Shown here: piece by piece, positions 1-35,016 of the stretch
How the letters are laid out: each line of letters starts with the position of its first letter
Numbering within the stretch: the first letter of the stretch is position 1
DNA from: a virus
Virus record (IMG/VR): IMGVR_UViG_3300036770_001816
Location: 1-35,016 of that record
Strand: one strand, 5' to 3'
Length of the DNA stretch: 35,016 nucleotides
Made by a program: the position numbers and the translations under genes
Notes under the pieces: model-generated
The model's input: only the letters and a program-made list of their open reading frames with translations
Database searches by the model: none
Told to the model about the DNA's origin: nothing

Positions 1-2179
<2,179 letters not shown>

Positions 2180-2180
<1 letters not shown>

Positions 2181-2869
2181 TAGCTCACCACCAAGACGAC
2201 GTTGCCCGTGATCGGGTAGGTACTGCGGTGGATCGTGTAACTGCGGGCCGCCTGCCCGGTGAACGTGATCGACCTGGTCGTCGTCTCCCACGCGGAGTTG
2301 ACCAGGCCGCCGATCGTGAACGTGGGCGACGCGAACGATGCCGGCAGCACCACGTACAGGTAAGCCGCAGCCGCCGTAATCGTGCGGGTCTGGGCGCGGC
2401 TGTCGGCCATGTCGCTCGACAGCTGGGCGACGATCTGCTGGTCGGTGATCGCGGCGGCCGTGCTCGCACCCCACCACCGCAGGAGCAGGGCAGGGGAGGT
2501 GGCCGTGTCGTCCGCGACGGCCTTCGTGTGCACGCGCATCGTGGCTCGGAACCCGTCGCCGTATCGCCAGACCGGGATACCTCGAGGTGCCGCGACCTCG
2601 TAACTCACGTCGGACCCGCTCTGCGTGTCGATCACGCGGTCGTGCCGCTGCGGCACGCCCAGCGGAAAACTCCCCGTCTTGATCACGAAGTCCCGCGACT
2701 CCCACCGCTCGACGACGCCGTTTTGGTCGGCCGCCTCGAAGACTGAGCTGCCGACGGTCGCCGTGACGTTTACCGTCGTCGCACCGCGCACGTACCGCAC
2801 CGTCCGGCCGGCCGAGGTCGCCAGCCGGTCAGCCAGCCAGGACGCACCAACGGCGAGCATGTCGGACAT
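2180..2869 (-). CDS. Head-tail joining-like protein fused to a fibre-type C-terminal domain
   Basis: The protein has 229 residues. Residues 1 to about 118 ([28 protein letters not shown], and a YEVA then WRYGD segment) look like the small phage head-tail joining or head-completion proteins that follow capsid genes in lambda-like phages. Residues about 127 to 229 ([45 protein letters not shown]) resemble the small beta-rich C-terminal modules of phage tail-fibre proteins. The two parts are in one continuous frame, so this looks like a natural fusion. Its stop shares a base with the start of the collagen-like fibre, so the two are probably translationally coupled. A connector carrying a fibre-docking domain would explain the arrangement; that role is inferred. 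The N-terminal assignment rests on position and general resemblance. Confidence 0.6.
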
Positions 2870-2891
2870 CGGTCACTCCACGGCGCGGCAA

Positions 2892-2928
2892 CGCCGCCGC
2901 GGCGCGTCGTGGATACGCGCCGGCGGCG
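2892..2928 (-). terminator. GC-rich hairpin between decoration and head-tail genes
   Basis: Left arm 2892-2907 and right arm 2915-2928 form a 14-pair stem with a 2-base bulge and a short loop, in the 88-base gap between two head genes. There is no T run, so it is not a classic intrinsic terminator. It may cause partial termination or protect the capsid-gene mRNA. Confidence 0.4.
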
Positions 2929-2958
2929 GGTTGCGGCAGGTCTCGGACTCGCGTCGGA

Positions 2959-3288
2959 TCAGCGCTCGAGCTTGACGCTCACCGTGGACGCACCCGTCAC
3001 GGCCTGCGCGACGGCGTAGCCCATGTTCACGCCGGTGACGGTCGTGGCGACGCCGCTGGTGGCGTACCACTTGACCTGCGCACCGGCCGCGATGGTCTCG
3101 CTGTTTGCACCCGAGCTGTGCTTTGGCACGCTGTAGACGCCCTCGACGGCCACTACGCCCGTCTCGCCGTTGGCGATGGGACGCGGAGCGACGCCGACGA
3201 GCGAGCCGATCACGACCACGTCACCGGCAGCGATCGTGCTGGCGGCGGTGTAGTCGAGGTAGACGCCTTCTTGAACCGTGGAAGCCAT
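2959..3288 (-). CDS. DUF2190-type capsid decoration protein
   Basis: This 109-residue protein has the pattern of the DUF2190 family: a short N-terminus (VQEGVYLDYTA), then AAGDVVVIGSLVGVA, an IANGETGVVAVEGVYSVPK segment, and AAGAQVKWY near the middle. In phages these proteins sit beside the major capsid gene and are thought to be decoration or cement proteins on the outside of the head. The order here (capsid, then this gene, then head-tail joining) matches lambda gpE-gpD-gpFII in reverse nomenclature order along the transcript. The ATG at 3288 is the first start after the strong hairpin at 3326-3362. It could also be a minor fibre attached to the capsid. Confidence 0.75.
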   Translation of the reverse strand: MASTVQEGVYLDYTAASTIAAGDVVVIGSLVGVAPRPIANGETGVVAVEGVYSVPKHSSGANSETIAAGAQVKWYATSGVATTVTGVNMGYAVAQAVTGASTVSVKLER

Positions 3289-3325
3289 GGGACTGGTCCT
3301 CTGCTGCTAGTGGGAGTGGATCGGT

Positions 3326-3362
3326 GCCGGCGGGCTGGACTGACTCGCTCCAGCCCGCCGGC
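3326..3362 (-). terminator. Perfect 14-bp hairpin after the major capsid gene
   Basis: Arms 3326-3339 and 3349-3362 are perfect inverted repeats of 14 bases, nearly all G and C, around a 9-base loop. The hairpin lies 19 bases after the capsid stop codon and before the decoration gene. No U tract follows in either direction. It probably stabilises the 3' end of capsid mRNA or attenuates transcription into the next gene, so that capsid protein is made in excess. Confidence 0.5.
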
Positions 3363-3380
3363 GAATGGTCATCGTGTGGG

Positions 3381-5225
3381 TCAGACGTCCATCTTGACGC
3401 CGGCCTTGTCCTCGGCCTTGGCGACGCCGAAGTCAAAGAATCCGCGCATCTGGACGCCGAGCACGTTGAAGTCCGCCTCGGCCGTCTCGACCACCGGGCT
3501 CTGCACGCCGTTGAGGAACGCAACCTCCATCACCGGCAAATCGCTCGGCGACGCGAGGAGGTAGTAGTCCGCCGTGTTGGTGAGGTAGGTCGAGGAGACC
3601 ACCTCGTACCGACCGGCGAAAACGTTCGTCGACGGCTGGCCGCCGGTCGCACCGGACGAGATCTGGACGCTGTTCATGAGCTCGGCGGCCGTGATCTCGA
3701 GGTCGACCGGGACGAGCAGCACTCGCGGCTGCACCGCCATCGGATGACCGTCGGGATCCGTCAGCTTCCGGTACAGCGTCAGGGCCTCCTTGAGACCGGC
3801 CAAGCCGAGAGCCGTGGCGGAGGTCTTCTTGTTGCCCTTGGCGGTCGTGAAGAACGCGCTGTCGTCGAGGAACGCCGTCCAGAAGACGGAGTTGAGCTTG
3901 AGCGCGCCGCCACGACCGATCCGCTGCGGGACCGCGGTAAGAGCACCGAGATCGTCGTTGATCAGGTCGGTACGGGTGACCGAGGTCATGATCCCGTAGG
4001 TGTCCGCGCTGATCGTGCGGTTCTCGTCGCTCGCGGAAGCGTGCTTCAGCTCGCCACCGTTCTGCACCTCCTGGAACACAAAGCCGCCGTTGAGCCGGTA
4101 CTGCGTCACGGTCTTGAAGTCGTTGACGCTACGCACCGAGCTGATCGACCGCCACGCGTTCTCGACCGAGTCGAAGCCGGCGAGCAGGAACTTGTTGACC
4201 GTGCTCGACAGGATGTTCGCGATCGAGTGCGTCGACCACGCCGCCTGCAGAACCGGCCGCAGCGTCGCCGCCGAGAGCCGCCGCGGACCGTCGTAGCCGC
4301 CGGCCACGGCCGCCTGCAGCAGCACCTCACCGAGCGACAGGTCGCGGCGCGCCTTGTGGGCGGCCTCGAGCACCTGCGCGTCGTACTTCTTCTCGACGCC
4401 CGGCAGGTTGCCCTGCAGCGCGAACGAGGCCTCGATCACCTCGGCCGACGGCGGCGCGTAGGTGGTGACGTGCACGGCCGGCGAGGCCGGACGCTCGTCG
4501 CGAGCCGCCTGGAGCTTCTCCATGGTTTTGACCTTCTCGTCGAGGGCCTTGACCGTGGCGAGCAGCTCGCCGACGTCCGCGGCCGGTGTGGTGGTGACAG
4601 GCTCCACGGCGACCTCCGCCGTGGCCGCCACGGCCGGGGTCGACACGACCTCGTCCGTGGGCTTGGTGGTGGCGTCAGCAGCCGCCATGGTTTCCTCCTC
4701 GACGGCCTCTTCGGCCGCGATGGCGACGCTGGTCTCCGCGTCAGCGCCCAAGGTGACAAACGAGACCTCGCGGAGAGCGGAGGCCTTGACGATGCGGACA
4801 GGCCCCATGTGGGTCTGCCCGTTTGCGGTGGCGACGGCGTCGGCGTCGACCTTCTGGTGGCGGCGGACGTCGGCGCCGACACTGGCCTGCCAGGCGTAGC
4901 CTCGCTCGGCCAGGGCGAGCACCTGGCGGGCCGTGTCGGTGTCGGCCATGATCTCGCCCTCGACGATCAGCTTGGATCCCTCGACGCGGACGCTGTCCGT
5001 CTGCCCGAGGATCGACCCGAGCCCGTAGTCGTGGCCGAGAACGATCGGAATCCGCTGCTTGGTTTGCATGCCGGCCAGGTCGATCACGACCGGCTCACGA
5101 CTCCATCCCTGACGGATCGGAGCGCCGGTGTAGGCCTCGATCGTGAACCGACGCGGGGAGGCCGCAGCCTCGCCATCGGCGGCCTGGAGAAACGTCACGC
5201 TGGTGTCGAGTTTGATGGTGTTCAT
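3381..5225 (-). CDS. Fused prohead protease and major capsid protein
   Basis: The product has 614 residues. Residues about 25 to 165 match the HK97-type (S78) prohead serine protease: GHDYGLG with likely catalytic His65, AWQASVGAD with likely nucleophile Ser115, then REVSFVTLGAD. A low-complexity Ala/Glu/Thr stretch and a short coiled coil (about 218-242, LLATVKALDEKVKTMEKL) form a scaffold-like delta region. The rest (about 260-614) is a major capsid protein; LINDDLGALTAVPQRIGRGG and the ending NVLGVQMRGFFDFG resemble Mu-like and HK97-fold capsids encoded as protease fusions. The protease should cut the scaffold region away during head maturation. The ATG overlaps the stop of a 17-residue reading frame (ATGA). 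The domain assignment is strong; the exact cleavage site cannot be seen. Confidence 0.92.
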   Translation of the reverse strand: MNTIKLDTSVTFLQAADGEAAASPRRFTIEAYTGAPIRQGWSREPVVIDLAGMQTKQRIPIVLGHDYGLGSILGQTDSVRVEGSKLIVEGEIMADTDTARQVLALAERGYAWQASVGADVRRHQKVDADAVATANGQTHMGPVRIVKASALREVSFVTLGADAETSVAIAAEEAVEEETMAAADATTKPTDEVVSTPAVAATAEVAVEPVTTTPAADVGELLATVKALDEKVKTMEKLQAARDERPASPAVHVTTYAPPSAEVIEASFALQGNLPGVEKKYDAQVLEAAHKARRDLSLGEVLLQAAVAGGYDGPRRLSAATLRPVLQAAWSTHSIANILSSTVNKFLLAGFDSVENAWRSISSVRSVNDFKTVTQYRLNGGFVFQEVQNGGELKHASASDENRTISADTYGIMTSVTRTDLINDDLGALTAVPQRIGRGGALKLNSVFWTAFLDDSAFFTTAKGNKKTSATALGLAGLKEALTLYRKLTDPDGHPMAVQPRVLLVPVDLEITAAELMNSVQISSGATGGQPSTNVFAGRYEVVSSTYLTNTADYYLLASPSDLPVMEVAFLNGVQSPVVETAEADFNVLGVQMRGFFDFGVAKAEDKAGVKMDV

Positions 5226-5275
5226 AGGAAGTCGATCAGCTCCTCGAGGTCTTCGTCGTGGTCGAAGTCGTCCAC
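5222..5275 (-). CDS. Possible 17-residue acidic peptide or translational leader
   Basis: A GTG at 5275 is preceded six bases upstream by a perfect AGGAGG. It opens a 17-codon frame, VDDFDHDEDLEELIDFL, whose TGA overlaps the capsid ATG (ATGA). Nine of the 17 residues are Asp or Glu. It starts two bases after the portal stop. The capsid start has no equally good ribosome binding site of its own (GAGGAG lies about 14 bases away), so translating this frame may deliver ribosomes to the capsid gene by coupling. Whether the peptide has its own function is unknown. Confidence 0.45.
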   Translation of the reverse strand: MDDFDHDEDLEELIDFL

Positions 5276-5276
5276 G

Positions 5277-6701
5277 TCACGCCTCCTGTGGATTGCCCTC
5301 CTGCATGGGCTGCGCCGCACCGCCCAGGTCGATCGGCAGCCCCAGCTCACGCATCAGGGACAGCTCGGCCGCACGCTGCCGCAGCTCAACGTCCCACCGC
5401 TTGCCCTGGCGGGCGTACTCGCTCGCGAGCGTCGTCGTGTGCGTCCGCAGCCGGGTCTCGGCGGCGTCGGCCTCCTTACCCGGGTCGACGTGCTCGCGGC
5501 CGTCCCAGACCCAGGCCCAGTTCCATTCGCTGAACGGCGGCAGGCCGTCCGGGATGACGCCGGCCAGGCTGGCCTCGTTGACCCACGCAGCCAGCACGCG
5601 GTCGAGGCAGACCCGCTCGAGCTGGTCGCGGTCGACGCGCTGCATCAGGCCATACACCTGGTGGTCCATGCGACCGCTGGCGTAGTTGTAAGACGAGCTG
5701 TCGAGCGCGGCGACGTTGTACGGCAGCTGCATGCAGCGGGCGATCTCGTTCAGGATCTCGCGCTTGAAGTCCTTGTAGGTGCTCGTCGGCTGCTCGGCCT
5801 TGAGCTGCGAGATGTCCCAGCCCTCCGGCAGCGTGACCAGCGACCGCTTGCGGATCTCCATCTCGGCGAACGCATCGACTTCGTCCACCTCGGCGGCCGG
5901 CGAGTTGCTGTGGATGAACGCCGCGAAATCCGCGGCCGTCTCCGCCGCCGCGATCACGGCCTCGGTGTAGCGCCGCAACTGCCCGAAGAGCTTGAGCGCC
6001 GGCGCCACCTCGGGCATGCCGCGGTTTTGGCCGGGACGCTGCCGGCGAAACCAGTGGATGACCGCTGCCGCCGGCACCCGCTGGAACTGCAGCGTGTTGA
6101 CGCGGTAGTTGCTGCCGGGATGGAAGTTGAGCACCTGGTAGGCGACGACGTTGCCGATCTCGTCGAACTCCAAGCCGTCGACCGTGTTGCCCTCGGGCGT
6201 GATCGTCTGCCGCATCAGCTCGGTCGGAGTCGCGACCATTTCGGCCTCGACGAGCCGCAGGTCGAGCTGCACGCCAGGCAGGCGGGCGTTGTTGACCATG
6301 AGGCCGAACGCCTCGCCGTCGACGACGAGCGCCTCGCGCATCGTCCTTAACTTCGCCGGCAGGTCGATCGTCGTTCCCCAGTCGTAGAACGCCCGCTCGA
6401 CGACACGGGCGGCGTCGTCCTGGACGTCGAGCTGCAGACGCGGGCCGGTGCCGACCAGGTCGCTCGCGAGCGTGGCGGAGATGCCGGCCAGGTACGAGTT
6501 GTTGTTGCGCTCGTATCTCGCGCGGTTGCGGATCGTGCGACGCACGAGCGGCGAGAGCTGCGCGTCGGCCGAGAATGCGTCGGCGACCTGCCAGTGCTTG
6601 TAGTCGTCGCCCAGCTGCGACGCCTCGTACCGCCCGCGCACGACCGGAGCCGCGACGGGGCGCGGCTTGGCCTTCGAACGGAAGAGGTCGAGGAATGCCA
6701 T
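5277..6701 (-). CDS. Phage portal protein (lambda gpB family)
   Basis: At 474 residues this is a normal length for lambda-type portals. Recognisable segments include the N-terminal LSPLVRRTIRNRARYERNNN, SATLASDLVGTGPRLQL, then FHPGSNYRVN and ALKLFGQLRRYTEAVIAAAE, and a late MQLPYNVAALDSSSYNYAS block typical of this family. Twelve copies should form the ring at the unique vertex through which DNA is packaged and to which the tail attaches. It overlaps the gpW-position gene upstream (TGATG). The C-terminus is proline- and glycine-rich, as usual. Confidence 0.92.
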   Translation of the reverse strand: MAFLDLFRSKAKPRPVAAPVVRGRYEASQLGDDYKHWQVADAFSADAQLSPLVRRTIRNRARYERNNNSYLAGISATLASDLVGTGPRLQLDVQDDAARVVERAFYDWGTTIDLPAKLRTMREALVVDGEAFGLMVNNARLPGVQLDLRLVEAEMVATPTELMRQTITPEGNTVDGLEFDEIGNVVAYQVLNFHPGSNYRVNTLQFQRVPAAAVIHWFRRQRPGQNRGMPEVAPALKLFGQLRRYTEAVIAAAETAADFAAFIHSNSPAAEVDEVDAFAEMEIRKRSLVTLPEGWDISQLKAEQPTSTYKDFKREILNEIARCMQLPYNVAALDSSSYNYASGRMDHQVYGLMQRVDRDQLERVCLDRVLAAWVNEASLAGVIPDGLPPFSEWNWAWVWDGREHVDPGKEADAAETRLRTHTTTLASEYARQGKRWDVELRQRAAELSLMRELGLPIDLGGAAQPMQEGNPQEA

Positions 6702-6898
6702 CAGGAGTACGGGCTAGGGGTCAACTGGTTGAACCGCAGGCCACGCCTCGAGGTCGACGCGGCCGCCTTGCCGGTGAGGTACTTGTCAGCGGCGATCTGG
6801 TCCTGGATGGACTGCGCCTCGACCTCGCCGGCGTCCGTGCGGACGCGCTTGGGGCCGGTGGCGGTGTCTTCGATGGCCGTCTCGATGGCGTCGCTCAT
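6701..6898 (-). CDS. Small head-assembly protein at the gpW position
   Basis: This 65-residue protein contains a central predicted helix (EVEAQSIQDQIAADKYLTGKAA) and a basic end (STSRRGLRFNQLTP). It sits between terminase and portal, exactly where lambda has gpW, the head-tail joining protein of 68 residues, and its stop overlaps the portal start. Direct resemblance to gpW is weak, so the assignment rests on size and position. The 93 bases upstream (6899-6991) hold only a weak 7-base inverted repeat and no clear promoter. Confidence 0.5.
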   Translation of the reverse strand: MSDAIETAIEDTATGPKRVRTDAGEVEAQSIQDQIAADKYLTGKAAASTSRRGLRFNQLTPSPYS

Positions 6899-6991
6899 AG
6901 TGGCGACGATAGAGCGCGCGCGAGCGCAGACCGCAGGGGGTGTGGCCGCACAAACGCTCGGTACTTGTGACGAACTACCGAGGAACGGTCG

Positions 6992-7135
6992 TCACTTGGC
7001 GGCCATGGCCAGGCCGATGTTGGCGATCGCGTAGCCGGCCCACGCGATCGCCATGCCGGTGCTGCCTTGACGGTATTGGTCAAGGGCCACGACCAGGTAC
7101 ACCACGCCGACGCCGAGGATCAGTGGAGCGCTCAT
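6992..7135 (-). CDS. Small membrane protein, 47 residues
   Basis: The ATG at 7135 overlaps the terminase stop (ATGA). The protein has two hydrophobic segments (about residues 3-17 and 27-46) separated by a short polar turn (DQYRQGSTGM), so a helical-hairpin membrane protein is likely. Small membrane proteins with two helices include many holins, but this one lies in the head operon, so that reading is speculative. A longer version of the same frame beginning near 7309 is not favoured because the upstream part lies inside terminase coding sequence. Confidence 0.6.
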   Translation of the reverse strand: MSAPLILGVGVVYLVVALDQYRQGSTGMAIAWAGYAIANIGLAMAAK

Positions 7136-9288
7136 GCACCCATCCTTCGCAGCTCGATCTTGCGGACGGGCGCCGTCGGGATGGTGACCTTCTTTCGACG
7201 TTTGCCGCCAGCCTCGCTCGCCGCTGGCTGTAGCCCTGTGATGCTCGCCGCCACGGCCGAGCCGACGAGACAGTCCCACCAGTGGTTGTCGCGGCCGCTG
7301 ATCTTCCATTCGTCGACGACGCGGCCGCGGGCCTCGGTCCTCACAGGGAACTCGCTCGTGAGGTGCTCGAGCAGCAGGTCGTGGTCGCCTTGGTACAGCG
7401 TGATCGCCTCCGGGTCTCCGATGCCAAGACGCAGCCGCGCGGCGCAGAACGTCTTCCAGAAGTTGGCGTCGTAGAGCACTGACCTGTGGTCAGTGTCGCC
7501 GAGCTTGCCGATCCGCCAATTGAGCCCGACCTTGTCTCCTCGGTGCTTCTGCTTCTCGGTCAGCGGCTGACTCGACGCACCGATGCCGCGGCCGTGCGAC
7601 GGAAGCAGCTGGGCCGCGAAAGGCGACTGCTTGGCGAACGTGCGGACGACGGTGGTGGATTGCCCCCAGTTGGCGTCGACCAGCATCCGCTCAATCCGGA
7701 GCTTCGCCCCGTCCTCGCGCAGCCAGTCGCGGCCAAGCAGCAGCCGTGCCACCTCGTCGAGGCCGGCCCGCAGCGCACCTTCAAATCCGGCGTTGCCGGC
7801 GGCTCGTGCCAGCGTCTTCTTGGCGTGAGCCGCGTCGAAGAACGACACGCCCTGATCAGGGTACGTGCCGTAGGCCACGATGCGGCCGCCGAACGACTCA
7901 CCCCACGACGCCACCAGCCAAAAGAGCAGCTTTTCCTGCACGTCGACAAATGCGGTGAGCGCGTTGTGCCCGGACGGCACGATCGCTCGAGCTGGAGGTA
8001 CTACGCGCAGCGCGAGTCCGCGCTTGTCGAGCTTGTCCGACGCGATGTCGTCGGCCACCGGCTGGTTCTGGTACTCGGCAAAGAAAGCGTTTTCGCCGCG
8101 GTCGATCCGCAGGTTCCACGCGTGCTGCAGCGGCGACAGCTCGTCGTCGTGCTTGCGTGCCGGCCACGCCACCTTGGAGCCGGCATCCATGTCGGCTTGG
8201 TGCTCGGCATAGAACGCCGTGGCGGCATCGGTGCCGCTTCCGTCGCGCTGACCCTGACGACGCAGCTCGGCGTACTGCCCCCACAGGTCGTCACGCGTCG
8301 GCCACTCGTAGACCAGTGCCGTCCGCTCGCCCTGCCACGACGGGTGGCGGGCACGGTCGAGCAGCCGGTCAGCCAGGTCGTCCGGACGGATCACCGTGAT
8401 CGTGCACAGGCCGGCGATCTTAGCGCCCGGGCCGGCGAGGCCGAGGATGGCACCGGCCAGCACACGCTCGCGGGTGGCAACCTGCGATGGGCTGGCCGCC
8501 GACTCGTCAGTCTGTGGATCGTCGATGAGGACCAGCGACGGCCGCAGCGTCTTGCCGTCGGGCCGCGTGTGCTTGATGCCGCGTATGCGGCCGGTGATGC
8601 CGGCCACACGCACCGCCGCGCCGGCCGACGGTGCACCCGGAATCCAGGGCAGCGTGATCTGGTCGGCGGTCCACTCAATGTGCGTGGGCTTCCCACGGTA
8701 GGTCTGCCCGTTTGCCCGCTGGCTGATCCGGTCCAATCGGGCCACCGGGTAGCACACCTCTGGAAAGTCGGCCAGCAGCGTCTCGTTGTTTTCAATTTGC
8801 GACTTCAGGCTGTCGAGCATCGCATTGGCAATGGTCTGGTCGGCACCGATCAGCATCACGAACTGCCGGTGACCGTACAGCATCGCCCACAACGCCCCGG
8901 ACTCGCACAACGTGGTCTTGCCCGACCCGCGCGGCATGGCGAAGGCGAACAGCTCGCCGCGGATCACCGCCGCCTCGATCTTCGCGATCGCACGCAGGTG
9001 GTCGTCGGACCACGCCAGGCAGCACGCCTCGTGCATGTAGGTTTCGCAGAATAGCCGGAAGTTGTCGCGGCACGCCGCACGGCGTTTTGCGTCGGCCACT
9101 TCTGGCAGGTCGCCGATCTCGCGGCCCGCCTCCGACATGCGAGAGGACCGCTGGGCCATGCGGTCCTTGTGGTCGTCGTATGCGTCCCGGTCGCCACCCA
9201 GCCGGCGGCGAATCGCACGCACATCCCGCAACTGCTCACGCAGTTTTTTTTCAGCAGCGGCGGCCTTCTTGCGTGCGTCGTCGCTCAT
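7132..9288 (-). CDS. terL: Terminase large subunit
   Basis: This 718-residue packaging motor carries a Walker A motif PRGSGKTT at about 119-126 and a Walker B LVLIDDPQTD at about 252-260. The C-terminal half holds the nuclease-type acidic positions (AFVDVQEKLLFW, MLVDANWGQST, and the closing GRDNHWWDCLVG block typical of gpA-like terminases). The charged N-terminus (1-60) is a predicted coiled coil. The enzyme uses ATP to pump DNA through the portal and cuts it at the end of packaging. No separate small terminase was recognised in the window. An A8 run near codon 14 could cause slippage. The start overlaps the methyltransferase stop by four bases. Confidence 0.93.
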   Translation of the reverse strand: MSDDARKKAAAAEKKLREQLRDVRAIRRRLGGDRDAYDDHKDRMAQRSSRMSEAGREIGDLPEVADAKRRAACRDNFRLFCETYMHEACCLAWSDDHLRAIAKIEAAVIRGELFAFAMPRGSGKTTLCESGALWAMLYGHRQFVMLIGADQTIANAMLDSLKSQIENNETLLADFPEVCYPVARLDRISQRANGQTYRGKPTHIEWTADQITLPWIPGAPSAGAAVRVAGITGRIRGIKHTRPDGKTLRPSLVLIDDPQTDESAASPSQVATRERVLAGAILGLAGPGAKIAGLCTITVIRPDDLADRLLDRARHPSWQGERTALVYEWPTRDDLWGQYAELRRQGQRDGSGTDAATAFYAEHQADMDAGSKVAWPARKHDDELSPLQHAWNLRIDRGENAFFAEYQNQPVADDIASDKLDKRGLALRVVPPARAIVPSGHNALTAFVDVQEKLLFWLVASWGESFGGRIVAYGTYPDQGVSFFDAAHAKKTLARAAGNAGFEGALRAGLDEVARLLLGRDWLREDGAKLRIERMLVDANWGQSTTVVRTFAKQSPFAAQLLPSHGRGIGASSQPLTEKQKHRGDKVGLNWRIGKLGDTDHRSVLYDANFWKTFCAARLRLGIGDPEAITLYQGDHDLLLEHLTSEFPVRTEARGRVVDEWKISGRDNHWWDCLVGSAVAASITGLQPAASEAGGKRRKKVTIPTAPVRKIELRRMGA

Positions 9289-10535
9289 TCATTCGCCAGC
9301 GTGGCCTTCTTGCCCGTCAGCGTCTCCCACCGCTTCACGATCACGTCGCAATACTGCGGGCTAATCTCCATGCCGTAGCACTTGCGGCCCAGTTGCTCGG
9401 CGGCGATCAGCGTCGTGCCGGTTCCGCAGAATGGCTCGTAGACGCTCCTGGCCTGATCGCAGAGCGTTTGCATGACCCATGCTGGAACGTGTAGCGGCAT
9501 CGTCGCTGCGTGTACGTCCGAGAACTCGTTTTGTCTCTGCGGTGGCGCGACGTAGACGCTTTGGACTGTGCCCTTCCACGACGACAGCGGAACGGCCCTC
9601 GATGCGCCGTCGTTCGCGGCGAAAATAATCATCCATTCGTAGCGCGAAGCCATAACGCCGGCGGCCATCTGGGGCGCTGCATGTCCCTTGTCCCATGTTG
9701 CGACATCGACAAGCCGACCCGCATTGTCGGCGATGAACCGAACGAGGTCTCGCTTGTTGCCGGCGAGCGGCTGGACGTTTACGACCCATGCGTCCGAGAC
9801 AGCGACATCGCTCGCCGCGAACCAGGAAGCCATGAGCCCGCTCCACTCTGCGGCACTGTCTTCGTGGTCGTCGTATGCGTTTTTGTTTGCCGACATTTTC
9901 CTATTGCCAGACAATGCGACCGACTTTCCAAGGGCATACGGCGGCGACGTGAAGCATAGGTCCGCCTTTGCCCCCGCCATCAGCCGCTCGACATCCTCCG
10001 CCTTCGTCGAGTCGCCGCACAGCAGGCGATGCTCGCTGAGAATCCACAGGTCGCCCGGCTTCGTCATCGGATCGGCTGGCGGCTCGGGGATCTCGTCCTC
10101 GACGATCTCCTTCGTTTCGTCTTGGTACAGCCCGGCCTCGTCGGCCAGGTCCGCGAGCAGTTGCTGAACGTCGGGCGACCCGGTGTCGACCTCCCGCAGG
10201 ATCGCGTCCAGCTTGGCGGCGTCGGCCTCGGCCATCGCGGCCAGCGGGTCGAGGGTGGCCAGCACCTTGTCGGCCTCCGCCTCGTCGACGTCCAGCACCA
10301 GCACCGGGACCGTCTCGTCGCCCAGCGTCTCGGCCCGGAGGTGGCCGTCGATCAGCATGAGCGTCCCGTCGTCCAGCTCACGGGCGAGCACGGCGTCGGC
10401 GATGCCGACCTCGGCCAACAGCCCCTTGAGGGCGTTGGCTTGGGCCTCGGGGTGGGTCCGCCAGTTCTTGGGGTTAGGCCGCAGCTCGGACGCCGGCACC
10501 CGCCGCAGCTCGCGGATTCGGTCACGGATCTTCAT
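9285..10535 (-). CDS. ParB-domain DNA methyltransferase
   Basis: The protein has 416 residues. The N-terminal 100 residues form a ParB/Srx-like domain with ELRPNPKNWRTHP and LIDGHLRAETLGD. Residues about 160-410 are a DNA amino-methyltransferase with the catalytic motif TSPPY at 196-200 and the AdoMet motif EPFCGTGTTLIAAEQLGRK at about 367-385. Because the catalytic motif precedes the AdoMet motif, this is a beta-type N6-adenine or N4-cytosine methyltransferase. ParB-methyltransferase fusions are common in phages and usually have no partner nuclease; they protect phage DNA from host restriction. None of its neighbours is a recognisable restriction enzyme. The 76-base gap upstream (10536-10611) is locally AT-rich and could hold a promoter, but none is clear. 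Confidence 0.9.
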   Translation of the reverse strand: MKIRDRIRELRRVPASELRPNPKNWRTHPEAQANALKGLLAEVGIADAVLARELDDGTLMLIDGHLRAETLGDETVPVLVLDVDEAEADKVLATLDPLAAMAEADAAKLDAILREVDTGSPDVQQLLADLADEAGLYQDETKEIVEDEIPEPPADPMTKPGDLWILSEHRLLCGDSTKAEDVERLMAGAKADLCFTSPPYALGKSVALSGNRKMSANKNAYDDHEDSAAEWSGLMASWFAASDVAVSDAWVVNVQPLAGNKRDLVRFIADNAGRLVDVATWDKGHAAPQMAAGVMASRYEWMIIFAANDGASRAVPLSSWKGTVQSVYVAPPQRQNEFSDVHAATMPLHVPAWVMQTLCDQARSVYEPFCGTGTTLIAAEQLGRKCYGMEISPQYCDVIVKRWETLTGKKATLANE

Positions 10536-10611
10536 GGGCAGGCGGCTCCGAGGCGGTCGAAAATCAAGAAAGAAAGTGTGGTTTTAGGGGTGCTCGCCGG
10601 GTGGCCACTCG

Positions 10612-11007
10612 CTAACAATTGGCCGAAGGACCCGCCACTTTGGCATGTGTTGCATTTTGCAGCGCTGCATTTTGCAGCGCTGCGGCTGCCATGATGGCTT
10701 GACATACGTCAAGCAGCCTCGACGTCTCGATGATCACGACGCTGTCGTGGTTGTTGCGTCTGTGCCACACGATCGGCACCTTCTGCCCGCACTCGTCACG
10801 CGACTGCTTGATCGCAGCGTAGAGATCGAGTCGCTCAGTGCGCTTGCACTCGACGTGGATGTTCACACCATCGAGCACGACATCAGGCGAGTCCGGCCCG
10901 CCTTGGTACTGCACACCACGGCGTGCGGTCACACCGAGCAGGCTGGCCAGCTCGGCCGCACACTCGCGTTCACCGCGCTTGCCCTTCTGACGGCTCATGC
11001 GTCCCAT
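10612..11007 (-). CDS. Holliday-junction-resolvase-like PD-(D/E)XK nuclease
   Basis: This 131-residue protein has the order seen in archaeal Hjc and phage relatives: KGKRGERECAAELAS with the first Glu, then GPDSPDVVLDGVNIHVECKR carrying the Asp and the E-x-K pair. It should cleave branched DNA before packaging. The ATG at 11007 is chosen because GGAGG lies six bases upstream; ATG 10998 is an alternative. Its start overlaps the protease gene by 38 bases. The C-terminus contains a duplicated ALQNA caused by a 15-base tandem repeat. Confidence 0.75.
   Translation of the reverse strand: MGRMSRQKGKRGERECAAELASLLGVTARRGVQYQGGPDSPDVVLDGVNIHVECKRTERLDLYAAIKQSRDECGQKVPIVWHRRNNHDSVVIIETSRLLDVCQAIMAAAALQNAALQNATHAKVAGPSANC
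10651..10680. repeat. 15-bp perfect tandem duplication
   Basis: Two head-to-tail copies of TGCATTTTGCAGCGC lie inside the resolvase-like gene, giving ALQNA twice in its C-terminal tail. It looks like a recent duplication and keeps the frame. Confidence 0.85.
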
Positions 11008-11752
11008 GGTGTGCCTCCATGACGGACGTCATCCACGCACGCACAGGGTGCAACAGCACGTGCCCGCTTTCCTCGCCGTAGCGTGATCGCAGTGGCCCAC
11101 GTGGCCCGACCTGGTGCGAGTTGATGGCGGCCAGCTTGGCGTGTGACCCTGACCCAACGAACAGCGGCCCGCCACTGTCGCCAGGGGCGATCATGTACTC
11201 GAGCGGCGACGACCTGGCCTTGGCCGAGCATGTGACGATCGGCCCGTCGATGGAGTCGATCGTCTGCGTGCCGGCTCGGAGCCGGCCGTCTGCGATCTCG
11301 TAGCCTCGCCCCATGGTGCCCGTCACGCCGTAGCCGGCGACGATGCACACCTCGCCGGGCGTGACCGTCTCGGCGATCTCCGGGTACCAGGGCAGGGCAC
11401 AGTCCTCGGTCGTCCGCAGGATCGCCAGATCCTCGCTGGCCATGGCCAGCCGCTCCCACCCCGGGTGCACGAGGACCAGGTCGACGTCCCGGGACGTGTC
11501 CGCGAACGCCAGACGCACGTCGTCGCAGCCGGCCACGACGTGTGCCGCCGTCAGCGCCCAGCGGCCGGCGATGACCACCGCCGTCGCCGTGTGCCGATGC
11601 CCCTCGGGGCTGCGGCAGCTGACCGCGGCTGTGTACGGCCGCATCTGCCGACCGAGCTCGAGGTACCGGGCATCCGGCACGCCGTCGTCCCTGGTCCCAG
11701 CGACGGCTGGGTGCGTCAGGGATAGCGCGAGGATCACGACCAAGGCTCGCAT
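10970..11752 (-). CDS. Secreted trypsin-like serine protease
   Basis: This 260-residue protein begins with a signal peptide (about 1-19, ending AVAG). The full S1 catalytic triad is visible: His71 in ALTAAH, Asp108 in SEDLAIL and Ser193 in APGDSGGPL, plus a GYG segment before the active site. Six cysteines suggest disulfides after export. A secreted chymotrypsin-fold protease is unusual in a phage early region. It may act on host envelope proteins, on other phages' receptors or as a lysogenic conversion factor; none of these can be decided from sequence. It lies between the replication protein and the resolvase and overlaps the latter by 38 bases. Confidence 0.88.
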   Translation of the reverse strand: MRALVVILALSLTHPAVAGTRDDGVPDARYLELGRQMRPYTAAVSCRSPEGHRHTATAVVIAGRWALTAAHVVAGCDDVRLAFADTSRDVDLVLVHPGWERLAMASEDLAILRTTEDCALPWYPEIAETVTPGEVCIVAGYGVTGTMGRGYEIADGRLRAGTQTIDSIDGPIVTCSAKARSSPLEYMIAPGDSGGPLFVGSGSHAKLAAINSHQVGPRGPLRSRYGEESGHVLLHPVRAWMTSVMEAHHGTHEPSEGQAR

Positions 11753-11797
11753 GCCCTGACCGTACCGGCGGCCGGCTGTCGTCGAGCGGGGCTGTGG

Positions 11798-12634
11798 TCA
11801 CGAGGCCTCCCGGCGTTTGGCGGCCAGCGCGGCCTCGGTGCGACGCACGGCGGCTGAGAACTCCGGGTCGAGCTGCCGCTTCGGCTGCTCGCCGGCCGCT
11901 CCACGCTCGGGCCTGGCGTCGTCGTACTGGCCGCCGAGCACCCGTCGCACGAAGCCGCTGCCGCAGAGCTGCACGAGGGTGGGCGGGGTTTTGAAATACC
12001 GGCACTTGGGCAGGTGGGCGATGGCCTGCACGGCCTCGTCCAGCCACCCGGGCTCCGCCAGACGCTCCTCAAGGCCGTCCGGGGGCTGCGGGTGCTTCCA
12101 CGGACGTCCCGGGCCGGCGTTCCACGCCGTCCGCAGCCGCTGCCAGCCGTCCTCGGTCTGCGCAGCCTCGCGCGGAGGAGGAGGAACTTCTTCTCTCCTC
12201 TCCTCTCCTCTGCGATGCGCGAGCGCCGGAACGTCCGATGCGCGCGCATCGGACGGTCCGATGGGGCGTTTTCGGGCCGGATTCCGGTCCTCGTACGACC
12301 GTGCCCGGTCGGCTTGCTGGGCTCTCGACTTGGCCGCCTGGCTGAACCGGCGGTCCCATCCGGGGACAGCAACGGTAGCGGCCGTCTCGTCGATCTCCAG
12401 CCACCCGACGGCCGCCACGGCTCGCCAGAAGGCATCGTCACCGCCGCACGTCCTGACAAGGCGTGGCAGCGTCATCCGAGCCACGCCGTCGTGGCAGTGC
12501 ATCGAGGCCCAGCCCCACAGCTGCAGGAGCCGGTAGACGACGACCTCGACCGGGTGACCGGTCTCGTCGATCAGCTCCTGCACCTCCGGCTTGGCCGGCA
12601 GGGCAAGGTCGTAGGCGATCCACTCACCGGCCAT
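11798..12634 (-). CDS. Phage replication protein (HTH N-terminus, lambda O-like layout)
   Basis: The product has 278 residues. Residues 1-110 look like the N-terminal winged-helix region of phage replisome organisers (VVVYRLLQLWGWASMH, then VARMTLPRLVRTCGG, WLEID, and the AVPGWDRRFSQAAKSRA block typical of such proteins). A charged, low-complexity linker (about 115-165) follows, then a C-terminal part that may contact the host helicase or loader. No polymerase or helicase was found in the window, so replication depends on the host and this is the likely initiator. GAGGAGG lies six bases before the ATG. DNA encoding the linker contains a palindrome and purine-rich tract that could be the origin. 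Confidence 0.65.
   Translation of the reverse strand: MAGEWIAYDLALPAKPEVQELIDETGHPVEVVVYRLLQLWGWASMHCHDGVARMTLPRLVRTCGGDDAFWRAVAAVGWLEIDETAATVAVPGWDRRFSQAAKSRAQQADRARSYEDRNPARKRPIGPSDARASDVPALAHRRGEERREEVPPPPREAAQTEDGWQRLRTAWNAGPGRPWKHPQPPDGLEERLAEPGWLDEAVQAIAHLPKCRYFKTPPTLVQLCGSGFVRRVLGGQYDDARPERGAAGEQPKRQLDPEFSAAVRRTEAALAAKRREAS
12174..12261. other. Candidate phage replication origin inside the replication gene
   Basis: A perfect 22-bp palindrome at 12232-12253 is followed at once by a third copy of its half site, so GTCCGATG or its complement occurs three times (12233-12240, 12245-12252, 12254-12261). Next to it, 12174-12211 is a strand-biased purine/pyrimidine tract with repeated CTCCT. 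Both lie in the linker-coding part of the replication gene, the position of the iteron-type origin in lambda gene O. Confidence 0.45.
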
Positions 12635-12650
12635 CCGTGGCCTCCTCTAA

Positions 12651-13034
12651 TTAAAACAAGAACATTTGCTCGACTGGCGTTGGCGCTCCATCAAATACGT
12701 GCCATGCGTCGATCCATTCACAAAAATGACTTGGGCGAATTACGGTCAGGATTGTCCCATTCTTAGTTCGCAAAAGCCTTTCCGGAATCAAGTACAGGTT
12801 GCCATTCCACCTCAATGCCAAAACGTCCCAATCACCGACTTTGTATTTATTCTGGCCGCGAGCTATGCGAACACGGCCTCCGTCGTCGTACACCTTGTCC
12901 TTGCACTGCACCCGCTTTGTTGACACAACAGCATCGTGCGCTTTATGCCCTCCAACCCTCCATGCCTTGCAGCCACGAACGCGCGCCATATTCACAAACT
13001 CTTTTTCAAACTCAAACCCGCGTTCGCGACTCAT
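12651..13034 (-). CDS. PD-(D/E)XK-like nuclease, AT-rich gene
   Basis: The 127-residue frame starts at ATG 13034, with GGAG ten bases upstream. Visible elements are RGFEFEKEFVNMARVRGCKAWRV (early Glu on a helix), HDAVVSTKRVQCKDK (Asp followed by Q-x-K) and a C-terminal basic and aromatic part. This is the usual order of a resolvase-type PD-(D/E)XK fold, with Q-x-K replacing E-x-K. It may be a phage endonuclease or a structure-specific resolvase. Base composition is clearly more AT-rich than its neighbours, suggesting recent acquisition together with the ParB-like gene upstream. The in-frame ATG at 13088 gives a longer, less convincing N-terminus. Confidence 0.6.
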   Translation of the reverse strand: MSRERGFEFEKEFVNMARVRGCKAWRVGGHKAHDAVVSTKRVQCKDKVYDDGGRVRIARGQNKYKVGDWDVLALRWNGNLYLIPERLLRTKNGTILTVIRPSHFCEWIDAWHVFDGAPTPVEQMFLF

Positions 13035-13101
13035 ACAGAATCTGCTCCATCCCGCCCCGCCGCGTCGAAGCGGCACCGCGCCTATCACGAGCGCGCTGCC
13101 A

Positions 13102-14004
13102 TCACTGAATCAATACCGGCTTGTCGATCCCGTCCTTCCAGCTGAGAATCTTCGGCATGATGCCACTGCGGCCAGCGTTCCACGCCTTGATCCAGATGTT
13201 GGCCTGCACCCACGGGGGCGTCTTCTTGCTTCCGAGGGCAGCCCTCGTAAGCCACTCTCGGAGCATGCTTGCAGAGCGTCCGATGTCCGTGTACTGAACG
13301 TCCTGGCGGAACCCGTTCAGAACGACATCACAGAACTCCTCGGCTTGCTCGGGCGAGCGCTGGCAAAACAGGTAGTGCAAAGCGCAGGCGACGGCCGGAG
13401 TTGAGATGCGAATGTTCTTCATCTTGGACACTGACGCCTCCGCATTCGGATAGCGGGCCAAGAGCTCGAGACTGAAAGAGTTGTCGCCGCGGCCTTCGGC
13501 GCCGGAAGGACCGGGAGCGTGGGATTTTCCGAGCGCTCCCTTAAAGTAGTTGTCGATCTGCCGCAGGGCACCTGCCAGGCTGCTGCAGTTCCTGTGTCCT
13601 TCGATCGACAGAACATCAGCACCGCCACGCCTTGCACCCTGATCGACAGTGACGAACGCTGCCGACGGCACCCCGAACACCATGAGCACTTCGATCGACT
13701 TGCCCGCCGCCACACATGCCGCAAGCCGATGCTGCCCGTTCAGGATTTGTCCGTTGTCGCCGACGATTATCGTTTCGCCGTTGTAGACGAACTTACCGGT
13801 GTCGATTTGTCGCTGCAGGAATGCCTTTTGATGTTTCTTCAGTCCACGATTCCTGAAGTTGTGGTTCTTCAAGAGAAGTGCGGCAGCCTGTGGAGACAGA
13901 ATCGCGCGGCACACGCCACGCTGATCGGAAGTGATGATGTCCTCGATGTCCTCTTCGTTCAGCTCGCACGCATGAATGTCTTGAACCTTCGTCGCTGTCA
14001 GCAT
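13102..14004 (-). CDS. ParB-like phage protein, AT-rich gene
   Basis: This 300-residue protein carries GDNGQILNGQHRLAACVAAG at about 82-101, a variant of the ParB DGQHRL box, followed by MVFGVPSAAF and VDQGARRGGADVL, the usual continuation in phage ParB-like proteins. The C-terminal half is helical, with no domain I recognise. Such stand-alone proteins occur in many phages, and their role (nuclease, CTP-binding switch or regulator) is mostly unproven. Its composition is lower in GC than the surrounding operon. The 67 bases downstream, before the nuclease gene, hold nothing recognisable. Confidence 0.65.
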   Translation of the reverse strand: MLTATKVQDIHACELNEEDIEDIITSDQRGVCRAILSPQAAALLLKNHNFRNRGLKKHQKAFLQRQIDTGKFVYNGETIIVGDNGQILNGQHRLAACVAAGKSIEVLMVFGVPSAAFVTVDQGARRGGADVLSIEGHRNCSSLAGALRQIDNYFKGALGKSHAPGPSGAEGRGDNSFSLELLARYPNAEASVSKMKNIRISTPAVACALHYLFCQRSPEQAEEFCDVVLNGFRQDVQYTDIGRSASMLREWLTRAALGSKKTPPWVQANIWIKAWNAGRSGIMPKILSWKDGIDKPVLIQ

Positions 14005-14051
14005 TTGTCACGTCCTGTTCTTTTGCTTGCGTTTGACCACACCAGCCAGCG

Positions 14052-14357
14052 TCACCGCGACGCCGGCCTGCACCGATACTCACACTCCCCACCAGCCACC
14101 TCGCGTCCCGTCTTCTCGATGAGCCCGGCACGCCGCAGCTCGGGCAGCCGCTTTGACACCGCGGCCACCGTGATGCCCGCCCGCCGTGCGATCTCCGTCT
14201 GCCCCGCAGGCCCGGCCGCCAGGGCCTCGAGCACCAGGCGACGGTGACCGGCCACAGGCGCACGCTTGGCGGCCTTGTGCGACGTTGGCGGATCCATCCG
14301 CCTGGCCGCCGCGAACAGCGGCAGCACGGCCTCGGGCTCGCGGTAGTAATCGCTCAC
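14052..14357 (-). CDS. Winged-helix DNA-binding protein
   Basis: The GTG at 14357 is preferred because GGAGG lies five bases before it, giving 101 residues. Residues about 35-90 form a winged helix: HRRLVLEALAAGPAGQTEIARRAGITVAAVSKRLPELRRAGLIEKTGRE, like MarR or ArsR-type domains. The segment RRMDPPTSHKAA before it is typical of a small phage protein family. It probably regulates phage or host promoters. Start codons at 14384 and 14369 would only add a few residues. Confidence 0.7.
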   Translation of the reverse strand: MSDYYREPEAVLPLFAAARRMDPPTSHKAAKRAPVAGHRRLVLEALAAGPAGQTEIARRAGITVAAVSKRLPELRRAGLIEKTGREVAGGECEYRCRPASR

Positions 14358-14384
14358 TGTTGCCTCCATGCTCAGTCGCACCAC

Positions 14385-14615
14385 CTACTCCCCTCTCCGC
14401 ACCCGCCTCACCTCATCCGCCGCCCGCATCAGGTCCGCCGCCATGCGGCTCAGCCTGTGCGCCACGTCCTCCCTCGCCAGCTCCTCGCTCGTCTGCCAGC
14501 CATCCGGGCACGCCTCGCCGTCACCCAGCGGCCGCTGGTGAAACATCACACGGCCTGCCGTCCAGTCGCAGCGGTAGACCATGCGTGCGTACAGCGGGTT
14601 GGTGCCAGTGCTCAC
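14385..14615 (-). CDS. Small unknown protein, 76 residues
   Basis: The GTG start overlaps the upstream stop (GTGA). The N-terminal part has YRCDWTAGRVMFHQRPLGDGEACPDGW and the C-terminal half is an amphipathic charged helix (EELAREDVAHRLSRMAADL). I do not recognise a family. It is probably cytoplasmic and belongs to the block of small early genes between the SSB-like gene and the winged-helix gene. Confidence 0.55.
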   Translation of the reverse strand: MSTGTNPLYARMVYRCDWTAGRVMFHQRPLGDGEACPDGWQTSEELAREDVAHRLSRMAADLMRAADEVRRVRRGE

Positions 14616-14863
14616 GCCACCACCTCCGCTGCCCCTCGCAGCTGGGCCGCTTGCTCGAGCAGCCGCCGGCCGATCTCCTCGATCTCGCCGGCCATCGCGG
14701 CCTCGGCGTCCACGGCACGTGCGTGCCACTGCGGAGACATGCGGTGCCTGGTCTCGCCCACGTCGACCCACTGGCCGCAGTCCGACAGCGTGCCGGCGTA
14801 CGTGCTGACAAACACGCCGTCTTTCCCCACACGATCCGCCCTCCATGCCTTGTAGACCGTCAT
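14612..14863 (-). CDS. Small unknown protein, 83 residues
   Basis: AGGAGG sits six bases before the ATG, one of the better ribosome binding sites in the window. The protein begins TVYKAWRADRVGKDGVFVS and ends in an acidic/alanine helix (EIEEIGRRLLEQAAQLRGAAE). No family is recognised. The 157 bases upstream (14864-15020) have no convincing frame, promoter or hairpin. Confidence 0.6.
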   Translation of the reverse strand: MTVYKAWRADRVGKDGVFVSTYAGTLSDCGQWVDVGETRHRMSPQWHARAVDAEAAMAGEIEEIGRRLLEQAAQLRGAAEVVA

Positions 14864-15020
14864 CGCTCACCTCCTGTGTATTGGCCGGCGTAACGTGCCG
14901 GCGGACGGTCGGATCACCGGCCTGTGGATACCGGCTCCGACTGCACTGATACGACGCCTCTCGAGTGCGATGGCTGACCATGCAGCTGATGACCGCAGCC
15001 GCTGCGACCAGGTCGGGCCG

Positions 15021-15242
15021 TCATGCAATTCGTGCTCCGTCCGGGAGTGCCTTGCCCATGTACAAGAGCTGCACGACGCCGTCCCGCTGCACGAGCTGGT
15101 AGTGGTGCAGCTGCCCGCTCCACGGCATGTCCAGCCTGGCCGGGTACTGCTCGCCACGCCTCGGCGTGTACGGCATCCCGTCCCACGGACCGCCGTAGAA
15201 CTGGATGGTGCGGTCGTCGTCAAAAAGGGATGTCGTCGGCAT
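15021..15242 (-). CDS. Small unknown protein with a FYGGPWDG motif
   Basis: The ATG at 15242 has GGAG seven bases upstream and lies inside the end of the SSB-like gene, giving 73 residues. The core (IQFYGGPWDGMPYTPRRGEQYP, then HHYQLVQRDGVVQLLYMG) resembles short conserved phage proteins of unknown function seen beside SSB-like genes. It is likely a small beta-rich protein. An upstream ATG at 15266 would add eight residues. Confidence 0.55.
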   Translation of the reverse strand: MPTTSLFDDDRTIQFYGGPWDGMPYTPRRGEQYPARLDMPWSGQLHHYQLVQRDGVVQLLYMGKALPDGARIA

Positions 15243-15717
15243 CGGACCGCTCCTGGAACTCCGCATGCGTCTTCGCGGCCGGCGTCCTGGCCGGCGCCCG
15301 CTTCGGCTTGGCCTCAGCCGGCTTTTGCGTTGACGCGTGCCACCGCGTCACGCGTGCATACTCCTTGCCGTTCTGGTTCTGCTTGTATTCCACGTCCACG
15401 GTGACCGTTCGTCCGACGAGCGTGCGCTCGTCCCAGTCATCGCCACGCTTCGGCGGCGCAACGCCTGCGGCGCGACAGACCGCCTCGATCTTTCCACGCC
15501 ACGTAACCGAGATCGGGACTTTCACCTCGTAAAAGCCCTGCTTGCCAAACTTCACCACAAGACACCGACCAGCCTGGTTGTCATCCGACACCATGTACGG
15601 CGCCGTCTCCTCTTCTGCGTACGTGATCTCGCCCGTGTGTGTGCCGGCTGGAAGCATCTGCGTGTGCCCGTGATCAACGCCCGACACGCTGTCATCTGGC
15701 CATTCATCGAATCTCAT
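15220..15717 (-). CDS. Single-stranded DNA-binding-like protein
   Basis: The protein has 165 residues. A beta-rich body (about 20-120: YMVSDDNQAGRCLVVKF, GFYEVKVPISVTWRGKIEAVC, LVGRTVTVDVEYKQNQNGKEYARV) is followed by a Pro/Ala/Lys linker and an acidic tail ending DADDIPF, the protein-interaction tail typical of SSBs. It lies directly before a 65-residue gene and the Sak4-type ATPase in the transcript, and Sak4 proteins commonly work with a phage SSB. It should coat single-stranded DNA during phage recombination. OB-fold identity is inferred from the pattern. Confidence 0.65.
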   Translation of the reverse strand: MRFDEWPDDSVSGVDHGHTQMLPAGTHTGEITYAEEETAPYMVSDDNQAGRCLVVKFGKQGFYEVKVPISVTWRGKIEAVCRAAGVAPPKRGDDWDERTLVGRTVTVDVEYKQNQNGKEYARVTRWHASTQKPAEAKPKRAPARTPAAKTHAEFQERSDADDIPF

Positions 15718-15911
15718 GACTTCACCTCCGGCTCGTGTGCTTTCCCCACCCTGACGCGGAGCGGCTCCAGCAGCTCCCGCACATGCTCGACAGCCTTCGT
15801 GCCCGAGATTCGGCGGACGTGCCACCGCCGCACCACCTCGGCCACCTGCTGCATCAGCTCCTCCGACTCGGCCCGCTTGGCGGTCCACGGCGGCACGTCA
15901 TGCCACGCCAT
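15714..15911 (-). CDS. Small unknown protein, 65 residues
   Basis: This is a short, mostly helical, basic protein (EELMQQVAEVVRRWHVRRI, then KAVEHVRELLEPLRVRVGK). It overlaps the ATPase gene upstream by 14 bases and the SSB-like gene downstream by four. No family is recognised. Its place between two recombination genes suggests an accessory role there. Confidence 0.55.
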   Translation of the reverse strand: MAWHDVPPWTAKRAESEELMQQVAEVVRRWHVRRISGTKAVEHVRELLEPLRVRVGKAHEPEVKS

Positions 15912-16827
15912 CGGTCACCCCCTGCGGCTCGATGGCGTCGTGCCGCTCCTTGACCAGAACTGTCAAAGCCTCGCCCTGCTCGGCCGTCAGTTGGCCGTCC
16001 GAGAGCAGTGCGTCGATGCGGTCAGAAATCTTGCCGAGCGTCCGCACGCTCTTGGCCTCGGCGATGTACCGCACCACCTGGTCGTACAGCTCGGTGTCGA
16101 TCGGTCTGGCCCCGGTGCCGGTGAACAGCGGGGCGAGCGCGTCGATCGTCATGGGCAGCTGCTCGTCGAGGCCAAAACGGTTCTTGGCGTCCCACGATGC
16201 TGACCTTTCCGCGTGGATGATCCGCTCCTTGCCGCCGATTGCCTTTTTGCGGCCGTCGGTGCCCTCGACCACGCGGGTCCGGAAGTTGCAGAACAGCAGC
16301 GCGTCGCACCATTCCTTGAACAGCGACACCACCCGCTTTTGCAGACGCAGCTCGTACCTGTCGTAGCCGTCGGTCTGGTCAGGCGGAGAGAACCGCTTGA
16401 CGTCGCTGTGACCAATGAGCACCACGTGCAGGCCTGCCGCATGTAGGTTGTCGAGGTTCTCCACGAACCGGGCCATGTGTTCCGCGAGGATCACGATGCC
16501 CTTGCCGTATGAGTAGTCTTCCAGCGACGACTTGCCGTCCTTCTTGCACTGCCACTTGCCGCACAAACTCTCGGCCCAGTCGATGCTGTCGATGACGACG
16601 GTCTGGTAGCCATCAGGGTTGTCGACCGCCAGCTCCGTGACGGCCGCCTTGAGTGACTCCCAGTCTTTGCACCGCACACGCTCAACGTCGAAGTTGGCCG
16701 TTCCGTCCTCGACGTCGAGGAAAAGCGGGCGCGGCCATTGCGATGCCAGCGTCGTCTTGCCGATCGACTCCACACCGTAGAGCACCGTCTTTGTCGGCCG
16801 CTTCTGTCGTCCTTTCACGATCTTCAC
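15898..16827 (-). CDS. Sak4-type RecA-like ATPase (phage recombinase)
   Basis: The GTG at 16827 overlaps the CsrA stop (GTGA) and gives 309 residues. A Walker A motif GVESIGKTT lies at about 18-26, right after a basic start, followed by LFLDVEDGTANFD and a Walker B TVVIDSIDWAESL at about 76-88. This compact layout, with DVED after the first strand and a C-terminal helical part, matches the Sak4 family of phage single-strand annealing ATPases (often annotated 'AAA, ATP-binding'). It should promote homologous recombination with the SSB-like protein. The same frame continues upstream to 17145 but that part is antisense-like and not used. Confidence 0.82.
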   Translation of the reverse strand: MKIVKGRQKRPTKTVLYGVESIGKTTLASQWPRPLFLDVEDGTANFDVERVRCKDWESLKAAVTELAVDNPDGYQTVVIDSIDWAESLCGKWQCKKDGKSSLEDYSYGKGIVILAEHMARFVENLDNLHAAGLHVVLIGHSDVKRFSPPDQTDGYDRYELRLQKRVVSLFKEWCDALLFCNFRTRVVEGTDGRKKAIGGKERIIHAERSASWDAKNRFGLDEQLPMTIDALAPLFTGTGARPIDTELYDQVVRYIAEAKSVRTLGKISDRIDALLSDGQLTAEQGEALTVLVKERHDAIEPQGVTDGVA

Positions 16828-17033
16828 TTCACGTCCTCCTCTTGAGTTGGTTCGTCTTCGTCCCATTGGTCCATCGCGATCCGATCGAAAACCTCGCCGC
16901 GGAAGATGTCGACACGCTGTGGCGCTCTGAACGCCAGGCGGACGACATTGCCCCTGATCTCCTGCACCACGATCTCCATCCGTGCATACGGCACGACGAC
17001 ACGCTCGCCCTCCGCTCGCGTGAGCACTAGCAC
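16824..17033 (-). CDS. csrA: Phage-encoded CsrA/RsmA homologue
   Basis: This 69-residue protein matches CsrA from end to end: it starts LVLTRAEGERVVV, followed by IVVQEIRGNVVRLAFRAP and VDIFRGEVFDRI. Family RNA-binding positions are kept at Leu4, Arg6 and Arg45 (Arg44 in E. coli); Ala7 replaces the usual Arg or Lys and Gly46 replaces Glu. The last 12 residues are very acidic. CsrA dimers bind GGA-containing loops around start codons and repress translation or change mRNA stability, so this copy may retarget the host's global post-transcriptional network or time phage genes. The GTG start follows a very strong AAGGAGGG site. It begins the operon that includes the Sak4 and SSB-like genes. Confidence 0.85.
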   Translation of the reverse strand: MLVLTRAEGERVVVPYARMEIVVQEIRGNVVRLAFRAPQRVDIFRGEVFDRIAMDQWDEDEPTQEEDVK

Positions 17034-17047
17034 GTAGCCCTCCTTGG
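17034..17047 (-). promoter_or_regulatory. Strong ribosome binding site of csrA, shared 14-mer
   Basis: CCAAGGAGGGCTAC lies directly before the GTG. The identical 14-mer precedes the 23-residue peptide gene at 19526-19539 on the other strand. It contains an A-N-GGA core of the kind CsrA proteins bind, so autoregulation is possible. Confidence 0.55.
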
Positions 17048-17098
17048 TGCGGCCGGCCGCACTCCGTCACGACCGACCGCAAACAAAACCATCCGTGA

Positions 17099-17452
17099 TC
17101 AGGCCAGCGATCCGTCGCCGACCTCGCGTCCCTGCGTATCGCCATCGACGAAGAGTGACTCGCCGCGCTCCGCGCGACGACACATCTCCTCGACCTTGTC
17201 TGGTGTGCCCGGCGCGGCCGTCGTCGGCTCCGCGGCGTCCATGGTCGCGCCGATCTCGTCGCGCACCTCGATCAACTCGTCGATCGTCACCGTGAGCGCG
17301 TCGTAGAGCAGCGTCCGGTCGCCGCGAGCCGCGCGGGCCTGGTACGTCTCGCCAGCGTTGGACTGCCCGCCAGCCTTCGACGGGTCGCCGTAGAGCCGCA
17401 CGATGGCGCACAGATGCGCGTGGCAGCGCGCCACGCGGTGCAGCCACGTCAC
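17099..17452 (-). CDS. Unknown helical protein, 117 residues
   Basis: The GTG at 17452 overlaps the upstream stop (GTGA). The protein starts with TWLHRVARCHAHLCAIVRLYGDP, then a helical LLYDALTVTIDELIEVRDEIG stretch and an acidic end. No family is recognised. The frame is open further upstream to an ATG at 17773 with GGAGG eight bases before it, but the extra sequence is glycine/arginine-rich and lies over a better HTH frame, so the short form is preferred. The 65-base gap before csrA has no promoter I can support. Confidence 0.5.
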   Translation of the reverse strand: MTWLHRVARCHAHLCAIVRLYGDPSKAGGQSNAGETYQARAARGDRTLLYDALTVTIDELIEVRDEIGATMDAAEPTTAAPGTPDKVEEMCRRAERGESLFVDGDTQGREVGDGSLA

Positions 17453-17754
17453 GAGAAGTTGGCAAGCCCGAGATCGGATGCGTGTACGACGGTTACGCTC
17501 GCTCGCCGCAGCCCGGCTCTCCTGCGCCGCTCCTGCTCGGACCAGCGCGACTGCACCTCCAACGACCGCTGGCGTATGGTCGCCTCGTCCGGGTCCTTGG
17601 GGCCTGGCCGAGGGTCCGTCCAGCCGAGCGCCCGTAGCCGGCGCGAGATCAACGAGGTAGTCGACGCCGTAATTGCGGCGATGCGCTCCAAGGGCATATC
17701 CGCCGCCCACTCGAGCAGCTGCGTATCCGTGACGTGCGCGAATCCGTGGCCCAT
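17449..17754 (-). CDS. Small HTH protein, first gene of the leftward early operon
   Basis: The protein has about 101 residues. A helix-turn-helix is visible: DTQLLEWAADMPLERIAAITASTTSLISRRLRALGW, followed by PDEATIRQRSLEVQSRWSEQERRRR. The same arrangement of an HTH followed by an RxxEIQxxWSExERxRR-like segment occurs in small phage-associated proteins. It may regulate early transcription. The start is uncertain: no good ribosome binding site serves ATG 17754, and GTG 17763 or GTG 17793 are alternatives. It is the first gene after the promoter at 17818-17846. Confidence 0.6.
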   Translation of the reverse strand: MGHGFAHVTDTQLLEWAADMPLERIAAITASTTSLISRRLRALGWTDPRPGPKDPDEATIRQRSLEVQSRWSEQERRRRAGLRRASVTVVHASDLGLANFS

Positions 17755-17817
17755 CGGCAACACCGGTCGGCATGGCGTATCCCTCCGCCGCACGCCGTCG
17801 TGGCGTGACGGGGGGAG

Positions 17818-17846
17818 GTTATGCAGAAGTCACGATAACTCGTCAA
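17818..17846 (-). promoter_or_regulatory. Leftward sigma70-type promoter for the early operon
   Basis: On the minus strand, TTGACG (17846-17841) and CATAAC (17823-17818) are separated by exactly 17 bases. They match five and four of six consensus positions. Transcription would start near 17811 and read into the HTH, csrA and recombination genes. It is the best promoter seen in the window. Confidence 0.6.
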
Positions 17847-17862
17847 GGCCGAGTTATCGTGA
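17830..17862. promoter_or_regulatory. Operator-like palindrome over the early promoter
   Basis: Perfect 13-base arms (17830-17842 and 17850-17862, core CACGATAACTCG) flank a 7-base spacer. The palindrome covers the -35 box and part of the spacer of the leftward promoter, as expected for a repressor operator. It also follows the repressor-like gene by 18 bases, so it may help end that transcript, although no U run follows. Confidence 0.6.
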
Positions 17863-17880
17863 ATCGCAGATAGCCGCTTT

Positions 17881-18159
17881 TTAGCGAGCTTTGCGTGTTT
17901 TCGGCGGCTCGATTGGCTGGCCGACGGCCGCGGAGATGATGGCGACCTTGTCGCCAGGCGGCCACTTTTTCGCTTTCTTCATCCACCACCACAGCGTCCT
18001 CGGGAGCAGGCCGGTGGCCTCGCCCAGGTGGTAGACGTTCCACTGAAGGCGCCGCAGGATCGGATCAAGCACGCGTCCGAACGGCGTCAGGGTGGTGATT
18101 TCTGGCGGACGGCCGCCGGCGTGCCGTTCGCGGAGCGAGGTAGACGCTGGTGCGGCCAT
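17881..18159 (-). CDS. Repressor-like HTH protein (candidate lysogeny regulator)
   Basis: The ATG at 18159 gives 92 residues, with GGAAGG upstream. The region RVLDPILRRLQWNVYHLGEATGLLPRTLWWWMKKAKKWPPGDKVAIISAAVG has the spacing of a Cro/CI-type helix-turn-helix. It is basic at its end (PPKTRKAR). Transcription is divergent from the integrase. It lies between two palindromes (17830-17862 and 18220-18244), either of which it could bind. It lacks a CI-type oligomerisation or cleavage domain, so it may be Cro-like or a short repressor. The 126-base gap to its left holds the early promoter. Confidence 0.6.
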   Translation of the reverse strand: MAAPASTSLRERHAGGRPPEITTLTPFGRVLDPILRRLQWNVYHLGEATGLLPRTLWWWMKKAKKWPPGDKVAIISAAVGQPIEPPKTRKAR

Positions 18160-18210
18160 GAGCGCTTTGCCTTCCGTGGCGTAGGTCCCGATGGTTCCAG
18201 TGGGTCTACC

Positions 18211-18266
18211 GGGGACAGGGTTGCAATCCCCTCCGGATTGCAACGTTTGTAAGTGGCGGGGACAGG
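18211..18266. promoter_or_regulatory. Inverted repeat flanked by direct repeats between repressor and integrase
   Basis: Perfect 10-base arms GTTGCAATCC (18220-18229) and GGATTGCAAC (18235-18244) surround a 5-base spacer. The nine-mer GGGGACAGG occurs on both sides, at 18211-18219 and 18258-18266. The site lies in the 223-base divergent region upstream of both the repressor-like gene and the integrase. It could be an operator or part of the phage attachment region. Confidence 0.5.
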
Positions 18267-18382
18267 ACTGACCTCGGCACAACCCGGCCGACCCGCACGA
18301 TCAGAAAAACCGGCTACCCACCCATGGACGGAGCTTTTCGCACGGACGCGTGAACTATCCCTACTGTGGAGGATCACGCACC

Positions 18383-19282
18383 ATGACACTCACCACGCTG
18401 CTCGACACGATCTACGTTCCGCTCCGTCTGCGCGGCCGCTCGCAGGAAAGTGTCCGCCTGCTGCGGCACGCCATCACGCAGTTTTCCCGGTGGCTCGGCA
18501 GGCCGGCCGTCCTCGACGACCTCGAGGACCTAACCGTCAGCCAGTTCCTCACGCACCGCGGCCAGCGGCTGTCGCCCAACAGCGTGGCCCGCGAGCGGTC
18601 GGGGCTCTTGGCCCTGTGGAACCTCGCCCAGGGCCGCGGGCTCGTGCGGCTACGGCCGTCGGTGTCCCCCGAGCTGGTGCCGCAGGCGACGCCGCGAGCG
18701 TTCACGACAGACGAGCTGACGCGTCTGGCAGAGGCCGCCCGGCAGGCGAGCGGCTGGGTCGGCCCGGTACCGGCGTCGGTCTTCTTTCCAGCCCTCGTCG
18801 CCGTGGCCTTGGAAACAGGCGAGCGCATCAACGCCATCATGTCGACGCCACGCAGCTGCTGGCGACGGCCCACGCTGACCGTGCCGGCCCACGTCCGCAA
18901 GGGCGGCCGTCAGGAGCGTGTCTACGAGCTGTCGCCCGAGGCCTCGGACCTGGTCGACCGCGTGGCGGCTCACACCGGTCCGACGGTGTTCTTCTGGGTG
19001 GCCAGCGGCACGGCGCTCCGCAAACGTTGGAAAACGCTCACGAGGCGCGCCGGCCTCGGCGACGGCCGTGACGTGCAGTTCCACGCCCTGCGCCGGTCGA
19101 CGGCGTCGCACCTGGCCGCCGCGGGCTTCGACGCCACGGCATTCCTCGGCCACTCGTCGGACCGGATCACGCGAAGGTCCTACCTCGACCCGCGCGTGGT
19201 GGAGGCCGGCCGGCCAAAGGCGTGGCAGGCCATGCCGCGGGTGTTTCGGCCGGAGCCCGATCCGCCGGCCAAAACGGGGTAA
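18383..19282 (+). CDS. int: Tyrosine-type integrase
   Basis: The ATG at 18383 has GGAGG ten bases before it and gives 299 residues. Residues about 1-100 form a SAM-like core-binding domain and about 105-299 the catalytic domain. Catalytic residues can be placed: Arg148 (ETGERINAI), Lys173 (RKGGRQ), His234 and Arg237 (FHALRR), His257 (LGHSSDRI) and Tyr267 (RSYLDP). It should integrate and, with an excisionase, excise the phage genome. Its central position with phage genes on both sides is unusual for an integrated prophage map. An in-frame ATG at 18350 is less likely. Confidence 0.93.
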   Translation: MTLTTLLDTIYVPLRLRGRSQESVRLLRHAITQFSRWLGRPAVLDDLEDLTVSQFLTHRGQRLSPNSVARERSGLLALWNLAQGRGLVRLRPSVSPELVPQATPRAFTTDELTRLAEAARQASGWVGPVPASVFFPALVAVALETGERINAIMSTPRSCWRRPTLTVPAHVRKGGRQERVYELSPEASDLVDRVAAHTGPTVFFWVASGTALRKRWKTLTRRAGLGDGRDVQFHALRRSTASHLAAAGFDATAFLGHSSDRITRRSYLDPRVVEAGRPKAWQAMPRVFRPEPDPPAKTG

Positions 19283-19318
19283 GTGGACGACGCCGGGCGC
19301 GGCCGGCAGACTGCCGCC

Positions 19319-19498
19319 ATGCGGATCGACACCGAAGACTACGTCACCTGCACCCACGCCGCCGAGCTGGCCGGCGTGTCGCGGCAGTGGATGCGGCGGC
19401 TGGCTGAGGACGGCCGGGTGCGGTCGGTGGTCATCGACGGCCTGCTCTTCGTGCACCGAGCGGACGCGCTCAAGTTGTCACGTGACAACGGCCGATGA
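19319..19498 (+). CDS. Excisionase-like HTH protein
   Basis: This 59-residue protein is a single MerR/HTH_17-type domain: VTCTHAAELAGVSRQWMRRLAEDGRVRSVVIDGLLFVHRAD. Small HTH proteins directly after integrase genes are often excisionases or recombination directionality factors. The last codons lie over the first of two near-identical palindromes (19474-19489), so the protein could bind its own gene end. An alternative role is regulation of the downstream peptide gene. Confidence 0.7.
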   Translation: MRIDTEDYVTCTHAAELAGVSRQWMRRLAEDGRVRSVVIDGLLFVHRADALKLSRDNGR

Positions 19499-19520
19499 GT
19501 GTGTTGTCACCTGACAACAC
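19474..19520. promoter_or_regulatory. Two near-identical palindromes with core TTGTCA..TGACAA
   Basis: The first is a perfect 16-bp palindrome at 19474-19489 (GTTGTCACGTGACAAC). The second has 9-base arms GTGTTGTCA and TGACAACAC at 19501-19509 and 19512-19520. Their centres are 29 bases apart, close to three helical turns. They look like paired operators or recombinase/excisionase arm sites. Confidence 0.65.
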
Positions 19521-19540
19521 CACAGCCAAGGAGGGCTACC

Positions 19541-19612
19541 ATGTCGATTACAGTCTGGCTCGAGCTTTTGCTGCTCGTCGCTCGCATCCTGTCGGCCGGC
19601 GGAGCGTTCTAG
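19541..19612 (+). CDS. 23-residue hydrophobic peptide
   Basis: The frame has a textbook ribosome binding site (AAGGAGGG, 19528-19535) five bases before ATG. The peptide is one short membrane helix (SITVWLELLLLVARIL) followed by SAGGAF. Its upstream region carries the second palindrome. Its TAG overlaps, base for base on the opposite strand, the TAG of the convergent gene at 19609, sharing the palindromic CTAG. It could be a small membrane regulator or a toxin-like peptide, but length alone gives no function. Confidence 0.5.
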   Translation: MSITVWLELLLLVARILSAGGAF

Positions 19613-20013
19613 GCCGCCCGCGTCCTCACCTGAAACGCCAGCCGGCGGATGCCGATCCGGTGCTCGGTGGACGCAAACCACAGGTTTGCCACCTCGACGA
19701 CGCAGGCCAGCACGATCAGGTTGACGGCCTCACCCTGCTCCTCGGTCTCGCACCGCAACTCCAAAACCTCGCGGACTTTCGCAGAGATTACGCCTATCGC
19801 ATCCAGGGCCTCGCGGCCGGCGCCCGCCGCCTCCGCCCGCCTGGCCAGGTCGGCCATGTGGCGCTCGGGCCAGTGCACGAGCGTGGCGTCGACGATCGCG
19901 GCCACCTCGTCCGGCAGCTGCAGCGCAGGCCCGCCGACGCGGTGCCGTACCTCCGCCCGCAGCCAGGTCAGGTCCATGCCGGCGACGTCGCCCACGGGAG
20001 CCTCCAGCATCAT
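19609..20013 (-). CDS. Unknown protein, 134 residues
   Basis: The ATG at 20013 overlaps the upstream stop (ATGA). The sequence has a central acidic and aliphatic helix region (LQLPDEVAAIVDATLVHWPERHMADLARRAEAAG) and a C-terminal LNLIV-type hydrophobic helix in AVNLIVLACVVEVANLWFAS. No family is recognised. It is the last gene of the rightmost leftward operon and ends tail-to-tail against the 23-residue peptide gene. Confidence 0.55.
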   Translation of the reverse strand: MMLEAPVGDVAGMDLTWLRAEVRHRVGGPALQLPDEVAAIVDATLVHWPERHMADLARRAEAAGAGREALDAIGVISAKVREVLELRCETEEQGEAVNLIVLACVVEVANLWFASTEHRIGIRRLAFQVRTRAA

Positions 20014-20318
20014 GGCGTGGCCGGCTTGCCAGGCGTGGGCGACGCCGCAGGCATCGGCGCTCGTGGCCGCTTGCAGCTGCACGAGGCCGGGCACGGGCAT
20101 GGCGTCTTGTGCCCGTCGCCGTGCACGATCACGCCGGTGCCGCCGCAGTCGCTGCAGCACTTGCCGTCCGGCGGAGCCGGGTCGGGCGGCACATCGGGCG
20201 ACGTGACCATCGTGGCGCGTGCCGCGGCGATCGACGCAGCCGCGCGAGCCGACTCGCGGCCGATGTCGGCCGGGTCGGCGGAGAGCCACGTGAGGAACCA
20301 GATGATCCAGCGCCACAT
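20010..20318 (-). CDS. Membrane-anchored cysteine-rich protein
   Basis: This 102-residue protein has a tryptophan-rich N-terminal membrane segment (WRWIIWFLTWL) and then a cluster of cysteines, CCSDCGGTGV followed by TPCPCPASCSCK, like a DnaJ-type zinc-binding module. The end is Pro/Ala rich. A metal-binding or disulfide-linked domain on a membrane anchor is likely. It may belong to the lysis or envelope block with the next three genes upstream. Function unknown. Confidence 0.6.
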   Translation of the reverse strand: MWRWIIWFLTWLSADPADIGRESARAAASIAAARATMVTSPDVPPDPAPPDGKCCSDCGGTGVIVHGDGHKTPCPCPASCSCKRPRAPMPAASPTPGKPATP

Positions 20319-20321
20319 GTG

Positions 20322-20573
20322 TCACCACCCTCGTCCGTGATCGACCGCCACGTATCCGTCTGAGCCGATGTGCGAGCGGATTTCGGCGTGCTGTGCCGGC
20401 GGCTCCTCGACGAACACGGCCACCCACAGGAGCGACTTGGCCGCCCGGGCGATCCACCGCAGCACCGGGCGGTCCTCGAGCGGCTTGGGCTCACGGGACG
20501 CACCGGAGCCGGCGTACCAGCCAACGGCCACGGCGATCACGACCATGGCCACGAGTCTGTTTCGGTCTGTCAT
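20322..20573 (-). CDS. Small membrane protein, 83 residues
   Basis: One N-terminal membrane helix (residues about 6-22, LVAMVVIAVAVGWYAG) is followed by a PLEDRPVLRWIARAAKSLLWVAVFVEEPP segment that may form a second, amphipathic or membrane helix, and a polar tail. It overlaps the papain-like peptidase gene by four bases. Its place directly after that gene suggests a lysis partner such as a holin-like or spanin-like protein, but no signature proves it. Confidence 0.6.
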   Translation of the reverse strand: MTDRNRLVAMVVIAVAVGWYAGSGASREPKPLEDRPVLRWIARAAKSLLWVAVFVEEPPAQHAEIRSHIGSDGYVAVDHGRGW

Positions 20574-21634
20574 TGGTCACCCTGTGGTGGAGGCTGGAAC
20601 CAGTCGCCGTTGTCGATCTGTCGGTAGGCAAAACCGTCGACGCTGCCAATCGCGTAGGAGTCACCCTGCGCGAGAATTCGCTGGACGGCCGACTTCTCAG
20701 CCCAGAACGTGCCGTCTGGCTGGTCCGGTGGGAATTTCCCACCGCCGACGTAATTGCCCCACGAGTTGCAGACCAGGCCGCCCGTGCGATTGCCGAACCG
20801 CACGCCGATCACGCACATCTGGTGCATCCACGTGCCGGACGCGGCACAGAAGCCGTCGGCGTCGCGGTTGCCTGAGTTGAAGCCGACCGAGCTGGCGATG
20901 GTCACCGGGTAGCCCGAGGTCACAGCGGCGACCAGCTCGTCCCACGTCTTCACGGCCACCACGTGCCGGCAGGGATGCCGCTTGGCCCGCGCGTCGAGCT
21001 TGCCGTCGTCGCCCTGGCCGCCGCACCCGTACGCGCCCCACGACTTCGCGCGGTTCTTGTCGTACGCCCGCAGGTCGTGCCCCAGCACGTCCTCGCGGTA
21101 CACCACGCCCCAGTCACGCAGCCACCGCGCCGCGCCCCATCCGGTGGCACCGTCGCTCCAGCCACCGACCGGCGATCGCCCGGAGCCGTCGCGGCCGCGA
21201 GCCTCGACCCGTGCACCGCCGTAGATCGCCTCGCTCGCCGGCATCTTGGGCGGCTCGGCCAGCTTGCCCGTCGCCCAGTCCACGGCCTCGGCGCAGTACA
21301 CGGCGTGCATGGCGCCCCACGACACGCAGTCGCCGATGCCTTGGCGGCCCACGACGAACGGCGTGCCGTACCGGGCGCGGTGCGCCTTGTCCATCTGCCG
21401 GTACAGAAACGTGTCGACCGGCACGGCCTGACGCATGGCGTCGGCGCCGGCCTGGGCGAAGTAGGGCTCGGGCAGCTCCTCAAGGAACCGGGCGACGCCC
21501 TCGGGGTCCGGCACGTAGCCGGTCAGGATCGCCGGCTGCCGCACCTCGCCGGCCGCCCACCAGAATGAGAACGCGAGCCAGACGACCAGTGCCGCAGCCG
21601 CCACGAGGCGCCACGGATGCTTGGGTGCGCTCAC
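20570..21634 (-). CDS. Papain-like (C1) cysteine peptidase with N-terminal membrane anchor
   Basis: At 354 residues, it has an N-terminal hydrophobic helix (about 10-27) that could be a signal anchor. The papain-family catalytic set is present: RQGIGDCVSWG with Cys103 and likely oxyanion Gln98, TWMHQMCVIGV with His271, and VCNSWGNYV with Asn290 in the hallmark NSWG box. Additional cysteines suggest disulfides outside the cytoplasm. It may cleave peptides in the cell envelope, acting as a signal-anchored endolysin, or process envelope proteins. No other endolysin was recognised in the window, which makes a lysis role attractive. The family assignment is firm; the substrate is inferred. Confidence 0.85.
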   Translation of the reverse strand: MSAPKHPWRLVAAAALVVWLAFSFWWAAGEVRQPAILTGYVPDPEGVARFLEELPEPYFAQAGADAMRQAVPVDTFLYRQMDKAHRARYGTPFVVGRQGIGDCVSWGAMHAVYCAEAVDWATGKLAEPPKMPASEAIYGGARVEARGRDGSGRSPVGGWSDGATGWGAARWLRDWGVVYREDVLGHDLRAYDKNRAKSWGAYGCGGQGDDGKLDARAKRHPCRHVVAVKTWDELVAAVTSGYPVTIASSVGFNSGNRDADGFCAASGTWMHQMCVIGVRFGNRTGGLVCNSWGNYVGGGKFPPDQPDGTFWAEKSAVQRILAQGDSYAIGSVDGFAYRQIDNGDWFQPPPQGDQ

Positions 21635-22173
21635 CTGGCGGCCTCCGCGGCCCGGGCGACCTCACGGTATGCCGAGATCCACTTGGCCTTCTGCTCGGGC
21701 GTAAGCGGGCCTCCTGCGGTCCCTGCGACGGTGTTGAGGTAGTCCTCGATGGCCTGACGAGCCAACGGGTGTTTGGCCCCCAGCGACTCGCCACGGCACA
21801 GGAGGACGCGGCTGCGGACACGCAGCTCGTCGAACGCCACGCCGGTTCTGATGAGCGGCTCCGGCTGGCTCGCGTCCCACTCGATCTCGTTGGCCAGCTC
21901 GGTGCACAGGGCGGCGACGAGCGCCGCGTCCCGGGCGGCATCCGGACCCACAAACTTGCCGCGCAGCGTGAACGCCGCCGGGTCCGGGGCAGGGGCCGGC
22001 GCCGGCGTGGCCGGCGAGCTGGCGACGTACGACCACGCGGCTGCCGCGACGAGCGCGGCTGCGGCTAGGTGGCGGCTGTCGAGCTGCGGCCACCGCCACT
22101 CGTGGTAGTGGGCCTGAATCCACGGCCAGGCGAGCGCGACGGCGGCCACGGCGACGAGCAGAAGCGGCATCAT
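21631..22173 (-). CDS. Membrane protein with two N-terminal helices
   Basis: This 180-residue protein has two hydrophobic segments (about 2-20 and 37-55), a Pro/Ala hinge (PATPAPAPAPDP) and a soluble C-terminal region of about 110 residues with ELANEIEWDASQPEPLIRTG and PLTPEQKAKWISAYREVA. It overlaps both neighbours by four bases, between the peptidase and the holin-like gene. I do not recognise the family; a lysis-related or superinfection role fits the context. Confidence 0.55.
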   Translation of the reverse strand: MMPLLLVAVAAVALAWPWIQAHYHEWRWPQLDSRHLAAAALVAAAAWSYVASSPATPAPAPAPDPAAFTLRGKFVGPDAARDAALVAALCTELANEIEWDASQPEPLIRTGVAFDELRVRSRVLLCRGESLGAKHPLARQAIEDYLNTVAGTAGGPLTPEQKAKWISAYREVARAAEAAR

Positions 22174-22544
22174 TCAGCGGCCCTCGTGAGCGGTAGGACG
22201 ATCTCGATGGCACCGCTGGCGAGCGCCAGCACGAGCGCTCGGATGGCTGGTCGGGCGAGGATCCAGACAGGCCAGACGACGACCGGGACGGCCTTGTCCG
22301 CCAGCTGGTCGAAGAGCGCGGCCACGGCCTCGAGGACCGCCGCCTTTTTCTCGGCACCGCTCATGCCGAGCACGGCGTCGAGCGTCTCGACGGACAGCCG
22401 CAGGAGCGCAATTAGCAGCTCGCCAAACTCGGCCCACGTGATGCCGCCGGCGGCCTTGGCCTTGGCGACCTCAAGGAACGCGGCGACCTGCGCCATCAGC
22501 GTGGCCTCGCCGCCTGCGGCCATTACCGGTGCATCGCTGATCAT
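22170..22544 (-). CDS. Holin-like membrane protein
   Basis: This 124-residue protein contains a helical polar middle (GMSGAEKKAAVLEAVAALFDQLADKA) and a C-terminal hydrophobic stretch (VPVVVWPVWILARPAIRALVLALASGAIEIVLPL). The GAEKK-containing segment next to a hydrophobic helix is reminiscent of some LLH-type phage holins. Position next to a possible endolysin supports lysis. Evidence is weak, and it could be an unrelated membrane protein. Its ATG overlaps the previous stop (ATGA). Confidence 0.45.
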   Translation of the reverse strand: MISDAPVMAAGGEATLMAQVAAFLEVAKAKAAGGITWAEFGELLIALLRLSVETLDAVLGMSGAEKKAAVLEAVAALFDQLADKAVPVVVWPVWILARPAIRALVLALASGAIEIVLPLTRAAE

Positions 22545-23008
22545 GCCTTGACTCCTGCCAGGACGATCTCGTACGTGGCGGACGCCGATCCGCCTTCGAT
22601 CACGATGTTGCCGCTGTCGAACCACTTGTTGGTCGGCGCCGTGCCGGCGGTCCACAGAAACACCGCACCCGGCGGCAGCCCGCAGTTGGTGCCCGCGATG
22701 TCGTAGGTCAGCGTGACCGTCGCCGATTGGTTGCGGACGTAGATCAGCTTGACGCTCGCCAAGTTGAGCGTGCCGGCCGTTCCAAAGACCGACAGCGGCA
22801 GCGCCGTCGTGTCGATCGTGTCGGTGGCGGAGATGCCGACGGTGCGCACGTGCCGCCAGTAGCCGTTGACTTGGCCGGCGCCGGTGCCGTTGGCGAGCGA
22901 CAGCGTCTGCAGCACCGACGCGGAGTCGGTGACAGTCGTCAGCGTCAGGTCGTCGACCCATGACGCCGCGAGACGCAGCTGCCCGGTGATGGTGAGGACG
23001 GGCGGCAT
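22541..23008 (-). CDS. Probable virion structural protein, 155 residues
   Basis: The ATG at 23008 overlaps the upstream stop (TGATG). The sequence is Thr/Ser/Val-rich and beta-like (LTLTTVTDSASVLQTLSLANGTGAG, LNLASVKLIYVRNQSATVTLTYD, ending GGSASATYEIVLAG), typical of tail-fibre or decoration proteins. It resembles a jelly-roll or immunoglobulin-like module by general pattern only. Together with the next gene upstream it forms a small pair of virion genes. Confidence 0.5.
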   Translation of the reverse strand: MPPVLTITGQLRLAASWVDDLTLTTVTDSASVLQTLSLANGTGAGQVNGYWRHVRTVGISATDTIDTTALPLSVFGTAGTLNLASVKLIYVRNQSATVTLTYDIAGTNCGLPPGAVFLWTAGTAPTNKWFDSGNIVIEGGSASATYEIVLAGVKA

Positions 23009-23511
23009 CAGGTGGGTGCCACGGAGGTGCCGACGAGCCAGAGCGAGTAGCTCACCGCCGCGGCGTTGGGATTGGCGATGTACATGAGCTGGTTGGTGGA
23101 CGTGACCGGCCAGGCGTCGATGTGGTTGATCGTGAACCACTCGGAGCCTGGCCCGATCTCGGACGCGTAGGCGACGCTCGGCCGCCCCGGGTCGCAGCCG
23201 ACGCGGATCTTGCGTCCGCTCGTCGTCTCGGTGTTGACCACCCGTACGAGCCGCAGCTGGCGGAAGTCGTAATTGACGGTGACGCCGAGCGTGGTCTGCG
23301 TGATTGCCCGCAGGTCGATCTCTTCGAGCGTGTTGGCGGCGATCGTGCGGTTCGCGGCGTAGACCAGGTCCGCCTGCTGACTGCCGCTGCCGTCGGTTAT
23401 CGCGTACGTGTTCTGGTCGGTCTTTGCGGATACGGTCGTGCCGATGTCCTGGTCGACCGTGCGGTCCCAGACCATCACCGTGCGCATCGTGGCGGTCAGC
23501 GTGTCAGCCAT
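23008..23511 (-). CDS. Probable virion structural protein, 167 residues
   Basis: The ATG at 23511 is chosen as the start (MADTLTATMRTVMVWDR). The protein is beta-rich with repeated Thr/Val stretches (ITQTTLGVTVNYDFRQLRLVRVVNT) and an end NAAAVSYSLWLVGTS. The pattern resembles phage tail or appendage subunits. It overlaps the gene upstream by eight bases. No specific family is identified. Confidence 0.5.
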   Translation of the reverse strand: MADTLTATMRTVMVWDRTVDQDIGTTVSAKTDQNTYAITDGSGSQQADLVYAANRTIAANTLEEIDLRAITQTTLGVTVNYDFRQLRLVRVVNTETTSGRKIRVGCDPGRPSVAYASEIGPGSEWFTINHIDAWPVTSTNQLMYIANPNAAAVSYSLWLVGTSVAPT

Positions 23512-23749
23512 CGAAAAGCCCCATCTCAATGGCCTGACGGGCGACCGACGGCTTGACGCCTAGACGGAACGCGGCCAAGGCGATGTCCTCGGGCGACAGC
23601 CTGGCCGGCCTCTTCGACGTGAGCTTGCCCCACGTCTGCTGCGTCGGCGTGTAGACCGCGGCCAGCGACACAGCGTCGGATGGCGACGGGATCGCCTCGC
23701 GCTGGCCGCTGCGGTGCCTGTAATGGGCGATCACGCTGCCGTCCTCCAT
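23504..23749 (-). CDS. Small unknown protein, 81 residues
   Basis: The frame starts at ATG 23749. It has an N-terminal polar part (DGSVIAHYRHRSGQ) and a C-terminal helical part (SPEDIALAAFRLGVKPSVARQAIEMGLFDG) that could be a small HTH or helical hairpin. The 40 bases upstream hold no recognisable element. Function unknown. Confidence 0.5.
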   Translation of the reverse strand: MEDGSVIAHYRHRSGQREAIPSPSDAVSLAAVYTPTQQTWGKLTSKRPARLSPEDIALAAFRLGVKPSVARQAIEMGLFDG

Positions 23750-23789
23750 GCCGTCACGGTACGGCAGGACGGCGGTCGGTCGGCAGGGG

Positions 23790-24356
23790 TTATGGCTGTT
23801 GTTCCTGCCTCCTGAGCACCTCGGCAATGACCGCGTAGCAAGCCAGATCCTTGAGCGTGTCGGACAGCCCGTCAAACTCCACGCGACCCCTGCGGAAATA
23901 CGCCTTCAGCCGGTGCATCTTGTCCATCATTCGCAGCACGCAGCCGGCCCACGCCGGCATGTTGACGATGTCGGCACTCGATCGGATGTTCGACAGCGCG
24001 TCCTCATCGACGCCGTAGTCGAGTGTTTTGCGCAGGTGCAGCTCACGCAGCTCGTCGAGCACGGCGAGAAACTCGGCGGAGCCAGGCCGCAGCGATGCCT
24101 CCCGCGCGAGCCGTGCCGGCTTGGCATCCTCGACCGTCTGCTTCCAGCCGGCGGCCGCCGCACGCAGCTCGGCCTCGCCACGCAGGATGTAGTCGACCGG
24201 GATCGTGCGGCCGCCGTCGCAGCACGGCGCCGGGTCCGACAGCACGCTCGCCGCCGCGGCCTGCGCCGGCGGACAGCCTGCCAGCGACGCTGCCATGCCC
24301 TCATGTCGTGCCGTCACGGCCGCCCGCAGGGCAGCGTTGCTCTCGTCCAGTGTCAC
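23790..24356 (-). CDS. Protein with a phage nucleotide-modification-associated (Nmad/DUF1599-type) domain
   Basis: The GTG at 24356 overlaps the upstream stop (GTGA) and gives 188 residues. The C-terminal half carries the pattern KTLDYGVDEDALSNIRSSAD, PAWAGCVLRMMDKMHRLKAYF and LSDTLKDLACYAVIAEVLRR, which is that of the phage Nmad1/DUF1599 domain, related by fold to MazG-like nucleotide pyrophosphohydrolases. It probably handles a nucleotide or modified base. The N-terminal half has three cysteines in a CPP and CCDGG context and is not recognised. Confidence 0.65.
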   Translation of the reverse strand: MTLDESNAALRAAVTARHEGMAASLAGCPPAQAAAASVLSDPAPCCDGGRTIPVDYILRGEAELRAAAAGWKQTVEDAKPARLAREASLRPGSAEFLAVLDELRELHLRKTLDYGVDEDALSNIRSSADIVNMPAWAGCVLRMMDKMHRLKAYFRRGRVEFDGLSDTLKDLACYAVIAEVLRRQEQQP

Positions 24357-25552
24357 CGTCGTCCTCCTGGTGGTGGTCCCGATACGTGCATGCTCGACAG
24401 CCCGCCGCCGCGCTCGTACACGAACAACTCCATCGCCTGCCTGTTGCCCACGAAGCCCTGCTGTGCGTGCCACTCGTCCGGCGGACACAGGGCAGGAGCC
24501 ACCCGCACGAGCACGCCGTCGATCGTCTCGATCGGCCGACTCCACTCGGCGGATTGCTGGTGGTAGTGCCCGGTGTGGATCTCGCGGTAGGGGCACTGGC
24601 TCCACAGTTCCGCCGCCTCTAGTGCCATGAGCTGCGGCAGCCGCTTTTTGGCCCGGTGGCCGTGGCAGAAGCCGAGCAGGTTGCCGGCGTGGTGCAGGTA
24701 CTTGCGGGGCGTGAACGTGTCCTCGACGCGCACCCGGCGGTCCTTGCGGAAGCGCTCCTGCAGAATCCGCAGCCACGCCCAGGTCAGCGTCTCGTCGTGG
24801 TTGCCGTGCACCGTGAGCGTGTCGGTCGGGGCGATGTCGCCGGCCAGGTCCACGACCCGCAGCAGCTCGTCGGTGCCGACCTCGATCATCTTCTGGAGCC
24901 GGCCGTCCCGCTCGAGCGGCGTGCCGCTCGTCGTGGTGCCGCTCGGCGTGTCGTAGTGGTACACGTCGCCGAGCGTCGCCACGGTCAGCCGGCTCGGACG
25001 CATGGATGCAGCGATGGACAGCAGCTCCTGCGACGCCTCCCGAATGAGCGTGGCCGCGATGCCGACGTCGTAGTCCTGCTGGCCTGTCGTGCGAGCCCAC
25101 GCGTACTTGCCGAAGTGCGGGTCCGCGATCACGAGCACCGCCCAGCGGTCGCCCTTCACCGACTTGGTCTTCGGCCGCGATGGCCGCACGATGTCTCGGC
25201 TGGCCGCCGCAATCATCGCCTCGACGACCTCACGCACGCCCGGGCCGGGTCGCGGCTTGAGCCGCACGAACACGCGAAACAACTCGGTCACCACAGGCTG
25301 GCCGGTCGCCCGGTCGACGGACATGCCCTCCCACTTCGTGGCCTCGGACGCCGCGACCTCGTACTTGGTCATGTCGGCTTCGATGTGCTGCAGGAGGTCC
25401 TCGACCGTGCGGATCGTGCGCGAGACGCTGCGGGCCTCGACGGTGTCGCCGTCGGTGCGCTGCGTGATCTGCTCGGCGTCTTTGCCCTGCGGCACGTCGG
25501 CTGCCGCCTCGGCCAGGACGGCGTCGGCTAGTGGCTTCTGCGTCCGATCCAC
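24353..25552 (-). CDS. Calcineurin-like metallophosphoesterase
   Basis: The GTG at 25552 follows AAGGAG and gives 399 residues. The two-metal site is fully visible: IADPHFGK (Asp144, His146), LGDVYHY (Asp196), HGNHDE (Asn251, His252), CHGHR (His297, His299) and IHTGHYH (His326-331). The first 130 residues are helical and charged and may bind DNA or a partner. Such enzymes in phages may remove phosphates from nucleotides or nucleic-acid ends. The longer reading of this frame to 25717 is not supported. Confidence 0.88.
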   Translation of the reverse strand: MDRTQKPLADAVLAEAAADVPQGKDAEQITQRTDGDTVEARSVSRTIRTVEDLLQHIEADMTKYEVAASEATKWEGMSVDRATGQPVVTELFRVFVRLKPRPGPGVREVVEAMIAAASRDIVRPSRPKTKSVKGDRWAVLVIADPHFGKYAWARTTGQQDYDVGIAATLIREASQELLSIAASMRPSRLTVATLGDVYHYDTPSGTTTSGTPLERDGRLQKMIEVGTDELLRVVDLAGDIAPTDTLTVHGNHDETLTWAWLRILQERFRKDRRVRVEDTFTPRKYLHHAGNLLGFCHGHRAKKRLPQLMALEAAELWSQCPYREIHTGHYHQQSAEWSRPIETIDGVLVRVAPALCPPDEWHAQQGFVGNRQAMELFVYERGGGLSSMHVSGPPPGGRR

Positions 25553-25794
25553 GCCTCGACTCCTTGAATGCCGCAGATGTCGTGGCCACGCTGTTGGCAC
25601 ACCGTGACGATCGCCCGGGCGAGCGCCCGCTTGTGCATCGGCACCTGGCCGACACGCCACCGATCCCGCAGCTCCTCGAGCTGCCGCAGGTCGGCCTCCG
25701 GCAGCCGCATGTACCACGGGGCGTACCCTGGGCCTTTGTTCGCCGCGACGGCGAGCACCTGGTCGATGATCGACGTCGTGTCGTCACTCGTCAC
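25528..25794 (-). CDS. Small unknown protein, 88 residues
   Basis: The GTG at 25794 overlaps the end of the metallopeptidase gene by 11 bases, and this gene's end overlaps the phosphoesterase start by 25 bases. The sequence has PEADLRQLEELRDRWRVGQVPMHKRALARAIVTVCQQRGHDICGI, a helical core with a basic pair. No family is recognised. Confidence 0.5.
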   Translation of the reverse strand: MTSDDTTSIIDQVLAVAANKGPGYAPWYMRLPEADLRQLEELRDRWRVGQVPMHKRALARAIVTVCQQRGHDICGIQGVEAWIGRRSH

Positions 25795-26050
25795 GGCGAT
25801 ACCCCTCCTGCTCGAGGACGGTCGTGAGCATGCCGGCAAACTCAGACACAGACTCTTCCGAGATGTCAGGCCAGCGCGCGTGGATCAGCTCGTGGAGGAG
25901 CGTGTCGAGGTAGTCGGTGCCGGTCAGGCGGGAGTCGACCTTGATCGTGCGCGTGGCGTAGTCGCACAGGCCGTAGAGATTGCGCAGGCGCGCCCGGACG
26001 ATGTGCCACTTGGCACCGGCGATCTCGATCGTCCGCTGTCGCCTCGCCAT
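25784..26050 (-). CDS. Small zinc metallopeptidase-like protein (HELIH)
   Basis: This 88-residue protein carries LLHELIHARWPDISEESVSEFAGML, with HELIH at residues 53-57 and candidate third ligand Glu66 or Glu70. This is the ImmA/SprT-like short zincin arrangement. The N-terminal beta part (AGAKWHIVRARLRNLYGLCDY) fits a small metallopeptidase core. It may cleave a phage repressor, but its distance from the repressor gene makes that only a guess. Confidence 0.7.
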   Translation of the reverse strand: MARRQRTIEIAGAKWHIVRARLRNLYGLCDYATRTIKVDSRLTGTDYLDTLLHELIHARWPDISEESVSEFAGMLTTVLEQEGYRRDE

Positions 26051-26059
26051 GCCATCACC

Positions 26060-26377
26060 TTATCCATGTGCATCCAAATCCGTGGTGCCGGTGTGGTCAG
26101 CGTCTCGTGCGCCGATGCCGATTCTGTAGCCGACCTCGTTGAGCCATTGCTGGCGCTGCTGGCATCCGCAGTCCTTGACGCCGAGGGCAGAGGCCACACG
26201 TTCCTTAGTGATGCCTACGTAGTCCAGCGCGGCGGCGACGCGATCACCGAGGCCGGGAGCTGGTGCACACTCCGCGTTCACCGGCAGCCGACGGACGCGC
26301 ACGCGACGGCCGCACCGGTTGCACGTGCAGTCATGCATGTGATCGGCGTCAGTGCATAAGAACGCGCACGCCGTCAT
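26060..26377 (-). CDS. Cysteine-rich small phage protein, 105 residues
   Basis: The protein has an N-terminal zinc-knuckle-like HDCTCNRCGRRVRVRR and a C-terminal part GLGDRVAAALDYVGITKERVASALGVKDCGCQQRQQWLNEVGY. The C-terminal CGC-x-x-R-x-x-x-LN pattern recurs in short phage proteins of unknown role. It likely binds zinc and perhaps nucleic acid. The stop of the next gene upstream overlaps its start by four bases. Confidence 0.55.
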   Translation of the reverse strand: MTACAFLCTDADHMHDCTCNRCGRRVRVRRLPVNAECAPAPGLGDRVAAALDYVGITKERVASALGVKDCGCQQRQQWLNEVGYRIGIGARDADHTGTTDLDAHG

Positions 26378-27051
26378 GGGAGGACGATGTCCACTGATTG
26401 AACGACAACGCTATTCATTGTCGTGTCTGCATCAGTCACGCTTGAAAGGAGCTGCCAATGCGAACCAATTGAAAAACCGGGCTGCCCAAACAATGGCGCA
26501 TACGGCATTGGGTTTGTGAATTGCCCATTGATGCACTGGGACACAACAGATCTGTCGTTCACTGCATTGGACGATTGCGAGCAGTCTGCAAACGAAGACG
26601 TGCACCCGCCTATGGTGCCAATGTCGTAGTATTGCGGATTGCCGCACGATAACTGCCCGCTGCTATACTGCCTTTCCGCTTTTCCAATAAGCCGCACGTT
26701 TAGAAGTTGCAATGCATAAAACAGATTTGTCGGCGCGGTGCTTGGATTGTTGTACACATCCACAACGATAGTTACCGCTCCGCACCCTGAAGGCTGTCCC
26801 TGCACTTCAACGGACCACCTGGTAAACGCTCCAAGAGAGCCGATGCGCGTCAAAAAATGCGTACCTTCGAGTATTGACGTTTTTGCGGCCACAGACTCTT
26901 TTTGCGTTGCTGTTCCAAACTCGCTCTGCGTGTTGTAGATTCGCGTGCGTTGCAAAAGGTAATCGTTGGCCGTGATTTCCACTATCACATCGGTGGCTAC
27001 GCTCCAATCTCCTGTGCAAGGATTGCAACACGGCGAGCATCCCAAAAACAT
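26374..27051 (-). CDS. Cysteine-rich probable virion protein, AT-rich gene
   Basis: The ATG at 27051 overlaps the upstream stop (TGATG) and gives 225 residues. The N-terminus is unusually cysteine-rich (FLGCSPCCNPCTGDW), and more Cys pairs lie in the middle (GCTSSFADCSQ). The rest is beta-like and Ser/Thr/Asn rich, as in tail appendage proteins. GC is visibly lower than the rest of the operon, hinting at independent origin. No specific family is identified. Confidence 0.5.
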   Translation of the reverse strand: MFLGCSPCCNPCTGDWSVATDVIVEITANDYLLQRTRIYNTQSEFGTATQKESVAAKTSILEGTHFLTRIGSLGAFTRWSVEVQGQPSGCGAVTIVVDVYNNPSTAPTNLFYALQLLNVRLIGKAERQYSSGQLSCGNPQYYDIGTIGGCTSSFADCSQSSNAVNDRSVVSQCINGQFTNPMPYAPLFGQPGFSIGSHWQLLSSVTDADTTMNSVVVQSVDIVLP

Positions 27052-27818
27052 CACGCACACTCCGCCGCAATCAGTACCCACGTGCTGTCAATCAACGCAC
27101 ACGCCACCCGTCGCGTGCCGCTAGATACGGTGACCGTGGCGAAATAGTTGGTGGCCGTGAACGTTGTGGCAGGTGACAACGCCGTGCCGTCGCCGGCTTG
27201 TTGCGTCACCGTGGCAGTGGCGCCTTTGTTCCACGTCGCGGAGACGGTTCCTAGTCGCACGGTGCCCCTCCCTGCGCCAATCCGCACCAGTGCCCATTTG
27301 TTCGCACCAGTCCCGGACTCCTTGTAGATGATGGCCGCACCGTTGCCGCCGCTCTGCAGCTCGGCCGTCGACGCCTTCGGGCCGGCCGTCGCGTCCGCCG
27401 TGTTGCGTACTTCGAGCTTGACCTGAACAAGGCCATCCACAGCCAGCCTGCCGATTGCGTTATTGGCGATTGGCTCCACGGCTACGCCAAACAAATCGTT
27501 GGTCGACGTGGTTGGCGTGCTGCCCCTCAGGACAGGTGATTGCTCGTACTGCGACGTTGCCGGACCAGTAGCACCAGTTGGTGCGACCTCTAGTCCGGTA
27601 ATCGCCAGCACGCCCCAGCGTGGCACGGTCTGGCCACTGACGTTTTTGCACGGCAGTGCGATGTAGGGTGCACCTCCATAGGAGGCGGCGTCGGCATTCA
27701 TTCCAGGCCGCTGACCCAGCACGAGGTCGGCTGCGTCTTGTGCCCGGTTCCACGCCCTGGCCGATATCGCCGAATTCAGCGATTGACCGGCCTCGATCCG
27801 TCCGTCACGCCTGGCCAT
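27051..27818 (-). CDS. Probable tail-associated structural protein, 255 residues
   Basis: The ATG at 27818 overlaps the upstream stop (TGATG). The first 60 residues are helical (AGQSLNSAISARAWNRAQDAADLVLGQRPG); the rest is beta-rich (TVPRWGVLAITGL, VDGLVQVKLEVRN) and ends in a cysteine-containing strand. It follows the tail hub candidate and likely belongs to the tail tip or fibres. The family is not identified. Confidence 0.5.
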   Translation of the reverse strand: MARRDGRIEAGQSLNSAISARAWNRAQDAADLVLGQRPGMNADAASYGGAPYIALPCKNVSGQTVPRWGVLAITGLEVAPTGATGPATSQYEQSPVLRGSTPTTSTNDLFGVAVEPIANNAIGRLAVDGLVQVKLEVRNTADATAGPKASTAELQSGGNGAAIIYKESGTGANKWALVRIGAGRGTVRLGTVSATWNKGATATVTQQAGDGTALSPATTFTATNYFATVTVSSGTRRVACALIDSTWVLIAAECA

Positions 27819-28747
27819 CAGGTCACCCCGATCCCAAGCAAAGAAAAATTGGCCTCTGGATAGACCTGGTTGACGTACACGTGCAGCGGCTTTTTTAACA
27901 GCGTTGTTCCAGATACGGAGTCTTCGTACCGCACCCACAGGTACTCGTGACCTTTTTTCTCGATGCCTGTCACGTCGCCAACATTCAATTGTGGCAGGGT
28001 CGTACCATCGGCGTTGGCCTGTGCGACGAACTTGTAGGACAGGGACCAAGGCGAGTTGCCCTTCTCGGCGTCCCAGTCTTGCGACCCGCTGCCACCCATA
28101 AACAGCACTTCGCCAGCGGCGAATCCCCTAAATGAGCTGCTGTTGACTGTGCCAGTGATCGCCGACACGATTTTGATGTAGTCGGTTGTTACGTACTGGG
28201 TTGGTACGTCGTAGGTCTCGGTCCATTGCAAGGCAGGGATTACTACGTCGACGCCTTGGACAGTCTGGCCGTCGACACCGATGGCACCCTGTTGGTCTGG
28301 TGCAGCGTTGGAGCCGCCAGTCGGATAACGTTTTTCTGTGTTCCACACCAATCCACCCAGCGCTGTGCCAGCCGCATAGCTCGGCTGTTGCGTGATGTGC
28401 GTCGTTCCGCCTGACGTGTCGAACGACCTCGAGCGACGGAGAGGGTCCGGCTTCTGGTCGTCGTCCGCACCGCGGCTGACGTAGCTCACCGTCAGCTGCC
28501 ACGCCTCGTCGCCCAGGTAGTCGAGCGTGTAGCTCTCGGCCTGCAGCTTGTTCAGCGGCTGCCCGGGGTACTCCCAGTAGAGGTAGCTGGTCCACAGCGT
28601 CACGTTCACGTCGTCGTGCACGGCACGGTCGTCGGTCGTGCCGAAAATCTTCCACGACTTCTTGTACGTGTTCTGGCTGCGCTGCCCGAGACGGTAGATC
28701 GTCGCCGACCGGCTCGCAGAGTCCTCGACCCATGTGTATGTCGGCAT
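27818..28747 (-). CDS. Probable tail-tip or baseplate protein
   Basis: This 309-residue protein directly follows the tape measure in the transcript, where siphoviruses encode distal tail and tip proteins. It starts PTYTWVEDSASRSATIYRLGQRS and has a beta-rich body with SGSQDW, LNVGDVTGIEKKGHEYLWVRYEDS and a closing VYPEANFSLLGI. The WVEDS opening and YLWVRYED block look like a conserved structural family, but I cannot name it. Position supports a tail-tip role. Confidence 0.55.
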   Translation of the reverse strand: MPTYTWVEDSASRSATIYRLGQRSQNTYKKSWKIFGTTDDRAVHDDVNVTLWTSYLYWEYPGQPLNKLQAESYTLDYLGDEAWQLTVSYVSRGADDDQKPDPLRRSRSFDTSGGTTHITQQPSYAAGTALGGLVWNTEKRYPTGGSNAAPDQQGAIGVDGQTVQGVDVVIPALQWTETYDVPTQYVTTDYIKIVSAITGTVNSSSFRGFAAGEVLFMGGSGSQDWDAEKGNSPWSLSYKFVAQANADGTTLPQLNVGDVTGIEKKGHEYLWVRYEDSVSGTTLLKKPLHVYVNQVYPEANFSLLGIGVT

Positions 28748-28750
28748 GCG

Positions 28751-30808
28751 TCAGGTCCCCACAGTTGCCGGGTCTTCGTCCGTGTTGTCAGCAATGCGCT
28801 CAAGCAGGTCGACCTGCTGCTGTGCGAGTGACCGAGCGAACCCGAGGCCGCTGGCCGCGGCCGCGGAGAACGTGCCGGCTACCTCGCCGCGCTCCATGCC
28901 GGCGGCAGCGGCGCCGGCACCTTCCCGGATGCGTTGCTCGTTGCCTCGGGCGGCGGCACGCTCGGCAGCTTGAGCAGCTGAGGCTGCCAACGCCTCTGCC
29001 AGCGCAGCCTCAGCCTCTTGGGTGACGCTGCGACGATCGGCGGCCATTTGCGCGTTGGCGTTTAGGCGGCCTCGAGCCGTGGCGTCAGCATTGGCGTTCA
29101 TGGCGTCGATATTGCGCTGCGCATTAGCAGCCGTTTGTGCGTTCTCCTGTGCTGCCGTCTCTATACGTCCAGCAATGCCAGGACGAGACTGAGCGCGAGC
29201 TGCGGCCCTCGCTGACATTTCGCTATCCACCTGCGAATTTTCTTTTGCAAGAGCGTAGCCGTCTCTGATGAAAGACTGAACATAGTTCCACGACTTCCGA
29301 ACGGCTGACTCCATAGCGTCCCAAGACGCGAGAATGAAGTTTATGACGTTGTCAAATGCACCTTTTAGGATCGCGCCGAACGTGTTGGCGCTCTGCACAA
29401 CGTACGACCACATACCTTCCCACTCACCTGCAACCTGCGCACCAAGATACGTCCACGTGTTCTGGAACGTCGCCACCCACGAGTCGACCTGCCCCATCAG
29501 GGCCTCGACTCCTCGAGCCCAGCCGGCCTGTAGACCGAGCCACAGGATGTCCATGGCGCCCGCTAGGTTGCCGGCGGCCAACTCTTGGTACACGCCGTCG
29601 AACGTCGCCGTGGCGGTCGCGCCCAGGTCGCGTAGCACACCCATGGCGTTGTTGCCGGCGTCGACGAACGCTCCACCGATGGCCGATGCGATCTGACCGA
29701 ATCCGCCGGCAGCGTAGATGGCAGCCCCTGCCACGGCACCCAGCAGGCCTACGGCGATCGCCAGCGGGGCGTTGGCGGCCACCCACGCGGCCAAGCTGGT
29801 CGCCGCCGCCACGGTCGTTTTCACGCCGTACAGCACGGCACCGGCGGCTGCGGACACAAACGACGCCGCCAGCTGGTAGGCAACCTTGACCGTCGATACC
29901 AGCGGCGACACAAGCGCCGCCACGCCGGTCGACAGCGTTTTGACCGCAAAGCCGGCGGCCGTGAGTGTGCCGCCGACCGCCACCATCGCGGCCCCCACGG
30001 CCAACGCCTGCTGCACGAAGACCTTGTTTTCGCTGATGTACCTCGACACCTGGCCGACGAGGATCGCGATCGACGACGACAGTCCAGCCATTGCCGGCGC
30101 GACGGCGGCGCCCACCGTGACGGTCACGGCCTTGAGCGCCGTCATCAGCTCGCCGATCGAGTCGTTTAGTCGTGCCGCAGAGTCAGCCGTCTCTTGATCC
30201 ATGACGATGCCGAGCTGCTCGGCCTGCTGCATGAGCGCCCGTATGCCGCCGGCACCGTCCTCGAGCATGGGCAGGAGCGCCGTGCCGGCACGACCGAACA
30301 CGGCCATCGCCAAGGCCGCCCGCTCGCCCGGGTCCTGCACCTGCGCAAGCGCGTCTGACAACGCCAGAAACTGATCCTCGGGCGACAGCTGCTTGAGCGC
30401 GTTGACGTCGACGCCAAGCCGCTCAAACGCCTTGGCGGCGGCCTTGCCACCCTGTGATGCCGTGTCGAGCGTCCGCTGCATCGTGCGGATGCCCTTTTCC
30501 AGCGTGCCGATGTCGGTGCCCGACTGGCCGGCCGCAAACCCAAACGCGGACACAGCCTCTGTCGACAGGCCGGTGCGCGCGGCCATCTTCTGCACCGCAT
30601 CCCCGACCTCGGAAAACGCAGCCGCCGCGCCGGCGATCGGCGCCGTGATCGCACTGCCGGCAGCCATGAGCCGGCTGCCGATCGACATCATCGACGAGCC
30701 GAGCTGCCCCATCCGCTTGTTGATCGTGCCAAGGGCCGCAAACAGCTTCTTGGGGTCCGCCCCGATCTCGACGTAGACCTTGCCCTGGCGGACTGCGTTG
30801 GCACTCAT
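28751..30808 (-). CDS. Tail tape measure protein
   Basis: At 685 residues it has the expected features: a starting VEIGADPKKLFAALGTINKRMGQLGSSM block, long alanine-rich helices, hydrophobic membrane-like stretches in the middle (about 255-375), and a charged alanine/glutamate-rich C-terminus (EAEAALAEALAASAAQAAERAAARG). By the common 0.15 nm per residue rule the tail would be about 100 nm. The ATG overlaps the stop of the frameshifted chaperone extension (ATGA), as in lambda gene T and H. It sets tail length and is ejected with DNA. Confidence 0.9.
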   Translation of the reverse strand: MSANAVRQGKVYVEIGADPKKLFAALGTINKRMGQLGSSMMSIGSRLMAAGSAITAPIAGAAAAFSEVGDAVQKMAARTGLSTEAVSAFGFAAGQSGTDIGTLEKGIRTMQRTLDTASQGGKAAAKAFERLGVDVNALKQLSPEDQFLALSDALAQVQDPGERAALAMAVFGRAGTALLPMLEDGAGGIRALMQQAEQLGIVMDQETADSAARLNDSIGELMTALKAVTVTVGAAVAPAMAGLSSSIAILVGQVSRYISENKVFVQQALAVGAAMVAVGGTLTAAGFAVKTLSTGVAALVSPLVSTVKVAYQLAASFVSAAAGAVLYGVKTTVAAATSLAAWVAANAPLAIAVGLLGAVAGAAIYAAGGFGQIASAIGGAFVDAGNNAMGVLRDLGATATATFDGVYQELAAGNLAGAMDILWLGLQAGWARGVEALMGQVDSWVATFQNTWTYLGAQVAGEWEGMWSYVVQSANTFGAILKGAFDNVINFILASWDAMESAVRKSWNYVQSFIRDGYALAKENSQVDSEMSARAAARAQSRPGIAGRIETAAQENAQTAANAQRNIDAMNANADATARGRLNANAQMAADRRSVTQEAEAALAEALAASAAQAAERAAARGNEQRIREGAGAAAAGMERGEVAGTFSAAAASGLGFARSLAQQQVDLLERIADNTDEDPATVGT

Positions 30809-31208
30809 GTTTTTACCTCATGCCAATTCGGCCCGAGCAGTTTGCGGATCTCGTCGGGCGTCGCCTGCCGCGGCGTGGCCTTTTTGGCGAAGGGGTTGAA
30901 CTCGATCGGCTTGGCTTGCGGTTGGCCCTTGCTGCGGTTCAGGTTGGCTTGTTGACTCATCAGCCACGCGACCCGCCACCATTCCTGCTCTAGACGAGCG
31001 TCTCGAGCGGCGAAGAGTCCACGGAGGGTCCATTCGTCTGGGTTGACTCCGAGAATTCCGGCGGCCTCGTAAATGGCGTCCCAGATGGTCCGAGCAGGGA
31101 CTCGACCGTCGTCTTTTGCAGTTGCGCCTCCGCCCGATTGGCCAGCTCGGCCTGCAGCTCGTCCATGCGTTCGACGAGCTGCTTGATCATGCGGCGAAGG
31201 CGGAGGGG
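30805..31208 (-). CDS. Tail chaperone extension (gpT-like) reached by -1 frameshift
   Basis: This frame is in the -1 phase relative to the chaperone gene, is open from just after a stop at 31261-31263 down to TGA at 30807-30805, and has no ATG or GTG until an internal ATG near 30960. Residues ARTIWDAIYEAAGILGVNPDEW, then LFAARDARLEQEWWRVAWLMSQQ and KPIEFNPFAKKATPRQ are strongly protein-like and resemble the T part of lambda gpGT and its relatives. The frame ends on the tape-measure start. It should be made as a C-terminal extension of the upstream chaperone and recruit tail-tube subunits to the tape measure. Confidence 0.7.
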
Positions 31209-31568
31209 GAAAAAATCGACCAGCTCCTCCTCGAGCGCCCGCTGCGCCGCCTCGAGCGAGTCACCGCGAAGCGATTCCAAAAACTCTTCCTTCGTCAGCT
31301 TGCGCTCGTCGACCTGTCGGCAAAGGATCGCGTAGAGCACCTCGCCGATCGTGGTGTACCGGGAGCGAATCACCTCAAGGGCGCGTCCGATCGTCGAGAC
31401 GTCGATCAGGTCGAACGGGATCGACCGGTCGACCTTGCGGACGGACCCGTCCGGCTGTTCTTCGTCCTCTTGGACGTCGATACGCACAAGGTCCTTAACC
31501 CTCGCGGCGGCGCCCACGGTCATGACGAGACGCCACGGCCGGCCCTCGTCGTCCTTGAACTCACGCAT
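30990..31568 (-). CDS. Tail assembly chaperone (gpG-like)
   Basis: This 192-residue protein starts MREFKDDEGRPWRLVMTVGAAARVKDL and contains a helical middle with RLRRMIKQLVERMDELQAELANRAEAQ, a predicted coiled coil. It lies between the tail-tube genes and the tape measure, the fixed place of gpG-type chaperones. Its last 30 residues (after about LLGPSG) look less protein-like because the -1 frame is the coding one there. The tape measure and tube should assemble around a mixture of this and its frameshifted form. Confidence 0.75.
   Translation of the reverse strand: MREFKDDEGRPWRLVMTVGAAARVKDLVRIDVQEDEEQPDGSVRKVDRSIPFDLIDVSTIGRALEVIRSRYTTIGEVLYAILCRQVDERKLTKEEFLESLRGDSLEAAQRALEEELVDFFPLRLRRMIKQLVERMDELQAELANRAEAQLQKTTVESLLGPSGTPFTRPPEFSESTQTNGPSVDSSPLETLV
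31154..31215 (-). promoter_or_regulatory. Slippery heptamer T TTT TTC with downstream hairpin
   Basis: In the zero frame GAT TTT TTC, the heptamer T-TTT-TTC occupies 31215-31209, a canonical X-XXY-YYZ slip site; T-TTC-CCC (31212-31206) overlaps it. Perfect 10-base hairpin arms follow at 31182-31173 and 31163-31154, with a 9-base loop. The spacer of 26 bases is longer than usual, so the hairpin's role is uncertain. Confidence 0.6.
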
Positions 31569-31570
31569 GG

Positions 31571-31924
31571 TCAGCTCCTGAGCCCAGACCTAGTCAACGC
31601 ACACTCGACGGTCCAGCTCGTGGCCCCGTCGAGCGGGTTAGTTTCGTTAATGCCGGTGACGACAGCGTCGAACGCCCAGCCGGCCTCCCCGCCAGATACG
31701 GCCACGAGCGTGCCGTCGAGCAGCAGATCGAGATCCATGTCACCGTCGTCGTTGATCTCAAACGACACGGTCGCAGCCCAGCCGGTGGAATACACGGCCT
31801 GCTCGCGCGACCCATACTCCTCGATCTCGATCGTGCGGGCTGTCGCTGTCCACGTGACGTTTCGCACGCTCGCGATCGCACCGCCGACGGTCAGCGTCGC
31901 GTCCTTGCCGAGCGTGATCGCCAC
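31571..31924 (-). CDS. Tail-tube-like protein, copy 3
   Basis: This 117-residue protein starts MAITLGKDATLTVGGAIASVRNV and shares its opening and layout with the two genes upstream. It has TIEIEEYGS, WAATVSFEINDDGDMDLDLLLDG and a closing SWTVECALTRSG. Proteins with this build form the tail tube of long-tailed phages or decorate it. It lies two bases before the chaperone gene. Which of the three forms the actual tube cannot be told from sequence. Confidence 0.65.
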   Translation of the reverse strand: MAITLGKDATLTVGGAIASVRNVTWTATARTIEIEEYGSREQAVYSTGWAATVSFEINDDGDMDLDLLLDGTLVAVSGGEAGWAFDAVVTGINETNPLDGATSWTVECALTRSGLRS

Positions 31925-31927
31925 GAG

Positions 31928-32251
31928 TCAGATGCCTCCCCGACGCGCGGTGATCGTGTACGTCACGGCGCCGTCGATGGACACGTTCTCGGTGACACCC
32001 ATAACCACGAAGTTGCTCGTCGCGGTGTTGCTCACGAGCTGCGCCATCACGCCCGTGGCGTCATGGCACTCGATCTCCCAAGTCTGCGACTTGAAGCCCG
32101 TGTCGAAGGCACGATAGCCGACCGTGCCGGTGCCGACGTTGGAACGGTTCGACACGTCGACGACTTCGGCCTCCTCGGTGTAGGTCGCCGAGATGACGTC
32201 GGTTCCAAACGGTGGGGCGCTGGCCGCCTTGAATCCGAGGGTGATCGCCAT
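31928..32251 (-). CDS. Tail-tube-like protein, copy 2
   Basis: This 107-residue protein starts MAITLGFKAASAPPFGTD and shares with its neighbours the order VVDVSNRSN, TWEIECHDATG and a final VSIDGAVTYTITARRGG. It is more divergent at the N-terminus than the other two, lacking the GKD opening, but the central acidic strands and ending align. Confidence 0.62.
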   Translation of the reverse strand: MAITLGFKAASAPPFGTDVISATYTEEAEVVDVSNRSNVGTGTVGYRAFDTGFKSQTWEIECHDATGVMAQLVSNTATSNFVVMGVTENVSIDGAVTYTITARRGGI

Positions 32252-32263
32252 GGTGGTCTCCGG

Positions 32264-32587
32264 TCAGGTCTGGGTCTTGTAGCGCTGGGCGCTGACAGTG
32301 AACGTGATGATGCCGTCGATGGGCTGCGACTGGGCCACGTTGGTGACCACGAATTCGACCGTGTCGCCCGTCGTCGTGCCGGTGAGCGTGAACGTCTCGC
32401 CGACAGCCTTGCCCGGGCTGTCGACGCACTCGACCTCGATGGTCTGTTCGACCATGGCCTTGACGAACGTGCGAAAGCTGTCGCCGAACTTGGTGACGTC
32501 CACCTCGTTCGCGGTGTTGTTCACCGTGATCGATCGGGCGTTGGCGAGGCCCGAGATCGTGACGTCCTTGCCGAGCGTGACGGCCAT
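32264..32587 (-). CDS. Tail-tube-like protein, copy 1
   Basis: This 107-residue protein starts MAVTLGKDVTISGLANARSITVNNTANEVDVTKFGDSF and ends QPIDGIITFTVSAQRYKTQ. Of the three copies it has the cleanest family pattern and lies first in the transcript, so it may be the ancestral tube protein. The gap upstream (32588-32657) is 70 bases and holds nothing clear. Confidence 0.62.
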   Translation of the reverse strand: MAVTLGKDVTISGLANARSITVNNTANEVDVTKFGDSFRTFVKAMVEQTIEVECVDSPGKAVGETFTLTGTTTGDTVEFVVTNVAQSQPIDGIITFTVSAQRYKTQT

Positions 32588-32657
32588 GTGTGGCTCCTGC
32601 TGGTGTCACTGGCAGGGTACGGCCAGGCGACGCGGCCGCCGCAGGGGGTGTGGACGG

Positions 32658-33395
32658 TTACGCCGCGCGGATGGTGTCGCGGAACCGCGTAAAAATGCGG
32701 GCCACGACCTTCTGCACGCCGGCAGCACCCTGCATGAACGGCCGCTTGGGATAGGTGACCGATCGAGTGATCGTGGTCTTGTCCCAGTTTTTGGCGCCCC
32801 TGAATCCCTTGTGCGTCCACAGGATGGCGCCATAGTCATAGCCGCCACTGGCAAGCCTCGGGATCGGCTTGCCGGCATCTCGTGCATCCTTCGCACGCCT
32901 AGCCGCTCCGATGCCGATCCGCCACGCCGTCAGCGTCAGGGACCCGCCAAACTCGTGCAGCCGACCCAGCCAGTCAGCGCGAAGGGTGCCGATGACCACG
33001 CTGCGCGTCGTCGCGTCCCAAAAGTACATGATGTCGTTGTAGAGCCACCGCTTTGGTGCCCATGACTTGGGTGGCTTTCCGGCAGGCCGAGGCTTGCCGC
33101 TTCCCATCATGGTCAGGTCCCGGTAAAGCCCGTTCATGAACTCGATCACTGCCCCGGCCTTCACCTCGCGCTGACCGGCCTTGGTCCGCTTGGGTGCGTT
33201 TTGACCGATGCCTTTTTTCGACGCCTGGCGGATGTCCATGCCGGCCTTTTTGAGCGCCTCGTAGTTGGCTCGCTCGAGCAGCCGGCGAACCTTGGACCGG
33301 TCGAAAAACTGCCCCTTGACCCGCGCGGTGATCGCCCGCTGGCTCGCGGTCGCGGCCGACACGGGCCGGCGGTTTCCGCCACGTCGGCCTGCCAT
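32658..33395 (-). CDS. Tail completion or neck protein (HK97 gp10/lambda gpZ-like)
   Basis: The ATG at 33395 overlaps the upstream stop (TGATG) and gives 245 basic residues. Visible are FFDRSKVRRLLERANYEALKKAGMDIRQASKKGI and a tail-type segment GTLRADWLGRLHEFGGSLT, then ITRSVTYPKRPFMQGA. The PKRPFM block and RLHEFGG motif are seen in the HK97 gp10 family of head-tail completion proteins. Position between gpU-like and tube genes agrees. Confidence 0.75.
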   Translation of the reverse strand: MAGRRGGNRRPVSAATASQRAITARVKGQFFDRSKVRRLLERANYEALKKAGMDIRQASKKGIGQNAPKRTKAGQREVKAGAVIEFMNGLYRDLTMMGSGKPRPAGKPPKSWAPKRWLYNDIMYFWDATTRSVVIGTLRADWLGRLHEFGGSLTLTAWRIGIGAARRAKDARDAGKPIPRLASGGYDYGAILWTHKGFRGAKNWDKTTITRSVTYPKRPFMQGAAGVQKVVARIFTRFRDTIRAA

Positions 33396-33841
33396 CAGCG
33401 GAACGTCCTGTAGGTGGCGGTGATGACCGCCCGCCACACGTTGCGGTCGTGCAACGCGTCGTCAGGGTTCACCTCGATCGCGACCTCGACCGGCGTGGTG
33501 ACGCCGCTGGGCCAGACGACCGCCTGGTCCCAAGTGTGTGCCCGGATCGCGTCCGCGATCTCTTCCGCCAGGTCGAGCATGTCGTCGGCCATCTCGTCCG
33601 ACGGCGTGTGCCGGCCGACGAACACCACGGCCTGGTAGTCGTACTGGTGGTGCGTGCGGTCGACTCGCTCGATCGTCAACGTGCCAGGCATGACCGCGAT
33701 GACCGGATCGACCATCTCCTCGATGGTGTAGTCCGGCCAGTTGACTCGCTCGACGGCCGGCTGCGTCGCCACCGACGTGAACGTCTCGGCGTCGAGTCCG
33801 TCGGCAAGAGCGTCGGCAATCTCACGCAGCGTGCTGCTCAT
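33395..33841 (-). CDS. Tail terminator or minor tail protein (gpU-like)
   Basis: This 148-residue protein has a helical start (LREIADALADGLDAETF), a beta body (YDYQAVVFVGRHTP), a helix with DEMADDMLDLAEEIADAIRAH and a closing strand NVWRAVITATYRTF. This alternation is usual for gpU-like tail terminators that cap the tail tube. The upstream glycosyltransferase gene overlaps it by 20 bases. The specific name rests on position as well as pattern. Confidence 0.6.
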   Translation of the reverse strand: MSSTLREIADALADGLDAETFTSVATQPAVERVNWPDYTIEEMVDPVIAVMPGTLTIERVDRTHHQYDYQAVVFVGRHTPSDEMADDMLDLAEEIADAIRAHTWDQAVVWPSGVTTPVEVAIEVNPDDALHDRNVWRAVITATYRTFR

Positions 33842-34868
33842 GGGCCTCGATCTGCTCCACGTTCTTGACCAGCCGCGGGTCGTCCGGGCATCGTCGCACA
33901 GCCTCGCGGGCGTACTGCAGGGCTTGTGGGTGCTTGCCTAGATTCCACGCAGCCACGGCCGCCAGGTCGTAGGCTCGTGTCATGGCGTCCGGGTCGGTGG
34001 CGTGCGTCGACTCGCCTGTGGCCTGCATGGCCGCCTCCGCAAACGTCAGGCACTCCTGCCACTCCTGCCGCTGGTAGTGCACCCACGCCAGCTGCTGCCA
34101 CGCGTCGGGCTCCGCCTTCGCCTCGTAGGCCGCTCGGTGCAGGTGCCGCTCGTCCTGCGTCAGCCGGTACAGGGCTCGGTAGGCGTACGACCGCTCGGTC
34201 GGCGTGCCCGGCAGGCCGAGGTAGTGGGCGAACGTCGCCGCCGCGGCCGGGTGCCCGACCCATTCCTGCTCGCGGGCGAGGTACCAGTGAGCGCGGGCGT
34301 CGTGCGGCGCCTCGCGGACCGCAACCTCGAGCAGCTCGAGGTCCGTCTTATGCCGCTTGCCTGGCGTCCGGTGGTGGTGGATCTCGAGACCGTCGGCGAC
34401 GGCCTGCACCTTCTCGCCCGACCAGCACACGAGCCCCTCGTGCGTCGGTGCCGACCACCGGAAGCCGCGGCGGGCGTGGACGCGGTCCGACAGGAAGACC
34501 AGCCCGGGCACGCCGGGCGACTTCCACGACCACACGTACCGATACCGCAGGTTGTTGACGTTGCCCGTCCACGCCCGCTCGATTGCCTCACGCCACCCGG
34601 GCTGCAGCCGCTCGTCGAGGTCCAGCCGCACGCACACGTCCACGTCGTCCGGCAGGTGGTACAGCGACAGGTTGTGCGCGTCGTCCCACCGCCACGGGAT
34701 CACGTTGCCGGTCATCACCGTGATGCCGCAGGACCGCAGACGCTGCGGGGTTGAGTCGGTCGACCCGGTGTCCGTGACGATCACCACGTCGGCGCCGTCG
34801 GTCGACTCCGCCCAGTCGATCGCGTGGGACTCCTCGTTCCTGGCCAGCGCGTAGATGCCGATTTTCAC
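33822..34868 (-). CDS. Family 2 glycosyltransferase with TPR-like C-terminus
   Basis: The GTG at 34868 overlaps the methyltransferase stop (GTGA) and gives 348 residues. The N-terminal half is a GT-A fold: IYALARNEESH, VIVTDTGSTDST with Asp33, and the DxD-type RLDLDER at 81-87. The C-terminal 150 residues have repeated helical pairs (YLAREQEWVGHPAAAATFAHYL, WVHYQRQEWQECLTFAEAAM, AAVAAWNLGKHPQALQYARE), like TPR units of protein-glycosylating enzymes that hold the acceptor. It probably glycosylates a phage or cell-surface protein; the collagen-like fibre is the attractive acceptor. Confidence 0.85.
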   Translation of the reverse strand: MKIGIYALARNEESHAIDWAESTDGADVVIVTDTGSTDSTPQRLRSCGITVMTGNVIPWRWDDAHNLSLYHLPDDVDVCVRLDLDERLQPGWREAIERAWTGNVNNLRYRYVWSWKSPGVPGLVFLSDRVHARRGFRWSAPTHEGLVCWSGEKVQAVADGLEIHHHRTPGKRHKTDLELLEVAVREAPHDARAHWYLAREQEWVGHPAAAATFAHYLGLPGTPTERSYAYRALYRLTQDERHLHRAAYEAKAEPDAWQQLAWVHYQRQEWQECLTFAEAAMQATGESTHATDPDAMTRAYDLAAVAAWNLGKHPQALQYAREAVRRCPDDPRLVKNVEQIEAHEQHAA

Positions 34869-35016
34869 GAGCCGCCCCACGTGTAGATAGTGTCGTGCGG
34901 CAGCCGCTCCGCGACGGCGTAACCGTGTGCCGTGAACCACGCGTGCACGTCGGCGGACGTGTGGCCGTAGCGCGTCTCGTTGCCGATCGTCTCGACGACC
35001 ACCGCCGGCCTGTGCA
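34865..35016 (-). CDS. C-terminus of an FkbM-like methyltransferase (5' part off the right edge)
   Basis: Only the last 49 residues are in the window: HRPAVVVETIGNETRYG, ADVHAWFTAHGYAVAERL and DTIYTWGGS. The pattern of a VVVE strand, a glycine-rich turn, a helix with a GY-V-ER end and a final strand is that of the end of FkbM-type SAM-dependent methyltransferases, which often methylate sugars. Its stop overlaps the glycosyltransferase start, so the two are probably coupled. Confidence 0.6.
   Translation of the reverse strand, partial: HRPAVVVETIGNETRYGHTSADVHAWFTAHGYAVAERLPHDTIYTWGGS

What the first reader, a model, noticed from the sequence alone, without database searches (positions are those of the whole stretch)
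16824..17033. Phage-encoded CsrA homologue at the head of the recombination operon
Full-length match to the CsrA family with main RNA-binding positions kept (Leu4, Arg6, Arg45) but Ala7 and Gly46 altered and a very acidic tail added. CsrA is a global regulator of carbon use, motility and biofilm. A phage copy could reprogram host translation during infection or lysogeny, or time phage genes by binding GGA sites over ribosome binding sites.
Basis: partly seen in the sequence, partly recalled or inferred. Interest (0 to 1): 0.75.

Follow-up and report, generated by a model that had tools for sequence, protein, structure and literature searches.

The report
Phage CsrA behind GGA-hairpin leader RNA
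A phage that probably infects planctomycete bacteria carries its own copy of the bacterial RNA-binding regulator CsrA, and the messenger RNA just in front of it carries a conserved row of hairpins shaped like CsrA landing sites, which suggests that CsrA controls the phage's DNA-recombination genes rather than being only a stolen tool for rewiring the host.

Summary
Confirmed: 16824-17033 (minus strand, GTG start) encodes a 69-aa CsrA-family protein (Pfam CsrA E=7e-14; AlphaFold model matches CsrA/RsmA/RsmE structures), under purifying selection (dN/dS 0.14), with L4, R6 and R45 kept. It overlaps sak4 by 4 nt. Phage csrA genes were already known. The ~100 nt before csrA hold hairpins with GGA in the loop (two ANGGAN hexaloops on 9- and 14-bp stems, two weaker sites, plus the Shine-Dalgarno GGA). 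The stems covary across divergent relatives while GGA stays. Relatives with a small gene between csrA and sak4 carry a different, also covarying, array; several csrA-less relatives carry such an array directly before sak4. The arrays are strand-specific (loops: GGA 30/40, TCC 0/40). They are absent from unrelated csrA phages and from 25 distant same-phylum sak4 loci. Best reading: the leader is a CsrA target that puts the recombination operon under CsrA translational control, by the phage's own CsrA (autoregulation) or by host CsrA where csrA is missing. Host reprogramming and CsrA titration are not excluded; binding is untested. The acidic tail is lineage-specific. New variant of a known kind.

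The parts
16824..17033 (-). csrA-family gene, 69 aa, GTG start
   Evidence: dN/dS 0.135 among 15 distinct close copies
15898..16827 (-). sak4: ATPase/ssDNA-annealing recombinase; its GTG start overlaps the csrA stop (GTGA), so probably translationally coupled
   Evidence: PHROG 124 E=7e-46, Pfam AAA_24 2e-47; overlap read
16833..16841 (-). GAGGAGGAC: Shine-Dalgarno of sak4 inside the csrA tail codons (encodes EED); also holds GGA
17048..17081 (-). Hairpin D: 14-bp stem, hexaloop ACGGAG (17067-17062), between upstream ORF and csrA
   Evidence: stem covaries, loop GGA invariant in 20 sequences
17101..17124 (-). Hairpin B: 9-bp stem, hexaloop ACGGAT (17115-17110), at the 3' end of the upstream ORF
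   Evidence: 5 of 7 tested pairs with compensatory changes
17088..17099 (-). Site C: ATCACGGATGGT, weak 3-bp hairpin or linker GGA
   Evidence: GGA kept near this position in relatives; stem not tested
17125..17136 (-). Site A: CGCAGGGACGCG, 3-bp stem, GGA in loop
17038..17046 (-). csrA Shine-Dalgarno CAAGGAGGG, itself holding AAGGA
17160..17180 (-). Further GGA-loop hairpin TCGTCGCG.CGGAG.CGCGGCGA inside the upstream ORF
   Evidence: conservation not tested
17099..17461 (-). Upstream ORF (about 120 aa, start uncertain); its 3' end carries hairpins A and B
   Evidence: no family; C-terminal ERGESLFVDGD is kept in relatives (read)
15220..15888 (-). Next gene of the operon, weak match to single-strand DNA-binding / DUF669
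   Evidence: PHROG 378 E=2e-4

Best explanation
The operon mRNA carries an array of CsrA target hairpins that ends at the ribosome binding site of its csrA or sak4 gene. Phage CsrA, made from the gene just downstream, binds the GGA loops as a dimer, covers the csrA Shine-Dalgarno and so limits its own translation and, through the GTGA overlap, that of sak4. This is negative autoregulation that sets the level and timing of the recombinase. In csrA-less relatives the same kind of array sits directly before sak4, where host CsrA would be the only candidate binder. Shown: protein family and fold, purifying selection, gene order and overlap, array structure by covariation, strand specificity, specificity to this phage clade. 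Inferred: binding, repression (rather than activation), coupling, and which CsrA binds.
For: GGA lies in 36 of 88 leader hairpin loops against 319 of 4023 elsewhere in the same loci; shuffles give mean 9.7, maximum 20 of 300. Direct-adjacent clade: 92.5% paired, 34 double-change cells against 11.3 shuffled (0/500), slid versions 20-54% paired. Gap clade: 91.3% paired, 34 against 11.8, slid 24-44%. csrA-less relatives: 23 GGA-loop hairpins before sak4, shuffles mean 3.75, maximum 11 of 500, and no csrA in their contigs of up to 34 kb. WC-only loops: GGA 30/40, TCC 0/40. Negative controls: unrelated csrA phages 8/98; 25 same-phylum sak4 loci with neither csrA nor array. The hexaloop ANGGAN is the known RsmE target, and E. 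coli CsrA represses itself through four leader sites, one on the SD (PMC7652899). csrA and sak4 distances correlate, r=0.46, p=2e-4, and csrA occurs in 41 of 61 sak4 loci.
Against: No binding or expression data. Three csrA-bearing lineages (L058, L081, L083) lack the array. Gap-clade arrays differ in register between subclades, so hairpin 2 of that clade was not counted. The structures counted were read from these same sequences, which inflates the comparison with slid versions. No promoter or terminator was recognised on this strand, so the transcript boundaries are unknown. The leader's fold as a whole is only moderately more stable than shuffles (z=-2.4). Rfam gives no match above threshold; RsmW at E=0.81 only.
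Confidence: 0.6

Rival explanations
1. Host takeover: phage CsrA acts mainly on host mRNAs (metabolism, motility, defence such as CRISPR-Cas), and the leader is only ordinary feedback.
For: Phage CsrA genes are proposed to manipulate hosts and suppress CRISPR-Cas (Campa et al. 2021, PMC8450108). Same-family genomes of the putative host group all carry csrA (72/72), so CsrA-responsive mRNAs should exist. Key RNA-binding residues are kept.
Against: csrA is tied to sak4 rather than to a moron region, over Sak4 divergence down to 48% identity, and csrA-less relatives keep the array, which a pure host-takeover gene would not predict. No host target was tested.
Confidence: 0.2
2. Sponge: the array, as leader or as a processed small RNA, titrates CsrA like CsrB/RsmZ, freeing host mRNAs; phage csrA is a buffer or a private regulator on top.
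For: Alternating hairpin and linker GGAs resemble RsmZ/CsrB; the weak best Rfam match is RsmW, a Csr-type sRNA, end to end. Arrays persist without phage csrA.
Against: Arrays end at a ribosome binding site; only about 4-7 sites per copy; no terminator or promoter for a separate RNA was recognised.
Confidence: 0.15
3. DNA-level inverted repeats (replication origin, recombination or protein-binding sites) unrelated to CsrA.
For: The site lies next to recombination genes; the stems are long.
Against: G-U pairs are common among the variants; loops are GGA on the mRNA strand only; arrays stop at the Shine-Dalgarno.
Confidence: 0.03

Closest known systems
CsrA/RsmA family (PF02599), including phage copies (PHROG 9500; 30 csrA+ phages in PMC7366521; IMG/VR survey in PMC8450108)
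   Same: Family profile, fold, L4/R6/R45; encoded by a phage
   Different: Below the equivalog cut-off; sits in a conserved csrA-sak4 operon with its own GGA-hairpin leader, which unrelated csrA phages lack
E. coli csrA leader autoregulation (four CsrA sites, one on the SD; PMC7652899)
   Same: Several GGA sites before csrA, one at the SD
   Different: In a phage, partly at the 3' end of an upstream gene, coupled to a recombinase, and retained where csrA is missing
CsrB/RsmZ-type Csr small RNAs
   Same: Rows of ANGGAN hexaloop hairpins with GGA linkers
   Different: Part of an mRNA leader ending at a ribosome binding site; no Rfam member; no sign of a separate transcript

Membership tests
CsrA/RsmA | Pfam CsrA above cut-off over full length | tested here: met
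   52 against 27 bits
CsrA/RsmA | CsrA fold | tested here: met
   pLDDT 87; Foldseek ranks 1-15 all CsrA/RsmA/RsmE, best ones rmsd about 1.2
CsrA/RsmA | RNA-binding residues L4, R6, R44 (R45 here) | tested here: met
   R6 and R45 invariant, L4 nearly so, in 29 phage CsrAs
CsrA/RsmA | NCBIfam equivalog score for canonical CsrA | tested here: not met
   48.9 against 73 bits
CsrA/RsmA | Dimer that binds GGA RNA | not testable with these tools
   Needs protein
csrA autoregulatory leader | Several GGA sites before csrA, one at the SD, in conserved structure | tested here: met
csrA autoregulatory leader | CsrA represses its own translation | not testable with these tools
   No expression data
CsrB/RsmZ sponge RNA | Array of GGA hairpin loops | tested here: met
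CsrB/RsmZ sponge RNA | Member of an Rfam Csr sRNA family | tested here: not met
   No gathering match; RsmW E=0.81
CsrB/RsmZ sponge RNA | Separate noncoding transcript with terminator | tested here: inconclusive
   No sigma-70 promoter or terminator recognised on this strand; no RNA data

The most novel reading that the evidence does not exclude
A phage clade carries its own Csr module: a CsrB/RsmZ-like RNA array built into the recombination operon that captures host CsrA (as sensor or sponge) to time recombination, with a phage csrA added or lost as a private regulator.
Probability: 0.25. Interest if true: 0.8.

Novelty: new variant of a known kind. Interest (0 to 1): 0.6.

Why it matters
Phage csrA genes are already known and are usually guessed to rewire the host; for most of them no target has been named. 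Here a conserved, covarying candidate target is found in the phage's own operon, and it persists in relatives without csrA. That makes the role of phage CsrA directly testable (leader reporter, GGA mutants), and suggests that the host Csr state, which reports nutrient status, can gate phage recombination.

Tried and rejected
Acidic tail as a functional feature: not conserved. Start-codon hairpin GGCCACGGATGGCC of the replication initiator (12642-12629) as a second CsrA target: kept only in near-identical relatives, changed or lost at about 65% identity, so left as a weak candidate. GGA-loop clusters elsewhere in the window reach the same count of four with relaxed 4-bp stems (12146 minus, 32611 plus), so count alone is not unique; stem length and covariation are. 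RNA model R1 in the putative host MAG: nothing convincing (best E=0.015). One of four host-MAG csrA leaders has a perfect GGA hairpin (L272) and another a hairpin further upstream (L275); too few to conclude. Rfam: no family.

Full report
1. The observation. The ORF at 16824-17033 is on the minus strand. It is a CsrA-family protein: Pfam CsrA E=7e-14, PHROG 9500, solved CsrA/RsmA chains E~3e-6, AlphaFold model pLDDT 87 with Foldseek ranks 1-15 all CsrA/RsmA/RsmE. It misses the NCBIfam equivalog cut-off. Among 15 distinct close copies dN/dS is 0.135, so the protein is under purifying selection. The window is a virus record with portal, capsid-protease, terminase, tape measure and integrase genes.

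2. Surroundings. The csrA stop overlaps the sak4 GTG start (GTGA). Sak4 is the ATPase/annealing recombinase (phrog_124), followed by a weak SSB/DUF669-like gene. Three same-strand ORFs lie upstream of csrA, so it is not the first gene. The acidic tail ends in EED because those codons are the sak4 Shine-Dalgarno; tail charge runs from -7 to +3 in relatives.

3. The csrA-sak4 pair is old. A scan with Sak4 gave loci down to 48% identity. Of 61 with at least 700 nt upstream, 41 have csrA: 18 directly before sak4 and 23 with one small ORF between; the labels cluster on the Sak4 tree and need several gains or losses. The CsrAs are 21-74% identical (median 35%) and their distances correlate with those of Sak4 (r=0.46, p=2e-4).

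4. The leader array. Before csrA the RNA holds GGA in hairpin loops. In the window: B (9 bp, ACGGAT) and D (14 bp, ACGGAG), weaker A and C, and the Shine-Dalgarno AAGGAGG. Over 22 divergent leaders, 36 of 88 hairpins carry GGA in the loop against 319 of 4023 elsewhere; shuffled leaders give mean 9.7, maximum 20. These lineages share ancestry, so the Fisher p is not a true probability; covariation is the better test. On 20 leaders of the direct-adjacent clade, helices B and D are 92.5% paired with 34 double-change cells (11.3 in shuffles, 0/500 as high), and slid versions fall to 20-54%. The gap clade has a differently arranged array whose first hairpin covaries equally. G-U variants are common, and on strict Watson-Crick hairpins GGA is in 30 of 40 loops and TCC in none: this is selection on the mRNA strand.

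5. csrA-less relatives keep it. An RNA model built from the direct clade also hit just upstream of sak4 in relatives without csrA. Direct inspection shows arrays of several GGA hairpins there: 23 against a shuffle mean of 3.75, maximum 11 of 500, with some compensatory changes. CsrA was not found anywhere in those contigs, up to 34 kb, but most records are fragments. L053/L054 are nested by Sak4 among csrA+ phages and still have an array. The most distant clade (L097, L103, L104) has neither csrA nor array.

6. Controls. Twenty-seven unrelated csrA-bearing viral loci show GGA in 8 of 98 leader hairpins, the background rate. Twenty-five sak4 loci from genomes of the putative host phylum (31-38% identity) have no csrA and almost no GGA hairpins. 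Three csrA+ lineages lack the array (L058, L081, L083), so the link is strong but not absolute.

7. Host. The portal hit one genome record, a MAG with 12 PSCyt2 domains (a planctomycete hallmark by my own knowledge; none in control genomes) and 4 csrA genes. In its phylum 41 of 392 genomes hold a relative of the portal, some on megabase contigs, and 72 of 72 genomes of its family carry csrA. Planctomycetota is therefore the likely host group; no other phylum was searched as a contrast, and the window's own host is not shown.

8. Mechanism. ANGGAN hexaloops are the high-affinity RsmE/CsrA target and E. coli CsrA represses its own translation through four leader sites, one on the SD (PMC7652899). 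By analogy phage CsrA should bind B and D and the SD region, repress csrA and, through the overlap, sak4. In csrA-less phages only host CsrA could do so. Binding, sign and coupling are inferred.

9. Literature. Phage csrA is not new: 30 csrA+ phages in PMC7366521, an IMG/VR survey with an anti-CRISPR proposal in PMC8450108, and a Vibrio phage in PMC12038007. I found no report of a GGA-hairpin array in a phage operon leader, but only open-licence PMC papers were searchable.

Noticed in passing
window 12642-12629 (-): GGCCACGGATGGCC hairpin with ACGGAT loop over the start codon of the replication-initiator gene (11798-12634); kept in near-identical relatives, lost or changed further out.
   Followed up: partly
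window 9285-10535 (-): ParB-like N-terminal part fused to a DNA methyltransferase.
   Followed up: no
window 3381-5225 (-): S78-type prohead protease fused to major capsid protein in one 614-aa ORF.
   Followed up: no
window 33822-34940 (-): Strong match to a phage beta-1,4-glycosyltransferase family (phrog_13126, E=6e-75).
   Followed up: no
L053, L054 against L050: Nearly identical Sak4 but the upstream csrA module is swapped for another gene, with a GGA array still in front of sak4.
   Followed up: partly
L062, L063, L064, L067, L073 upstream of sak4: Predicted membrane-protein-like ORF replaces csrA; its 3' codons lie on top of the GGA array and give an odd Cys/Gly/Arg-rich tail.
   Followed up: no
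L239:1201-1258, L062:2289-2346: Truncated tRNA-like matches (Rfam, E~1e-3) in two relatives of this phage group.
   Followed up: no
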